NCBI RefSeq assembly: GCF_019721995.1 | Contig: NZ_BLYC01000006.1 | Span: 1 to 64,000, forward strand | Direction of reading: 5' to 3' | DNA: 64,000 nucleotides | Source: Bathymodiolus japonicus methanotrophic gill symbiont | GTDB taxonomy: Bacteria > Pseudomonadota > Gammaproteobacteria > Methylococcales > Methylomonadaceae | Shown here: positions 1 through 64,000 of the stretch, piece after piece | How positions within the stretch are numbered: position 1 is the first letter of the stretch | How the letters are laid out: each line of letters starts with the position of its first letter | Made by a program: the position numbers and the translations under genes | Notes under the pieces: generated by a model | What the model saw: the letters and a program-made list of their open reading frames with translations, nothing else | Told to the model about the DNA's origin: nothing | The model's database searches: none

Positions 1-328
1 AAACAATTACTTTTTATAACGGGAAAGAGTTTACCCTGCATGAAAAAATAGCAGAAGCACTAGGTTGTGATACGTATTTTTCGACTCCCATACAGCTCTT
101 GGGAAAGAGGGCAAAATGAGAATGCTAATGGCTTATTAAGACAGTATTTCCCTAAAGTAATGGAGTTGATTGATGTTACGATAAAAGAGGTTTTTATAGC
201 CGTTGATAAGCTAAATAGTCGCCCTAAAAAGTGTCTCAATTACAAAACACCTTATGAGGTATTTGAAGAGCTGACTGGGATAGATATGAAAAATTTATTG
301 GGTTATGTACTTATGACTTGAATTCAGG
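1..328 (+). mobile_element. IS30-family element, 3' fragment (copy A)
   Basis: This is the last third of an IS30-family transposase plus the right terminal repeat (GAATTCAGG), cut by the window edge. It is nearly identical to the 3' part of the full copy at 5104-6224 and shares its unusual TTTTATAACGGG reading (Tyr in place of the catalytic Asp). One extra C at about position 90 shifts the frame, so the ORF starting at 67 is only a remnant. GAG follows at 329-331, as after the copy at 5104-6224, so this is a duplicate of that locus and not an independent insertion. Confidence 0.9.
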
Positions 329-537
329 GAGTATATCTGTGCCCCATCACTTTACTAGCAAAAACTAAACAGGCATGAATATCATTGCTCTCCAGAGTAG
401 GGTACTGCTTCAAGATTTCTTCTTCTGTCTCACCCATACGAAGAAACTCAACCACTGTTTGCACTGTTATATAATGATCCCCAAAACTAGACCAGCATTT
501 AAGATAGAATCTTGCCCTCAAAACTGTGGATTAAGAA
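329..537 (-). pseudogene. DUF433-family antitoxin fragment (duplicate copy)
   Basis: On the minus strand this encodes the C-terminal part of a DUF433 protein (VQTVVEFLRMGETEEEIL, then ...KVMGHRYTP). DUF433 proteins are small helix-turn-helix antitoxins usually paired with DUF5615 PIN-like toxins. This is the second copy of the fragment at 6225-6408 and differs by one missing A that breaks the frame at its N-terminal side. The C-terminus is replaced by IS30 sequence and the N-terminus is lost at an IS3-like end. Confidence 0.7.
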
Positions 538-685
538 ATGACCATAAATCGGAAGAAGCATAGTACGCAAACCAAAGTAAAAGTGGTATTAGACGTACTA
601 AAAGGGGAAAGACAAGAGCTGAAATTACCGCGAAATATGATATTCATGCAACACAAATCAACAATTGGAAAAAAGCTGTATTAGA
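538..685 (+). pseudogene. IS3-family orfA fragment (duplicate copy)
   Basis: This is the start of an IS3-family OrfA (helix-turn-helix, MTINRKKHSTQTKVKVVLD). It lacks one A in the GGGGAAAAGAC run that the copy at 6435 retains, so it is frameshifted. It is cut by the IS66 left end (GTAAGCG). It belongs to the 2-kb duplicated block and is not functional. Confidence 0.75.
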
Positions 686-1070
686 GTAAGCGTCAATTAA
701 AGTACACATTCTAAACCAATATAAAAAATGGCAGACTAATACCTCCAATTAACTCAGGAGGAATTTATGAGTCCATCTCAAAAAATAAAGCGGCTATGCA
801 AAATCATATACCGCAATGGCAAGCCAGTCGTTTTAACTCAGGTCGGGTATTGCAAAGCCCATGATATTCAAGCCGCATATCTTCAGTTTATACAAAAAGC
901 AATTCAGTTCGCTCGCTCCACCAGTGTTACAAGCCAAGCAATTGGTTCCGGTAACACTGGTTGCAGAGGACATGTTGAACGGGATATCAGGCGTACCTGC
1001 TGATTTCATCAGTTATCAAAGTGACTTCATCTCTAATGGCTTCATGTTTGGAAATTTTGTGCCACTAGTA
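686..1070 (+). pseudogene. IS66 left end with broken tnpA (duplicate copy)
   Basis: The segment begins with the IS66 terminal repeat GTAAGCGTCAATT and carries tnpA (start at 767). The other copy reads MSPSQNKAAMQNHIPQWQ; here an A-run insertion shifts the frame after MSPSQ. From about 840 to 1200 this copy differs from 6740-7080 mainly by many short insertions and few substitutions. An IS-E left end interrupts it at 1071, as in the other copy. It is a dead fragment. Confidence 0.8.
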
Positions 1071-2003
1071 CATCAGTGTTTCCCATTGAAAGAAGAAGTA
1101 ACCTAAACAAAGCAGCCCTATACCTAACCTTGAAAGAGTAAGCACACACTCGAATTATTTACATTCTGTGTGTATTACTTTAATCACAATTATAACAAGC
1201 ATCATAGACACTCTGTAGGCACCGTAAAAAAACAACAAATAATTTCAAATAAAGCTTGCAATTGCCGAAAAAATTTTTCTAAAAATTTCCGTTTAATCAC
1301 CTCATAAACGGATATCACCCATGCTTAAAGACCTACCACTCTCTGAACATATTCACCAACACTGCAATGAAAGTATGGAACGTGCCCTGTTAGCAGAGCG
1401 TCATCCTTTGTGGGCTCGTTCATGCCCAGAGTTGAAGGATATCGACTTTATTCGCCTTGGGTTATTACGCTGTATCAGTGTAGTCGATAGTGGTCGCCAT
1501 TTCCTCCAAACCAATGAACAGATTTATGGCCAGCTGCTTCCCCATCAACGTATTTTAAATCACTGAAGTCGCATAGACGAACAAGTATGCTTGAGGCATT
1601 TGAACAGCAGAGCTATCATCTTCACGCTGAAACACTGCTATCGCAAGGCATTGATTATCTTAAAGCATTCCCAGAACTTGACGAATACACCATAGAAGCA
1701 GCGGATGGACATTTTATTGATCATGCCTGCCATACTGAAAAAAACAGCAAGGGGAAAGTTTATGCGGCCGGGGGGGATTTACGCGTTGAATCTCAGAAGT
1801 GGGTTGCTCAGATTTCTTTGTCTGGTGACAAACGGAACTCAGAGGACATCAAGAAATACCTGTGTTACGAGATCATATTGAAAAGCAAAACAAGGGAAAT
1901 AACAGCTCTCAGAAACATCTCTATGTCTACGATAAAGCCGTCACCGACTTTGTCTGGTGGGATCGGCAGAAACAGACATGCTAATTACATGATTTCCATG
2001 CTA
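1071..2003 (+). pseudogene. IS-E (IS4-like) 5' fragment, copy 1
   Basis: It starts with the IS-E end CATCAGTGTT and carries the N-terminal half of an IS4-like DDE transposase (MLKDLPLSEHIHQHCNES from 1321; EAADGHFIDHA holds the first catalytic Asp). Single-base insertions break the frame at about 1550 (CCCCATCAACG against CCCCATTCAACG) and at a G-run near 1770. It is cut at 2003 by a PIE-3 element. Compare the fuller copy at 6955-10793. Confidence 0.85.
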
Positions 2004-2298
2004 TCGGGGTAGTCGCTATTTTTGCGAAAGCTTGTTTTGGGCATCCCAGCCCAAGCAAGCAGCAAAAACTTAACGCGACCACTTATGCCTCCGGCGGCCC
2101 CGATTCGTCCTCGTCACCTCGTCCCGACCCAACAAGGGGTCGGAACATAGGCTCCAAATGACTTGACGCCGTGTCGGATGGCCTTTATTTTGTCTCCACC
2201 TTCGCTAACGCTCAGACTCCGACAAAATAACGGCCCTACGGCTATCGCGGACTAAAAATCATCACTTCGCTTAGGCTCCGTTTCCCTGATTTTCAGCG
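2004..2298 (+). repeat. PIE-3 element (295 bp), chimeric junction
   Basis: This is a full-length PIE-3, from TCGGGG(T)AGTCGC to TTTTCAGCG. The left flank is IS-E and the right flank is MITE-D, so the two sides do not belong to one interrupted sequence. That points to recombination between PIE-3 copies, or to insertion accompanied by rearrangement. No ORF is supported. Strong inverted repeats are present, such as TTATTTTGTC with GACAAAATAA. Confidence 0.9.
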
Positions 2299-2400
2299 AT
2301 CGAGGTTTATTTTAGGTGGTTTTGCCATGTTTATAGCAAACCCCTACTAATTCCCCTTAGGCAATAGCATTTGAAACGAATGAAAAGACTATTTTTTCAT
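2299..2400 (+). repeat. MITE-D internal fragment
   Basis: This is the middle of a MITE-D (ATCGAGGTTTATTTTAGG through GACTATTTTTTCAT), lacking both terminal repeats because PIE-3 elements adjoin it on each side. It matches 9840-9945. No coding content. Confidence 0.85.
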
Positions 2401-2401
2401 G

Positions 2402-2674
2402 CGGGGAGTCGCTATTTTTGCGAAAGCTTGTTTTGGGCATCCCAGCCCAAGCAAGCAGCAAAAACTTAACGCGACCACTTATGCCTCCGGCGGCCCCGAT
2501 TCGTCCTCGTCACCTCGTCCCGACCCAACAAGGGGTCGGAACATAGGCTCCAAATGACTTGACGCCGTGTCGGATGGCCTTTTATTTTGTCTCCACCTTC
2601 GCTAACGCTCAGACTCCGACAAAATAACGGCCCTACGGCTATCGCGGACTAAAAATCATCACTTCGCTTAGGCT
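2402..2674 (+). repeat. PIE-3 element, 3'-truncated
   Basis: This begins with CGGGGAGTCGC inside MITE-D sequence and matches other PIE-3 copies up to CGCTTAGGCT, where it breaks off about 22 bp before the usual TTTTCAGCG end. From 2675 to 2772 I recognise nothing. Confidence 0.85.
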
Positions 2675-2772
2675 TGTCCAACAACCCAGTTTACTGCTTA
2701 GATTGTAACAAGCTCAAACCAACCTATAGTTCTGTATTCTTACTCCACTTTCACTTAGACCGTTCAATAGAG

Positions 2773-2851
2773 CGGGGAGTCGCTATTTTTGCGAAAGCTT
2801 GTTTTGGGCATCCCAGCCCAAGCAAGCTTTCGCAAAAATAGCGACTCCCCG
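2773..2851. repeat. Perfect 29-bp-arm palindrome made from the PIE-3 5' end
   Basis: The first 29 bases of PIE-3 (CGGGGAGTCGCTATTTTTGC and on) are followed by a 21-base spacer, itself the next PIE-3 bases, and then by the exact reverse complement, ending GCGACTCCCCG. It sits directly before the degP relic and would form a very stable cruciform or hairpin. It may be a fold-back derivative of PIE-3. Confidence 0.95.
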
Positions 2852-3699
2852 ATTTCGCCCAGCCAGGCTGTTCCAACGCTGGCGCCCATGCTAAAAAATG
2901 TCTTACCCAGTGTGGTGAATATTTCAACTCAGGGTATAGTGGCCATACAACAACACCCACAAATGAATAACCCTTATTTTCGCCGTTTTGCGCCGCGCGC
3001 CTAAAGAACGACAAACTCAGGGCATAGGTTCGGGCGTTATTGTGGATGCAGAAAACGGGTATATCATTACCAATAATCATGTGATTGCTCACGCAGATAC
3101 TATTTTTGTAACGCTACACAACAAGAAAAAATTAAAGGCGACATTAATCGGCACAGATGCTGAAACGGATATTGCCGTATTACAGGTCGCTGCAAAAGAC
3201 CTCACCAGCATTCCCCTGGGTGATTCAGATAATTTACAGGTAGGTGATTTTGCCGTCGCTATTGGCAATCCATTTGGGCTTAGCCATACAGTGACTTCTG
3301 GCAGGCGCGCCATGCTACCTCACGAAATTCCGGGACTCCTGTCGCCGTAATTCGTTCACCTACGCAGCGAATAGGAGATGCTCCAGCCGCCCTGCGTCCG
3401 CCACAGACTGAGCACAAAGCAGCTCAGTCATGGCTACCACAAATGGCTCTACGGCTATTCGGGATAAAATTTTAGCCTCCCTCGCGCGCTATCGCGCACT
3501 TCGGATTGGCAAATTTCCCTGCGCCTTCTGGAGACTATCAGCCCGTCCGGGGCTGACAGCGTATGGTCAGCGCGCTGGGTCGTACCGACCTGGGCATTGA
3601 AGGCTATGAAAATTTCATTCAGACGGATGTTTCAATTAACCCAGGTAATTCAGGCGGTGCTTTAATTGATCTACGTGGTCGCTTAATTGGTATTAATTC
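2852..3699 (+). pseudogene. degP: DegP/HtrA-family periplasmic serine protease, degraded
   Basis: The DegP protease domain is readable: LAPMLKNVLPSVVNIST, then TNNHVIAHAD (catalytic His), DAETDIAVLQ (Asp) and NPGNSGGAL (Ser). It is broken four ways. The signal peptide region is replaced by a PIE-3 palindrome. A GC-repeat frameshift lies at about 2998 (...FAPRA stop, continuing in another frame as PKERQTQGIGSG). A PIE-1 sits at 3302-3561 between TSG and MVSALGR. An IS-E end at 3700 removes the PDZ domains. Removing the PIE-1 alone restores the local frame exactly. DegP normally degrades misfolded envelope proteins; this copy cannot work. Confidence 0.9.
3302..3561 (+). repeat. PIE-1 element (260 bp) inside degP
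   Basis: The element runs from CAGGCGCGCC to GGGGCTGACAGCG. Host DNA reads ...ACTTCTGG before and TATGGTCAGC after, which join as Thr-Ser-Gly-Met-Val-Ser, the expected DegP sequence. There is therefore no target duplication and no deletion. Hairpin-forming segments include CAGCCC/GGGCTG near the 3' end and GCGCG/CGCGC. No credible ORF. Confidence 0.95.
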
Positions 3700-4605
3700 C
3701 ATCAGTGTTCCCATTGAAAGAAGAAGTACCTAAACAAAGCAGCCTATAACCTACCTGAAGGTAGCACCACTCGAATATTTCCATATTTTTGATTTTAATC
3801 ACTTATAACAGCAAATAGACACTCGGGGAGTCGCTATTTTTGCGAAAGCTTGTTTTTGGCATCCCAGCCCAAGCAAGCAGCAAAAACTTAACGCGACCAC
3901 TTATGCCTCCGGCGGCCCCGATTCGTCCTCGTCACCTCGTTCCGACCCAACAAGGGGTCGGAACATAGGCTCCAAATGACTTGACGCCGTGTCGGATGGC
4001 CTTTTATTTTGTCTCCACCTTCGCTAACGCTCAGACTCCGACAAAATAACGGCCCTACGGCTATCGCGGACTAAAAATCATCACTTCGCTTAGGCTCCGT
4101 TTCCCTGATTTTCAGCGCTTGCAATTGCCGAAAAAATTTTCTAAAAATTTCCGTTTTAATCACCTCATAAACGGATATCACCCATGCTTAAAGACCTACC
4201 ACTCTCTGAACATATTCACCAACACTGCAATGAAAGTATGGAACGTGCCCTGTTAGCAGAGCATCATCCTTTGTGGGCTCGTTCATGCCCAGAGTTGAAG
4301 GATATCGACTTTATTCGCCTTGGGTTATTACGCTGTATCAGTGTAGTGATAGTGGTCGCCATTTCCTCCAAACCAGTGAACAGATTTATGGCCAGCTGCT
4401 TCCCCACTCAACGTATTTTAAATCACTGAAGTCGCATAGACGAACAAGTATGCTTGAGGCATTTGAACAGCAGAGCTATCATCTTCACGCTGAAACACTG
4501 CTATCGCAAGGCATTGATTATCTTAAAGCATTCCCAGAACTTGACGAATACACCATAGAAGCGGCGGATGGACATTTTATTGATCATGCCTGCCTGACTG
4601 AAAAA
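3700..4605 (+). pseudogene. IS-E (IS4-like) 5' fragment, copy 2
   Basis: An IS-E left end (CATCAGTGTTCCC) inserted in degP. A PIE-3 at 3823-4117 replaces about 42 bp of the 5' region. The transposase N-terminal half follows (MLKDLPLSEH at 4184) with a frameshift at about 4347 (GTAGTGATAG against GTAGTCGATAG elsewhere). It stops at about 4605 after GHFIDHACLTEK. Non-functional. Confidence 0.85.
3823..4117 (+). repeat. PIE-3 element (295 bp) inside IS-E with local deletion
   Basis: Full-length PIE-3. The left flank ATAGACAC and right flank CTTGCAATTG are both IS-E sequence, but the roughly 42 bp between them in intact copies (7077-7120) are absent. This is the only within-one-host PIE-3 copy associated with a deletion. 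Confidence 0.9.
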
Positions 4606-4617
4606 GCCATCTTATAG

Positions 4618-4715
4618 TTCCCACGGTCTCCGTGGGAATTTATGCAGGAACGCTCTGCGTTCCGTGACGCAGAGCGTCACAACAGGCATTCCCACGCAGA
4701 GCATGGGAACGATAT
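4618..4715. repeat. REP-like cluster of palindromes
   Basis: Several hairpins lie together: TTCCCACGG/CCGTGGGAA, then GACGCTCTGCG-type arms around 4648-4680, then CATTCCCACGCAGAGCATGGGAACG. This is typical dispersed intergenic palindrome DNA. It lies downstream of the DUF5615 gene and could also end transcription. No gene. Confidence 0.6.
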
Positions 4716-4741
4716 ATTTGTTATTCGATACGAAATAATAT

Positions 4742-5083
4742 TTAATCAATACCTTCGATTTTAGTTGCATAAACTCTAATTAACTTAAATTCTTCACTCA
4801 CTTTACAATCATCATTCCAAATATTGGTTAATAGCTGGTGAAATTCTTTCATTTTCATATTACCAACCTTTATATGTATCACTCTTGGCGGAGGGTTATT
4901 CATCAAAATCAAATCAGAAAAATCGGTGTCTTTAGTAACTATCGTAAGGTCATGTTCTTTTGCATACGCCCAAATTTCACTATCTTTTAATTCATCATTA
5001 ATATGAACCACATGCTCATATTCATCACCAGCCCACAAAGAAAACCGACTTGGAAGATTTACATCTATCAAGTATTTCTTCAT
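4742..5083 (-). CDS. DUF5615-family PIN-like toxin
   Basis: A 113-residue protein beginning MKKYLIDVNLPSRFSLW. The early Asp in LIDVNLP, and the acidic TKDTDF near residue 55, match the PIN-like DUF5615 fold, whose members are putative RNase toxins. The start codon follows the restored DUF433 stop directly (TAA ATG) once IS30 is removed, which is the classical DUF433-DUF5615 toxin-antitoxin arrangement. The partner antitoxin is now broken by IS30 at 5104, yet the toxin ORF is intact. Its upstream promoter is separated by the IS. Toxicity is inferred from the family. Confidence 0.8.
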   Translation of the reverse strand: MKKYLIDVNLPSRFSLWAGDEYEHVVHINDELKDSEIWAYAKEHDLTIVTKDTDFSDLILMNNPPPRVIHIKVGNMKMKEFHQLLTNIWNDDCKVSEEFKLIRVYATKIEGID

Positions 5084-5103
5084 TTATGCTATTTCTTGAA
5101 GAG

Positions 5104-6224
5104 CCTGAATTCGTATAATAAGTGCATAACCCTCTGCAAGTATTGGCTAGACTAACACCTGTTGAATTAAGACAAGACATAGGTGTAAAGTAAACAGCTA
5201 CCAAACAATTTACAGAGGCTACAAATGAGCTATACACACCTATGTCCTAAAGAAAGATATTATATAGAAATTGAATTAAAAAAGGGAACTTCACAGAATA
5301 AAATAGCAGAAGCCTTAGAACGAAGCCAAAGCAATATTTCACGCGAGATTAAACGCAATACAGGTCAAAGAGGCTACAGGCATAAACAAGCAGAAGATTT
5401 TGCCCAAGAACGACACAAAAACAAGCCTAAAGAGGTTAAATTAACGGATGAAATAAAAGGCATTGTTAATGTTCGCATTGAGGATGACTGGAGTCCTGAG
5501 CAGATTGCAGGGCGGTTAAAACAAGAGGGTATAATTAGTCTTCATCATGAAACAATCTACCAGCATATTCTGGCGGACAAAAAGGCAGGGGGTGAACTAT
5601 ACAAGCATCTTCGGCATCAGAACAAAACCTATCGCAAGCGGTATGGGTCAGCCCATAATAGGACAGGAATCCCTAATAGAGTCGATATAGATGAGCGTCC
5701 TGAAGAGGTCAACAACCGTAAGCGTATAGGTGATTGGGAGGCAGATACAATCATTGGGAAAAATCACAAAGGGGCGATTGTAACGTTGGATGAGCGAGTC
5801 TCTAAATTACGGTTGGCCTTCCCTTTAGCGGGGAAAAAGGCTCAATATGTATTAGACGCAACTATTTTAATGCTTGATCCTATAAAAAGCTTTGTTAAAA
5901 CAATTACTTTTTATAACGGGAAAGAGTTTACCCTGCATGAAAAAATAGCAGAAGCACTAGGTTGTGATACGTATTTTTCGACTCCATACAGCTCTTGGGA
6001 AAGAGGGCAAAATGAGAATGCTAATGGCTTATTAAGACAGTATTTCCCTAAAGTAATGGAGTTGATTGATGTTACGATAAAAGAGGTTTTTATAGCCGTT
6101 GATAAGCTAAATAGTCGCCCTAAAAAGTGTCTCAATTACAAAACACCTTATGAGGTATTTGAAGAGCTGACTGGGATAGATATGAAAAATTTATTGGGTT
6201 ATGTACTTATGACTTGAATTCAGG
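5104..6224 (+). mobile_element. IS30-family insertion sequence (copy B, 1121 bp)
   Basis: Full-length element with short ends CCTGAATTC/GAATTCAGG and a 3-bp duplication GAG (5101-5103 and 6225-6227). It is inserted in the DUF433 antitoxin gene: joining the flanks restores ...RYTLQEIA and a stop codon immediately before the DUF5615 start. It is the same length as the copy at 60672-61792. Confidence 0.95.
5225..6217 (+). CDS. IS30-family transposase with mutated catalytic Asp
   Basis: A 330-residue IS30 transposase. An N-terminal helix-turn-helix (EALERSQSNISREIKRN) is followed by the DDE integrase core: GDWEADTIIG (first Asp) and GQNENANG (Glu). At the second catalytic position it reads TFYNGKEF, whereas the copy at 60793 has the canonical TFDNGKEF. 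A further change is FSTPYSSW against FATPYSSW. The Asp-to-Tyr change should abolish catalysis, so this copy is predicted inactive despite an intact frame. Confidence 0.95.
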   Translation: MSYTHLCPKERYYIEIELKKGTSQNKIAEALERSQSNISREIKRNTGQRGYRHKQAEDFAQERHKNKPKEVKLTDEIKGIVNVRIEDDWSPEQIAGRLKQEGIISLHHETIYQHILADKKAGGELYKHLRHQNKTYRKRYGSAHNRTGIPNRVDIDERPEEVNNRKRIGDWEADTIIGKNHKGAIVTLDERVSKLRLAFPLAGKKAQYVLDATILMLDPIKSFVKTITFYNGKEFTLHEKIAEALGCDTYFSTPYSSWERGQNENANGLLRQYFPKVMELIDVTIKEVFIAVDKLNSRPKKCLNYKTPYEVFEELTGIDMKNLLGYVLMT

Positions 6225-6408
6225 GAGTATATCTGTGCCCCATCACTTTACTAGCAAAAACTAAACAGGCATGAATATCATTGCTCTCCAGAGTAGGGTA
6301 CTGCTTCAAGATTTCTTCTTCTGTCTCACCCATACGAAGAAACTCAACCACTGTTTGCACTGTTATATAATGATCCCCAAAAACTAGACCAGCATTTAAG
6401 ATAGAATC
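6225..6408 (-). pseudogene. DUF433-family antitoxin, truncated at both ends
   Basis: The readable frame is DSILNAGLVFGDHYITVQ, then TVVEFLRMGETEEEIL, then KQYPTLESNDIHACLVF, ending in ...MGHRYTP where IS30 starts. GETEEEIL and YPxL are typical of DUF433 antitoxins. The N-terminal beta-strand region is lost at an IS3-like end (about 6409). Together with the intact DUF5615 gene across IS30 it formed a toxin-antitoxin operon. Confidence 0.75.
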
Positions 6409-6434
6409 TTGCCCTCAAAACTGTGGATTAAGAA

Positions 6435-6583
6435 ATGACCATAAATCGGAAGAAGCATAGTACGCAAACCAAAGTAAAAGTGGTATTAGACGTACTAAAA
6501 GGGGAAAAGACAAGAGCTGAAATTACCGCGAAATATGATATTCATGCAACACAAATCAACAATTGGAAAAAAGCTGTATTAGA
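6435..6583 (+). pseudogene. IS3-family orfA fragment
   Basis: The first 50 codons of an IS3-type OrfA: MTINRKKHSTQTKVKVVLD, then AEITAKYDIHATQINNWKK, a helix-turn-helix region. It is cut by the IS66 terminal repeat at 6584, which supplies the apparent stop. The IS3 left end is probably the TTGCCCTCAAAACTG stretch at 6409. Confidence 0.75.
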
Positions 6584-8239
6584 GTAAGCGTCAATTAAAG
6601 TACACATTCTAAACCAATATAAAAAATGGCAGACTAATACCTCCAATTAACTCAGGAGGAATTTATGAGTCCATCTCAAAATAAAGCGGCTATGCAAAAT
6701 CATATACCGCAATGGCAAGCCAGTCGTTTAACTCAGGTCGGGTATTGCAAAGCCCATGATATCAAGCCGCATATCTTCAGTTATTACAAAAAGCAATTCA
6801 GTTCGCTCGCTCCACCAGTGTTACAAGCCAAGCAATTGGTTCCGGTAACACTGGTTGCAGAGGACATGTTGAACGGATCAGGCGTACCTGCTGATTCATC
6901 AGTTATCAAAGTGACTCATTCTAATGGCTTCAGTCTGGAAATTTGTGCCAGTACCATCAGTGTTCCCATTGAAAGAAGAAGTACCTAAACAAAGCAGCCT
7001 ATAACCTACCTGAAGGTAGCACCACTCGAATATTTCCATCTTTTTGATTTTAATCAATTATAACAGCAAATAGACACTCTGTAGGCACCGTAAAAAAACA
7101 ACAAATAATTTCAAATAAAGCTTGCAATTGCCGAAAAAAATTTTCTAAAAATTTCCGTTTTAATCACCTCATAAACGGATATCACCCATGCTTAAAGACC
7201 TACCACTCTCTGAACATATTCACCAACACTGCAATGAAAGTATGGAACGTGCCCTGTTAGCAGAGCGTCATCCTTTGTGGGCTCGTTCATGCCCAGAGTT
7301 GAAGGATATCGACTTTATTCGCCTTGGGTTATTACGCTGTATCAGTGTAGTCGATAGTGGTCGCCATTTCCTCCAAACCAATGAACAGATTTATGGCCAG
7401 CTGCTTCCCCATTCAACGTATTTTAAATCACTGAAGTCGCATAGACGAACAAGTATGCTTGAGGCATTTGAACAGCAGAGCTATCATCTTCACGCTGAAA
7501 CACTGCTATCGCAAGGCATTGATTATCTTAAAGCATTCCCAGAACTTGACGAATACACCATAGAAGCAGCGGATGGACATTTTATTGATCATGCCTGCCA
7601 TACTGAAAAAAACAGCAAGGGGAAAGTTTATGCGGCCGGGGGGATTTACGCGTTGAATCTCAGAAGTGGGTTGCTCAGATTTCTTTGTCTGGTGACAAAC
7701 GGAACTCAGAGACATCAAGAAATACCTGTGTTACGAGATCATATTGAAAAGCAAAACAAGGGAAATAACAGCTCTCAGAAACATCTCTATGTCTACGATA
7801 AAGCCGTCACCGACTTTGTCTGGTGGGATCGGCAGAAACGACATGCTAATTACATGATTTCAATGCTAAAAGAAAATTCAATTGCGACTCTGGTTGAGTC
7901 TATCCCTTTTGACTCCCGCCATGAGATCAATACAGGGGTTGAAGCATAAAGTGTGTACGAAAACAAGGGCATCAAATTTAACGTGGTGGATTACCGTGAT
8001 CCAGAAACCGGAAAACTTCACCGGTTTGTGACAACCTTGCCAATGACTATTAACCCTGGAACCATTACCATGCTGTATTTCAAGCGATGGACGATTGAAA
8101 AGACATTCAATAACACTAAAAGTAATTTCAAGGAAACTAAAGCTTGATCTTCCAATACCCGCTCACTTGAAAATCAAATGCGCCTGACTGCAATGAGCTA
8201 TAATTTAATGCGCGTGTTTGAAGAGATTTCAAAAACACA

Positions 8240-8499
8240 CAGGCGCGCCATGCTACTTCACGAAATTCCGGGACTCCTGTCGCCGTAATTCGTTCACCTA
8301 CGCAGCGAATAGGAGATGCTCCAGCCGCCCTGCGTCCGCCACAGACTGAGCACAAAGCAGCTCAGTCATGGCTACCACAAATGGCTCTACGGCTATTCGG
8401 GATAAAATTTTAGCCTCCCTCGCGCGCTATCGCGCACTTCGGATTGGCAAATTTCCCTGCGCCTTCTGGAGACTATCAGCCCGTCCGGGGCTGACAGCG
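8240..8499 (+). repeat. PIE-1 element (260 bp) inside IS-E; proven empty site
   Basis: IS-E copy 5 (around 44574) has the uninterrupted sequence CAAAAACACAACAGCCAG. Here the same sequence is split as CAAAAACACA / ACAGCCAG around the 260-bp element. The comparison fixes both ends to the base and shows no duplication and no loss. Confidence 0.97.
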
Positions 8500-9792
8500 A
8501 CAGCCAGAATTGATTCATCCATCGGATAAAAAATATAGCGAGGCTCTGGAGATAAGGCAGCAACAGGCTCAAAAACGAGATCGTTTTGTGAATCCATTAT
8601 TTTTCCAGGCAAGAATGTCTCGTATCACTCGATGTTCAAGTTTTTCCATCCCATTGCCATCAAACTCTTACCTTCACCCAGCAGAACAATACTTTAATGA
8701 TGCTGTTGGCCCTAAGCGCCCTAAATCTCTGCCAATCATATGTTTTCCTGATGACATCAGTTGAAACACATCCTTTATTAATTCACCTAACTCTTTCAGC
8801 TTATCACCAGGATCTGGAAACTCTAGCAATGACGTGATGAACTCAAGCAGTACATCCATTTGAGACTTGCGCTGTAAGCTTCCTACGGTATACGCAGGTA
8901 GTTTGCTTTCAATGCGGGCTATTTGCCCTGGGTGAAGGAGAAGGCAATGGTCAAACAAAAGACTCAGAATCAGGCCACGGCTTGATCCCTCTTCATCTAA
9001 TTGTTTGGCCTCACGCCCCCATCCTTCATAAAGCTTCCAGTCCTCAAAGAAAACATCAATCAGCCATCTCAACGTATAGGCTTGAATAATATCTTGTGTG
9101 CGCCAAGTCAGGTCTGTCGCCACTAAATAGCGATAGTCGTTTTCACCGTCATATTTTAAGGCAATGACAAAGCGTTTTTTACTGTGAGAACTCACCTTTA
9201 ATCGTGCACTGCTGACAGTCACTTTAATCTCTTTGCCGCCACGTACGCGTATTATCTGATCAATGCCTTTGTTAATCGAATTAAAGTAGCTCTCGACTGA
9301 CCTTATTCTACCTCTATATTCAATATTTTGGTTTTTACGTAATTGGCTAATCACCTGCGAGCCTCCAGATTCTTTAGCGGCTTCGTCCATAAAGGCTTTT
9401 TCACCATACAGCGCATCAAGCCAGTACGCCTTTAATTTTAATCAGGCTATGCGCAACTTTAAACTCTTTTAATAAGCCTAATGCAATCTCTGTTTTGGTC
9501 GGGTAGGCACTGTCACGTTCAGGCTCAATAGGCCGATCTTTTTTTGCTATACCGCTCTTTTTCAACCGTTTATCTTCTTTATCCCACTGCTTTAAGGCTG
9601 GATCCGGCATATAAAAGAAAAAACCGACAGGCACTGTAATGGATGAGGTAACTAGCAGCAATAATACTATCGTTTGTCCATTAACATACCCGCCGGAGCC
9701 TTTGTGTTTCTGCTTGTAAACCTTATAAATACGTTTTGTAGACTTAGATCGTGCTCGGTCTGATTCATCAAAGGCCAACACACCTTCAGTAA

Positions 9793-10291
9793 CTGAAGTT
9801 TCCCAATTATTGAGTGGCTGAAATACACAATGCTGGTGTATCGAGGTTTATTTTAGGTGGTTTTGCCATGTTTATAGCAAACCCCTACTTAATTCCCCTT
9901 AGGCAATAGCATTTGAAACGAATGAAAAGACTATTTTTTTCATATAGTTTCGGGGAGTCGCTATTTTTGCGAAAGCCTGTTTTGGGCATCCCAGCCCAAG
10001 CAAGCAGCAAAAACTTAACGCGACCACTTATGCCTCCGGCGGCCCCGATTCGTCCTCGTCACCTCGTCCCGACCCAACAAGGGGTCGGAACATAGGCTCC
10101 AAATGACTTGACGCCGTGTCGGATGGCCTTTTATTTTGTCTCCACCTTCGCTAACGCTCAGACTCCGACAAAATAACGGCCCTACGGCTATCGCGGACTA
10201 AAAATCATCACTTCGCTTAGGCTCCGTTTCCCTGATTTTCAGCGGTAGCATAGTTTCAATTTTACCATAAATAATTATTGGGAAACTTCAG
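9793..10291 (+). repeat. MITE-D inside IS-F, itself holding PIE-3
   Basis: The terminal repeats are CTGAAGTTTCCCAATTATT and the matching GGGAAACTTCAG. The 9-bp duplication CTTCAGTAA lies at 9784-9792 and 10292-10300. Removing it rejoins the IS-F transposase as ...RYGITEGVLAFDESD, matching IS-F copy 2. The 204-bp MITE is enlarged by the 295-bp PIE-3. Confidence 0.95.
9950..10244 (+). repeat. PIE-3 element (295 bp) inside MITE-D; proven empty site
   Basis: Intact MITE-D (37430-37445) reads CATATAGTTGTAGCATAG. Here it is split exactly as CATATAGTT / GTAGCATAG around TCGGGGAGTCGC...TTTTCAGCG. No duplication, no deletion. This is the innermost layer of a five-deep nest (IS66, IS-E, IS-F, MITE-D, PIE-3). 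Confidence 0.97.
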
Positions 10292-10849
10292 CTTCAGTAA
10301 TGCCATAACGTTTTGAAATTAAGACCACACTCACCCGCAGCAACCAGTCACAGGGTATACTTGCTTTACGAAACACCCAGGATAATGCGGCTACTTTGCA
10401 ATCTCCAAGGCTTGCTCGCTCAAACTTAGCCCAGCAAACAGAGTTCATTAGCAGTATGCACGTTAAACAAGTGCCCAACCAAGCGGCTTGAATCCGTGTC
10501 AAAGCGGCTCCGGGTTTTAGCTGATTGAGCGCATCATTTAAATCGTCAATATAGCTTTGGATAAAGGTGGCTGGGGCATTCATTAACATGGGCTTACACC
10601 GATAAAATTACAACAACCTCAGAATACCTGATTTTACCTTCTCAATATCAAAAACTTGAACATCGAGTATCAGCTCGTATACCATTCGGGCAGTTCAAAA
10701 CGCAATAATAACAGGAATGTCTTTACAGTGCTTTATGAGCTCTCTTGTGGCGAGGTTAGTTTCACGGCCTCAATTGATAGGGGAACACTGATGGCCTGTA
10801 CAGAACTTGCATCATTAAAGCCGCTTCTGAAACTGGTTAGGTCTATCTC

Positions 10850-11454
10850 ATGATAAACGGGCTTGTTGTTAATCAAGTGTTTTTGGCGACCGGCGTTACT
10901 GATATGCGTAAATCTATCAATGGTCTGTCACTGATTGTTTCGGAACAGTTTGGCCATGATCCCTTTGCCGGAAGTATTTTTGTCTTTTGTAACCGCTCTC
11001 GCGATAAACTGAAAATACTCTATTGGGAGTGTAATGGGTTCTGGCTTTATTATCGGCGCCTGGATAACAGGCGCGCCATGCTACCTCACGAAATTCCGGG
11101 ACTCCTGTCGCCGTAATTCGTTCACCTACGCAGCGAATAGGAGATGCTCCAGCCGCCCTGCGTCCGCCACAGACTGAGCACAAAGCAGCTCAGTCATGGC
11201 TACCACAAATGGCTCTACGGCTATTCGGGATAAAATTTTAGCCTCCCTCGCGCGCTATCGCGCACTTCGGATTGGCAAATTTCCCTGCGCCTTCTGGAGA
11301 CTATCAGCCCGTCCGGGGCTGACAGCGGGGGAAGTTTCAGTGGCCAACCGAGTTAAACGAACATCCGTTATCATTAACCTTACGTGAATTACACTGGTTA
11401 TCCTATCGGCAAGCGCAAGCTCATACCGCTATTTCTGGCTTAATAAATAATTGA
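10850..11454 (+). pseudogene. tnpB: IS66 TnpB (OrfB), interrupted by PIE-1
   Basis: The N-terminal part reads INGLVVNQVFLATGVTDMRK, then KLKILYWECNGFWLYYRRLD. The C-terminal part after the insert reads KGKFQWPTELNEHPLSLTLR and ends ...SGLINN. Excising 11068-11327 gives RRLDKGKFQWP, the conserved IS66 TnpB block, with no base missing. The start overlaps the tnpA stop (ATGA). Confidence 0.92.
11068..11327 (+). repeat. PIE-1 element (260 bp) inside IS66 tnpB
   Basis: The boundaries CTGGATAA / GGGGAAGTTTC rejoin in frame. The sequence is nearly identical to the other PIE-1 copies, which suggests recent spread. Confidence 0.95.
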
Positions 11455-11542
11455 TTTGTTGCCGTTATTTTACGTGGAAAATATCTAATAAAACAGCTAG
11501 TTAAATGATTATTTAACCCTGTTTTGCGGTATAATAAACACC

Positions 11543-13096
11543 ATGAAATCACTTCCTGAAATACTGCCAGACGAGACGAATGTACTGCACAAAATGGTGC
11601 TGGACTATCAGCCGACAGTGGATTAATTACAGGAAAAACTGACATGGTATGAGGAGCAGTTTCGTCTGTTGCAACATAAGCGTTTTGGCACCTCCAGTGA
11701 GAAATGTCCGGGTCAAATGGAGTTGTTTAATGAAGCGGAGTCCATTCTTGATAGCTTAAAGCAGGATGATTCCGACCCTGAAGAAACCCTAAGCTATCAG
11801 CGTAAAAAGCCAGGCCGCAAGCCATTATCCAGAGATATCCCGCGCGAAGTTATCCGTTATGAATTACCTGAAGCAGAGCGTGTTTGTGCCTGCGGTCATG
11901 CATTGCATGAGGCTGGCGAAGACAAGTCAGAGCAGTTAGAAATCATTCCTGCCCAGATCAAAGTCATTGAACATATACAGATCAAGTATGGCTCCCGCGC
12001 CTGTGAAAATGGCATTATCAGTGCACCAAAACCCGCACAGCCCATTCCTCGTAGTTTTGCCTCGGCAAGTTTATTAGCTTACATTATTGTCGCCAAGTTC
12101 ATGGATAGCCTGCCACTTTACCGGCAGGAAACCATTTTCAAGCGCTTAAGTGTTGACCTTTCTCGTGCCACGCTATCTAACTGGGTATTAAAGTCCGCTG
12201 AATTGCTCCAGCCCTTTTATGATCGACTGCATGCTCTGCTGATTCTACAGAAGATCCTCCAGGCCGATGAAACAACCTTAAATGTGATTCAGGATGGTCG
12301 AGAGACGAAATCGAAATCCTATATGTGGCTCTATCAGAGTGGTGGGCATGAATCCGAGCACCCGATCGTTTTGTATGATTATCAGTCAACGCGGGCAGGA
12401 GCGCATGCTGAAAGCTTCTTGCGGGCCTTTTCAGGTCACTTGCAAGTAGATGGCTATGCAGGCTATCATGCACTGGCATCAGATGATTGTATCCTCGTGG
12501 GGTGTATGGCACATGCGCGGCGTAAATTCGATGAAGCGCTAAAAGCCCTCCCTAAAGAGAGTCGCAAGAATAAAATGGGGCTGGCTCAAACCGCATTACG
12601 TAAGTTTGCCCGACTGTATGCACTTGAAAAACAGATCAAAGACCTGACGATAGAGCAACGTTATTTACAGCGTCAGGAAAAAAGCAAACCTTTACTGGAA
12701 GAGTTAAAGCAGTGGTGCGATAACAACCTTACCAAGACAGCAAAGGACAGCGCAATAGGTAAAGCCATTCGTTACACTATTAACCAGTGGGGTAGCTTGA
12801 TCCGCTATATTGATGACGGTAATATACAAATTGATAATAATGCAGCTGAACGGCATATCAAACCGTTTGTGATTGGACGTAAAAACTGGCTGTTTAACCA
12901 GACACCACGCGGTGCAAATGCCAGCGCACTACTTTACAGTCTTGTGCAAACAGCCATTGCTAATAACCTGCAACCTTTTGATTACCTGAAATACCTATTA
13001 ACTGAACTACCCAAGCTGGGTAGGCATTATGAACCAGAAGCACTGGATCAGTTTTTGCCCTGGAACTTGATTGAAAAAATTAAGCCTCTAAAGTAA
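11543..13096 (+). pseudogene. tnpC: IS66 TnpC transposase with premature stop
   Basis: The frame starts MKSLPEILPDETNVLHKMVL and meets TAA at codon 28 (GTG GAT TAA TTA CAG). It then continues without interruption for 489 codons as LQEKLTWYEEQFRLL. Conserved parts include the zinc-binding-like CACGHALH, LQADETTLNV (catalytic Asp region), VDGYAGYHAL, and DNNAAERHIKPFVIGRKNW near the C-terminus (catalytic Glu). A downstream ATG at 11669 would give 475 residues lacking the N-terminal region. One C-to-T or similar change probably created the stop. Confidence 0.9.
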
Positions 13097-13135
13097 TTGG
13101 GGTAGCTTGTCTAGGTGGAGAGAATTGACGCTTAC

Positions 13136-13313
13136 ATCAGGAACATCCTTAGTGACTACACTATTCGCACCAACTACAACATTTGAGCCTATAGTCACCT
13201 CACCAATTACTTTACAACCTGTTGCTAAGTATACATTATCACCGATTACTGGAGCTCCTTGGATCCCTTTCCCTTTCCCTTTTCCTCCTATAGTTACGCA
13301 GGTTCCTATTATA
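13136..13313 (-). pseudogene. Hexapeptide-repeat acyltransferase (CysE-like) fragment
   Basis: Minus strand: IIGTCVTIGGKGKGKGIQGA, then PVIGDNVYLATGCKVIG, then VTIGSNVVVGANSVVTKDVP. The repeating I-G/V-G hexapeptides and VVGANSVVTKDVP are characteristic of the left-handed beta-helix C-terminus of serine O-acetyltransferase-like enzymes. It is cut by IS66 on one side and MITE-D on the other, so both the N-terminal part and the extreme C-terminus are missing. The substrate cannot be told. Confidence 0.8.
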
Positions 13314-13516
13314 CTGAAGTTTCCCAATAATTATTTATGGTAAAATTGAAACTATGCTACAACTATATGAAAAAATAGTCTTTTCATTCGTTTCAAATGC
13401 TATTGCCTAAGGGGAATTAAGTAGGGGTTTGCTATAAACATGGCAAAACCACCTAAAATAAACCTCGATACACCAGCATGGTGTATTTCAGCTACTCAAT
13501 AATTGGGAAACTTCAG
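13314..13516 (+). repeat. MITE-D copy
   Basis: About 203 bp bounded by CTGAAGTTTCCCAATAATT and AATTGGGAAACTTCAG. It interrupts the acyltransferase remnant. The flanks (CCTATTATA and CTTATACAA) are only partly alike, so no clean duplication is claimed. Confidence 0.9.
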
Positions 13517-13609
13517 CTTATACAATACTCATCATACTTTATGTCTCTTTAACGCTTACTGAAGCAAGCCTGTTAAAGCTTAATATGATACCAATGCATA
13601 CTCTCTGTA

Positions 13610-14170
13610 TTAGCTTTGTAAGTTGCGGCTAGCGCGGCGTGTGCTCCCCCAGAAACCGAGTACGCCTAGACTCAACAATATCAGAGTGGATGACTCAGGA
13701 ACTGTGTGTACCGGCTGGTAAGATACTAAGCCTGAAAGGGCAGCCTGTTTATTGATCACAAGCCTTGCAAATGGACCGCTGAATGATTCAAATATCTCTA
13801 GGTTACAGGATATATTCATGTCACAGCCCACTACATTATTATTCACATTTGAGGCCGTTAGCCTAAATGAAGTCATCTGCCAGTTATCATCAATTTCCCA
13901 GAATGCAGAATCAACATTTGATTGGTCAAACGTTACTCCGGATAACTGCACATAAAATGAGAATAGAAATCCGCTACACTCCCCGCCATCGTCACAATCA
14001 GAAACAGAACCGCTTTCGGTAGGTAATGTCACAGTCCCTAGGTACTGATTGTCCAAGTCTAGCGTAATATCTTGAATTAGAGATGCCGAAACAGTATTAC
14101 TAAAGACACATAACAGCGCCAACAGGGTACTTCTTATTAACAGGGAAAAGCTTTTATTTAAGGGGAACAT
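13610..14170 (-). CDS. PEP-CTERM sorted exported protein
   Basis: About 186 residues from ATG 14170, chosen because GAGG lies about 10 nt upstream; a TTG at 14185 is an alternative. A hydrophobic signal peptide (LIRSTLLALLCVFSNTVSAS) is followed by a secreted domain with a cysteine pair (SDCDDGGECSG). The C-terminus reads VPESSTLILLSLGVLGFWG then STRRASR: a PEP-type motif, a transmembrane helix and a basic tail. This is the exosortase sorting signal. The passenger domain's function is unknown. No exosortase is in this window. Confidence 0.85.
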   Translation of the reverse strand: MFPLNKSFSLLIRSTLLALLCVFSNTVSASLIQDITLDLDNQYLGTVTLPTESGSVSDCDDGGECSGFLFSFYVQLSGVTFDQSNVDSAFWEIDDNWQMTSFRLTASNVNNNVVGCDMNISCNLEIFESFSGPFARLVINKQAALSGLVSYQPVHTVPESSTLILLSLGVLGFWGSTRRASRNLQS

Positions 14171-14274
14171 AATATCAATCCTCAACTAGTCATTATAAAA
14201 ATCTGCACCTATGCAGAGCTAATAACTATTAAGCAACTTACATGCCACCCATGATATTGATACGCTTACCGTGT

Positions 14275-14916
14275 CTAAATGATCGCCCCTGTGCTGCTAG
14301 AAAACTCAGCCCTCTCTAAAGTATTGATAATAGATTTCACCACGGGTATCGCCAGCTCATTGGTCTTGATATTTACCCCTAAATCGGCTAGTTGCGTGAC
14401 TTGCAAACCTTGATATCCACAGGGATTGATATAACTAAAAGGCGTTAAGTCCATATTGTTATTTAAACTCAGACCATGATAACTACAGCCTTTTTTTATG
14501 CGCAAACCGACTGAGCCTATTTTCTTATCCTGTATGTAAACTCCAGGCGCTTCGGCTCTTGCGGCTGCCTGCAAGCCATATTGAGCAAGGGCTACTATCA
14601 TTGCCTGCTCGATAACAGTCACCAACTGACGCACACCTAGTCCTCTGCGCTTTATATCAATTAAAGTATAAACAACCAACTGGCCCGGCGCATGATAGGT
14701 AATTTGTCCACCCCTATCAGCATTCACTACAGGAATATCCGATACTTGTAATAAATGCTCAGGCTTACCATTTAGCCCCTGGGTAAAGACGGGAGGGTGT
14801 TCGACTATCCAGATTTCATCAGTACTGTTTTCATCTCTGGCTAAAGTATAATCCTGCATCTTTTTCCAGCAGCTTAGATAGTCTTGCTGCCCTAGATGGC
14901 GAACCTTAATGTTCAT
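14275..14916 (-). CDS. lipB: Octanoyl-[ACP]:protein N-octanoyltransferase LipB
   Basis: A 213-residue protein of normal length for LipB, which transfers octanoate from acyl carrier protein to lipoyl domains, the first step of protein lipoylation. Seen: [17 protein letters not shown] (conserved RGGxxTYHGPGQ block), KIGSVGLRI with the catalytic Lys, and INPCGYQG with the acyl-accepting Cys. Its start overlaps the end of the DUF523 gene, indicating co-transcription. In many gammaproteobacteria dacA, ybeD and lipB lie together, as here. Its targets would include the two lipoyl domains of AceF encoded at 22295-23884. Confidence 0.95.
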
Positions 14917-15409
14917 AGTCAGCTACTTTCTGCAGAAAACTATCCAGATCACCCGCCTGGGTAACTAAATTACCTTGCAACATTGGTAAGTCAGGTTTTA
15001 GTTTTATAATGTTTGCGGCAAAAATTCCGGTACCATTGCGCTGCATTTCTCCTGTATCGGTCCATTGCTTACAGTTAGCAACGCCACAGCTCGGGGATTT
15101 ATCTTTTAAGATCATTCCGGAAATTTTATGATTTTGCAGGAAAGCTTGCGCATACGTAATCATTTGCCCGGTTAGATCGACAACTGGCTGTTTACAAGTT
15201 AATAAATGGATTTTTGCGCCTCGTTGATGTAATTCGATTTTCTCTCGTGGCACACCGAGACCTATTTCTACTTCGGGGCAAACGGGGATGATATTAAAAT
15301 TAGCTTCTAATCGCTGCAGGATAATTTTATTTTCCTGATGATTCCCATCGTAACGGACTTTATGGCCTAGCAGACAGGCGCTGATTGCTATAGCTTTTTT
15401 TTGTGGCAT
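14906..15409 (-). CDS. DUF523 family protein
   Basis: About 167 residues from ATG 15409 (a GTG 12 nt upstream is possible). Family features seen: [16 protein letters not shown] at the start, [18 protein letters not shown], and [12 protein letters not shown] with conserved cysteines. The molecular role of DUF523 is unclear; the cysteine and Asp/Glu pattern suggests metal binding. It overlaps lipB by about 11 bp. A PIE-1 lies about 50 bp upstream and may separate it from the ybeD transcript. Confidence 0.9.
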
Positions 15410-15459
15410 TTCAGAGTGCACTCAGGTACAGCAAAAACCCATAAAACAGGGAAATAAGA

Positions 15460-15719
15460 CAGGCGCGCCATGCTACCTCACGAAATTCCGGGACTCCTGT
15501 CGCCGTAATTCGTTCACCTACGCAGCGAATAGGAGATGCTCCAGCCGCCCTGCGTCCGCCACAGACTGAGCACAAAGCAGCTCAGTCATGGCTACCACAA
15601 ATGGCTCTACGGCTATTCGGGATAAAATTTTAGCCTCCCTCGCGCGCTATCGCGCACTTCGGATTGGCAAATTTCCCTGCGCCTTCTGGAGACTATCAGC
15701 CCGTCCGGGGCTGACAGCG
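15460..15719 (+). repeat. PIE-1 element (260 bp), intergenic
   Basis: A full-length PIE-1 between ybeD and the DUF523 gene. The flanks are AAATAAGA and AAGCCACGCCC, with no duplicated bases. It lies between co-oriented genes (minus strand) while the element is in plus orientation, so its hairpins would be transcribed antisense if the operon reads through. Confidence 0.95.
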
Positions 15720-15730
15720 AAAGCCACGCC

Positions 15731-16003
15731 CTACAAAGTCATTGTTATATGCGGGCATGCATTTAAATCTGTGTAGATGGCATCCAGTTGCGCTTTACTT
15801 TGCGCTTCAATTTCTACAGTAATAGCGATAAACTTACCGCCCTTACTAAGCCGTGTAGTCACTGCACCTTCACTTAAATCATCTACGTGGCAGCGAATAA
15901 GTGCCACGATAATGGCATCCAGGTCAGGGACATTTCTCCCCATCGCTTTAATAGGAAACTGACAGGGAAACTCAAAGAGCGACTCTACTTCTTGCTTAGT
16001 CAT
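15731..16003 (-). CDS. ybeD: DUF493/YbeD family regulator-like protein
   Basis: 90 residues: EVESLFEFPCQFPIKAMGRN, then ILVAL-like ALIRCHVDDL and the beta-strand region FIAITVEIEAQSKAQLDAIY. This matches the small ACT-like YbeD/DUF493 family, commonly encoded between dacA and lipB, with a suspected regulatory role in lipoylation. The ATG overlaps the stop of the aminotransferase gene by four bases (ATGA). Confidence 0.9.
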   Translation of the reverse strand: MTKQEVESLFEFPCQFPIKAMGRNVPDLDAIIVALIRCHVDDLSEGAVTTRLSKGGKFIAITVEIEAQSKAQLDAIYTDLNACPHITMTL

Positions 16004-16839
16004 GAAACTGCCCGCTTGTACTCTTGAAATAAGTTCTGCATGGATTGCCAGATAGGCCCCACCTGCCCATCTCCTACCGGTTTATTGTCCAGAGTGATAA
16101 CCGGCAAAATTTCACGCGTGGAACTGGTCAGCCAGATTTCGCTTGCGCTGCGTAAGTCTGCGTCAGGAATAGACTCTACGCGCAAACTGATGCCATTTTC
16201 CTTGGCTAGGTCAATAATCACATTGCGGGTAATGCCTGGTAATATTTTATTGCTATTGGGCGGGGTAATTAACACATCATCAATCACCGAAAACACGTTA
16301 CTCGCCGCTCCCTCTGTTGCATAGCCGTCTTTTAACAGGATTGCTTCTGCACAGGATTGGTCTACCGCTTGCTGACGTAATAATATATTTGCCAACAAGG
16401 TAGTCGCTTTAATATTGCATAAAGCCCAGCGCATATCGTCTAGTGTAATGGCTTGTACGCCGCTTTCCCGGTTAAATGGCGCTATGGCAGAACACATGGC
16501 AAAAATAGTTGGCTCACACTGCTCTGGAAATGCATGATCCCGGGTATCAGCAACACCGCGTGTTATTTGCAGATAAATATATTGTGCATCACCCTCGACT
16601 AATAGAGGCTGCAATATTTCCAGCCATTGCTGGGTATTTAAGGCAACTGGCAGACGTATTGCATTTAGACTATTATTAAGCCGTTGTAAATGTGCTTCCA
16701 GGCAAAACAATTTACCAAAATAGACGGGGATTACTTCGTAAATACCATCGCCAAATAAAAACCCCCGATCTAATACCGATACCTTTGCCTCGGATAAAGG
16801 TAAATATTCGCCATTCAAATAAACTGTTTTATCTTGCAT
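16000..16839 (-). CDS. dat: D-amino-acid/branched-chain aminotransferase (fold-type IV PLP enzyme)
   Basis: 279 residues. Seen: LNGEYLPLSEAKVSVLDRGFLFGDGIYEV split over the N-terminus, ICNIKATTLLANIL-type segment (NIKATTLLANILLRQQA) holding the PLP-binding Lys, and YATEGAASNVFSV, the class IV signature. Length and context (between dacA and ybeD) favour D-alanine aminotransferase, which supplies D-amino acids for peptidoglycan; a branched-chain aminotransferase role cannot be excluded. The stop overlaps the ybeD start. It follows dacA by 8 bp. Confidence 0.88.
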   Translation of the reverse strand: MQDKTVYLNGEYLPLSEAKVSVLDRGFLFGDGIYEVIPVYFGKLFCLEAHLQRLNNSLNAIRLPVALNTQQWLEILQPLLVEGDAQYIYLQITRGVADTRDHAFPEQCEPTIFAMCSAIAPFNRESGVQAITLDDMRWALCNIKATTLLANILLRQQAVDQSCAEAILLKDGYATEGAASNVFSVIDDVLITPPNSNKILPGITRNVIIDLAKENGISLRVESIPDADLRSASEIWLTSSTREILPVITLDNKPVGDGQVGPIWQSMQNLFQEYKRAVS

Positions 16840-16847
16840 GGATTGAC

Positions 16848-18008
16848 TTACTTAATGAGCATTAATGCGGAATCATAAGTGCGCTGCAAGAAACTGCCTT
16901 TTTCTACAGAATTCAGGGCGACTAATGGCATAGACCTGACTGTTTCATCACGCAAAATCACATTTACCACGCCTAGTTGATCGCCTTGTTTTATCGGAGC
17001 TATGATTTTTACATCGACACTGGTCGCCGCTTTCATTTCCTTATAATGACGTCTGGATATAGTGACATATAAATCTTCAGCAACCCCCAGACTCACGGTA
17101 TCACTGGCACCTTTCCAGACTTTAGCAGTTGTTAGCTCAGTATTTGCATCATAGAGTTTATGTGTATCATAAAAGCGGAACCCATAATTCAGCAAAGTCT
17201 GGCTTTCATTAGCGCGGGCACTTTTACTTTTAGTGCCTAAAACAACCGAGATTAAGCGCATTTGTTCCCGTTTCGCAGAAGCAATTAGACAATAGCCTGC
17301 CTCTTCAGTATGCCCTGTCTTGACACCATCAACGGATTCATCACGCCATAATAAAATATTGCGATTTTTCTGAGTAATATTGCTATAGGTAAATTCTTTG
17401 ACCGAATCCCAGCGATAATATTCTGGAAATTCTCTAATAACGGCACGCGTTAGTGTGGCTAAATCTCGTGCAGTGGTGTAATGCTTCTCAGGAACAGGCA
17501 GTCCTGTGGCATTCATAAAATGCGTACTGTACATCCCCAGACGTTGCGCTTGCTGGTTCATCATTTCAGCAAACGTTGCCTCATCACCGGCAATATGTTC
17601 CGCGATGGCAACACTGGCATCATTACCGGATTGAATAATAATTCCTTTTAATAAATCTTCTACGCTGACCTGTTTATTGACTTCAATAAACATTTTAGAG
17701 CCTGGTGTGCGCCAAGCCTTTTCGCTGATAGTGACCATTTCATCAAGGCTTAGACGATTGTTGCTTAACTCGCGAAACGCGATATAAACCGTCATGATTT
17801 TAGTCAGGCTAGCAGGTGGCAACACTTCGTCTGCATTTCTCTCTGCCAGGATGCGGCCACTGTCAAAATCCTGTAAAAAATAACTGCTTGCAGCCAGACG
17901 TGGTGGCTCTGGAATTTTGATTTCACTTTCTGCGTAACTTTGCGCCAAGGGCAGTAACAAGAAAATAAAAACAACACTGTGTAAATTTTTCTGGAATTTT
18001 AGGAACAT
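16848..18008 (-). CDS. dacA: D-alanyl-D-alanine carboxypeptidase (PBP5/6 type)
   Basis: About 386 residues. A signal peptide (FIFLLLPLAQSYAES) is followed by the class A penicillin-binding motifs in order: SLTK (PPASLTKIMT, nucleophile Ser), SGN (IQSGNDASV) and KTG (VDGVKTGHTEEAG). A C-terminal beta domain (KAATSVDVKIIAPIKQGDQL) and a final amphipathic stretch (GSFLQRTYDSALMLIK) probably anchor it to the membrane. The enzyme trims the terminal D-Ala of pentapeptides in the periplasm. First gene of the dacA-dat-ybeD set. ATG 18008 preferred over TTG 18014. Confidence 0.95.
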   Translation of the reverse strand: MFLKFQKNLHSVVFIFLLLPLAQSYAESEIKIPEPPRLAASSYFLQDFDSGRILAERNADEVLPPASLTKIMTVYIAFRELSNNRLSLDEMVTISEKAWRTPGSKMFIEVNKQVSVEDLLKGIIIQSGNDASVAIAEHIAGDEATFAEMMNQQAQRLGMYSTHFMNATGLPVPEKHYTTARDLATLTRAVIREFPEYYRWDSVKEFTYSNITQKNRNILLWRDESVDGVKTGHTEEAGYCLIASAKREQMRLISVVLGTKSKSARANESQTLLNYGFRFYDTHKLYDANTELTTAKVWKGASDTVSLGVAEDLYVTISRRHYKEMKAATSVDVKIIAPIKQGDQLGVVNVILRDETVRSMPLVALNSVEKGSFLQRTYDSALMLIK

Positions 18009-18104
18009 AAACAAAGAATCTGAGTGTAAGTTGAAAAAATTATAACATGTGCATCTAACGGTAACTTTTTACATTTAATGCATTGATTTTATTACCATGA
18101 AGAG

Positions 18105-18364
18105 CAGGCGCGCCATGCTACCTCACGAAATTCCGGGACTCCTGTCGCCGTAATTCGTTCACCTACGCAGCGAATAGGAGATGCTCCAGCCGCCCTGCGT
18201 CCGCCACAGACTGAGCACAAAGCAGCTCAGTCATGGCTACCACAAATGGCTCTACGGCTATTCGGGATAAAATTTTAGCCTCCCTCGCGCGCTATCGCGC
18301 ACTTCGGATTGGCAAATTTCCCTGCGCCTTCTGGAGACTATCAGCCCGTCCGGGGCTGACAGCG
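18105..18364 (+). repeat. PIE-1 element (260 bp) upstream of dacA
   Basis: Full length, lying about 96 bp upstream of dacA and so probably within or beyond its promoter. The flanks are CATGAAGAG and CATGAAGGG; this chance-like similarity (8 of 9 bases) is the only copy where something resembling a duplication is seen. It lies beside a host palindrome that also begins CATGAAGGG. Confidence 0.93.
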
Positions 18365-18440
18365 CATGAAGGGTAAAAGCATAGTATTTTGTTGAATAAA
18401 TAAGACCCTTCAATTCCTTCATACCCTTCATGTAAAAACA
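18365..18440. repeat. Inverted repeat between rlpA and dacA
   Basis: CATGAAGGGTA near 18365 is matched by TACCCTTCATG near 18430, with an internal ACCCTTCA repeat. It may act as terminator for rlpA (minus strand) or be a dispersed palindrome. No gene here. Confidence 0.5.
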
Positions 18441-18686
18441 GGCTTTTAGTTCCCTGCTTAGCTAAAGTAAGTAGCTATATTTTATTCAGAAATATAGTGG
18501 CCGCTGCGTATACCTATTTGTTTGAGTTTTTTACTGATATTATCTGCTTCGCTCACCGAACTTATCGGACCGATCTGCAGTTTTAACAGCTTATTGTCTG
18601 CTGTTTCATCTGCTACAATTCTACTGGCTGATATACCGGCTGCACTTATTTTCTCTTGCAATAAAAGCGCATTTTCACGTGTTGCA

Positions 18687-18946
18687 CAGGCGCGCCATGC
18701 TACCTCACGAAATTCCGGGACTCCTGTCGCCGTAATTCGTTCACCTACGCAGCGAATAGGAGATGCTCCAGCCGCCCTGCGTCCGCCACAGACTGAGCAC
18801 AAAGCAGCTCAGTCATGGCTACCACAAATGGCTCTACGGCTATTCGGGATAAAATTTTAGCCTCCCTCGCGCGCTATCGCGCACTTCGGATTGGCAAATT
18901 TCCCTGCGCCTTCTGGAGACTATCAGCCCGTCCGGGGCTGACAGCG
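18687..18946 (+). repeat. PIE-1 element (260 bp) inside rlpA SPOR domain
   Basis: It lies antisense to rlpA. Excision joins ...QIGA and FATRENAL codons exactly (GGTGCATT + TGCAACACG on the minus strand). No duplication. Confidence 0.96.
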
Positions 18947-19013
18947 AATGCACCAATCTGGTAAAAAATCTTTTGTGCCGGTATCCCACCCGCATCATCC
19001 AAATTTTCACCAG

Positions 19014-19293
19014 CAGGCGCGCCATGCTACCTCACGAAATTCCGGGACTCCTGTCGCCATAATTCGTTCACCTACGCAGCGGATGGGAGATGCCCTGAAC
19101 GCCCTGCGTCCGCAACGACTACGCACAAAAGCCGCTTCGTCATTACTACCTCACTGGCTGGACGGCTATTCGGAATGCAATTCTTGCTCCTCTCGCGTGC
19201 TGCTAGCACACGTCGAATCAGCGAATTGCCCTGTCGCCTATCAGGGACTAAAAATCACCACTTCGCTAAGCTACGTTTCCATGATTTTCAGCG
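19014..19293 (+). repeat. PIE-2 element (280 bp) inside rlpA
   Basis: It begins CAGGCGCGCC like PIE-1 and keeps about the same first 90 bases, then diverges and ends GATTTTCAGCG like PIE-3. Excision restores GTAGTGGCGATTCAGC+CTGGTGAAAAT as VVAIQPGEN in the rlpA frame. Internal stem GCAATTC/GAATTGC corresponds to AAATTT/AAATTT in PIE-1. Confidence 0.96.
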
Positions 19294-19809
19294 GCTGAAT
19301 CGCCACTACATCAACAAAGCCAGTGCCCGCTTTCACCAGACCTAACCTGGCCGCCGCCGCAAAGGACAAATCAATAATTCTGTGCGCATGAAAAGGGCCT
19401 CTATCATTTACCCGAACAATCACGCTGTGCTGGTTATCCAGATTTGTGACCCGCACATAACTGGGTATGGGCAAAGTTTTATGTGCCGCAGTCATCGCCC
19501 ACATGTCATACACTTCACCGGTTGCAGTATTTTTCTGGTGAAACTTGGTTCCATACCAGGAAGCAATGCCCTGCTGCCTGTAGCCTTCATTGCTGGGCAA
19601 CACATGATAGGTTTCTCCCAGAACTTTATAAGATTCTGGATTAACCGAAGCAGACCATGGCTCAAAACGCGAAACTGCATCCGGTATCTCGGATAGATCA
19701 AGCAGAATATTTTCCGGGCGACCATCAATAATCTGTGGTTCAGCTTACTCAGTTTTTTTCAGGCGCTGAACAGGCGCTCAGACAAGCTGTTAATACGAAT
19801 AGGCCTACT

Positions 19810-20802
19810 CTATTCATTGCTCGCTATCGCATACTGCTGTTTTACTGCCTGACTCAACTGAAATACAGCCAATGCATAAAGAGGGCTATGATTATAACGC
19901 GTAATTACATAAAAATTTTCTAGCCCTACCCAGAGATCATCTCCGTTTTCCTGCTCAAAACTTAATAGCTTAAGCAATTCACCGTCAGCAATTGTTTCTG
20001 GTAATTGAACATGAAGAGCTCTAAGTTCTGCTGCATTAATGTCTGGTTTTAAGCCTTTACTCAATGCCTGCTTGTATTGATCACCTGTCGCAGTAACTGC
20101 AAAAGCAATATCTTTGCCAGCTTGCCAGTGGTGCTTTGCAAAGTAATTTGCCACACTGGCAATGGCATCCGCCGTATTGTTCCAGATATCACGTTTGTCA
20201 TCACCTTCATAGTCCGCTGCAAAGTGACGATAACTGCTCGGCATAAACTGTGGCATACCCATTGCCCCGGCATAAGAGCCAACTGGCTCTAAAGGATTCA
20301 TTTTTTCTTCCCGGCACAAGATCAGGAAATTCTCTAATTCACTTAAGAAAAATTTGCTACGCTTAGGATAATCGAAACCTAATGTTGCCAGTGCATCAAT
20401 AACCCGGTGTCCGCCAGTACGTTCTCCATACAAAGTTTCTACGCCGAGAATGGCAACGATAATCTCGGCTGGTATGCCGTGTACCTGCTGCATTTTAGCC
20501 AGGCTTTGCTGGTTATCCTGCCAGAATTTCACTCCACCCTGGATACGTGAGTCACGCATAAAAATCTTGCGATATTTATACCAGGGCATGCCTTCAGCAG
20601 GGCGAGTCATCGCTTCGATAATCTTGGGCTGTAGTTCTACAGAGTCAAATATCACTGCTAACTCGGCTTGCTCGAATTGATGCTCTTCCACCATTTTGTT
20701 AATAAATTTATCAACAGCTACTCTATCTTTAATTTCAGCCTGAGCAAATGAACCAATCATTAAGGATAAGAAGAGCAATATTGCAAGTATTCGCTTTTGC
20801 AT
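19810..20802 (-). CDS. mltB: Membrane-bound lytic murein transglycosylase B
   Basis: 330 residues with a signal peptide (ILAILLFLSLMIGSFAQAEI). The SLT_2-type catalytic domain shows AILGVETLYGERTGG with the catalytic Glu, then SYAGAMGMPQFMPSSYRHFA and NYFAKHHWQAGKDI. It cleaves peptidoglycan glycan strands to 1,6-anhydro products. It is followed by rlpA, whose start overlaps its stop by 8 bp; MltB and RlpA are both glycan-strand lytic enzymes and are often adjacent. No lipobox is evident, so it may be soluble periplasmic. Confidence 0.95.
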   Translation of the reverse strand: MQKRILAILLFLSLMIGSFAQAEIKDRVAVDKFINKMVEEHQFEQAELAVIFDSVELQPKIIEAMTRPAEGMPWYKYRKIFMRDSRIQGGVKFWQDNQQSLAKMQQVHGIPAEIIVAILGVETLYGERTGGHRVIDALATLGFDYPKRSKFFLSELENFLILCREEKMNPLEPVGSYAGAMGMPQFMPSSYRHFAADYEGDDKRDIWNNTADAIASVANYFAKHHWQAGKDIAFAVTATGDQYKQALSKGLKPDINAAELRALHVQLPETIADGELLKLLSFEQENGDDLWVGLENFYVITRYNHSPLYALAVFQLSQAVKQQYAIASNE

Positions 20803-20835
20803 AATATGAAGTTTGAGTGGAAATAAATCAGGTAT

Positions 20836-20861
20836 GTAGAGCGGACTTTAGTCCGCTCTAC
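20836..20861. terminator. Palindrome/terminator between lpdA and mltB
   Basis: GTAGAGCGGAC TTTA GTCCGCTCTAC, an 11-bp perfect stem with a 4-nt loop in the gap after lpdA. It probably ends the pdh operon transcript; similar palindromes occur elsewhere (63915-63945), so it may be a dispersed repeat used as a terminator. Confidence 0.65.
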
Positions 20862-20870
20862 ATTTACCAG

Positions 20871-22283
20871 TTATTTTTTAACGTACAGATCAGTAATCGT
20901 ACCGGTGACCATTTCTGCGGCAAAAGCAAAGGTCTCAGAAAGTGTTGGATGCGCATGAATACTTAAACCTACATCTTCAGCATCTGCACCCATTTCCAAC
21001 GCTAATACCGCTTCTGCAACCAATTCACCTGCATTTGGCCCCACCATACCCGCACCTAAAATACGTCCTGTTTCAGGATCACAAAGCACTTTGGTTACGC
21101 CTTCATTACGATCCAAGCTTAAAGAACGCCCACTAGCAGCCCAAGGGAATGCACCTTTATCATAGGCAATACCCTGCTCTTTTGCCTGATTTTCGGTAAG
21201 TCCCATCCAGGCGACTTCAGGATCTGTATAAGCAACCGAAGGAATGGTCAAGGCATCGAAGCCTGATTTATGTCCAGCCGTCACCTCAGCAGCAACCTTG
21301 CCTTCATGCACTGCTTTATGTGCCAGCATAGGGTTACCAACAATATCTCCTATGGCAAAGATATGTGGCTTGTTGGTTCCTTGCTGCTTATCAACTGCAA
21401 TAAAGCCACGCTCATCAACATTAACACCTGCCTTATCGGCTCCGATTAAAAGCCCATTGGGCTTACGCCCGATAGCAACCAATACTTTATCAAACACCTC
21501 TGCTTCAGGAGCTTTATCGCCGCCAAAGGTCACTTTCAGCCCATCATCTTGCGGCACGATACTTTCAACTTTGGTTTTTAGCCAGATATTTTTATACTGT
21601 TTTTTAATGCGTCTTTGTAAAGGCGTCACCAGGTCTTTATCACAACCCGGGATAATCTGATCCATCAGCTCTACCACACTAATTTCAGACCCTAGCGCAT
21701 GATACACCGTGGCCATTTCCAGGCCAATAATACCGCCACCAACGATTAACAGCTTTTTAGGCACATCTTGCAGATTCAAAGCATCTGTTGAGTCCATTAA
21801 GCGTGGGTCATCGTTAGGAAATACTGGAACCTTGTTAACCTGAGATCCTGCGGCAATAATTGCATTTTCAAAGGTAATTTTCTGCACGCCATTCTCGCTT
21901 GCAACATCTAGCGAATTAGCGCCAGTAAACACCCCCAGGCCATGCACAACCCGAACTTTACGTTGCTTTGCAAGCCTAGCCAAACCTCCAGTCAAGGTAT
22001 TGCTAACGCCCTCTTTCCATGATCGAATTTTATCCAGATCAAAAGCAGGTTTACCAAAGCTTAATCCATGTTGTTCAAAGTGTTCAGCTTCATGTACGAT
22101 TTGTGCAACATGCAATAATGCCTTGGAAGGAATACAGCCAACATTTAAGCAGACCCCGCCTAAAACAGGATATTTCTCTACCAGCACCACTTGCTTACCT
22201 AAGTCAGCGGCACGAAAAGCTGCTGTATAGCCACCAGGACCACCACCTAAAACCAGGACTTCTGCGTGTATAACATCTGTCAT
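20871..22283 (-). CDS. lpdA: Dihydrolipoyl dehydrogenase (E3)
   Basis: 470 residues. An FAD-binding Rossmann motif (VLVGGGPGG-like VLGGGPGGYTAAFRAADLG) precedes the redox disulfide GGVCLNVGCIPSKALLH. The NAD-binding region is LLIVGGGIIGLEMATVY. The interface domain ends with the His-Glu pair in HAHPTLSETFAFAAE. It reoxidises dihydrolipoamide on AceF. Third gene of aceE-aceF-lpdA, 11 bp after aceF. Confidence 0.97.
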   Translation of the reverse strand: MTDVIHAEVLVLGGGPGGYTAAFRAADLGKQVVLVEKYPVLGGVCLNVGCIPSKALLHVAQIVHEAEHFEQHGLSFGKPAFDLDKIRSWKEGVSNTLTGGLARLAKQRKVRVVHGLGVFTGANSLDVASENGVQKITFENAIIAAGSQVNKVPVFPNDDPRLMDSTDALNLQDVPKKLLIVGGGIIGLEMATVYHALGSEISVVELMDQIIPGCDKDLVTPLQRRIKKQYKNIWLKTKVESIVPQDDGLKVTFGGDKAPEAEVFDKVLVAIGRKPNGLLIGADKAGVNVDERGFIAVDKQQGTNKPHIFAIGDIVGNPMLAHKAVHEGKVAAEVTAGHKSGFDALTIPSVAYTDPEVAWMGLTENQAKEQGIAYDKGAFPWAASGRSLSLDRNEGVTKVLCDPETGRILGAGMVGPNAGELVAEAVLALEMGADAEDVGLSIHAHPTLSETFAFAAEMVTGTITDLYVKK

Positions 22284-22294
22284 ATTCTCAACTC

Positions 22295-23884
22295 CTAGAG
22301 TAATAAGCGGCGAATATCGCCTAAGTATTTAATAATTGTCGACATAAATCGTGCGCCATCTGCACCATCAATCACCCGGTGGTCATAAGTTATATCTAGT
22401 GGCAACATCAGCCTGGGCACAAATTCAGAGCCATTCCACACCGGCTGCATTGATGATCGGGTCACTCCCAGAATCGCTACTTCAGGCGCATTAACGATAG
22501 GCGTAAAAGATTTTCCCCCAATGCCTCCCAGGCTAGAAATGGTCATACAGCCACCACGCATATCAGCGGGTAGCAACTTACCGGTACGTGCTTTTTCGCT
22601 GAGCTCATTCAACTCCCGGGTTAATTCCGCGATGCCTTTTTTATCTACATCTTTTAGTACGGGAACCACTAGCCCATTAGGTGTATCAACCGCAATGCCG
22701 ATATTAAAGTATTTTTTCAAAATTAAGGACTCGCCGTCTGGCGATAAGGAACTATTGGTTCTGGGGAACTTCTGCATAGCCGCTACTAGCGCTTTAACGA
22801 TAAATATTAACCCCGTTACCTTAATCTCAGTCGACTTATCTGCATTCAGCGCCTTGCGAAATGCTTCCATTTCGGTAATATCAGCCTCATCATGATAGGT
22901 CACTAGTGGTAAATTCAACCACACGCGACTTAAATTCTGACCGGTCAGGCGTTGAATCTTGCTCAGTTTTTGCTCTTCAATTTCACCAAACTGGCTGAAA
23001 TCGACTGCCGGAATAGGTGGAATTCCTGCACCACTTTGTGCCGAAGCACCAGATGCCATCACCTTTTTAATAAAGTTCTTAACATCCTCTTTTAAAATAC
23101 GTCCTTTACGCCCACTCCCCTGCGTAATCTGGCTTATATCAACACCTAGCTCACGCGCAAATAAACGTACACTTGGACTCGCATGAGCAGATTTACCAGA
23201 CTGACTAGTTACAGCGCTGGCTGGAGCGGATCTAGCGGCTGGTTTTGATGCTGCAGGAGCAGGTGCTGCTTTGGGTGCTTCTTTAACCGCCGGCGTTGCT
23301 ACTGGGGCAGCCTCGGATTGAACTTCCAGGCTAATAACTAAAGCACCTTCAGAAACCTTATCACCAACCTTAACAAACACATCTTTAACGATACCCGCAT
23401 GCGTGGAAGGCAAATCCATACTCGCCTTATCTGTTTCCAGTACCGCTAAAGTCTGCTCTTTTTCAACCGTATCACCGGTCTGAACCAACACTTCAATAAC
23501 GTCTATATCTGCTACATCACCTACATCAGGTACTTTTACTTCAATGATGCTCACTTTCGTCTCGGTTACAGCAGGTGTTGCAGTTTTCTCTGCGCTGGCA
23601 ATTTTTACATCTTCAACTACCGGCGCATCCGAAACCTCCGCTGTGGCAGCCTCTAATACAACCACTAAAGCCCCTTCAGAAACTTTATCACCGACATTGA
23701 CATGTACTGATTTTACGATGCCTGCAGCGCTGGAAGGTAGTTCCATACTCGCCTTATCTTTTTCTAACACTGCGAGTGTTTGCTCCACAGCAACCACATC
23801 ACCCACGTTTACAAGCACTTCAATGACATCAATATCAGCAACATCACCGACATCGGGCACTTTTACTTCTGTTAATAGAGTCAT
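22295..23884 (-). CDS. aceF: Dihydrolipoamide acetyltransferase (E2) of pyruvate dehydrogenase
   Basis: 529 residues. It has two lipoyl domains (EKDKASMELP near residue 43 and ETDKASMDLP near 148, each with the lipoylated Lys), Ala/Pro-rich linkers, and a peripheral subunit-binding domain (ASPSVRLFARELGVDISQ, then GSGRKGRILKEDV). The catalytic acetyltransferase domain ends in TYDHRVIDGADG (active-site His-x3-Asp-Gly). Two lipoyl domains is fewer than the three of E. coli and common in other proteobacteria. It follows aceE by 16 bp. Confidence 0.97.
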   Translation of the reverse strand: MTLLTEVKVPDVGDVADIDVIEVLVNVGDVVAVEQTLAVLEKDKASMELPSSAAGIVKSVHVNVGDKVSEGALVVVLEAATAEVSDAPVVEDVKIASAEKTATPAVTETKVSIIEVKVPDVGDVADIDVIEVLVQTGDTVEKEQTLAVLETDKASMDLPSTHAGIVKDVFVKVGDKVSEGALVISLEVQSEAAPVATPAVKEAPKAAPAPAASKPAARSAPASAVTSQSGKSAHASPSVRLFARELGVDISQITQGSGRKGRILKEDVKNFIKKVMASGASAQSGAGIPPIPAVDFSQFGEIEEQKLSKIQRLTGQNLSRVWLNLPLVTYHDEADITEMEAFRKALNADKSTEIKVTGLIFIVKALVAAMQKFPRTNSSLSPDGESLILKKYFNIGIAVDTPNGLVVPVLKDVDKKGIAELTRELNELSEKARTGKLLPADMRGGCMTISSLGGIGGKSFTPIVNAPEVAILGVTRSSMQPVWNGSEFVPRLMLPLDITYDHRVIDGADGARFMSTIIKYLGDIRRLLL

Positions 23885-23900
23885 AATTTGTTCTTTAATA

Positions 23901-26582
23901 TTAGATTAACCAGGGCGCAATGATTTCTGCATTGATATTATATTTTTTAATGGCTTCATCAATTTTCGCAGCATCAAATTCACCTTTATCTGCTAGGCTC
24001 TTTAGTGCTGCAATCGTAATATGATGACGATCAACTTCGAAAAAGCTACGTAATTTTTCCCGCGTGTCAGAGCGACCAAAACCATCGGTACCTAAAACTG
24101 TATAGTCCGCTTTAATAAACGGACGAATTTGCTCGGCAAAAGCACGAATATAGTCAGTTGCAGCAATCACCGGAATATCTGCTTTAGTCATGCACTTTTC
24201 TACATGCGATACTCGTTGCTTCGCTGTTGGGTGCAAACGATTCCAGCGCTCACACGCCACACCATCGCGGGCTAATTCAGTAAAGCTAGTACAACTCCAG
24301 AGATCAGACTCAACTCCCCAGTCCTCACGTAATAAGCTGGCCGCTTCAACCACTTCACAAAAAATTGTACCTGAGCCTAATAAATTTACTTTAGGTGCTT
24401 TTTTACGCGTTATTCCTGGCTGGAACAAGTGCATACCTTTAAGAATATTTTCAGCCGCGCCATCTGGCATCGGTGGCTGGTCATAGTTCTCGTTCATCAC
24501 ACTAATATAGTAGAACACGTCTTCCTGCTCGCTATACATACGGCGTAAGCCATCCTGAATAATAACGGCTAGCTCATAACCATAGGATGGATCATAGGAA
24601 ATACAGTTAGGTATGGTTGACGACATCAAATGACTATGCCCATCTTCATGCTGTAAACCTTCACCATTCAGCGTGGTTCGTCCGGCTGTTCCACCGAGCA
24701 AGAAGCCACGCGTGCGCTGGTCAGCCGCAGCCCAGATTAAATCACCTACGCGCTGAAAGCCAAACATGGAATAATAGATAAAGAATGGAACCATAGGCAC
24801 ATTATGCGTAGAGTACGATGTTCCCGCCGCAATCCAGTCACATAAGCCACCGGCTTCATTAATGCCTTCCTGTAATACTTGCCCAGCTTCATCTTCTCTG
24901 TAATACATGAGCTGCTCGGCATCCTGAGGCGTATATAACTGCCCTACTTGTGACCAGATGCCTAGCTGACGGAACATACCTTCCATACCGAAAGTGCGTG
25001 ACTCATCAGGCACAATCGGTACGATACGCTCACCAATTTTTTTATCTTTAACCAGGATATTCAGGATTCTGACAAAGGCCATGGTTGTCGAAATACCATG
25101 CCCCGCTTTGGTGCCATCCAGAATCGCCTGAAACGCACTTAATGGTGGAATTTCCAGGGTTTCCGATTTTTGCCTACGTGCAGGAATATGACCGCCCAGG
25201 TCTGTTCTACGCTGTAGCATGTATTTATACTCTTCCGAGTCTTCGGCAAATTTCAAATACGGCAAGCTTTCAATTTCCTTATCTGTCACTGGAAGTTGCC
25301 AGCGATCACGAATATTGATGATCGATTGCAAGCTCATTTTCTTCTGCTGATGACTGGTATTCTGTGCTTCACCAGAGTCTCCCATGCCATAACCTTTAAT
25401 GGTTTTCGCCAGAATAACCGTAGGCTGTCCCGAATGCTCATTCGCAGCCTGATAAGCGGAAAATACCTTAATCGGATCATGTCCTCCACGATTAAGTGAC
25501 CAGATATCTCTATCGGTATATTCTATTACCAGCGCCTTTAATTCCGGGGTATTAAAGAAATGCTCACGCACATACGCTCCATCTTTGGATTTATAGGTTT
25601 GGTAATCACCGTCCACACACTCCATCATGCGTTTCATAATCAAACCATCTTTATCTTTAGCAAGTAGCGCATCCCAGTGCCTACCCCAGATCACTTTAAT
25701 AACATTCCAGCCTGCACCACGGAAACTAGCTTCCAGTTCCTGAATAATCTTGCCGTTACCTCGTACAGGCCCATCCAGACGCTGTAAATTACAGTTAACA
25801 ACAAAGATAAGATTATCCAGTTTTTCCCGGCCAGCCATGGTAATCGCGCCCAGTGTTTCTGGCTCATCGGTCTCACCATCGCCCAAAAATGCCCAGACTT
25901 TGCGACCCTCAGTTTTAGCCAGGCCACGACTCTGCATATAGCGCATAAAGCGCGCCTGATAAATTGACATGATCGGACCCAGCCCCATAGAAACAGTTGG
26001 GAATTGCCAGAAGTCAGGCATTAGCCAGGGGTGTGGATAAGAAGACAGGCCATTGCCACCAACTTCCTGACGGAACTGATCCATTTGCTCATCTGCAAAA
26101 CGGCCAAGTAAATAGGCGCGAGCATAATCACCTGGACAGGAATGCCCTTGCACGAACACCATGTCCGCACCGCGCTCATCAGTCGCTGCATGCCAGAAAT
26201 GATTATGCCCGACATCATAAAGAGTCGCTGCAGATGCAAAGCTGGCTATATGTCCGCCAACATTAGTATTTTTATTGGCTCTTAACACCATCATCATCGC
26301 ATTCCAGCGTACATACGCGCGAATTTTGCGCTCTATCGTGGTCATGCCTGGATATTTGGGTTGCTGCTCTACAGGGATGGTATTGATATACGCAGTATTG
26401 GCACTAAACGGAATTGCCGCGCCAGATTGTCTTGCCATTTCGACCAGCTGGCCAATTATAAACTGAACCCGCTCATTACCATCTTGCTCTTGAATAGCGC
26501 CTAAAGCCTCAAGCCATTCTTTTGTTTCTTCCGGATCTATATCAAGCTGATCTAACATATTGGCATTCAAACCATTACTCAT
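23901..26582 (-). CDS. aceE: Pyruvate dehydrogenase E1 component, homodimeric
   Basis: 893 residues, typical for the homodimeric AceE type. Seen: GHIASFASAATLYDVGHNHFW, the thiamine diphosphate motif GDGETDEPETLG with VNCNLQRLDGPVRGNGK downstream, and GTAGRTTLNGEGLQHEDGHS in the transketolase-like region. It decarboxylates pyruvate and transfers acetyl to AceF lipoate. First gene of the aceE-aceF-lpdA operon. The upstream 26583-26764 region must hold its promoter; no regulator gene (pdhR) adjoins it, and two tandem MITE-D copies and IS-G lie just upstream. Confidence 0.97.
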   Translation of the reverse strand: MSNGLNANMLDQLDIDPEETKEWLEALGAIQEQDGNERVQFIIGQLVEMARQSGAAIPFSANTAYINTIPVEQQPKYPGMTTIERKIRAYVRWNAMMMVLRANKNTNVGGHIASFASAATLYDVGHNHFWHAATDERGADMVFVQGHSCPGDYARAYLLGRFADEQMDQFRQEVGGNGLSSYPHPWLMPDFWQFPTVSMGLGPIMSIYQARFMRYMQSRGLAKTEGRKVWAFLGDGETDEPETLGAITMAGREKLDNLIFVVNCNLQRLDGPVRGNGKIIQELEASFRGAGWNVIKVIWGRHWDALLAKDKDGLIMKRMMECVDGDYQTYKSKDGAYVREHFFNTPELKALVIEYTDRDIWSLNRGGHDPIKVFSAYQAANEHSGQPTVILAKTIKGYGMGDSGEAQNTSHQQKKMSLQSIINIRDRWQLPVTDKEIESLPYLKFAEDSEEYKYMLQRRTDLGGHIPARRQKSETLEIPPLSAFQAILDGTKAGHGISTTMAFVRILNILVKDKKIGERIVPIVPDESRTFGMEGMFRQLGIWSQVGQLYTPQDAEQLMYYREDEAGQVLQEGINEAGGLCDWIAAGTSYSTHNVPMVPFFIYYSMFGFQRVGDLIWAAADQRTRGFLLGGTAGRTTLNGEGLQHEDGHSHLMSSTIPNCISYDPSYGYELAVIIQDGLRRMYSEQEDVFYYISVMNENYDQPPMPDGAAENILKGMHLFQPGITRKKAPKVNLLGSGTIFCEVVEAASLLREDWGVESDLWSCTSFTELARDGVACERWNRLHPTAKQRVSHVEKCMTKADIPVIAATDYIRAFAEQIRPFIKADYTVLGTDGFGRSDTREKLRSFFEVDRHHITIAALKSLADKGEFDAAKIDEAIKKYNINAEIIAPWLI

Positions 26583-26764
26583 CCCATACTCCTGCGATTT
26601 TGTGTCGTGCCTATACTCAGCACTTTAAAAACTACTTTATCATTGCTCCCATGCGCGGCATGAGAACTTATTAAATTATGGCGTAGACTGGAATTTCTTA
26701 TCATGCGTAGCTCGATATCCCCATCCAGCATTTCTCAAATAAATTACCGGATAACGTTTTTTAA

Positions 26765-26968
26765 CTGAAGTTTCCCAATAATTATTTATGGTAAAGTTGA
26801 AACTATGCTACAACTATATGAAAAAAATAGTCTTTTCATTCGTTTCAAATGCTATTGTCTAAGGGGAATTAAGTAGGGGTTTACTATAAACATGGCAAAA
26901 CCACCTAAAATAAACCTCGATACACCAGCATTGTGTATTTCAGCTACTCAATAATTGGGAAACTTCAG
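26765..26968 (+). repeat. MITE-D copy (204 bp), first of tandem pair
   Basis: Ends CTGAAGTTTCCCAATAATT and AATTGGGAAACTTCAG. Flanked on each side by TTTTTTAA. It lies about 180 bp upstream of aceE. Confidence 0.95.
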
Positions 26969-26976
26969 TTTTTTAA

Positions 26977-27180
26977 CTGAAGTTTCCCAATTATTATTTA
27001 TGGTAAAATTGAAACTATGCTACAACTATATGAAAAAAATAGTCTTTTCATTCGTTTCAAATGCTATTGCCTAAGGGGAATTAAGTAGGGGTTTGCTATA
27101 AACATGGCAAAACCACCTAAAATAAACCTCGATACACCAGCATTGTGTATTTCAGCTACTCAATAATTGGGAAACTTCAG
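26977..27180 (+). repeat. MITE-D copy (204 bp), second of tandem pair
   Basis: Near-identical to the previous copy and in the same orientation. TTTTTTAA occurs before, between and after the two copies (26969-26976 and 27181-27188), so the pair behaves as a tandem duplication sharing one 8-bp target repeat. Confidence 0.95.
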
Positions 27181-27279
27181 TTTTTTAATACTGCGCAATA
27201 AAAAGCTAATCCGGCCTACGTTTTTGCATTTACAAGCGCTACTCTGGCTAATAACTTTAATCGCGGTATTATACAGCAA

Positions 27280-28846
27280 CTGAAGTTTCTTAGAAATTCA
27301 TCAAGCAACCATTCGCAATAAAACGGCTACCACCGAATTTACAGGGGGGCTGCTGTATTTGGGGCAAACCCTTTCAAAATCCGGATCCAAAGCCGCTTCG
27401 GCAATGATGCGGCGGATATCTGAAAAGGCGAAACTGGCTCGCCCCTTCACTTTGTGCCGACGTTCCGGATCGGTTTTTAAACGATCCGCGTAAATCCACG
27501 TCAGCGTTGTTGCCATCATACAGAAGTTCAAATGGTTGGTCACTGCCTGCGCATTTCGACACTGACTTTTATGGCTCCCTATGTCTTGCTTGAGCTCTTT
27601 GAACCCGGATTCTATTTTCCATCGCGCACCATAATACTCAATAATCTGTGTGACGGATAAACTTAGATCGGTCGTAAACAAAGCAATCCACTGTGTGCGA
27701 CGAAACACCCAGACAACCTGAACGGGTCGTTTCAATGTTTTCAGCATGACAACGCGACTATAAGCCCTGACTTCACGCTGTTTTCCATAGAGATTCACGG
27801 TATACGATCGGGCCTTTTGTTGTACTGTTTTTGCCATGTCTGTGGCTGACCTCAGACGCTGCCCGTACTTTTTATTCCGCCCCCTCTGCTTGGGTTTTCT
27901 TTTTTCTGGACGATCGTACAGTACATTATTGCACCTTAACCTAGAGAGAATATTAAACCGGCTTCCGATAGCTTTGTAAACCGGCTTCCATAGGCCATTG
28001 TTGCCAAACCAGCTATCAGTGACTGTCAATATCGGAGCGGTGGAAAAATGTTCTGCAATTGCAATCAGCATTTGAGCCGCCTGAGTCATCTTGGTCTGGA
28101 AAGGAACGACTTCCCCTCTTATCGTGGCGGTTTCTTTTTTTGCCTGAATTGTTTTTAAGGGGAGATAAAATAGGAAATCTAAAAATAAACACGCCCAGCG
28201 ACCTTTGACCTGTTTCAGCAACCCTACCGATACAATGTTTTGTGCCCATGGATATTTGCTTTGATTCGATTTGGCCGCGTGTTCAAAAATGGCTTCACAG
28301 CCGAAGATCTTCTTGCCTACTTTAGTGATAATGGAGTCATCCAGTGCAACCAATATGCGCCCATCTGTTTCAGGAGACGGAATCATCTCCCAGATAGTTT
28401 TCCACAGCCCAGCCCACGGCAAAGTTGAAGAAGCCATGAAAGTGTAAAAGCGCTTATTCTTGATCTCAAACCCGAACAACGTATCAAGGCAACGCCAAAG
28501 ATTAGATGTCATCGACGACGTAAAGGGAACGATAATAGACAGGGTCGTGTAAACAAACAGAGAGGCTCGTTCGCGGCCTAAAGTGGTTTTGGAAAAATGA
28601 TCTTGAAGCGGGAGTAAAATATCGCGTAAAATGAACATGAATGAGGTCGTTTTATTTGTACAATCAAGGTGTTAGAAACTTTCATTATACACTAAAACTA
28701 GGCCTCATTCACGATTAACCTGTTGTTTTTAAAAAGAATTCAAGGCTTTTAGTCAACGGAATGCCATTAATATTAGTAATATCTAATGTTTCAGAAAAAT
28801 AAGCATTAGCTGGTATTCTTATGCTTTAAAAACTAGGAAACTTCAG
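27280..28846 (-). mobile_element. IS-G (IS4/IS701-like), complete copy 1 (1567 bp)
   Basis: Ends CTGAAGTTTCTTAG and CTAGGAAACTTCAG, with an 8-bp duplication TACAGCAA (27272-27279 and 28847-28854). It encodes one intact transposase. Its outer 10 bp are the same as those of MITE-D (CTGAAGTTTC), which makes IS-G the probable source of transposase for MITE-D. Confidence 0.95.
27301..28638 (-). CDS. IS-G transposase (DDE, IS4/IS701-like)
   Basis: 445 residues, uninterrupted. Catalytic-type residues are LVALDDSIITKVGKK (first Asp), LTVTDSWFGNNGLW (second Asp) and EYYGARWKIESGFKELK, the Y-x2-R-x3-E-x6-K signature containing the Glu. The start ATG lies just inside the element's right end. With the IS30 copy at 60793 and the two IS630 copies this is one of the few transposases in the window that look functional. 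Confidence 0.93.
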   Translation of the reverse strand: MFILRDILLPLQDHFSKTTLGRERASLFVYTTLSIIVPFTSSMTSNLWRCLDTLFGFEIKNKRFYTFMASSTLPWAGLWKTIWEMIPSPETDGRILVALDDSIITKVGKKIFGCEAIFEHAAKSNQSKYPWAQNIVSVGLLKQVKGRWACLFLDFLFYLPLKTIQAKKETATIRGEVVPFQTKMTQAAQMLIAIAEHFSTAPILTVTDSWFGNNGLWKPVYKAIGSRFNILSRLRCNNVLYDRPEKRKPKQRGRNKKYGQRLRSATDMAKTVQQKARSYTVNLYGKQREVRAYSRVVMLKTLKRPVQVVWVFRRTQWIALFTTDLSLSVTQIIEYYGARWKIESGFKELKQDIGSHKSQCRNAQAVTNHLNFCMMATTLTWIYADRLKTDPERRHKVKGRASFAFSDIRRIIAEAALDPDFERVCPKYSSPPVNSVVAVLLRMVA

Positions 28847-28912
28847 TACAGCAACACTGTGCCAACAAAAACCACTGCACTCTCCACTGCACTACGTTGG
28901 GCGGAAAAACGC

Positions 28913-29192
28913 CAGGCGCGCCATGCTACCTCACGAAATTCCGGGACTCCTGTCGCCATAATTCGTTCACCTACGCAGCGGATGGGAGATGCACTGAACG
29001 CCCTGCGTCCGCAACGACTACGCACAAAAGCCGCTTCGTCATTACTACCTCACTGGCTGGACGGCTATTCGGAATGCAATTCTTGCTCCTCTCGCGTGCT
29101 GCTAGCACACGTCGAATCAGCAAATTGCCCTGTCGCCTATCAGGGACTAAAAATCACCACTTCGCTAAGCTCCGTTTCCATGATTTTCAGCG
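28913..29192 (+). repeat. PIE-2 element (280 bp)
   Basis: Full length from CAGGCGCGCC to GATTTTCAGCG, with flanks AAAAACGC and AGCGCATT. On the minus strand the DNA either side and across the IS-G site could read as one short membrane-like stretch (FSAQRSAVESAVVFVGTVLL, then YNTAIKVI), but I do not recognise it. The family spacing is exact. Confidence 0.92.
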
Positions 29193-29251
29193 AGCGCATT
29201 TCGTCATAGCATAATCAAGTCTACGAGATTAAGACTGGTGAATTCATACCT

Positions 29252-29312
29252 GTAGGGCGTGGCTTCAGCCCGCCAACACTCCTTGGCACTGACGGGCTGA
29301 AGCCACGCCCTA
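29252..29312. repeat. REP-like palindrome (21-bp arms)
   Basis: GTAGGGCGTGGCTTCAGCCC and its complement GGGCTGAAGCCACGCCCTAC are separated by about 20 bp. The same type recurs singly near 62117 and, as a variant, at 62995. This is a common intergenic palindrome, with no gene. Confidence 0.8.
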
Positions 29313-29373
29313 CGGTTTTCGACGTATTCCGCGTTAAATGGTAGATGGTGCGATAGCTATACCACCTAGTAAA

Positions 29374-29456
29374 CTGAAGTTTCCCAATTATTGAGTAGCT
29401 GAAATACACAATGCTGGTGTATCGAGGTTTATTTTAGGTGGTTTTGCCATGTTTAT
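29374..29456 (+). repeat. MITE-D 5' part, cut by IS-E
   Basis: The left end CTGAAGTTTCCCAATTATT runs to ...GCCATGTTTAT, where an inverted IS-E starts. The break is at the same 8-bp target (ATGTTTAT) used by IS-E in the MITE-D at 43208. Confidence 0.92.
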
Positions 29457-29964
29457 CATCAGTGTTCCCCTATCAATTGAGGCCGTGAAACTAACCTCGC
29501 CACAAGAGAGCTCATAAAGCACTGTAAAGACATTCCTGTTATTATTGCGTTTTGAACTGCTCGAATGGTATACGAGCTGATACGAGATATTCTTGCCTGG
29601 AAAAATAATGGACTCACAAAACGATCTCGTTTTTGAGCCTGTTGCTGCCTAATCTCCAGAGCCTTGCTATATTTTTTATCCGATGGATGAATCAATTCTG
29701 GCTGTTGTGTTTTTGAAATCTCTTCAAACACGCGCATTAAATTATAGCTCATTGCAGTCAGGCGCATTTGATTTTCAAGTGAGCGGGTATTGGAAGACCA
29801 AGCTTTAGTTTCCTTGAAATTACGTGCCTGAGTTCCGTTTGTCACCAGACAAAGAAATCTGAGCAACCCACTTCTGAGATTCAACGCGTAAATCCCCCGG
29901 CCGCATAAACTTTCCCCTTGCTGTTTTTTTCAGTATGGCAGGCATGATCATAAATGTCCATCCG
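29457..29964 (-). pseudogene. IS-E (IS4-like) fragment, copy 4
   Basis: Minus-strand remnant holding the 3' end of the IS-E transposase (ETKAWSSNTRSLENQMRL ...LVARLVSRPQLIGEH) joined to a short middle piece (NLRSGLLRFLCLVTNGTQ); about 400 bp between are missing. It preserves Trp where copy 3 has a stop. It ends against PIE-2-type sequence at about 29965. Confidence 0.85.
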
Positions 29965-30312
29965 CCGCTTATCAGGGACTAAAAATCACCACTTCGCTAA
30001 CCCATCTTCGTCACTATTGATGATGTAGTTGTTATAAATCAATTGGTTGAAATTTTAAAAAGTAGCCAGTTGGCACTACAGATTTTGTGTTTTTGTATAA
30101 AACGTTGGATTTTTTAGAGTATTTTTGTCGCATGTAAATTACACTCAAATAATGATGATTTTTTTGACAAAAGTCAATGAATTTATCGACAAAAATAATA
30201 TAAATGGCACTACAAAACTTTCAAAAAAAACACCATTGATTTTAAAGAGAATTTTTCGACAAAAAATCGCTTAAAACCGATGAATCAATGGCTTAGAAAG
30301 ATTGAAAGTACA
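29965..30312 (+). repeat. PIE-2 3' scrap plus truncated MITE-C
   Basis: 29967-30000 is PIE-2 sequence (ATCAGGGACTAAAAATCACC...CGCTAA). MITE-C follows from 30001 (CCCATCTTCGTCAC), truncated at about 30300-30312. The block repeats almost exactly at 30450-30790. A-rich, no ORF. Confidence 0.8.
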
Positions 30313-30320
30313 AGCTGGGC

Positions 30321-30372
30321 GCTTGGGCTGGGATGCCCAAAACAAGCTTTCGCAAAAATAGCGACTCCCCGA
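30321..30372 (-). repeat. PIE-3 5'-end fragment, inverted
   Basis: The reverse complement of the first 50 or so bases of PIE-3, ending GCGACTCCCCGA at 30372. It lies at the joint between the truncated MITE-C and a PIE-2 remnant. It is the only PIE-3 piece in minus orientation apart from the palindrome arm at 2773-2851. Confidence 0.85.
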
Positions 30373-30833
30373 GGCTGGACGGCTATTCGGAATGCAATTC
30401 TTGCTCCTCTCGCGTGCTGCTAGCACACGTCGAATCAGCGAATTGCCCTGTCGCCTATCAGGGACTAAAAATCACCACTTCGCTAACCCATCTTCGTCAC
30501 TATTGATGATGTAGTTGTTATAAATCAATTGGTTGAAATTTTAAAAAGTAGCCAGTTGGCACTACAGATTTTGTGTTTTTGTATAAAACGTTGGATTTTT
30601 TAGAGTATTTTTGTCGCATGTAAATTACACTCAAATAATGATGATTTTTTTGACAAAAGTCAATGAATTTATCGACAAAAATAATATAAATGGCACTACA
30701 AAACTTTCAAAAAAAACACCATTGATTTTAAAGAGAATTTATCGACAAAAAATCGCTTAAACCGATGAATCAATGGCTTAGAAAGATGAAAGTGACGAAG
30801 ATGGGCTAAGCTCCGTTTCCATGATTTTCAGCG
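30373..30833 (+). repeat. PIE-2 3' half, split by MITE-C
   Basis: PIE-2 sequence from GGCTGGACGGCTATTCGG to CGCTAA (30373-30486) resumes as CTAAGCTCCG...TTTTCAGCG (30806-30833) after a MITE-C. The 5' half of PIE-2 is missing. From 30834 to 30936 I see only a weak palindromic stretch, no gene. Confidence 0.88.
30487..30805 (+). repeat. MITE-C copy (319 bp), complete
   Basis: Inverted ends CCCATCTTCGTCAC and GTGACGAAGATGGG with a 4-bp duplication CTAA (30483-30486 and 30806-30809). The empty site CGCTAAGCTCCG is in other PIE-2 copies. The interior is AT-rich with repeated TCGACAAAAA. No ORF; the mobilising transposase is not identified here. Confidence 0.92.
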
Positions 30834-30936
30834 TGGGTTACGTGTTATCTGCGCTGCGCTTGCTAATCTAACCCAGTCTACGGTTTTTAACGCATTGTTT
30901 ACAATAGTCTAACTCTTAACAGTCGGTGCCAGTACC

Positions 30937-32070
30937 CTAAACAAGCGTCTTAAAGGGCAATTGTTTAAAACACGCCTGTTTATACTGCTGAATCATTTCC
31001 CGCTCGCGCTGTAAAAAATCTGCGATGAGTCTTGCAAATTCAGCATTCTGAATCCAGTGTGCTGAGTAAGTTTCAATGGGTTTAAATCCACGTGAAATCT
31101 TATGCTCTCCCTGAGCGCCAGAATCAAATATTTGCTTGTTATGTGCTATACAAAATTTCAGCCCTTGATAATAACAGGCCTCAAAATGCAGGCTATGATA
31201 CTCTTCATAACATCCCCAGTAGCGTCCATATAAAGTATTCTGACCAATAAAACTAAGCGCTGCTCCCACGTATACTTGAGCATTGTTAGCCAGTACCAGT
31301 AATATCTTCTCAGGCATGGACTGCGCGAGTTGCTTGAAGAAGGCGATATTCAAATAAGCGCTCTGCCCTCTTTTTAAATAGGTTAGTTCATAAAACTGGA
31401 AAAATACCTGCCATTGTTGTTCGCTGATTTCACTTCCGGTAATTCTCTGTAATTTAATTCCTTGCTTAGCGACCCTGCGCCGCTCTTTATTGATATTTTT
31501 GCGTTGTCGGGAAGTAAAGCTCTGTAAATAGTCGGTAAAATCACGGTAACCATTATTAAACCACTGAAACTGTACGCCGGTGCGAGTCAGCATTTCTTTT
31601 GGCAGGTTTTGCATTTGCCCTTTATCAGCAAACAGACAATGCAGGCTGGAAATATTGTTTTGTTCAGAATAAGCTTTGAGCTTATCGATACATAGTTGCA
31701 TAACAGCAGATTTACTCTGTCCGTCTTTAATCAAGATTTGCTGCCCCTGACAGGGAGTGAAAGGGATAGCATTAAGCCATTTAGGATAATATTCCATGCC
31801 CGATTGAAAATAGGCATCGGCCCATTGCTGATCGAAAACATATTCGCCCCGCGAATGACTTTTTAAGTACAGCGGCATGGCGGCAATCAATTCCTGTTGT
31901 TCAAAAACAAGCATGTGCTTTGACTGCCTGCCCTTTGTGCTGCTGATCGAACCACTTTGCTCCAGAGCCAGTAGAAATTCATGGCGAACAAATGGATCCT
32001 GGTTTTGCACCAGACTATTCCAGCAACTCGCGTTAACCTCGCTTAGACTATTAATTTGCTTGATGATCAT
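30937..32070 (-). CDS. FemAB-like / GNAT-type acyltransferase (PF04339-like)
   Basis: 377 residues resembling the COG3146 family of FemAB-like proteins: DPFVRHEFLLALEQSG near the N-terminus, LYLKSHSRGEYVFDQQWADA, CLFADKGQM, and the C-terminal GAQGEHKISRGFKPIETYSAHW, which is a typical conserved block. No signal peptide. Family members are annotated as peptidoglycan or amino-acyl N-acyltransferase-like, but the substrate is unknown. It lies downstream of rsxE on the same strand, about 78 bp away. Confidence 0.8.
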   Translation of the reverse strand: MIIKQINSLSEVNASCWNSLVQNQDPFVRHEFLLALEQSGSISSTKGRQSKHMLVFEQQELIAAMPLYLKSHSRGEYVFDQQWADAYFQSGMEYYPKWLNAIPFTPCQGQQILIKDGQSKSAVMQLCIDKLKAYSEQNNISSLHCLFADKGQMQNLPKEMLTRTGVQFQWFNNGYRDFTDYLQSFTSRQRKNINKERRRVAKQGIKLQRITGSEISEQQWQVFFQFYELTYLKRGQSAYLNIAFFKQLAQSMPEKILLVLANNAQVYVGAALSFIGQNTLYGRYWGCYEEYHSLHFEACYYQGLKFCIAHNKQIFDSGAQGEHKISRGFKPIETYSAHWIQNAEFARLIADFLQREREMIQQYKQACFKQLPFKTLV

Positions 32071-32148
32071 AGGTAAAACTTTGCTGAATTCCCAAAACTA
32101 AACGGTTAAATTAATAATCGAACCGGGTGAGTATAAGACAGTACGTGC

Positions 32149-32787
32149 TTATTTGTGCAAAGTATATGCGTTTTTTGCCGCGATTAATAAACCCAGGCCG
32201 ATAAATGTGCCAGGCGGTAGCAGGGCTAATAATGCCCCGGTGTAATTATCGAATACATGAATTTGCCAGTTTTTCGCAGTCTCGCCAAATAGTAGCTCAG
32301 CCTGAGAAAATAAGGTACCTGCCCCCAATATTTCCCTAAAAACGCCGAGTGCGAGTAGCGCGAAGCTAAAACCCAGTCCCATCGCTAGTCCATCTAGTAA
32401 GCTGGGTAAAATACGGTTTTTAGAGGCAAACACTTCGGCTCGTCCTATAATGGCGCAGTTAGTGACGATTAGTGGGATAAAAATGCCCAGAGATTTATAC
32501 AGCTGATAAAACCAGGCATGCATCAGTAATTCAATAATGGTTACGATACCGGCAATCATTAAGACGAAAAGCGGTAAGCGAATTTCGGGCAGGATATATC
32601 CGCGTAGTGATGAGACTAGCCCGTTTGATAACACTAGGGTTAAGGTGGTCGCTATGCCTAGCCCCAGGCTGTTGATAACGGTATTGCTGACGGCAAGTAA
32701 TGGGCACAAGCCCAGTAGCGCAACTAGCGCCTGATTGTTGTGCCATAGGCCATTGCGGATAATTGATTGAGTACTACTTGTTGCCAT
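32149..32787 (-). CDS. rsxE: Rnf/Rsx electron transport complex subunit E
   Basis: 212 residues, about six membrane helices. Seen: [20 protein letters not shown] at the N-terminus, [17 protein letters not shown] (conserved NCAxxGRAE block) and [20 protein letters not shown]. RnfE is a membrane subunit of the Na+/H+-coupled ferredoxin:NAD oxidoreductase, or of the SoxR-reducing complex. It follows rsxG directly with no gap. The order D-G-E is the standard order. Confidence 0.95.
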
Positions 32788-33372
32788 TTATTGAAAAATA
32801 ATCTGCTGGTTTTGCTGAAAAAACAGCCCGGATTTCTTCACTTCATTAACAATTGCGCGGGGTGTAATGGTTGCGCCAGTGAATTGATCGAACTCACCGC
32901 CATCGCGTTTGATGGCCCAGTGTTTTGAGTGCATGTCGTTGATTGATTTATGCTTAAAACTATGAATCCAGTTAGATTTTTTGATCTCTATTTTATCGCC
33001 TAGCCCTGGAGTTTCTCGGTGTTTCAGAACCCGCACACCGCTTATTTTACCGCTTATATCTATGCCGATTAGCAAACCGATGTCGCCATTATAGCCATGA
33101 GCTGTCGTGCTGCTAAGAATTGCGGCAACAGACGTGTCTGACTTTTTTGCCCGGTAAATGGTATAGCCCTGTAATTGGATAACATCATTTGCCAGATCAT
33201 TATCATAGCTGTTCTGGTTCAATACAGATTGCAAGCTATCTAGTAAAGCCTGATGTTCATTGTCTGCAATTTTATCTTTTGTGGCATTAAATACTAGAGA
33301 AACCATGCCGACGATAATAAATGAAAACAAGCCTATGCGTAGTGCGGTAGTTATTGGAGTAGAGGGCTTCAT
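32788..33372 (-). CDS. rsxG: Rnf/Rsx complex subunit G (FMN-binding)
   Basis: 194 residues with one N-terminal membrane helix (ALRIGLFSFIIVGMVSLVF). A conserved KHRETPGLGDKIE and the flavinylation motif FTGATITPRA follow; FMN is attached covalently to a Thr of the (S/T)GAT motif. The periplasmic domain passes electrons within the Rnf complex. The start overlaps the rsxD stop. Confidence 0.95.
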   Translation of the reverse strand: MKPSTPITTALRIGLFSFIIVGMVSLVFNATKDKIADNEHQALLDSLQSVLNQNSYDNDLANDVIQLQGYTIYRAKKSDTSVAAILSSTTAHGYNGDIGLLIGIDISGKISGVRVLKHRETPGLGDKIEIKKSNWIHSFKHKSINDMHSKHWAIKRDGGEFDQFTGATITPRAIVNEVKKSGLFFQQNQQIIFQ

Positions 33373-34379
33373 TAACGTTGTGATGTAGATTTTGGCCGCA
33401 TATAAACATCAATAGCAGGTGCTGCAAGATTAGCGATTAAAACTGCAAAGGCAACTGCATCGGGGTATGCCCCCCAGCTACGAATGACATAGATCAATAG
33501 CCCAATAAGTGCACCATAATATAAGCGCCCGGTATTACTGGCTGCTGCGCTAACAGGATCGGTGGCAATAAAAAAAGCGCCGCACAGACTTGCGCCGGAA
33601 AATAGCTGAAATAGTGGCGAGTTGGCTACATTATTAGCATCAATTAGGTAGTGAATACTGGTAGGTATGCATAAGCTGAGCAGGACAGCAGTGGGAATAT
33701 GCCAGCTGATAATTTTTCGATATAAAAGCCATAGCCCCCCTGTTAGATAAGCCAGGGAGATTAACTCCCAACCCTGGCCTGCAATAAAGCCAAACAGGGA
33801 GGAGCTACGTAAGTCCAATAGTGATGTGCCCAAGGTTTTAGTGGTTTTTATACTGTCCAGCACGGTAGCAGAGCTAATACTATCAAATGCTACTGAGCCT
33901 GAAAAAATAAGATTAAGTGAATCTGATATTGGTAAAAAGGTATAGGGCGTTTGCCATGCGGTCATTTGCTGTGGAAATGAAATTAATAAAAATACATAAC
34001 CTGCCATCGCCGGATTAAACGGGTTATACCCTAGTCCGCCATAGATCTGTTTGGCAATAATAATGGCAAATAAAGTACCGCTGATGCTCATCCACCAGGG
34101 TGCAATAGTGGGTATGGCAAGGGCTAATAACGTCGCAGTAATCAGGGCGCTATAATCCAGTAAATGAATTGTTACCGCACGCTTTCTTAGCCACAGGCAT
34201 CCGGCTTCTGCGAGCAATGCGGTGCTGCTTGCTAATAGTAGATGTAGCAGAACTGTGTAGCCAAATAACCAGAACATCACGCCCAGTACGGGGGTTAGCG
34301 CAATTAATACCTGGCGCATAACCAGACTTACGCTGGTGTTTGCAGGTATAAAAGGCGAGCAGCTGGTTGAAAATTGCAT
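33372..34379 (-). CDS. rsxD: Rnf/Rsx complex subunit D
   Basis: 335 residues, multi-spanning. Seen: QIYGGLGYNPFNPAMAGYVF (the conserved NPFNPA block of RnfD/NqrB), SISSATVLDSIKT around the expected flavin-attachment Thr, and FFIATDPVSAAAS. Upstream, rsxC, B and A would be expected, but an IS630 lies 34 bp before the start and no rsxC is seen, so the operon is cut off from its usual first genes within this window. Confidence 0.93.
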   Translation of the reverse strand: MQFSTSCSPFIPANTSVSLVMRQVLIALTPVLGVMFWLFGYTVLLHLLLASSTALLAEAGCLWLRKRAVTIHLLDYSALITATLLALAIPTIAPWWMSISGTLFAIIIAKQIYGGLGYNPFNPAMAGYVFLLISFPQQMTAWQTPYTFLPISDSLNLIFSGSVAFDSISSATVLDSIKTTKTLGTSLLDLRSSSLFGFIAGQGWELISLAYLTGGLWLLYRKIISWHIPTAVLLSLCIPTSIHYLIDANNVANSPLFQLFSGASLCGAFFIATDPVSAAASNTGRLYYGALIGLLIYVIRSWGAYPDAVAFAVLIANLAAPAIDVYMRPKSTSQR

Positions 34380-34412
34380 TAATTGCCGGGGCGGGTTAAA
34401 AAAACATATCTA

Positions 34413-35839
34413 TAGTTTCTCAGATAAATAATTTCCAAATTTGGAGCGCTTAAACTTAGGCGGTAACAACGAAATCTTCCCGCAATTTTTGCATAACACA
34501 AATCACTTTACTGGCATCATACATATAAGTGTTAAAAGTTTGCACAACTGAATCATGAAGATCTTCAAAAGTTTTAAAATACTTCATATGAGTCGAATCG
34601 CGTTTCGTATTTTTCCATAATTTCTCAATCGGATTAAAATCCGGCGAGAACGCAGGGAGACGTTCTACTGTCAAACGATCTACATTAGCTAACTTAAATT
34701 CCTTAATAACACCGCTTCCATGATACGGGGCACCATCTTCAATTAGAATAATCTTGCCTTTATAATAAGCCAGCAATTGTGTTAAAAACTCAACATAGCT
34801 TTCACCATTAAAACGCCCAGATGTTTCAGCGTGTTGTAATATCATTGGCTTATAACTCTCGATTAAGACGTTGTCGGCAATAGAATATATCGCTTCCATA
34901 AAAAGCTTCTGTGTTGGATATTTCTCATTTTTTAAGCTTTTAAGAATAGCTAAAAATTCTTGAGGCAGCCCAGCTTCTTTTAAAAGTCTAAGTGACTTTG
35001 GTTTTATCTCATAAGCCAATGATTCTCGGTATTGAAAACTCCCTCCTTCGAGTTCGATCGTACCAAACATTTTCAACCCTTTTCGAATCCCTGATGTTTT
35101 CACTGTGGGTTGCTCTCCTATTGGAGCCCAGGTTCGTGCCAATGAACCCCACATAGCAAATGACACCTCATCACCGAATAAAACGACACTCTTTTCTTCT
35201 ACCGCCTTTTCCATAATGGCAGGCAATGTTTCTTCCAGCCACGTTTTTCTTTCAAGCTCGTACTTTTCTTCTTCTTGGCGATCAGTCACAAAACGAGCTT
35301 TTTGATAACTGAAGCCCAGTTTTTTCATTAGGCTTGATAAATAGTTCAAGTTATAACGAACTTCAAATTTTAACCAAATAAGCTCGGCAATCATCGCAGT
35401 ATTCCATATTCCACAATGAAATCCATTGTCTTCTGGGCCTTTCTTTATCAACTCAACCAATTTATTTTTCTGGTCTTTAGTTAACTTTGACTTCCGACCA
35501 CGTCCTTGATAGTGTTGCCCTATTAACCAACCGACACCTTTATCCATGAATGTTTTCAGCCAATTTATAATGGTTTTTTCACAGACTCCCATTAGGCGTG
35601 CTATTTCTTTGATTCCCATGCATTCACTGAACCAGAGTAGAGCTTGAGTTAATCGATATAAACAAATATTACTTAGCTTGAGAGCTGTCGCCATATTTTT
35701 TTTAGTCGGTCTACAATTGACTTTGAAAAAGTGAGGGATACCATTTTTGACTGTTTCCGTTAGTGTTGGGACGAAAATTATAAGCCAGTTTCCCCTCTGT
35801 CGTTTTTGTTTGTTCGGAAATTAATTTTCTGAAAGTCTA
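34413..35839 (-). mobile_element. IS630-family element (copy 1)
   Basis: Imperfect inverted ends TAGTTTCTCAGATAAATAAT and the complement of ATTAATTTTCTGAAAGTCTA, flanked by the TA dinucleotide at both sides (34411-34412, 35840-35841), as expected for IS630/Tc1-mariner. It lies immediately upstream of rsxD. Confidence 0.92.
34456..35694 (-). CDS. IS630-family transposase
   Basis: 412 residues. An N-terminal helix-turn-helix (MGIKEIARLMGVCEKTIINW) and a winged second domain are followed by the DDE_3 core: VVLFGDEVSFAMWG (first Asp region), IILIEDGAPYHGS (second Asp) and LPAFSPDFNPIEKLWKNTK (Glu). The frame is intact. Identical in almost every residue to the copy at 44964. Confidence 0.95.
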   Translation of the reverse strand: MATALKLSNICLYRLTQALLWFSECMGIKEIARLMGVCEKTIINWLKTFMDKGVGWLIGQHYQGRGRKSKLTKDQKNKLVELIKKGPEDNGFHCGIWNTAMIAELIWLKFEVRYNLNYLSSLMKKLGFSYQKARFVTDRQEEEKYELERKTWLEETLPAIMEKAVEEKSVVLFGDEVSFAMWGSLARTWAPIGEQPTVKTSGIRKGLKMFGTIELEGGSFQYRESLAYEIKPKSLRLLKEAGLPQEFLAILKSLKNEKYPTQKLFMEAIYSIADNVLIESYKPMILQHAETSGRFNGESYVEFLTQLLAYYKGKIILIEDGAPYHGSGVIKEFKLANVDRLTVERLPAFSPDFNPIEKLWKNTKRDSTHMKYFKTFEDLHDSVVQTFNTYMYDASKVICVMQKLREDFVVTA

Positions 35840-35841
35840 TA

Positions 35842-35944
35842 TTATTGCGATATTATGGCATGTTTATCGGACAGTGGAGTTACAATTTCCTCTGGATTAT
35901 GCACTTGATAAACAATGCCTTTAAGGCTGTTTATATAATATCAA
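35842..35944 (-). pseudogene. Possible C-terminal gene remnant
   Basis: Between two ISs the minus strand reads YYINSLKGIVYQVHNPEEIV then TPLSDKHAIISQ and a stop. The composition looks protein-like, but I do not recognise the family and only about 34 codons remain. It may be the 3' end of the gene that once preceded rsxD. Confidence 0.3.
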
Positions 35945-37020
35945 CTGAAGTTTCTTAGAAATTCATCAAGCAACCATTCGCAATAAAACGGCTACCACCG
36001 AATTTACAGGGGAGCTGCTGTATTTGGGGCAAACCCTTTCAAAATCCGGTTCCAAAGCCGCTTCGGCAATGATGCGGCGGATATCTGAAAAGGCGAAACT
36101 GGCTCGCCCCTTCACTTTGTGCCGACGTTCCGGATCGGTTTTTAAACGATCCGCGTAAATCCACGTCAGCGTTGTTGCCAAACCAGCTATCAGTGACTGT
36201 CAATATCGGAGCGGTGGAAAAATGTTCTGCAATTGCAATCAGCATTTGAGCCGCCTGAGCCATCTTGGTCTGGAAAGGAACGACATCACCTCTTATCGTG
36301 GCGGTTTCTTTTTTTGCCTGAATTGTTTTTAAGGGGAGATAAAATCGGAAATCTAAAAATAAGCACGCCCAGCGACCTTTGACCTGTTTCAGCAACCCTA
36401 CCGATACAATGTTTTGTGCCCATGGATATTTGCTTTGATTCGATTTGGCCGCGTGGTCAAAAATGGCTTCACAGCCGAAGATCTTCTTGCCTACTTTAGT
36501 GATAATGGAGTCATCCAGTGCAACCAATATGCGCCCATCTGTTTCAGGAGACGGAATCAGCTCCCAGATAGTTTTCCACAGCCCAGCCCACGGCAAAGTT
36601 GAAGAAGCCATGAAAGTGTAAAAGCGCTTATTCTTGATCTCAAACCCAAACAACGTATCAAGGCAACTCCAAAGATTAGATGTCATCGACGACGTAAAGG
36701 GAACGATAATAGACAGGATCGTGTAAACAAACAGAGAGGCTCGTTCGCGGCCTAAAGTGGTTTTGGAAAAATGATCTTGAAGCGGAAGTAAAGTATCGCG
36801 TAAAATGAACATGAATGAGGTCGTTTCATTTGTATAATCAATGTGTTATAAACTTTCATTATACAGTAAAACTAGGCCTCATTCACGACTAACCTGTTGT
36901 TTTTAAAAAGAATTCAAGGATTTTAGTCAACGGAATGCCATTAATATTAATAATATCTAATATTTCAGAAAAATAAGCATTAGCTGATATTCTTATGCTT
37001 TAAAAACTAGGAAACTTCAG
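35945..37020 (-). pseudogene. IS-G copy 2 with internal deletion
   Basis: Both ends (CTGAAGTTTCTTAG, CTAGGAAACTTCAG) are present but 491 bp are missing from the transposase. The joint falls at TTGTTGCCA, which occurs twice in intact IS-G (near 27507 and 28001), so the deletion probably arose between these 9-bp direct repeats. The remaining N-terminal ORF (36812 downward) fuses out of frame. Non-functional, though the ends could still be moved in trans. Confidence 0.92.
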
Positions 37021-37281
37021 TTAAAAATAATGTTGGTAAAAACTTGTCACCTGCTGGGCGAGTGTCCTGCGCTTAACAGCCTTGTAAATAAACCCGTGCA
37101 CGAAATCTTGCGTTACAGCGGATGAAGTCACACAAAAAGAACGGGCACTGGAAGAGAGAAAAAGATCAACCGGGTTTCTAGATGCAGAGTACCAGATAAA
37201 TACGCATCAGGATCAAGCGCCATTATTAAAAGACAAACCGTAATCGTTCATACTGGATTTTGTACAGATGAATTTCGTAAA

Positions 37282-37485
37282 CTGAAGTTTCCCAATTATT
37301 GAGTAGCTGAAATACACAATGCTGGTGTATCGAGGTTTATTTTAGGTGGTTTTGCCATGTTTATAGCAAACCCCTACTTAATTCCCCTTAGGCAATAGCA
37401 TTTGAAACGAATGAAAAGACTATTTTTTTCATATAGTTGTAGCATAGTTTCAATTTTACCATAAATAATTATTGGGAAACTTCAG
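37282..37485 (+). repeat. MITE-D copy (204 bp) with 9-bp duplication
   Basis: Intact reference copy, inverted ends, flanked by TTTCGTAAA at 37273-37281 and 37486-37494. The stretch 37021-37272 before it holds only a short unrecognised frame (TADEVTQKERALEERKRS, ending ...LLKDKP) that may be the 3' end of a lost gene. Confidence 0.95.
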
Positions 37486-37526
37486 TTTCGTAAATACCCG
37501 TACCAAAAGGCTGAGGATGATAAGTG

Positions 37527-37919
37527 ATGTATAGTGATGCAATGGGCAAATTAGTACTGCGCTTAACAGTGGGGATATTGTTGCTGCTGCATGGGGTTGC
37601 GAAAATCATGCACCCTGGATCGCTGGAATTTATAGCAAGTACTCTTGCAAGTGCAGGCTTGCCTGCTGAAATTTCCTACGCCATTTATATAGGCGAAGTG
37701 ACTGCGCCCTTAATGCTTATTTTCGGCTACTACACCCGAATAGGCGGCTTAATTATTGTAGTCAACATGCTGTTTGCTATTGGTTTGGTGCATCAGCATG
37801 AATTATTCAGCTTAACTAAACATGGTGGCTGGAGTCTTGAATTGCAGGCATTTTATTTGCTAGGAGGGCTTTCAGTTGCGTTACTGGGTAGTGGCAAATA
37901 CGCAATAAAACAAGGCTGA
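37527..37919 (+). CDS. DoxX family membrane protein
   Basis: 130 residues, four predicted helices: LVLRLTVGILLLLHGVAKIM (the conserved DoxX start, R-x-G-LLLLHG-x-xK), EISYAIYIGEVTAPLMLIFG, RIGGLIIVVNMLFAIGLV and LELQAFYLLGGLSVALLGSG. DoxX proteins are integral membrane proteins of uncertain enzymatic role, some linked to sulfur or redox stress. A ribosome site GAGGATG lies before ATG 37527; the GTG at 37524 is less likely. Confidence 0.9.
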   Translation: MYSDAMGKLVLRLTVGILLLLHGVAKIMHPGSLEFIASTLASAGLPAEISYAIYIGEVTAPLMLIFGYYTRIGGLIIVVNMLFAIGLVHQHELFSLTKHGGWSLELQAFYLLGGLSVALLGSGKYAIKQG

Positions 37920-38428
37920 TTGAGTCGCCCCTTAGGTAATATTAATCGGTGCATCAGTTCTTGTACTTCTGTGGAGGCATAGGCTTTAGTTTACACGGGG
38001 TAATATCAGTGCCAGCTAAAACCAGCGACCCATATACTGAACTTTATACAGCGGACATGGATTTTTCAGCTAATGTTTTTGGGCGTATACTGAATAAGCA
38101 GATTGAAGAGAGTACAGCACAGCACTGTGTTGCTTTGATGGATAGAGTCGTTTTTTGCACTGTTGATTTAACATTAAACTTTATTCACTATGCATTTTTT
38201 CCAACACGGTGCTGTACTAGTATGCTCAACTTCAATCATCGCCCTTGTTAAACGCTGATTGATAAAGCACCAAGCTGTGTGAGGAATAGGGTTCGTATCA
38301 TATTGATCCATCGTAATAAAATCAGCGTAACAAATGATAATCTTATATCAACTGAACGATTAAGGAGCTAGGTCATCGTGTAATTAAGGTTTCCTTATTT
38401 TCAGCTAACGCTAAAAGAGGATAAAACA
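37920..38428. other. Intergenic stretch with no recognisable gene
   Basis: About 500 bp between doxX and the lipase relic. A 100-codon open frame at 37949-38251 is compositionally poor, has no ribosome site and matches nothing I know. A ribosome site (AGAGGAT) precedes the lipase start. I see no RNA gene here. Confidence 0.5.
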
Positions 38429-39262
38429 ATGAACGATTACAATTTTCAAGCAGACTTCAGTAAGTTCAATCCGGACACTATGCGCTACACCGGTGAAAAT
38501 GCTCTATTTCTTACCGATTGCGCAAAACTCGCTTATAAGCCAGAAGCATCAATCAAAAAAGTGATGGATGAGCTGGAACTTAATAATTTCAAGTTCTTTA
38601 CTGGACCCAGCACGCAGGCTTACATAGCCGGCAACGACAAAATGATCATCGTGGCTTTTCGCGGCACGGAAATGAAAGTCAAAGACTTTCTGGCCGATAC
38701 ACAACTTAAACCGGAACCCGGCCCAGTCGGAAAAGTACACAGAGTTTTTCAAGATGCCTTACGTGAAGTCTGGGCAGATATGCGCAATTGCATAGATCAG
38801 TTTCAGGATAACAATCAAAGCGTGTGGTTTTGTGGTCACAGCCTGGGTGCAGCGCTGGCAACACTTGCTGCAGCGGAATATGTACTAAAAGACCGCAAAG
38901 TGGCTCATGGTATTTATCCATTGGTCAGCCACGCGTAGGGGATGAAGACTTTGCCGCAGGTTTTGATGCTGCGCTGGCAGAAAAATGTTTTCGCTTTGTT
39001 AATAACAATGATGTGGTAACGCAGAACCCGCTCCCCGGGCTAGTATTCAAGTACGCCCACGTTGGTCAGAAACTCTACATAGACAGCAATGGCATATTAC
39101 GTTCCACTATCCCCTGGTGGAAGAAACTCTGGGATCAATGGAATGGAATGGAATTAAGGTAGATGTTGGTGACTTTGGTATCGATGCACTTAGGGACCAT
39201 GGTTCTGAGGGCTATGTTGCATTGATTAATAATAATCGTGCAGTAAGCACTCCGTGGTCATA
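38429..39262 (+). pseudogene. Class 3 (triacylglycerol-type) lipase, frameshifted
   Basis: The first frame runs MNDYNFQADFSKFNPDTMRY ...VAFRGTE ...VWFCGHSLGAALATLAA: the GHSLG nucleophile elbow and AFRGT oxyanion strand identify a lipase_3 alpha/beta hydrolase. At about 38916 one base is missing (TATCCATTGG for TATACCATTGG) and the protein continues in the next frame as IGQPRVGDEDFAAGFDA. A second slip at about 39140 lies in GGAAT repeats, after which GIKVDVGDFGIDALRDHGSE leads to the stop. It lacks a signal peptide. Either a pseudogene or two sequencing errors. Confidence 0.88.
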
Positions 39263-39534
39263 ACAAATACAAGCAGCTGAAATATCATTTACATATAGAG
39301 CGTTGAGAATATGTGCGCTGCGCTCCCTGAGCCTGTCCCATTTATTAGTCTGTCTAGACTATCTGGCATACATGGTATCTCCGCAATTTGCTTAATTTTG
39401 ACCCATATGGGTCATGTGTAATGTAGTGAGAAGGTGTATTCTTATTTTTTATTAAATCATCGTCGAGTATGCTATCCGCTACAGTTACTTCCGCAATTTA
39501 ATATCATAAAATAGCAACGATAATGTGCTTAAAA

Positions 39535-39686
39535 CTCGGTGTTCAAGTTTTCAGCTATAACTGGGCTAAGAAAAGTACATTTTTCCGGCTTTGTTTTATA
39601 AGTGATTGATTTACAATGATGTTGATGCTTTCTTTGTCAGTAAAATTATCAATAAAATCAATCAGTTAAAAAACTTGAACATCGAG
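39535..39686 (+). repeat. MITE-F copy 1 (152 bp)
   Basis: Ends CTCGGTGTTCAAGTTTT and AAAACTTGAACATCGAG match the IS-F ends. The interior matches the reverse complement of 52699-52850. It cuts the AraC-family gene that follows. From 39263 to 39534 I see no gene. Confidence 0.9.
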
Positions 39687-40131
39687 TTTAAGTGTCCAGT
39701 AACTTTTGATGCACCAGCTAATAAGATCACTTTTACTCAAGCGGTGGTTGATAAAAGATTAATCTCTGACAATCCAATGCTTGCACAGTTACATGATCAA
39801 TTACCTGGCAAAACTGGATGAGGATAATATTGTTGATCGAGTTAAAGCGGTAATTATTGAGCAATTACCTTCAGGCGGGCTAACAGACAGTACTGTTGAT
39901 GATGCACTGTATATGTCCAACAGAACTTTTCACCGCAGACTGCAGCAATCTGAGACTACTTTTAGAGTTGTTCTTAATGACTTAAGACATGAGCTTGCTG
40001 ACAAGTATATTAAGGACAGTAGTTTGAATCTGAATGAGATTTCTTTTTTACTTGGATTTTCTGAGTTGAGTTCTTTTTCCAGGGCTTTTAAGCGCTGGAC
40101 TGGGATATCGCCGAGGGCTTATAGAGGGTAA
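39687..40131 (+). pseudogene. AraC-family transcriptional regulator, 3' part
   Basis: The first frame ends a ligand-domain tail (KCPVTFDAPANKITFTQAVV, then DNPMLAQLHDQ) and, after a frameshift near 39800, the second frame carries a complete AraC DNA-binding domain: DSTVDDALYMSNRTFHRRLQ, then LNLNEISFLLGFSELSSFSR and AFKRWTGISPRAYRG (two helix-turn-helix units). The N-terminal ligand-binding domain is missing because MITE-F is inserted there. It may have regulated the adjoining lipase, as FDAPxN-type AraC proteins often adjoin hydrolases. Confidence 0.85.
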
Positions 40132-40155
40132 TAGATTAAGCCAAATTGTGATGAC

Positions 40156-40716
40156 TTAATGCCTTACTCCATACCTGGTAATTACTCTGAAAAAGGTTAG
40201 CCAAAGGATAGTCAGATCCCAGGTGAAAGACAGATTGTGTAGATATTCAGCATCCAGCTTCACTTTTTCGGGAATAGGCAATTCATCACGGCCATTTATT
40301 TGTGCCCAGCCAGTTAAGCCCGGAACCAATGTCTGTATGCCTTGTTCAGTTCGTAGTGCTATTAAATCATTTTGATTAAATAAGGCTGGCCGTGGGCCGA
40401 CAAAACTCATTTCGCCTTTTAGGATATTCCATAATTGAGGTAATTCATCCAGGCTGGTTTTGCGCAGAAAATTTCCGATCGGGGTTAGAGTGCTTTGCGG
40501 ATCGGTTAATAAATGTGTAGCCACTTCGGGCGTATCAGTTTTCATGCTTCTAAATTTAGGCATTTTAAACAAGTCATTGTTTAAGCCTACCCGATCCGAC
40601 CAGTATAAAACGGAGCCTGGTGAGGTCAGTTTGACTAGCAGTGCAATTATTAGAATCGGGATACCTAGAAGTAGTATTAAAAAGAGGGAAAAAATAATAT
40701 CAAAGGCTCGTTTCAT
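40156..40716 (-). CDS. Bacterial sugar transferase (polyprenol-phosphate phosphoglycosyl transferase)
   Basis: 186 residues, the size of PglC-like monotopic enzymes. An N-terminal membrane hairpin (IIFSLFLILLLGIPILIIAL) is followed by GSVLYWSDRVG, FKMPKFRSMK, LRKTSLDELPQLWNILKGEM (catalytic Asp-Glu) and SFVGPRPAL, then GLTGWAQINGRDELP. It transfers a sugar-1-phosphate to undecaprenyl phosphate to start exopolysaccharide or O-antigen assembly. No other polysaccharide genes adjoin it here. Confidence 0.93.
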   Translation of the reverse strand: MKRAFDIIFSLFLILLLGIPILIIALLVKLTSPGSVLYWSDRVGLNNDLFKMPKFRSMKTDTPEVATHLLTDPQSTLTPIGNFLRKTSLDELPQLWNILKGEMSFVGPRPALFNQNDLIALRTEQGIQTLVPGLTGWAQINGRDELPIPEKVKLDAEYLHNLSFTWDLTILWLTFFRVITRYGVRH

Positions 40717-40859
40717 TATTTCTTTGCTTAATTAATGTTGTTGAGCGTGGCTTTAGCTCGCAGTTCATGCTGAAATCCGCTCTACAATAATACAATTTAT
40801 TTTTACTACTCTTTATTTGCGTAACAAGGATGCGGGGCTAAAGACCCCGATTCCGGTTT

Positions 40860-42197
40860 TTAATGCGATAAAGTACGTAATAAATTGGCATAATCTTCAT
40901 CAACTTTATATTCGCTGGTACGTAATGCTTTAATCCGTTTGCAGGCATTAATAACCGTAGTATGGTCGCGACCACTAAAGGCATCACCAATTTCCGGCAA
41001 GCTATGGCTGGTTAATTCCCTTGCGAGTGACATGGCAATTTGCCGAGGCCGGGTGACTGATTGTTTACGGCTTTTAGAGAGTAAATCAGCGATTCTTATT
41101 TTGAAGTAATCGGCAACGGTTTTTTGAATATTGTCGATGCTGACCAGTTTATCTTGCAAGGAGATTAAATCGTGTAGTGCTTCTTTGGCAAAATCAATGC
41201 TGATATCTGCCCCGGTAAACTGGGCATTTGCCAGAACACGGCGTAATGCACCTTCTAGGTCTCGTACATTGGATGGAATACGTTTACCTATAAAAAAAGC
41301 AACTTCGTGATCTAGTTCAACGCCATTTTGCTGGGCTTTGTTGATTAAAATTGCGGCGCGTGTTTCCAGATCAGGCGGCTCGACAGCCACGGGTAAGCCC
41401 CAGCCAAAACGTGATTTTAGCCGATCTTCCAGGCCTTCAATTTCCTTTGGGTATTTATCACAGGTTAGAACTACCTGGTTTTTCTTTTCCAGCAGGGTGT
41501 TAAAGGTATGAAAAAACTCTTCCTGTGAGCGTTCTTTTCCGGCAAAAAACTGGATATCATCAACAAATAATGCATCTACATTACGGTAATATTCTTTAAA
41601 CGCATTAATGCTGTTTTGCTGGAATGCCCTGACCATATCCTGAACAAATTTTTCTGAGTGTAAATACACTACATTTGCATTAGGATTTTTTGCCAGTATT
41701 GCATTGCCAATAGCATGCATTAAATGTGTTTTTCCTAACCCAGATGCACCATAGATCAGCAGAGGATTATAGGCTTTGCCTATATTTTCAGAAACCTGTA
41801 TAGAAGCGGCTTTTGCTAGTTGATTGGATTTACCTTCAACGAAATTTTCAAAGGTAAAAGCGGTATTAATAAAGGTGGGTGTTTTTTTCTTTTTCTGCGG
41901 CTCATTTGCCGAACCAATCACACGGGTGTTGCGATTTGGTACAACGGTCGGTTTAACGCTTTTTGTGCCGATCGCCATTTTTACAGTATATTGGCCACTG
42001 GAGAATTCATAGACGGCATCTTCAATTTTAGCTATGAAATGATCTTTTACATGCGCAATAATAAACTGGTTAGGTGCCAGCAGTGTAATCACATCTTTTT
42101 CATCTTGCGCTTGTAATGGCCGAATCCAGGTGTTTAAATCATTTGTAGAGATTTCATTTTCAAGACGGGAAAGACAGGAATTCCAGATAGAGCTCAT
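40860..42197 (-). CDS. dnaA: Chromosomal replication initiator DnaA
   Basis: About 445 residues from ATG 42197 (GTG 42209 would add four). Domain I begins [20 protein letters not shown]. The AAA+ core has Walker [11 protein letters not shown], Walker [12 protein letters not shown] and the arginine-finger region. Domain IV ends [20 protein letters not shown] and [17 protein letters not shown], the DnaA-box-binding signature. dnaN and recF are not adjacent; an SDR gene is divergent upstream and a sugar transferase lies downstream. No DnaA boxes are evident in 42210-42330, so this is probably not the origin. CTGAAGCATGCTTCAG upstream could be an operator. Confidence 0.96.
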
Positions 42198-42331
42198 TAA
42201 ACGATTCACAGGATTAAGTAAACAGCAGCTATAGCGCTGTTAGGTATAAGAAAAAACAGGATCTGAAGCATGCTTCAGTTAAGGTAAATCATAGCATAAA
42301 AGTGCATATCACTCTTCAATTAATAACTAAA

Positions 42332-43159
42332 ATGAATACACTAACGATATTAATAACAGGCTGCTCAACTGGGATCGGTTATCGAACAGCGGTACTTTTA
42401 AAGCAACGTGGTTATCGCGTAATTGCTTCTGCCAGAAAAGCTGAAGATGTTGCGCGTTTGAGTAGTGAAGGATTTGAAACGGTGCAACTGGATTTAGCAG
42501 ATAGCGAAAGTATTCAACAAGCGGTTAAACAAGTGACCGCAATGACCGAGGGTAAAATCGATGGCTTATTCAATAATGGTGCCTTTGGACAACCGGGTGC
42601 GGTAGAGGATTTGAGTCGGGATGTATTGCGTGAGCAGTTTGAAACAAATTTCTTTGGCACACATGAATTAACCAACCTGATTATTCCATTAATGCGCGCG
42701 CAAGGTAAAGGTCGGATTATTTATAATAGCTCGATACTGGGCTTTATTGCGATGACTTATCGCGGCGCTTATAACGCCAGTAAATTTGCCCTGGAAGGGC
42801 TAGTCGATACACTACGCCTGGAGTTACATGGAACCAACATTCATCTTTCATTGATCGAGCCTGGGCCTATTAGTAGCGATTTTCGTAAAAATGCATTTGC
42901 ATTATTTCAAAAAAATATAGATCCTACCCATAGCCCGCACCAGGAAACCTACCAGACTATGGCGCTGCGCCTGCAAAAAAAAGGTCCTGCTGTGCCGTTT
43001 ACTCTTCCGCCTGATGCCGTCGTGCAGAAGGTTATTCATGCCATGGAAGCAAAGCAGCCTAAAATTCGTTATTATGTGACTTTCCCTACGTATTTATTTG
43101 GCTATTTAAAAAGGTTTTTACCCGCTAGCTGGCTTGATTATCTGGCACGCAAAGTCTAG
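42332..43159 (+). CDS. Short-chain dehydrogenase/reductase
   Basis: About 275 residues from ATG 42332 (GTG 42302 is the alternative). Classical SDR: TILITGCSTGIGYRTA (NAD(P)-binding T-G-x3-G-I-G), NNGAFGQPGAVEDL, NSSILGF (catalytic Ser) and YRGAYNASKFALEG (Y-x3-K). The 3' part LIEPGPISSDF fits long SDR proteins acting on lipids or ketones, but the substrate is unknown. Divergent from dnaA. A ribosome site and start codon of the former next gene lie just after it at 43188-43205. Confidence 0.92.
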   Translation: MNTLTILITGCSTGIGYRTAVLLKQRGYRVIASARKAEDVARLSSEGFETVQLDLADSESIQQAVKQVTAMTEGKIDGLFNNGAFGQPGAVEDLSRDVLREQFETNFFGTHELTNLIIPLMRAQGKGRIIYNSSILGFIAMTYRGAYNASKFALEGLVDTLRLELHGTNIHLSLIEPGPISSDFRKNAFALFQKNIDPTHSPHQETYQTMALRLQKKGPAVPFTLPPDAVVQKVIHAMEAKQPKIRYYVTFPTYLFGYLKRFLPASWLDYLARKV

Positions 43160-43779
43160 CCAAGGCACTATATAAATTTAACTTAAAAAGAGGAACACTT
43201 AAATGAACTGAAGTGTCCCAATTATTGAGTAGCTGAAATACACAATGCTGGTGTATCGAGGTTTATTTTAGGTGGTTTTGCCATGTTTATCATCAGTGTT
43301 CCCATTGAAAGAAGAAGTACCTAAACAAAGCAGCCTATAACCTACCTGAAGGTAGCACCACTCGAATATTTCCATCTTTTTGATTTTAATCAATTATAAC
43401 AGCAAATAGACACTCTGTAGGCACCGTAAAAAAACAACAAATAATTTCAAATAAAGCTTGCAATTGCCGAAAAAAATTTTCTAAAAATTTCCGTTTTAAT
43501 CACCTCATAAACGGATATCACCCATGCTTAAAGAGCTACCACTCTCTGAACATATTCACCAACACTGCAATGAAAGTATGGAACGTGCCCTGTTAGCAGA
43601 GCGTCATCCTTTGTGGTCTCGTTCATGCCCAGAGTTGAAGGATATCGACTTTATTCGCCTTGGGTTATTACGCTGTATCAGTGTAGTCGATAGTGGTAGC
43701 CATTTCCTCCAAACCAATGAACAGATTTATGGCCAGCTGCTTCCCCACTCAACGTATTTTAAATCACTGAAGTCGCATA

Positions 43780-44074
43780 TCGGGGAGTCGCTATTTTTGC
43801 GAAAGCTTGTTTTGGGCATCCCAGCCCAAGCAAGCAGCAAAAACTTAACGCGACCACTTATGCCTCCGGCGGCCCCGATTCGTCCTCGTCACCTCGTCCC
43901 GACCCAACAAGGGGTCGGAACATAGGCTCCAAATGACTTGACGCCGTGTCGGATGGCCTTTTATTTTGTCTCCACCTTCGCTAACGCTCAGACTCCGACA
44001 AAACAACGGCCCTACGGCTATCGCGGACTAAAAATCATCACTTCGCTTAGGCTACGTTTCCCTGATTTTCAGCG
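43780..44074 (+). repeat. PIE-3 element (295 bp) inside IS-E; proven empty site
   Basis: IS-E copy 3 (7437-7450) reads GTCGCATAGACGAAC uninterrupted. Here it is split as GTCGCATA / GACGAAC around the 295-bp element, without duplication or loss. Confidence 0.97.
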
Positions 44075-44393
44075 GACGAACAAGTATGCTTGAGGCATTT
44101 GAACAGCAGAGCTATCATCTTCACTCTGAAACACTACTATCGCAAGGCATTGATTATCTTAAAGCATTCCCGGAACTTGACGAATACACCATAGAAGCAG
44201 CGGATGGACATTTTATTGATCATGCCTGCCATACTGAAAAAAACAGCAAGGGGAAAGTTTATGCGGCCGGGGGGGGGATTTACGCGTTGAATCTCAGAAG
44301 TGGGTTGCTCAGATTTCTTTGTCTGGTGACAAACGGAACTCAGAGACATCAAGAAATACCTGTGTTACGAGATCATATTGAAAAGCAAAACAG

Positions 44394-44465
44394 CGGGGAG
44401 TCGCTATTTTTGCGAAAGCTTGTTTTGGGCATCCCAGCCCAAGCAAGCGGCAAAAACTTAACGCG
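44394..44465 (+). repeat. PIE-3 5' fragment at an IS-E deletion joint
   Basis: The first roughly 72 bases of PIE-3 (CGGGGAGTCGC...CTTAACGCG) join two IS-E segments that are about 380 bp apart in copy 3 (GCAAAACA and ATTTCAAGG). The rest of PIE-3 and the intervening IS-E DNA were lost together. Confidence 0.88.
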
Positions 44466-44920
44466 ATTTCAAGGAAACTAAAGCTTGGTCTTCCAATACC
44501 CGCTCACTTGAAAATCAAATGCGCCTGACTGCAATGAGCTATAATTTAATGCGCGTGTTTGCAGAGATTTCAAAAACACAACAGCCAGAATTGATTCATC
44601 CATCGGATAAAAAATATAGCGAGGCTCTGGAGATAAGGCAGCAACAGGCCAAAAAACGAGATCGTTTTGTGAATCCATTATTTTTCCAGGCAAGAATATC
44701 TCGTATCAGCTCGTATACCATTCGAGCAGTTCAAAACGCAATAATAACAGGAATGTCTTTACAGTGCTTTATGAGCTCTCTTGTGGCGAGGTTAGTTTCA
44801 CGGCCTCAATTGATAGGGGAACACTGATGATGTTTATAGCAAACCCCTACTTAATTCCCCTTAGGCAATAGCATTTGAAACGAATGAAAAGACTATTTTT
44901 TTTCATATAGTTGTAGCATA

Positions 44921-46348
44921 TAGTTTCTCAGATAAATAATTTCCAAATTTGGAGCGCTTAAACTTAGGCGGTAACAACGAAATCTTCCCGCAATTTTTGC
45001 ATAACACAAATCACTTTACTGGCATCATACATATAAGTGTTAAAAGTTTGCACAACTGAATCATGAAGATCTTCAAAAGTTTTAAAATACTTCATATGAG
45101 TCGAATCGCGTTTCGTATTTTTCCATAATTTCTCAATCGGATTAAAATCCGGCGAGAACGCAGGGAGACGTTCTACTGTCAAACGATCTACATTAGCTAA
45201 CTTAAATTCCTTAATAACACCGCTTCCATGATACGGGGCACCATCTTCAATTAGAATAATCTTGCCTTTATAATAAGCCAGCAATTGTGTTAAAAACTCA
45301 ACATAGCTTTCACCATTAAAACGCCCAGATGTTTCAGCGTGTTGTAATATCATTGGCTTATAACTCTCGATTAAGACGTTGTCGGCAATAGAATATATCG
45401 CTTCCATAAAAAGCTTCTGTGTTGGATATTTCTCATTTTTTAAGCTTTTAAGAATAGCTAAAAATTCTTGAGGCAGCCCAGCTTCTTTTAAAAGTCTAAG
45501 TGACTTTGGTTTTATCTCATAAGCCAATGATTCTCGGTATTGAAAACTCCCTCCTTCGAGTTCGATCGTACCAAACATTTTCAACCCTTTTCGAATCCCT
45601 GATGTTTTCACTGTGGGTTGCTCTCCTATTGGAGCCCAGGTTCGTGCCAATGAACCCCACATAGCAAATGACACCTCATCACCGAATAAAACGACACTCT
45701 TTTCTTCTACCGCCTTTTCCATAATGGCAGGCAATGTTTCTTCCAGCCACGTTTTTCTTTCAAGCTCGTACTTTTCTTCTTCTTGGCGATCAGTCACAAA
45801 ACGAGCTTTTTGATAACTGAAGCCCAGTTTTTTCATTAGGCTTGATAAATAGTTCAAGTTATAACGAACTTCAAATTTTAACCAAATAAGCTCGGCAATC
45901 ATCGCAGTATTCCATATTCCACAATGAAATCCATTGTCTTCTGGGCCTTTCTTTATCAACTCAACCAATCTATTTTTCTGGTCTTTAGTTAACTTTGACT
46001 TCCGACCACATCCTTGATAGTGTTGCCCTATTAACCAACCGACACCTTTATGCATGAATGTTTTCAGCCAATTTATAATGGTTTTTTCACAGACTCCCAT
46101 TAGGCGTGCTATTTCTTTGATTCCCATGCATTCACTGAACCAGAGTAGAGCTTGAGTTAATCGATATAAACAAATATTACTTAGCTTGAGAGCTGTCGCC
46201 ATATTTTTTTTTAGTCGGTCTACAATTGACTTTGAAAAAGTGAGGGATACCATTTTTGACTGTTTCCGTTAGTGTTGGGACGAAAATTATAAGCCAGTTT
46301 CCCCTCTGTCGTTTTTGTTTGTTCGGAAATTAATTTTCTGAAAGTCTA
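44921..46348 (-). mobile_element. IS630-family element (copy 2) inside MITE-D
   Basis: Same ends as copy 1. Both outer flanks are TAGTTGTAGCATA, a 13-bp direct repeat where only TA is expected. It encodes an intact transposase. Confidence 0.92.
44964..46202 (-). CDS. IS630-family transposase (copy 2)
   Basis: 412 residues from ATG 46202 (MATALKLSNICLYRLTQ). The frame extends to 46253 only because a T-run in the terminal region is one base longer than in copy 1. It differs from copy 1 by a handful of residues (for example HKGVGW for DKGVGW, GCGRKS for GRGRKS, NRLVEL for NKLVEL). The same DDE motifs are present. Confidence 0.94.
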   Translation of the reverse strand: MATALKLSNICLYRLTQALLWFSECMGIKEIARLMGVCEKTIINWLKTFMHKGVGWLIGQHYQGCGRKSKLTKDQKNRLVELIKKGPEDNGFHCGIWNTAMIAELIWLKFEVRYNLNYLSSLMKKLGFSYQKARFVTDRQEEEKYELERKTWLEETLPAIMEKAVEEKSVVLFGDEVSFAMWGSLARTWAPIGEQPTVKTSGIRKGLKMFGTIELEGGSFQYRESLAYEIKPKSLRLLKEAGLPQEFLAILKSLKNEKYPTQKLFMEAIYSIADNVLIESYKPMILQHAETSGRFNGESYVEFLTQLLAYYKGKIILIEDGAPYHGSGVIKEFKLANVDRLTVERLPAFSPDFNPIEKLWKNTKRDSTHMKYFKTFEDLHDSVVQTFNTYMYDASKVICVMQKLREDFVVTA

Positions 46349-46404
46349 TAGTTGTAGCATAGTTTCAATTTTACCATAAATAATTATTGGGAAACTTCAG
46401 TTAA

Positions 46405-46944
46405 ATGGATATTAAAGTAATTATCTGGGTTGCGTTTGTCATATTGCTACTCATTATGACCGTGCAATGTGAAAAATCACACCCTGTTCAAGAAGCCGGA
46501 ATACCATCAGAGCAAGTTGTTGTGGTGACAGAAGAAATAGTCGCTAATGAAACCGCAATAAGTTTAACCACAACGGTGGATGATTTTATAGTTTTAAATG
46601 GCGCTCTGTTATTTGCGCATGACGAGGCTGAATTATCTGATGACAGTAGGGCTATTCTGGATGAGCGGATAGCCAAATACCGAGGCAAGGTGAAAAACAC
46701 TCTGGATATCGAGGTCATTGGCTATACTGATAATAGCGGTGATGCGAGCTATAATCAAAGCTTGTCGCTACGCAGGGCACAAGCAGTTGCAGACTATATA
46801 GAGCAACAAACAGATATTCCTCATAATGAAATCAAAGTGATCGGAATGGGAGCTACCGAATCGAAGTCGGATGCTACTACAGAGGAAAGCCAGGCCATAG
46901 AACGGCGGGTTGAAATTCACTTTATGGGAGTTATATTACAATAA
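46405..46944 (+). CDS. OmpA-family (peptidoglycan-associated) protein
   Basis: 179 residues. One N-terminal membrane segment or signal (IIWVAFVILLLIMTVQCEKS, the Cys possibly lipidated) is followed by a C-terminal OmpA domain: LFAHDEAELSDDSRAILDER, VIGYTDNSGDASYNQSLSLR and RAQAVADYI. The conserved Asp and Arg for diaminopimelate binding are present (TDNSG..N..LS..RA). It probably tethers the envelope to peptidoglycan. MITE-D ends 4 bp before the ATG, so the native ribosome site was displaced to 43188-43204. A strong terminator follows. Confidence 0.88.
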   Translation: MDIKVIIWVAFVILLLIMTVQCEKSHPVQEAGIPSEQVVVVTEEIVANETAISLTTTVDDFIVLNGALLFAHDEAELSDDSRAILDERIAKYRGKVKNTLDIEVIGYTDNSGDASYNQSLSLRRAQAVADYIEQQTDIPHNEIKVIGMGATESKSDATTEESQAIERRVEIHFMGVILQ

Positions 46945-46964
46945 TAGCCTGATACCTCTCTGCT

Positions 46965-47010
46965 AAAAAAGGAGCTGTATCATTGCAATTTTAGATCTCG
47001 CTCCTTTTTA
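46965..47010. terminator. Bidirectional rho-independent terminator
   Basis: AAAAAAGGAGC ... GCTCCTTTTTA, an inverted repeat with A-run and T-run, between the convergent OmpA-like and DUF4136 genes. Confidence 0.8.
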
Positions 47011-47015
47011 CTTAA

Positions 47016-47567
47016 TTAACCCCAAAAACCACTAAAAAACGATTTTTTACCCAGCGCTTTAAACATTTTAGTAATCGTGTAGTCAATACGCTTACGTACT
47101 AATTCCGCATCGTATCCTTGCTGTATCTCAGCTTCTGCCTTACTAATCCAGATAATGTCTTTGGTCACGGTATCAATTAATATAACCGCCAGTGTCGCAT
47201 CAGGCACATTGCTTAAAACGGCAAGTTTGGATTTCGGATTTTGCTGGAGCTTTAAAGACTGCATATCTGCACCAAACTGGAATGCTACGCCTAATTCCGG
47301 ATCGGTGGTGTTAAGGTGCAGGCCATGATCTTGCAGCTCACGATCAATAAAAAACTTAATTTCTCCTGCCAAATCCAGACCCGTAGGCTGCCATTTCCCA
47401 CTGGGGTCATTCAGCGTAGACATAGTTTCTAGCCAGGTGTAAGTGTTGTAGTCACTAAGATCAGCTTGAGTGCCGACTTCTGTTTTAACCTCAATATCCC
47501 TGGTATAGGGTACGCAGCATTGTAAGAGTATTAACAGGCTAAAAGGCAATAGATATAACTGCAACAT
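47016..47567 (-). CDS. DUF4136 family lipoprotein
   Basis: About 183 residues from ATG 47567, chosen because the translated start MLQLYLLPFSLLILLQCC forms a signal with a possible lipobox, and because it directly follows the stop of the preceding transporter frame. DUF4136 features are DLSDYNTYTWLET, FFIDRELQDHGLHL, and VIDTVTKDIIWISKAEAEI-like ILIDTVTKDIIWISKA. Function unknown; members are envelope lipoproteins. Confidence 0.85.
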   Translation of the reverse strand: MLQLYLLPFSLLILLQCCVPYTRDIEVKTEVGTQADLSDYNTYTWLETMSTLNDPSGKWQPTGLDLAGEIKFFIDRELQDHGLHLNTTDPELGVAFQFGADMQSLKLQQNPKSKLAVLSNVPDATLAVILIDTVTKDIIWISKAEAEIQQGYDAELVRKRIDYTITKMFKALGKKSFFSGFWG

Positions 47568-47568
47568 A

Positions 47569-48549
47569 TTATGCACTTTCAATATCCTTATCCAGCCATG
47601 CCATAAATATCTCATAACCTAGTGCCAGAGTAATAGCACCGACAAATAGACCCAGAATTCCAACCCACATCATGCCACCAATAGCGCCGAGCAGGATAAT
47701 CAGTGTGGGGTATCCATACCACGGCCTAAAAGCATGGGTTTGAGAAAGCTATCACTCATACTGACCACAATGCTCCATACGGCAAAAATTATTGCGGGTG
47801 TTGTTGCCGCGACTGAAAAGACATAAAACATGGCTGGAATCAGGACTGAAAGCGGGGGTAATTGCGCGACTGCAAGAATAAGAATCATTAAGGTCCAGAG
47901 CCCCCAGCCGGGTATATCCATAACATACATCCCCATTCCGGCGAGTGTCGCTTGAATCAAGGCTACGCCAAGTACCCCCTGCGCAACACTACGAATGGTA
48001 GCAATTGCAAGATTGGTAAACTGTGGTCCTTGTTCGCTATCAGTCAGCCGCGATGCAATTTTTACCGCTACATCGTAGGCTTTCTGGGTGTTGACTAAAA
48101 AAATCCCGGAGATAATGATAGAAAAAATAAATTGTAGAATGCTACCACCGACACCTGCGACAGCAGAAATAAACGCTTCCCCGAGCTTTTTAATCGCCGG
48201 GATATTTTGTTTTAGCGTATTTTCCAGATTATTAGAAGCCTGATTCCAGAAGGCATACACCTTATCCCCGATCAACGGCCATTCGCTAACACTTTTAGCC
48301 GGTGGCGGAACAACCAGGCTACCCTCACTAAAGCCTTTTGCCAGGTGCGCAGACGTTTCTACTAGTGAACTAGACAGCAGTATTGAGGGGCCAATTAACA
48401 GGCTTAATGCCAATAGTGTATAAAGTATTGCAGTGAGTTTAAAGCGTCTGCCAAGAGCCAGGCTTAGCTTGTTATAAAGTGGGAAAATAGCAACCGCAAT
48501 AATAATCCCCCAGACCATAATAATTGTAAACGGCTTAATAATTTCAAAG
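47569..48549 (-). pseudogene. AI-2E/PerM-family transporter, truncated and frameshifted
   Basis: The frame beginning MVWGIIIAVAIFPLYNKLSL carries several membrane helices (ILYTLLALSLLIGPSILL, GSILQFIFSIIISGIFLV, WTLMILILAVAQLPPLSVL) and the conserved SDSFLKPMLLGRGMDTP. A missing C in a C-run at about 47705 shifts the frame; the continuation LIILLGAIGGMMWVGILGLF, then VGAITLALGY and a stop, is the expected family C-terminus. The first helix is cut by IS-G copy 3 at 48550. Members are permease-like exporters of uncertain substrate. Confidence 0.88.
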
Positions 48550-49032
48550 CTGAAGTTTCCTAGTTTTTAAAGCATAAGAATATCAGCTAATGCTTATTTT
48601 TAAGCAATATTAGGTATTGCTAATATTAATGGCATTCCGCTGGCTAAAAGCCTTGAATTCTTTTTAAAAACAACAGGTTAATCGTTAATTAGGCCTAGTT
48701 TTACTGTATAATGAAAGTTTATAACACATTGATTATACAAATAAAACGACCTCATTCATGTTCATTTTACGCGATATTTTACTCCCGCTTCAAGATCATT
48801 TTTCCAAAACCACTTTAGGCCGCGAACGAGCCTCTCTGTTTGTTTACACGATCCTGTCTATTCTCGTTCCCTTTACGTCGTCGATGACATCTAATCTTTG
48901 GCGTTGCCTTGATACGTTGTTTGGGTTTGAGATCAAGAATAAGCGCTTTTACACTTTCATGGCTTCTTCAACTTTGCCGTGGGCTGGGCTGTGGAAAACT
49001 ATCTGGGAGCTGATTCCGTCTCCTGAAACAGA
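48550..49032 (+). mobile_element. IS-G 5' fragment (copy 3)
   Basis: The end CTGAAGTTTCCTAG and the first 90 or so codons of the IS-G transposase (MFILRDILLPLQDHFSKTTL at 48758, to IPSPETD). It ends exactly where a PIE-2 begins at 49033. The remainder of the IS is missing. Confidence 0.9.
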
Positions 49033-49192
49033 CAGGCGCGCCATGCTACCTCACGAAATTCCGGGACTCCTGTCGCCATAATTCGTTCACCTACGCAGCG
49101 GATGGGAGATGCCCTGAACGCCCTACGTCCGCAACGACTACGCACAAAAGCCGCTTCGTCATTACTACCTCACTGGCTGGACGGCTATTCGG
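49033..49192 (+). repeat. PIE-2 element, 3'-truncated
   Basis: The first 160 bases of PIE-2 (CAGGCGCGCC to GGCTATTCGG), inserted in IS-G after CCTGAAACAGA; the 3' part and the rest of IS-G are replaced by sequence leading to argS. Confidence 0.9.
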
Positions 49193-49309
49193 TACGCAAA
49201 GAAAACTCGGCAAATAAACATATATCCAGATAATAAATTTTACTATCGTCAGTGAGTTTTTTCAGGGATAATAGAAAGATTTGCTAAGTCAGTTTAATTC
49301 CATAAGCGC

Positions 49310-51070
49310 ATGAAACAAAAGTTAGAATCTCTCTTGGTACACGCCGTAGAAACACTGAAAACAGACGGTACTTTAGAGCGAGAACTCAATCCCAAAATCA
49401 ATATTGAGCGTGCTCGTGATCTGCAGCACGGTGATTTTGCGACTAATCTAGCCATGATGCTGGCAAAACCCGCCAAAATGAACCCGCGTCAGCTAGCGGA
49501 CAAAATCATTACAGCGCTACCTTTAGATAAAGCAATTACCAAAGTCGAGATTGCAGGCCCCGGGTTTATTAATTTTTTCATAGACCCTAAAGCGCAATAC
49601 CAGATTATTACCACTATTCATGAGCAAGGTAAAAAGTTTGGGCTAAGCCAGATAGGTGTCGGTAAAAAGGTGCAGGTCGAGTTTGTTTCTGCCAATCCCA
49701 CAGGACCTTTGCATGTCGGGCATGGGCGTGGCGCGGCATACGGTTCGGCGGTTGCTGACTTACTGACTGCAGTTGGTTTTGAAGTGGAACGTGAATACTA
49801 CGTTAATGATGCAGGCCGGCAAATGGATATCCTTGCTGCCAGTGTCTGGCTACGTTACCTAGAAGAGTGTGGCGAAGTGCTTACTTTTCCCAGCAATGGT
49901 TATCGCGGCGATTATATACGCGAAATTGCAGCTAAGCTGCACCGTGAATCAAATAACGAATATCGCCACCCTGTGGCACTTGTTTTTGAAGAAATTCCCG
50001 CAGACGAGCCACAAGGTGGCGATAAGGACATTCATATAGATGCATTAATTGCTCGCGCAAAAACGCTGCTGGGTGATAAGCAATATCGTAATGTGTTCCA
50101 GGCGGGTCTCAATGAAATACTGGCTGATATCCGCCATGACTTAAGCGAGTTTGGTGTAGATTACCAGCAGTGGTTTTCTGAGCGTCAACTAATGGATGAC
50201 GGCTCTATTAATGAAGCATTAAAGCGCCTGGGTGAAGCCGGGTATTTATATGAAAAAGATGGTGCAACCTGGTTTGCGTCCAGCCGCCTTGGCGATGAGA
50301 AAGACCGGGTAGTGGTGCGTGAAAATGGTCAAAGTACCTATTTCGCTTCAGATATCGCCTATCATATGCATAAGCTGGCGCGCGGCTTTGACCAGATCAT
50401 TAATATCTGGGGCGCAGATCATCACGGCTATATTCCCCGGGTAAAGGCTGCTATGCAGGCACTGGGTGCAGACACTGAAAAGCTGAAGGTTTTACTGGTA
50501 CAGTTTGCGGTGTTATACCGTGGTGGCGAGCAAGTGCAAATGTCCACGCGTTCAGGGTCATTTGTTACCTTGCGCCAGCTGCGTAATGAAGTGGGTCAGG
50601 ATGCCGCACGTTTTTTCTATGTAATGCGCAAATCTGAGCAGCATATGGATTTTGATCTAAAGCTGGCCACGTCTAAAACTAATGAAAACCCTGTGTTTTA
50701 TGTGCAATACGCGCATGCACGCGTCTGTAGCGTGTTAAAACAATTAGCTGAAAAAGGCTTGCAGCGTGATATCCAGACTGGGGATGATAATCTGGATAAA
50801 CTAACTGTAGAGCAGGAAATCGCGTTGGTAAGTAGTCTGACCCGCTACCCTGAAGTACTGGAACGTGCAGCAGTGCAATTTGAGCCGCATTTATTAATCA
50901 ATTATTTACGCGAATTAGCGGCCGAGTTTCATAGCTATTATAATGCTCAGCAATTTATTGTAGATGATGTCGCACTGCGTAATGCACGATTGAATTTAAT
51001 TTATTCTGTCAAGCAGGTCATAGCAAATGGCTTAAGCCTACTCAGGATTAATACGCCGGAAGCAATGTAA
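49310..51070 (+). CDS. argS: Arginyl-tRNA synthetase
   Basis: 586 residues. The N-terminal additional domain ([20 protein letters not shown]) is followed by the class I HIGH-type motif [17 protein letters not shown] and the modified KMSKS region [16 protein letters not shown], as usual for ArgRS. The C-terminal anticodon domain has [15 protein letters not shown] and an ending MLLSLL-like [14 protein letters not shown]. Essential; frame intact. Its stop overlaps the following SPOR gene start (TAATG). The upstream 117 bp between the PIE-2 fragment and the ATG must hold any promoter. Confidence 0.97.
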
Positions 51071-51729
51071 TGGCAAGAGACTATAAGCACAGAGCCAGTA
51101 AATCAGGCCAGGCTCCTAAACGTCAGGCACCAAAAATCAACAGGCGCACACCTGTTGCGCGAGCAAATTCTGCAAACGGGCAGGAGAGCGTGCCACTATG
51201 GCGCTGGGGATTGGTTATAATTTTGCTTGGCTTATTTGCTTATTTTTTATACAGCCTTTCCCAAACGCCAGAACCAAGCCAAGCCACTAGGCTAACTAAG
51301 CCTTTGGCTAGAGAGGTTAGCAAGCCAGTCGCTAAAAAAACGTCTAAACCCACTAAGAGCGTTAAAAAACCAGCAGCTCAGCATGATATTCAATATGATT
51401 TTTATACCATTCTCCCTGAAGCTGAATTTGTTATTCCCGATCATGAAGTAAAAACCCGCAAACGGGAAGAGCGGGTAGGTAAAGCTAAGGCGGGGGGGCA
51501 ATACTCCGTTCAAGCGGGAGCTTTCCGTAAACACAAGGATGCCGATAGCTTGAAAGCAAAATTAATCATGATGGGCTTTTCGCCCAAGATTGAAAAAGCC
51601 GTGATAGGCTCAGCAACATGGTACCGAGTCAAAATGGGCCCATACAATCGACTGGCCTCAGTAGATGCCATACAATCCCGCCTTAAATCCAATAAAATGG
51701 ATGCGCTGGTGATCGAAGTAAAAAAATAG
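51070..51729 (+). CDS. SPOR-domain, FtsN-like cell division protein
   Basis: 219 residues. A basic cytoplasmic tail (RDYKHRASKSGQAPKRQAPK) precedes one transmembrane helix (WGLVIILLGLFAYFLYSL), a Lys/Pro-rich linker, and a C-terminal SPOR domain (QYSVQAGAFRKHKDADSLKA, then YRVKMGPYNRLASVDA). FtsN-type proteins bind denuded septal peptidoglycan and trigger constriction; argS-ftsN adjacency is common in gammaproteobacteria. Translationally coupled to argS. Confidence 0.9.
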   Translation: MARDYKHRASKSGQAPKRQAPKINRRTPVARANSANGQESVPLWRWGLVIILLGLFAYFLYSLSQTPEPSQATRLTKPLAREVSKPVAKKTSKPTKSVKKPAAQHDIQYDFYTILPEAEFVIPDHEVKTRKREERVGKAKAGGQYSVQAGAFRKHKDADSLKAKLIMMGFSPKIEKAVIGSATWYRVKMGPYNRLASVDAIQSRLKSNKMDALVIEVKK

Positions 51730-51824
51730 CAGGGAAAAGGTGAAATACCCAGACGAACGATACAATGTCTTAGAATAAGCAACCCTTTAGCGGAAAGAAC
51801 GACCTTTAGAATTAAGAAAAAATC

Positions 51825-52175
51825 ATGGAAATTTTCAAAGAAATAATTCAAGTCGGTGGCTATGCCATCGAAGCAATGGGCGTTTTAATAATTTTAGTCG
51901 GTAGCTTCGTTGCCAGTGGGTGGTTTCTTTTGCACTTGAAAAAAACTGACCTGGCAGTTACTTACAATGCGTATCGCATAATGCTCGGTAGAATCATTCT
52001 ATTAGGGCTGGAACTTCTATTGGCTGGTGATATAATCCGGACTGTTGTTATATCGCCTACGCTGGAGCAAGTTGGCGCATTGTCTGTTATCGTCTTAATT
52101 CGTACTTTTTTAGGCTTTACTCTAGAATTAGAAATTGAAGGGAAATGGCCCTGGCAAAAAATACCAAAAACCTAA
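51825..52175 (+). CDS. DUF1622 family membrane protein
   Basis: 116 residues with about three membrane helices: YAIEAMGVLIILVGSFVASG, LGRIILLGLELLLAGDIIRT (the conserved GLELLLAxDII block) and LSVIVLIRTFLGFTLELEIE (RTFLxFxLExEIE, family hallmark). Function unknown. No clear Shine-Dalgarno. Confidence 0.88.
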   Translation: MEIFKEIIQVGGYAIEAMGVLIILVGSFVASGWFLLHLKKTDLAVTYNAYRIMLGRIILLGLELLLAGDIIRTVVISPTLEQVGALSVIVLIRTFLGFTLELEIEGKWPWQKIPKT

Positions 52176-52440
52176 GTGCCTAAGATAAAATTGAGAAAAA
52201 TCAAGGGCCAGCCAGTAATACCGCCACCAGTCACAGCAATTCCTTGCACGATCAATTACCTGTGGTCGTTAAAGGGCTAGATAAAGTTTATGCAAACAAT
52301 GGCTAATTGATATGTACATTTTTATAATACTACACGCAGTAGAACAGCCTGAATTCGAATAATCGTTATCGACAAGCTCAAAATCCAACTGCTTTATTAA
52401 GTAACTATCCGCTACAGGCTTTGTTGCCATGCGGCCTTAA
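52176..52440. other. Intergenic stretch, no recognisable gene
   Basis: About 265 bp with short frames only. CCTGAATTCGAATAAT at about 52352 resembles an IS30 end and could be a solitary remnant. Nothing else is supported. Confidence 0.4.
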
Positions 52441-52619
52441 CCCATCTTCGTCACTTTTAGAACCACTATCCTTATATTTCAATACCCTGCATTTTTAAAA
52501 GTATCCAGTTGACACTACAAAAGGATTTAAAATTATTGATTTTAAAGGAGTTTTTATGATATCAATAAGCCATGAACGACAAATCAATAACTTATTGAAT
52601 TAGACCCTGCAAAGATGGG
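52441..52619 (+). repeat. MITE-C related copy (179 bp)
   Basis: Ends CCCATCTTCGTCAC and GCAAAGATGGG, flanks TTAA and TTAC. Only the ends and short blocks such as GTATCCAGTTGACACTAC resemble the 319-bp MITE-C, so it is a diverged or internally deleted relative. Confidence 0.75.
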
Positions 52620-52698
52620 TTACCATTCGAAATAAAAACGCTAAATCGAGCACTTTAACCTTCAAGTATTTTACCAGCTTGAAAATAAAAGTGTTTTA

Positions 52699-52850
52699 CT
52701 CGATGTTCAAGTTTTTTAACTGATTGATTTTATTGATAATTTTACTGACAAAGAAAGCATCAACATCATTGTAAATCAATCACTTATAAAACAAAGCCGG
52801 AAAAATTTACTTTTCTTAGCCCAGTTATAGCTGAAAACTTGAACATCGAG
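52699..52850 (-). repeat. MITE-F copy 2 (152 bp)
   Basis: Ends CTCGATGTTCAAG and CTTGAACATCGAG with a 5-bp duplication TTTTA (52694-52698, 52851-52855). Same length as copy 1 in opposite orientation. The right duplication contains the stop codon of the CHAP gene. Confidence 0.93.
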
Positions 52851-52938
52851 TTTTACCCTAGCCCCCGGCTATAATCAATAAAGCCCTTATTGATGCTATT
52901 GATTTTGCGCTTATTGCGGCGGAATACGCCTATGCCTT

Positions 52939-53198
52939 CGCTGTCAGCCCCGGACGGGCTGATAGTCTCCAGAAGGCGCAGGGAAATTTGCCAATCCGAA
53001 GTGCGCGATAGCGCGCGAGGGAGGCTAAAATTTTATCCCGAATAGCCGTAGAGCCATTTGTGGTAGCCATGACTGAGCTGCTTTGTGCTCAGTCTGTGGC
53101 GGACGCAGGGCGGCTGGAGCATCTCCTATTCGCTGCGTAGGTGAACGAATTACGGCGACAGGAGTCCCGGAATTTCGTGAGGTAGCATGGCGCGCCTG
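52939..53198 (-). repeat. PIE-1 element (260 bp) inside the CHAP gene
   Basis: The only PIE-1 on the minus strand of the window, co-oriented with its host gene. The flanks in element orientation, GGTCAAGAG and AAGGCATAG, rejoin as Gly-Ser-Arg-Glu-Gly-Ile-Gly-Val-Phe, the expected CHAP sequence. Confidence 0.96.
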
Positions 53199-53576
53199 CT
53201 CTTGACCCTCCGTTATTGGTATTACCTTCGATTGATACCAGCCGCCCGCCTTGAACTTTTTCGACTATGCCTGTGTGCCCAGCACCTCCGGGAGCTCCCG
53301 TATCTATAATAAAGGTCATGCCGGGCTGTACTAATTGTGGGTCATGCTTTACTTGCTCATGGGTGATGCGGCGAACTCCCTGCCTGCTTCATTCCAGTGA
53401 TTCAGTACGCCTGCTGTCTTGATGCAGGGGTTGTCAAGTTCTTTTGCGGCTTCCTGAAAGCAAAAATGAATAAAGGCAGCGCACCAGGCATATCCACCAT
53501 CGAGACCTGTGCTGGCAAGGTATTGTTCAATTCTTTCGCCTTTATTTGAACCTAAGGGTTGCTCCATCGTGCCAAT

Positions 53577-53856
53577 CGCTGAAAATCATGGAAACGGAGC
53601 TTAGCGAAGTGGTGATTTTTAGTCCCTGATAGGCGACAGGGCAATTCGCTGATTCGACGTGTGCTAGCAGCACGCGAGAGGAGCAAGAATTGCATTCCGA
53701 ATAGCCGTCCAGCCAGTTAGGTAGTAATGACGAAGCGGCTTTTGTGCGTAGTCGTTGCGGACGCAGGGCGTTCAGGGCATCTCCCATCCGCTGCGTAGGT
53801 GAACGAATTATGGCGACAGGAGTCCCGGAATTTCGTGAGGTAGCATGGCGCGCCTG
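53577..53856 (-). repeat. PIE-2 element (280 bp) inside the CHAP gene
   Basis: Flanks in element orientation AAAAAATGAA and ATTGGCACG rejoin as Lys-Asn-Glu-Ile-Gly-Thr. No duplication. Co-oriented with the host gene. Confidence 0.96.
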
Positions 53857-53918
53857 TTCATTTTTTGCAAATGCAAGCATTTTTGCAAGCAATGGAGACT
53901 GCGTAGAACGTTCTGTTA

Positions 53919-54934
53919 CTCGATGTTCAAGTTTTTGATATTGAGAAGGTAAAATCAGGTATTCTGAGGTTGTTGTAATTTTATCGGTGTAAGCCCATGT
54001 TAATGAATGCCCCAGCCACCTTTATCCAAAGCTATATTGACGATTTAAATGATGCGCTCAATCAGCTAAAACCCGGAGCCGCTTTGACACGGATTCAAGC
54101 CGCTTGGTTGGGCACTTGTTTAACGGGCATACTGCTAATGAACTCTGTTTGCTGGGCTAAGTTTGAGCGAGCAAGCCTTGGAGATTGCAAAGTAGCCGCA
54201 TTATCCTGGGTGTTTCGTAAAGCAAGTATACCCTGGGACTGGTTGCTACGGGTGAGTGTGGTCTTAATTTTAAAACGTTATGGCATTACTGAAGGTGTGT
54301 TGGCCTTTGATGAATCAGACCGAGCACGATCTAAGTCTACAAAACGTATTTATAAGGTTTACAAGCAGAAACACAAAGGCTCCGGCGGGTATGTTAATGG
54401 ACAAACGATAGTATTATTGCTGCTAGTTACCTCATCCATTACAGTGCCTGTCGGTTTTTTCTTTTATATGCCGGATCCAGCCTTAAAGCAGTGGGATAAA
54501 GAAGATAAACGGTTGAAAAAGAGCGGTATAGCAAAAAAAGATCGGCCTATTAAGCCTGAACGTACAGTGCCTACCCGACCAAAACAGAGATTGCATTAGG
54601 CTTATTAAAAGAGTTTAAAGTTGCGCATAGCCTGATTAAAATTAAAGGCGTACTGGCTGATGCGCTGTATGGTGAAAAAGCCTTTATGGACGAAGCCGCT
54701 AAAGAATCTGGAGGCTCGCAGGTGATTAGCCAATTACGTAAAAACCAAAATATTGAATATAGAGGTAGAATAAGGTCAGTCGAGAGCTACTTTAATTCGA
54801 TTAACAAAGGCATTGATCAGATAATACGTGTACGTGGCGGCAAAGAGATTAAAGTGACTGTCAGCAGTGCACGATTAAAGGTGAGTTCTCACAGTAAAAA
54901 ACGCTTTGTCATTGCCTTAAAATATGACGGTGAA
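53919..54934 (+). pseudogene. IS-F copy 2, 5' half
   Basis: It begins CTCGATGTTCAAG. The transposase starts at 53997 (MLMNAPATFIQSYIDDLND) and includes the junction RYGITEGVLAFDESD that copy 1 has lost to MITE-D. A missing G at about 54563 (CGTACAG against CGTGACAG) shifts the frame; the sequence continues from 54595 as ALGLLKEFKVAHSLIKIKG. It stops at 54934 where a PIE-3 starts. Confidence 0.88.
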
Positions 54935-55229
54935 TCGGGGAGTCGCTATTTTTGCGAAAGCTTGTTTTGGGCATCCCAGCCCAAGCAAGCAGCAAAAACT
55001 TAACGCGACCACTTATGCCTCCGGCGGCCCCGATTCGTCCTCGTCACCTCGTCCCGACCCAACAAGGGGTCGGAACATAGGCTCCAAATGACTTGACGCC
55101 GTGTCGGATGGCCTTTTATTTTGTCTCCACCTTCGCTAACGCTCAGACTCCGACAAAACAACGGCCCTACGGCTATCGCGGACTAAAAATCTTCACTTCG
55201 CTAAAGCTCCGTTTCCAGGATTTTCAGCG
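54935..55229 (+). repeat. PIE-3 element (295 bp) joining IS-F to IS630
   Basis: Full length. Left neighbour is IS-F, right neighbour is an IS630 fragment; neither sequence continues on the other side. Confidence 0.93.
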
Positions 55230-55774
55230 GGGGAAACTGGCTTATAATTTTCGTCCCAACACTAACGGAAACAGTCAAAAATGGTATCCCTCACTTTTTC
55301 AAAGTCAATTGTAGACCGACTAAAAAAAAATATGGCGACAGCTCTCAAGCTAAGTAATATTTGTTTATATCGATTAACTCAAGCTCTACTCTGGTTCAGT
55401 GAATGCATGGGAATCAAAGAAATAGCACGCCTAATGGGAGTCTGTGAAAAAACCATTATAAATTGGCTGAAAACATTCATGCATAAAGGTGTCGGTTGGT
55501 TAATAGGACAACACTATCAAGGACGTGGTCGGAAGTCAAAGTTAACTAAAGACCAGAAAAATAAATTGGTTGAGTTGATAAAGAAAGGCCCAGAAGACAA
55601 TGGATTTCATTGTGGAATATGGAATACTGCGATGATTGCCGAGCTTATTTGGTTAAAATCTGAAGTTCGTTATAACTTGAACTATCTTATCAAGCCTAAT
55701 GAAAAAACTGGGCTTCAGTTATCAAAAAGCTCGTTTTGTGACTGATCGCCAAGAAGAAGAAAAGTACGAGCTTG
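55230..55774 (+). pseudogene. IS630-family fragment (copy 3)
   Basis: Starts inside the terminal region (GGGGAAACTGGCTTATAA) and encodes the first 140 codons of the IS630 transposase (MATALKLSNICLYRLTQ from 55332). A short insertion near 55690 shifts the frame; it ends at KYELV where PIE-3 begins. It lacks the DDE core. Confidence 0.9.
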
Positions 55775-56069
55775 TCGGGGAGTCGCTATTTTTGCGAAAG
55801 CTTGTTTTGGGCATCCCAGCCCAAGCAAGCAGCAAAAACTTAACGCGACCACTTATGCCTCCGGCGGCCCCGATTCGTCCTCGTCACCTCGTCCCGACCC
55901 AACAAGGGGTCGGAACATAGGCTCCAAATGACTTGACGCCGTGTCGGATGGCCTTTTATTTTGTCTCCACCTTCGCTAACGCTCAGACTCCGACAAAACA
56001 ACGGCCCTACGGCTATCGCGGACTAAAAATCTTCACTTCGCTTAGGCTACGTTTCCCTGATTTTCAGCG
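55775..56069 (+). repeat. PIE-3 element (295 bp) joining IS630 to MITE-D
   Basis: Full length and almost identical to the copy 840 bp upstream. Left neighbour IS630 (GAGCTTG), right neighbour MITE-D (AAAGACTATTTTTTTC). Confidence 0.93.
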
Positions 56070-56140
56070 AAAGACTATTTTTTTCATATAGTTGTAGCAT
56101 AGTTTCAATTTTACCATAAATAATTATTGGGAAACTTCAG
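56070..56140 (+). repeat. MITE-D 3' end fragment
   Basis: The last 71 bases of MITE-D ending GGGAAACTTCAG, its 5' part replaced by PIE-3. Confidence 0.9.
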
Positions 56141-56149
56141 TTAATAAAC

Positions 56150-56466
56150 AATCCCTCAACCACTTTACGGGCAGCACATAAGAATGACATGGTTGTTGTT
56201 ATGAATCGTGATAACCCAACCGCTTTATTAGTTGATTTAGAAAAAATGGCACTGCCAGTCTTGAGTCCGTCAAGGTTTCCCTTGCAATTTCTTTATTTAA
56301 AAGCGGGATTATTTCTCTTGGTTCAGCTGCACGCATGGCAAATCATAATCTATCCGATATGATCACTTTACTCTCTAGTCTCAATATACCTCTGACTAGA
56401 AATAATGCGGATGATGCAAAAAATGATATAACAGTTGCCCGACAATGGCTCAAGCAAAACTCATGA
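56150..56466 (+). pseudogene. Antitoxin remnant: Phd/YefM-like tail and UPF0175-type protein
   Basis: One frame reads RAAHKNDMVVVMNRDNPTAL then LVDLEKMALPVL, like the end of a Phd/YefM antitoxin. The overlapping frame from about 56250 reads SLESVKVSLAISLFKSGIIS, then LGSAARMANHNLSDMITLLS and NIPLTRNNADDAKNDI, which fits UPF0175 antitoxins. It ends in ATGA shared with the toxin start. There is no proper start codon, and the 5' side is cut by MITE-D, so it is a remnant. Confidence 0.65.
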
Positions 56467-56950
56467 CAGTTGTTATTTCCGATGCGGAACCATTGATTGC
56501 TTTATCCCGAATTGGGAAACTAGACTTACTACAACAACTTTTCAACAAGTTTTTATTACAACGATTGTACGAGATGAAGTCCTGGAGAATGACCACTGCA
56601 TAGGTAAAACCGACGTCATAAAAGCAATCGATGCAAACTGGCCCAAAGTTCAAAGCGATTGTATCGGAGGCTGGAAAACAATCAATTCTGGTGTAGATTC
56701 CGGAGAGGCTAGTGCAATATATCTTGCGTTATAAATGCCTGAAAGTACTCTTATTATTGATGACCAAGCGGGAAGAGCCGAGGCAAAATTCCAAAAAATA
56801 ACCATAACCGGTACAGCTGCAATTGTGGCTATGGCAAAAATTCAGGGATACATTTCATCTGCAGGTGATGTATTACATGCTTTGCGTGAATCAGGGTATT
56901 ACATTGGCGATGCTATTGTTGAGATGGTTTTACAGGATATTGGGAAATAG
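56463..56950 (+). pseudogene. DUF3368-family PIN-like toxin, frameshifted and with nonsense codon
   Basis: MTVVISDAEPLIALSRIGKL is the DUF3368 N-terminus (catalytic Asp in SDAEPLI). After a frame slip near 56545 it continues QQVFITTIVRDEVLENDHCI, then INSGVDSGEASAIYLAL, then TAA at 56732 where a sense codon is expected, then MPESTLIIDDQAGRAEA (second acidic cluster) and ITGTAAIVAMAKIQGYI. UPF0175-DUF3368 is a recognised toxin-antitoxin pairing. Two lesions make it inactive. Confidence 0.8.
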
Positions 56951-56953
56951 CTT

Positions 56954-57180
56954 TCATAACAAGATAGGCTGGCAAAGCTCCTCTGTCGATAATAAGGTAT
57001 TTGAATTTTGCAGCATCCCACGTAAACAACTTATATCCTGTTCTGTATTATTTTTCCTTGCTTGTAATATAACTCCACTTTCTGAAGCAACTAGGGTTAG
57101 CTCTGCACCAGTATCCCAATGTTGTGATTCACGTATTGCTTTGGGGGTTACAATTTACCCTTTGCTTGATAATTTAACAT
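56954..57180 (-). pseudogene. AbrB/SpoVT-domain antitoxin remnant
   Basis: Minus strand from ATG 57180: MLNYQAKGK, then after one missing A, IVTPKAIRESQHWDTGAEL, TLVASESGVILQARKNNTE and a stop. The K-I-V-T-P-K-x-I-R and W-D-x-G-x-E-L pattern is the AbrB/MazE-type swapped-hairpin DNA-binding domain of antitoxins. The matching toxin, expected downstream on the minus strand, is absent. Too short for the usual gene finders once frameshifted. Confidence 0.65.
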
Positions 57181-57325
57181 AAGAAGACAGCATATTTTTC
57201 TCTGTAAGAATAAAAGTAAGACGTTAATTTATACGCTCTTTCTTCTTTGTCTTCAACAAACTAATTCCCTATAGTTCCAGGTATTGTTCCTGAATTGTTG
57301 GGCTTCGTTCCTCAGCACCAACCTA

Positions 57326-57486
57326 CGCTGAAAATCATGGAAACGGAGCTTAGCGAAGTGGTGATTTTTAGTCCCTGATAAGCGACAGGGCAATTCGCTG
57401 ATTCGACGTGTGCTAGCAGCACGCGAGAGGAGCAAGAATTGCATTCCGAATAGCCGTCCAGCCAGTGAGGTAGCATGGCGCGCCTG
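57326..57486 (-). repeat. PIE-2 internal deletion derivative (161 bp)
   Basis: Both ends are intact (CAGGCGCGCC and TTTTCAGCG) but 119 bp are missing between two CTACCTCAC repeats present in full PIE-2. Flanks in element orientation are TAATTATG and GTAGGTTGG. 57181-57325 has no recognisable gene. Confidence 0.92.
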
Positions 57487-57491
57487 CATAA

Positions 57492-57581
57492 TTAAGCTTC
57501 ATCTGAGTATTTTGAAAACTTATTATCATATGCTTCTTCATTTCCACCTTGATCCCAGGATGAATCATATTTTTCTTTCAT
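57492..57581 (-). CDS. Small ORF after the helicase (29 codons)
   Basis: MKEKYDSSWDQGGNEEAYD then NKFSKYSDEA. Its acidic, Trp-containing start looks protein-like and it lies 23 bp after the helicase stop on the same strand. It may be the N-terminus of a longer protein truncated near the PIE-2 derivative. I do not assign a function. Confidence 0.3.
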   Translation of the reverse strand: MKEKYDSSWDQGGNEEAYDNKFSKYSDEA

Positions 57582-57604
57582 AGTATTTCTTAAATTCTAT
57601 GTAT

Positions 57605-60091
57605 TTACTGAGTTGGCTTTAGCAAATTCGCCTGAACAATTTTAATCTGTGACTTTATATATCTTTTATTATGCTCCAGTGAATCAGCTAAACGCTCATT
57701 CATATCAATTCTCCACCAGTCTTCCTGTTTTTCATGCTGGATGGCTAATTTGTCTAGCGACAATAAATCATAAATATTCACCCATTCATCTCCGACTTTA
57801 AGTGCCAGATTCGGATTGAAAAGATAATGACCCCGCTTGATGCGAAAAAATATTTTACGATTGTTTTTATCATCTTTAGTAAATTCATTTTTGGATAAAA
57901 TACTGGAAAGATAAGCCCGCTTTTTTCTCCGTTCGGGTAAGACACTGTTGGGCATGTGCTGAACTGCATCCATAAAATCCTGACTAGAAAAAGCACCTGC
58001 CGAATATACTATTTTTTGGGGCAATGTACGATAAAATAAAGCAATCATCATATTCAACATAAAAAATTCCATTTGATGTTTGTCTAGTTTAATTAAACGT
58101 CCATCAACCTGAATACTAATACTTGTTGGTTCTAGTAGGAGGTAGGTGTCTGCTAATTTTTTACGTGCGTAATTCTCATCGCCACTTGCCTGAGAAAGTG
58201 CTATTTGTAAGGCGGTAAATCCATTTTCATCTACTTTTTCGGTATCCGCACCTTGTTCAAATAAGGCTTTAATGACCCCGACATTGCTCACCCATGCAGC
58301 AACCATTAATGGTGTCTGGTTAAATAGATTACGAAAATCGGGACCATATTGGTTCACTTGCTTTATGGCTGCATCCGGTTTTTTAAAGTTATAAGCTGCA
58401 TAGTGCTTCTGCTGTAATAGCTGTAGTCCCTTAGCAGGATTCTTAGCCGGTTTAAAATCAGCTTTGATCAAGCTATTCAGTAGTTTACGGTCTTCATAAA
58501 CCAAGGCATACTCAAATAATTCTAATTTCGCTTTTTTATTGTTTTGTTCAAAAGCTTGTTGTTTCAATGCTTCTAAACTCTCACCACTTATCACTGTCCA
58601 GTTTGGTGTTTTTTGTTTGAGAATTTCCTCACGAATACGCTCAGCTTGTTCCTGTTTTCCTTGTAGTTCCAGTTTATGTGCTTCTTGCCGCCAATCATCA
58701 AGGCTAGAGTTGCTATCGGCAATTTCCAGAGAGGCCTGAGCATTATCCAGTCCAAGTAAAGCTAGTAGTTGTTGTTTAGGCGCACTTTCTATCCAGTATA
58801 GATTTTTAATCGCACGGGTTAAGGCTACATACAGAGAGTTTATGTAAAACTTATAAATCTCTAATGATTTATCGGTTTTGTCTTTGGTACGGGAGAATTT
58901 AAGGTCTTTATCCAGGTCTTCAGCTGTGACACCTTTACTGATTTCCCGATAGCGTTGCTCTTCCTGAGACAGAAAATTGTAAAGAATAATATTTTCGTAT
59001 TCCAGACCTTTAGCTTCTTGTATGGTAAAAACCAGTGGTGTACTAAAGTGCTTTTGCGCCATCGGTTTTTTCTCTGGGCTCATCACTATGACGGCAAAGC
59101 GTGTCGAAGCTTTGGTTTTTTTATCCAGCTCTTGTTTGATATGGTCGTTATCTTGTAAGAAAACCACTTCACCTTGCGTGTGACCGTTGCTTTCGACCAG
59201 GTAATGGCTTTCCTTATCAATCGAGCCAAAGCGGTTATTTTTGATTTTCAGTATTTTATTTGCAATCTCAGTCACCTGAGGTGAGTTCCGATAGTTGGTA
59301 TTTAAAATACGAATCAGGTTTTCTGCTCCGCCTAAATCTTCTTGCTTATAAAATAGGCTTTTTACTTTTGACCAGGAAAAAAAGTTGGGATGAACTATCT
59401 GATTGGAGTCACCACATAAAATAAAATCATGCACATGATGCAGGGATTTTATAATCAAATAGAGCTGAATATTGGTCAGATCTTGTACTTCATCGACAAT
59501 AATAAAATCATAACGTGCTTGCAGTTTATCTAAATACTGATGACTAACAACATTGCTATCATAGAGTTTATTGTCTTGTAAAAAACTGAGGTATTTTTCA
59601 AAAATACTATAAACGGCATCTCGCTCTGCTTGCAAGAAGATGGTTTCTTTTATACCTAAAGCTGAGTAGTCTTCTCGACTTAGCCAGCTTTTATCAGTTG
59701 CCGGTCCTGTAATGACACCACGGAATTCTTCAAATAATTTATGCGCATCATTCAGCTGCTTGCCTTGTTTATGGCGGCTAAACCATTGCTGGAAACGCTG
59801 AAAAGTGATGGGCTTGCCTTCGGGAACATGAATGCTTTCTAAAAATTCCTGAAACGATAGAAAATCTACTTGCTGATCTTCATTATCGTAGTTATGGGCA
59901 TAATATAAATCACGTGAATTTTTGACTAGATAAGCCGACTGGGTCACATATAATACATCACCCACAGCATGTTTCATTTTTTCCAAAGTCAGTGCGGTTT
60001 TACCGCTACCCGCCGAACCAATAATTACCAGAGGCGACTGTAAGGCATAGACTGCTTGCTGACTATCATCAAATGAGACAATTTTATCCAT
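57605..60091 (-). CDS. UvrD/Rep-like superfamily 1 helicase with ankyrin repeats
   Basis: 828 residues from ATG 60091 (MDKIVSFDDSQQAVYALQS); the open frame runs further upstream only into PIE-3. Walker A GSAGSGKT lies at residues 25-32 and Walker B FIIVDEVQDL near 199-203. FCGDSNQIVHPNFFSW-like ILCGDSNQIVHP, FTIQEAKGLEYENIILY and YVALTRAIKNLYWIE follow, so all SF1A motifs are present. After a helical segment, two ankyrin-like repeats (NQTPLMVAAWVSNVGVIKAL, then NGFTALQIALSQA) and a C-terminal domain of unknown fold follow. Single-gene SF1 helicases with extra domains often belong to defence or mobile loci. The start codon abuts PIE-3. Confidence 0.88.
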   Translation of the reverse strand: MDKIVSFDDSQQAVYALQSPLVIIGSAGSGKTALTLEKMKHAVGDVLYVTQSAYLVKNSRDLYYAHNYDNEDQQVDFLSFQEFLESIHVPEGKPITFQRFQQWFSRHKQGKQLNDAHKLFEEFRGVITGPATDKSWLSREDYSALGIKETIFLQAERDAVYSIFEKYLSFLQDNKLYDSNVVSHQYLDKLQARYDFIIVDEVQDLTNIQLYLIIKSLHHVHDFILCGDSNQIVHPNFFSWSKVKSLFYKQEDLGGAENLIRILNTNYRNSPQVTEIANKILKIKNNRFGSIDKESHYLVESNGHTQGEVVFLQDNDHIKQELDKKTKASTRFAVIVMSPEKKPMAQKHFSTPLVFTIQEAKGLEYENIILYNFLSQEEQRYREISKGVTAEDLDKDLKFSRTKDKTDKSLEIYKFYINSLYVALTRAIKNLYWIESAPKQQLLALLGLDNAQASLEIADSNSSLDDWRQEAHKLELQGKQEQAERIREEILKQKTPNWTVISGESLEALKQQAFEQNNKKAKLELFEYALVYEDRKLLNSLIKADFKPAKNPAKGLQLLQQKHYAAYNFKKPDAAIKQVNQYGPDFRNLFNQTPLMVAAWVSNVGVIKALFEQGADTEKVDENGFTALQIALSQASGDENYARKKLADTYLLLEPTSISIQVDGRLIKLDKHQMEFFMLNMMIALFYRTLPQKIVYSAGAFSSQDFMDAVQHMPNSVLPERRKKRAYLSSILSKNEFTKDDKNNRKIFFRIKRGHYLFNPNLALKVGDEWVNIYDLLSLDKLAIQHEKQEDWWRIDMNERLADSLEHNKRYIKSQIKIVQANLLKPTQ

Positions 60092-60385
60092 CGGGGAGTC
60101 GCTATTTTTGCGAAAGCTTGTTTTGGGCATCCCAGCCCAAGCAAGCAGCAAAAACTTAACGCGACCACTTATGCCTCCGGCGGCCCCGATTCGTCCTCGT
60201 CACCTCGTCCCGACCCAACAAGGGGTCGGAACATAGGCTCCAAATGACTTGACGCCGTGTCGGATGGCCTTTTATTTTGTCTCCACCTTCGCTAACGCTC
60301 AGACTCCGAAAAAACAACGGCCCTACGGCTATCGCGGACTAAAAATCTTCACTTCGCTAAAGCTCCGTTTCCCTGATTTTCAGCG
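60091..60385 (+). repeat. PIE-3 element (295 bp) at the helicase/methyltransferase joint
   Basis: Full length. The T of the helicase start codon is shared with the element's first base. Removing it would give TCT AAT GGA TAA, closing the methyltransferase frame and overlapping the helicase ATG. Confidence 0.94.
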
Positions 60386-60671
60386 TTAGAAAATCCACAG
60401 GCTTGTACGGTCTTTACAGTTTCACGGTTTATATTGGCACCCACTAAGCGCACGGTAATGGGGTTTAGCAGATGCATGATTGCAGCGGCAATTTTATTAC
60501 TACTAAGTACATGCTCTAGTAATAAAACTTCTCCGCCTGGCTTACAGACTCTCTTTAATTCTAGTATTCCCTGCTTTGGGCCGGGTACTGAACAAAACAG
60601 AAAAGTTCCAATAACACTATCAAAGTGGTTATCCGGGAAATCTAATTGTTGTACATCCATAATTGATAGAT

Positions 60672-61792
60672 CCTGAATTCGTATAATAAGTGCATAACCC
60701 TCTGCAAGTATTGGCTAGACTAACACCTGTTGAATTAAGACAAGACATAGGTGTAAAGTAAACAGCTACCAAACAATTTACAGAGGCTACAAATGAGCTA
60801 TACACACCTATGTCCTGAAGAAAGATATTATATAGAAATTGAATTAAAAAAGGGAACTTCACAGAATAAAATAGCAGAAGCCTTAGAACGAAGCCAAAGC
60901 AATATTTCACGCGAGATTAAACGCAATACAGGTCAAAGAGGCTACAGGCATAAACAAGCAGAAGATTTTGCCCAAGAACGACACAAAAACAAGCCTAAAG
61001 AGGTTAAATTAACGGATGAAATAAAAGGCATTGTTAATGTTCGCATTGAGGATGACTGGAGTCCTGAGCAGATTGCAGGGCGGTTAAAACAAAAAGGTAT
61101 AATTAGTCTTCATCATGAAACAATCTACCAGCATATTCTGGCGGACAAAAAGGCAGGGGGTGAACTATACAAGCATCTTCGGCATCAGAACAAAACCTAT
61201 CGCAAGCGGTATGGGTCAGCCCATAATAGGACAGGAATCCCTAATAGAGTCGATATAGATGAGCGTCCTGAAGAGGTCAACAACCGTAAGCGTATAGGTG
61301 ATTGGGAGGCAGATACAATCATTGGGAAAAATCACAAAGGGGCGATTGTAACGTTGGATGAGCGAGTCTCTAAATTACGGTTGACCTTCCCTTTAGCGGG
61401 GAAAAAGGCTCAATATGTATTAGACGCAACTATTTTAATGCTTGATCCTATAAAAAGCTTTGTTAAAACAATTACTTTTGATAACGGGAAAGAGTTTACC
61501 CTGCATGAAAAAATAGCAGAAGCACTAGGCTGTGATACGTATTTTGCGACTCCCTACAGCTCTTGGGAAAGAGGGCAAAATGAGAATGCTAATGGCTTAT
61601 TAAGACAGTATTTCCCTAAAGTAATGGAGTTGATTGATGTTACGATAAAAGAGGTTTTTATAGCCGTTGATAAGCTAAATAGTCGCCCTAAAAAGTGTCT
61701 CAATTACAAAACACCTTATGAGGTATTTGAAGAGCTGACTGGGATAGATATGAAAAATTTATTGGGTTATGTACTTATGACTTGAATTCAGG
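60672..61792 (+). mobile_element. IS30-family insertion sequence (copy C, 1121 bp)
   Basis: Ends CCTGAATTC/GAATTCAGG, 3-bp duplication GAT (60669-60671, 61793-61795). Inserted in the methyltransferase gene. Probably the active version of the family. Confidence 0.95.
60793..61785 (+). CDS. IS30-family transposase, catalytic triad intact
   Basis: 330 residues. Helix-turn-helix EALERSQSNISREIKRN, then GDWEADTIIGKNHKGA (Asp), TITFDNGKEF (Asp) and SSWERGQNENANGLLRQYF (Glu). It differs from the copy at 5225 at only a few positions, including the restored Asp. Its ATG follows a CAGAGGCTACAA ribosome-site region. Confidence 0.96.
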   Translation: MSYTHLCPEERYYIEIELKKGTSQNKIAEALERSQSNISREIKRNTGQRGYRHKQAEDFAQERHKNKPKEVKLTDEIKGIVNVRIEDDWSPEQIAGRLKQKGIISLHHETIYQHILADKKAGGELYKHLRHQNKTYRKRYGSAHNRTGIPNRVDIDERPEEVNNRKRIGDWEADTIIGKNHKGAIVTLDERVSKLRLTFPLAGKKAQYVLDATILMLDPIKSFVKTITFDNGKEFTLHEKIAEALGCDTYFATPYSSWERGQNENANGLLRQYFPKVMELIDVTIKEVFIAVDKLNSRPKKCLNYKTPYEVFEELTGIDMKNLLGYVLMT

Positions 61793-62142
61793 GATCAACG
61801 ACTACTCCCAGATGCTGGCTTTTCTTTTTAGCTTCATTGATCATTGCAGGACTGAAGTCAATTGCAGTTATTGCTTTAGCCGGATAATAGGAGAAATTTT
61901 TTCCTGTTCCGACACCGACCTCAAGGATCTTTTCTCCATGAATTTTCTGCCAGATCTTTTCTCTTAATGCTCCCATCATCATTTTTTCCATCATACTTTC
62001 TATGCGTTCAAAATAGGGTGCCAAACGATCGTAGCGTTTTCTTATGATTTCGGTTTCATTTTCCACTGTTCTTGAGTCTCAATTATATGTTTTGGTTTCA
62101 CTGCAAAAGGCGTGCTAAAGCCACGCCCTACGCTTTTTATTT

Positions 62143-62976
62143 CTACACAGCTATGGGCGCTGCGATATGCGGGTGTGGATCGTATCCTACGATTTCAAAA
62201 TCTTCAAAACGGTAGTCGAAAATACTATCAGGTTTACGTTTGATAATCAGTTTAGGTAATGCTCTGGGTTCGCGCTGTAATTGTATTTTCGCCTGCTCAA
62301 AATGGTTGCTGTATAAATGACAATCACCAATTGAAATAATTATTTCACCAACATCCAGATCGCATTGCTGAGCAATCATGTGCGTAAATATTGCCAGACT
62401 ACAAGTATTATACGGATTGCCTAAAAACAGATCATTACTTCTGATATACAGCGATCCGCTTAGTTTTCCATCAGCCACATACCATTGATAAAGTAAGTGG
62501 CAGGGCGGTAAGGCCATTTTTCCATTAGCTACATTTTCTTGCGGCGATTTTGTTTCATCTGGTAGATCGGCAACATTCCAGCCGCTGATAATATGTCGGC
62601 GGCTATCTGGATTGTTTTTTATGCCAGATATTAATGCGGCTACCTGGTCATAACTCTCACCTTCTACGCCTTTCCAATGCCGCCACTGTGCTCCATAAAC
62701 AGGACCAAGCTCACCTGCTTCAGTCGCCCATTCATTCCAGATTGAGACACCATGCTCGCTTAGATATTTTATATTTGTATCGCCTTTAAGAAACCAGAGT
62801 AGCTCATGAATAATAGATTTAGTATGTAAGCGCTTGGTGGTAACTAAAGGTAGCCCTTCCTGTAAATTAAAGCGTATCTGACGGCCGAATAGAGATTTTG
62901 TACCTGTTCCGGTACGATCTCCTTTTAAGCAGCCTGTAGTAAGTGTTTCTTCTAGTAATTCGAGATATTGTTTCAT
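62143..62976 (-). CDS. thyA: Thymidylate synthase
   Basis: 277 residues. Seen: [20 protein letters not shown] (dUMP phosphate Arg), [38 protein letters not shown] with the nucleophilic Cys, and [12 protein letters not shown], then [12 protein letters not shown]. It makes dTMP from dUMP with methylenetetrahydrofolate. It lies downstream of lgt on the same strand, an order common in gammaproteobacteria. Confidence 0.97.
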
Positions 62977-62994
62977 GATCTTATTTGAATTAGC

Positions 62995-63049
62995 GGGCTA
63001 AAGCACCGCCCTACGGTAAAAACTGCATTGTAGGGCGGTGCTTTAGCCC
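62995..63049. repeat. REP-like palindrome between lgt and thyA
   Basis: GGGCTAAAGCACCGCCCTAC and the exact complement GTAGGGCGGTGCTTTAGCCC with a 15-bp loop. A dispersed palindrome type that could attenuate lgt-thyA read-through. Confidence 0.8.
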
Positions 63050-63059
63050 ACTGTTTAAA

Positions 63060-63851
63060 TTAGTCAGGTAGGCTGTTTTTTGTATACGCTATGCTCAACA
63101 AAATTATTCCAACAACGATTAATGGCGCTGACAGAATTTGCCCCATAGTTAACCAGTCCATTGCCAGATAGCCTAGATGCGCATCGGGAACCCGGTAGAA
63201 CTCTACTATAAAGCGAAAGATTCCATAGAATAATGCGAACATGCCCGAAACTGCCATATAGGGTCTTTGCTTATTTGAGTAAATCCATAAAATCAAAAAG
63301 AGAGCAAGGCCTTCTAATCCCGCTTCGTATAATTGTGAAGGATGTCTAGCTATAGGCCCTGCGCCAGGAAATACAAATGCCCAGTAAACATCAGTAGGTC
63401 TACCCCATAATTCTGCATTGATAAAATTCCCTATACGTCCAAAGAATAATCCGACGGGTACAACTGGCGCAATAAAATCAGTGAGTGCCAGCATAGTACA
63501 TTGGTTCTTACGGGCTGATACCCACATGGCAATAATCACACCTAATAATCCACCATGAAATGACATGCCGCCTTCCCAGACTTTAAACAGTATTAGAGGG
63601 TTATCAATGAACTGTGGAAAATTATAAAAGATTATATAACCCAATCTTCCTCCAAAAATAACCCCCATCGCTGCATAAAAAACCAGGTCTTCTAAGGCAT
63701 CCGGCTTAATTGGTGAATAGCTTCTGGTTACACGCTTAGTTAGCAATAACCAGGCTCCCCCTATGCCGATTAAATACATAAGCCCATACCAGTGAACTTT
63801 AATTGGGCCTAGACTAATTGCAACTGGATCTATAATTGGGTAAGTAAGCAT
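63060..63851 (-). CDS. lgt: Prolipoprotein diacylglyceryl transferase
   Basis: 263 residues, seven membrane helices. Seen: [35 protein letters not shown] (essential His region), [19 protein letters not shown] (the Lgt signature with essential Asn/Arg) and [13 protein letters not shown]. It adds diacylglycerol to the lipobox Cys, the first step of lipoprotein maturation; clients here include RlpA-type lipoproteins. Confidence 0.97.
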
Positions 63852-63874
63852 GAGTTTTAGTGTAGTAAAAAAAA

Positions 63875-63902
63875 GGGCGAATTAGCTTTTCGCTAATCCG
63901 CC
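63875..63902. terminator. Hairpin between gyrB and lgt
   Basis: GGGCGAATTAGC TTTT CGCTAATCCGCCC-type stem next to an A-run, in the gap after gyrB. A second palindrome (AGCGGACTGAAGTCCGCACTAC) follows at 63922. Either could end the gyrB transcript. Confidence 0.6.
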
Positions 63903-63949
63903 CTATGATACCAAACTTATTAGCGGACTGAAGTCCGCACTACTTTTTT

Positions 63950-64000
63950 TTATACGTCCAGATTAGAAACCTCTAGTGCATTTTTAACAATAAAATCTCT
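63950..64000 (-). CDS. gyrB: DNA gyrase subunit B, extreme C-terminus (partial)
   Basis: The last 16 codons read RDFIVKNALEVSNLDV and a stop. This matches the GyrB C-terminus (R-x-FIxxNALxVxNLD). The remainder lies beyond the window edge. Confidence 0.8.
   Translation of the reverse strand, partial: RDFIVKNALEVSNLDV

Follow-up and report, generated by a model that had tools for sequence, protein, structure and literature searches.

The window, meaning the whole 64-kb stretch of DNA that was analysed, belongs to a genome of 4.97 Mb in 109 contigs. At positions 8240-8499 (+) it contains PIE-1, a 260-bp element that is used here as the reference copy. Seven full 260-bp PIE-1 copies are present in the window, six on the plus strand (3302-3561, the reference copy, 11068-11327, 15460-15719, 18105-18364 and 18687-18946) and one on the minus strand (52939-53198). 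An earlier reading, made from the sequence only, described seven copies with common ends. All seven are indeed there, but five more copies share only the 5' end of PIE-1, having a different 3' end or being truncated or deleted. These belong to a sibling, T2, whose 5' end is that of PIE-1 and whose 3' terminal hairpin is different. Three T2 copies are 280 bp long (19014-19293 and 28913-29192 on the plus strand, 53577-53856 on the minus strand), one is 3'-truncated (49033-49199, +), and one (57326-57486, -) is reduced to 161 bp by an internal deletion in which the stretch between two CTACCTCA repeats has gone, with both ends and the flanking G described below retained. The third type, B, is a cousin of PIE-1 with another 5' end, and the window holds seven more copies of it with both ends, all on the plus strand. 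Six are full B elements (3823-4117, which is 295 bp long, 9950-10244, 43780-44074, 54935-55229, 55775-56069 and 60091-60385), and in the seventh (2011-2298) the first few bases are altered. For the copies at 3823, 54935, 55775 and 60091 the start is placed three bases ahead of GGGAGTCGC.

Elements of this family are abundant in the remainder of the sampled genome as well. Five query sequences produced 371 aligned pieces, with one B copy usually present as two pieces, in a sample of 864 kb (17% of the genome), made up of the window and 800 kb from contigs C1 and C2. These pieces cover 8.2% of the 864 kb, which places the family among the densest gene-free element populations in a bacterium known to us. 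Of the marked ends in the sample, 256 are 5' and 246 are 3', and most of them pair at full length. Pairing of the ends, with 80-bp flanks required, gave 222 full-length related elements: 64 PIE-1 (260 bp), 63 T2 (mostly 280 bp), 91 B (mostly 295 bp) and 4 mixed. Copies lacking either the 80-bp flanks or the GGGAGTCGC start are left out of the exact-insertion and target counts given below. Linear scaling extrapolates to about 1,300 full copies in the whole genome. The copies differ very little from one another; 43 of the 64 PIE-1 copies match their consensus exactly and the others differ from it by two bases at most, while the medians for T2 and B copies are 1-2 differences. The reference copy at 8240 is one base apart from most other PIE-1 copies. 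The left end of B is unrelated to that of PIE-1, and T2 joins the 5' end of PIE-1 to a 3' end like that of B. The elements are gene-free and too short to encode a transposase. At one other locus (L129, 2405-2791, -) a 128-aa open frame crosses a T2 copy, so some annotated hypothetical proteins here may be translations of elements.

The sequence-only reading held that PIE-1 inserts with neither duplication nor loss of target sequence, and cited an empty site. This site is real: it occurs free of mismatches in two places, 44571-44588 (+) and 29698-29715 (-), with a chance expectation of 0.00, and it corresponds to the reference copy. The left and right flanks of each of the 222 elements were sought separately elsewhere in the 864 kb, and an uninterrupted paralogous site was found for 94 of them, many such sites presumably being IS copies. 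The gap between the flanks is exactly 0 bp in 86 of the 94; the eight others are +1 (two), +4, +13, +20 (two), -6 and -17. A stricter rerun, with flanks aligned to the last base, gave 84 exact sites. Within the window, a gap of 0 is seen for the PIE-1 copy at 11068 and for the B copies at 9950 and 43780. Three T2 copies are themselves split by PIE-1, and in two of these all T2 bases are kept across both sides, in agreement with the claim. Target duplication is not visible in the flanks of 65 PIE-1 and 62 T2 copies: 2-bp matches occur in 8 and 9 copies, respectively, 3-bp matches in three PIE-1 and two T2 copies, and a 6-bp match in one T2 copy. By eye, the ends CAGGCG...ACAGCG and TCGGGGAGTC...TCAGCG share no inverted repeat, just as had been reported. 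A DDE-type MITE was rejected as the identity of the element, given the missing terminal inverted repeats and the missing fixed-length target duplication in the flank and empty-site tests. Exact insertion without duplication is a property of the IS200/IS605 family.

The same reading found no motif common to the target sites, and here it was wrong. The fourth base after the right end (+4) is G in 215 of 222 copies (background 0.22; P = 5e-132), the others having T (five) or A (two). An initial sample had it in 38 of 39 copies, and it is found in all three types (PIE-1, 63/65; T2, 62/62; B, 89/92). It also recurs in other genomes: 26 of the 30 elements at L079-L108, nearly all from other genomes, are readable, and 24 of the 26 carry it, the exceptions being L099 and L102. 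At the reference copy the motif, ^NNNG, reads ACAG (8500-8503, +). Other positions of the right flank behave differently, with C at +1 in only 5 and G at +5 in only 11 of the 222 copies, and the left flank has no comparable fixed position.

A G is likewise found at base 4 of the elements themselves, in 221 of 222. In B copies, bases 1-4 are TCGG (51), TTGG (18), GCGG (11) or ACGG (6), the remainder being nearly identical, and we read the B end as obeying the same rule, with the C fixed and the NNN free. The variable bases 1-3 of B would be accounted for by a cut whose position shifts along the CCCC run, taking in a base of the flank. The last four bottom-strand bases begin with C in 14 of 14 A-type sequences, and 5'-CNNN^ on the other strand sits immediately left of the element. 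From their sequence, we read these sites as consistent with one cut rule, ^NNNG (5'-CNNN^ on the opposite strand), which would apply at the target, outside one end of the element and inside the other. Since a target motif is present, the earlier argument that IS200/IS605 elements do not fit loses its support: read on the opposite strand, the left side has a fixed flank, 5'-CNNN^, just where IS200/IS605 elements carry theirs, although a requirement for a single base is unusually permissive.

The reference copy folds better as DNA than shuffled sequences on both strands (z -2.75 and -3.88), and its top strand does so as RNA (z -3.17). A terminal hairpin, located at 8473-8497 (-) in the reference copy, begins two bases inside the right end; its minus-strand stem is CTGTCAGCCC/GGGCTGATAG, with G.T at pair 3. 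The foot of this hairpin, CTA/CAG on the top strand, is present in 28 of 32 distinct sequences from several genera and reads CTG/TAG on the bottom strand, where the third pair is G.T, while stem pairs above the foot vary on both sides in some sequences. The stability of the right-end (CGCTG) hairpin is mostly no better than that of shuffled sequence (z -2.5 to +0.7). At the other end, a strong hairpin (z -2.1 to -7.4) is found in 17 of 18 B types and in four A types (L032, L035, L037 and L127), and a clear one is absent from PIE-1 (z -1.1) and from T2-like types (z -1.4 to +1.4). Bases at the start of PIE-1 can instead pair with a stretch close to the right-end hairpin. With only two bases between the cut and the hairpin foot, a separate four-base guide would not fit. 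Among the B-type consensus pairs, 25 of 51 show more than one Watson-Crick type, a count taken without a chance control, and RNAalifold gave no usable consensus on either strand. G.T and A.C at consensus pairs number 25 versus 35 in B and 10 versus 23 in A, which leans toward the bottom strand; doubtful pairs are among them, and the counts carry no weight here. The energy of the whole-element fold was discarded as a strand test, since raw values favour the bottom strand in 31 of 32 sequences and values corrected by shuffling in 18 of 32.

The elements are not randomly oriented. Every 40-kb bin of C1 and C2 has positive GC skew; there, 167 full copies are minus-strand and 39 plus-strand, compared with 48 minus and 53 plus for control matches to six IS genes of the window (Fisher 5e-9). 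The bias persists, at 64:16, among the 80 copies with an exact empty paralogue, for which selection on host genes should matter less. Within the window the GC skew is negative to about 36 kb and near zero after that; copies with both ends number 11 plus and 0 minus before 36 kb, and 4 plus and 3 minus beyond it. A gene at 40860-42209, named from its sequence, is taken to be dnaA. Because orientation follows the GC skew, the CNNN^CGCTG strand would, as judged from sequence, lie mainly on the lagging-strand template. The bias is weaker in three sister genomes, where counts made with coarse skew sampling and with old and new copies mixed gave agreement for 15 of 20 copies in G008 (a plasmid copy dropped), 20 of 33 in G043 (five second pieces of the same elements dropped) and, by eye, 8 of 13 in G092. 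Of the five exceptions in G092, four are at 2.23-2.35 Mb, beside the skew switch, and the fifth is a 55-bp tail.

The account that we favour, as moderately probable, is that the PIE-1 family comprises non-autonomous elements transposing in single-stranded form, in the manner of IS200/IS605 transposons and PATEs. A replication fork would expose the bottom strand (5'-CNNN^CGCTG...GCGCGCCTG^-3') on the lagging-strand template. A Y1-type HUH nuclease, supplied in trans, would recognise the hairpin that lies two bases in from the CGCTG end, and would cut 3' of CNNN at both ends, the fixed base being the C four bases ahead of the cut. The freed strand would then be joined at another CNNN^ in a single-stranded target, with neither duplication nor loss. 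Exact insertion, ^NNNG at the target and at the element end, the orientation bias in this genome and the conserved hairpin foot can be read directly from the DNA; from there we infer the single-strand intermediate, the Y1 identity of the enzyme and its action in trans.

Candidates for such an enzyme are available. A profile search for Y1_Tnp gave 22 matches in this genome, mostly fragments, and the genome has one intact RAYT-like gene of 222 aa, a name that we assume from sequence features plus blastp kinship rather than from a labelled family. An IS200-type frame without a stop, covering profile positions 5-120 of 121, is present at L129. The complete genome G092 has seven element copies at 99-100% identity together with four RAYT-like open frames of 178-207 aa and two fragments; since it bears elements yet shows only RAYT-like frames and fragments, RAYT is the first candidate. 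Y1 genes are found in 92 of 101 genomes of the bacterial family. An L055-type element query has matches in 66 of those Y1 carriers; among the 9 genomes that lack Y1 it matches 3, each at one or two places. Convincing linkage of Y1 genes to elements was found at none of the loci examined: the flanks (up to 1.5 kb) of 30 RAYT-homologue loci, this genome's included, contain no full element and one 76-bp fragment.

The suggestion that an autonomous relative might carry a gene between the same ends was not borne out in the 864 kb, where no parent with tnpA in that position was found. Only five 5'-3' end pairs there are more than 400 bp apart: three are T2 copies split by PIE-1, one includes 152 bp of unrelated DNA, and one, of 2 kb, contains B copies and has a longest stop-free frame of 229 aa. 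The ends of 20 IS200 copies from six sister genomes are, by eye, unrelated to those of the family. An IS200 that lies inside a decayed B copy (L054, 5888-6352) was considered as a parent and rejected; the host copy is without recognisable ends, and the arrangement reads as an independent insertion. A 120-bp short form (G090:C304) proved to be an N-gap artefact. More tentatively, and with considerable doubt, the family may represent a stand-alone single-strand system of Methylococcales: a nuclease encoded elsewhere in the genome, either undescribed or domesticated, would mobilise folded gene-free elements, with the cut set by a single C four bases upstream. If true, no hairpin-guided target rule known to us would be more permissive, and the system would have produced an extrapolated 1,300 or so full copies in one bacterial genome.

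Several other routes would also yield gene-free, structured repeats. In RNA-mediated, SINE-like spread, which we think unlikely, a structured transcript would be copied by a reverse transcriptase acting in trans and priming at a nick after 5'-CNNN. Such a route would suit the strong fold of the reference copy (RNA z -3.2), the covarying B-type stems (the 25 of 51 pairs above, again without a chance control), the near-identity of the copies, the presence of reverse transcriptase genes in 7 of 7 genomes tested, and the geometry of a CNNN-3'OH as a primer. However, 5' truncation is not the rule, most of the 256 5' and 246 3' ends pairing at full length, and RNA copying does not account for the rule that base 4 of the element itself is G. 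The family ends are also unlike the consensus ends of group II introns, which counts against an RNA route. L037 has a group II intron D1-D4 match at 757-930, about 0.5 kb from a PIE-like element, and contig C1 of G008 has 13 reverse-transcriptase matches, five with 427-aa frames and 12 of the 13 on the plus strand. Somewhat further down in our estimation, and thus quite unlikely, is an undescribed enzyme, neither Y1, Y2, DDE nor RT, that inserts at ^NNNG. Neither a parent element nor a linked enzyme was found, the target is a single base, and the hairpin is too near the cut for a classic guide, all of which would fit; on the other side, the positive features of the family have precedents in IS200/IS605.

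Less probable again is an RNA-guided IscB/TnpB system of the HEARO kind, in which the stretch would be an omega-RNA, the right flank would be its TAM, and a nuclease acting in trans would keep copies in place. The idea arose from the right-flank motif; the layout is alike in that HEARO, too, is a structured stretch with a short motif in the flank at its 3' end, and HEARO with IscB-type genes is present in sister genera. Membership in HEARO (RF02033) was nevertheless rejected for lack of a covariance-model match: Rfam gave no match in the window at the gathering score, and there is no HEARO match even at E 10 around the 8240 copy. The PF14239 profile, which is silent in control genomes and positive in 17 of 101 family genomes, has 0 matches in this genome, and the HEARO/IscB loci have no blastn match to four element queries. 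True HEARO RNAs of sister genera are located at L060 439-640, L061 1221-1446, L063 1244-1454 and L076 2069-2327, and those of L060, L061 and L063 lie just upstream of IscB-type (RRXRR) genes. At L066-L075 (about position 1500), several genera have short open frames of 67-172 aa whose similarity to the IscB N-terminal profile is confined to roughly its first 50 positions; these may be IscB remnants or a separate family. The least probable driver that we considered is a rolling-circle Y2 (IS91/Helitron-type) transposase, which we regard as highly improbable. The anatomy of the elements fits it about as well, with a one-sided target beside a hairpin end, no terminal inverted repeats and no duplication, and Y2 genes are present in 5 of 10 genomes tested. 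Against it, Y2_Tnp (PF04986) has 0 matches in five element-bearing genomes, namely this one (G000), G008, G015, G092 and G043. The profile matched five relatives and no control genome, and G092, G043 and G008 are genomes of one or two contigs.

Among the matches listed, the named carriers are Methylococcales, plus two contigs of a MAG labelled Methylophaga. They include Methyloprofundus sp. INp10, on plasmid pINp10 and from gill tissue of Bathymodiolus japonicus (a plasmid search gave one match), the methanotrophic gill symbionts of Bathymodiolus platifrons and B. puteoserpentis, a Methylomonas MAG and Methylomicrobium sp. wino1. Judging by these carriers, the window itself probably comes from a methane-eating mussel symbiont. 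A B-kind query matches 69 of 101 family genomes and 25 of 29 genera (E up to 0.001, some matches partial), while PIE-1 matched 0 of 16 genomes of the order outside the family, and viral contigs and phages gave no match. A search confined to the open literature found no prior description of the family. More than 200 insertion events in one genome make both target choice and coupling to replication readable, and they raise the question of which enzyme mobilises elements that show no trace of a parent. Because the B-kind query matches so many family genomes, the answer would apply widely among methanotrophs, and it may help to explain genome erosion in deep-sea mussel symbionts; IS elements are reported in a related mussel symbiont (PMC10652631).

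Of the systems compared, HEARO/IscB (RF02033) differs in that neither a covariance-model match nor, in this genome, an IscB profile match was obtained. REPs and REPINs with their RAYT (TnpA-REP) are alike in being gene-free, of high copy number and hairpin-based, with the enzyme encoded elsewhere in the genome. REPs, however, are 20-40 bp long, carry GTAG and are cut at CT/CA by the TnpA-REP enzymes studied, compared with 260-295 bp here, and no complete element flanks the RAYT-like genes examined (30 loci). The CGTC repeats, palindromes that seemingly have no dedicated transposase despite the presence of RAYT genes (PMC3733652), may offer a useful parallel to the PIE-1 family.

As described in PMC6006769, IS200/IS605 elements use a single strand, target the lagging-strand template, and have subterminal hairpins and a target tetranucleotide at the left end. 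The likeness to IS608 and ISDra2 (PMC6006769 and PMC7290912) extends to a motif on one flank, outside the element, to a comparable cut inside the other end, to the subterminal hairpin and to the lagging-strand-template bias. In contrast to these elements, tnpA and tnpB are absent here, the second hairpin is missing in PIE-1, the hairpin is two bases from the cut, and one base is fixed rather than the tetranucleotide described in PMC6006769. PATEs, according to PMC3119063, have no terminal inverted repeats, have palindromes near their ends, are too short for a transposase and, like the PIE-1 family, insert without duplication; many copies, and mobile elements that often sit inside mobile elements, are further points in common. 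Unlike the present family, for which no such parent was found, PATEs have ends that resemble haloarchaeal IS605-type transposons, and the same paper gives 177 and 194 copies, all families included, for two Haloquadratum genomes, far below the level seen here, with 222 full copies in 17% of one genome. The single-base target and the exchange of ends between types are further differences. PIE-1 works like a PATE, but we stop short of counting it as a full member, since searches for a parental IS605-type element and for another palindrome in PIE-1 found neither. The exact insertion described in the sequence-only reading stands and is reinforced. No known transposase could be assigned, so a new enzyme is conceivable, but most of the case for the new mechanism raised in that reading falls with the +4 G rule; the family is apparently related to IS200/IS605-type transposons, gene-free and highly abundant, and does not point to a novel chemistry of integration. 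It remains unusual in four respects: its scale, its rule of one base, ends that are modular, and an enzyme that is missing. Our verdict is that the PIE-1 family is a new, very abundant PATE-like variant, with a mechanism that we infer from its ends, targets and orientation.
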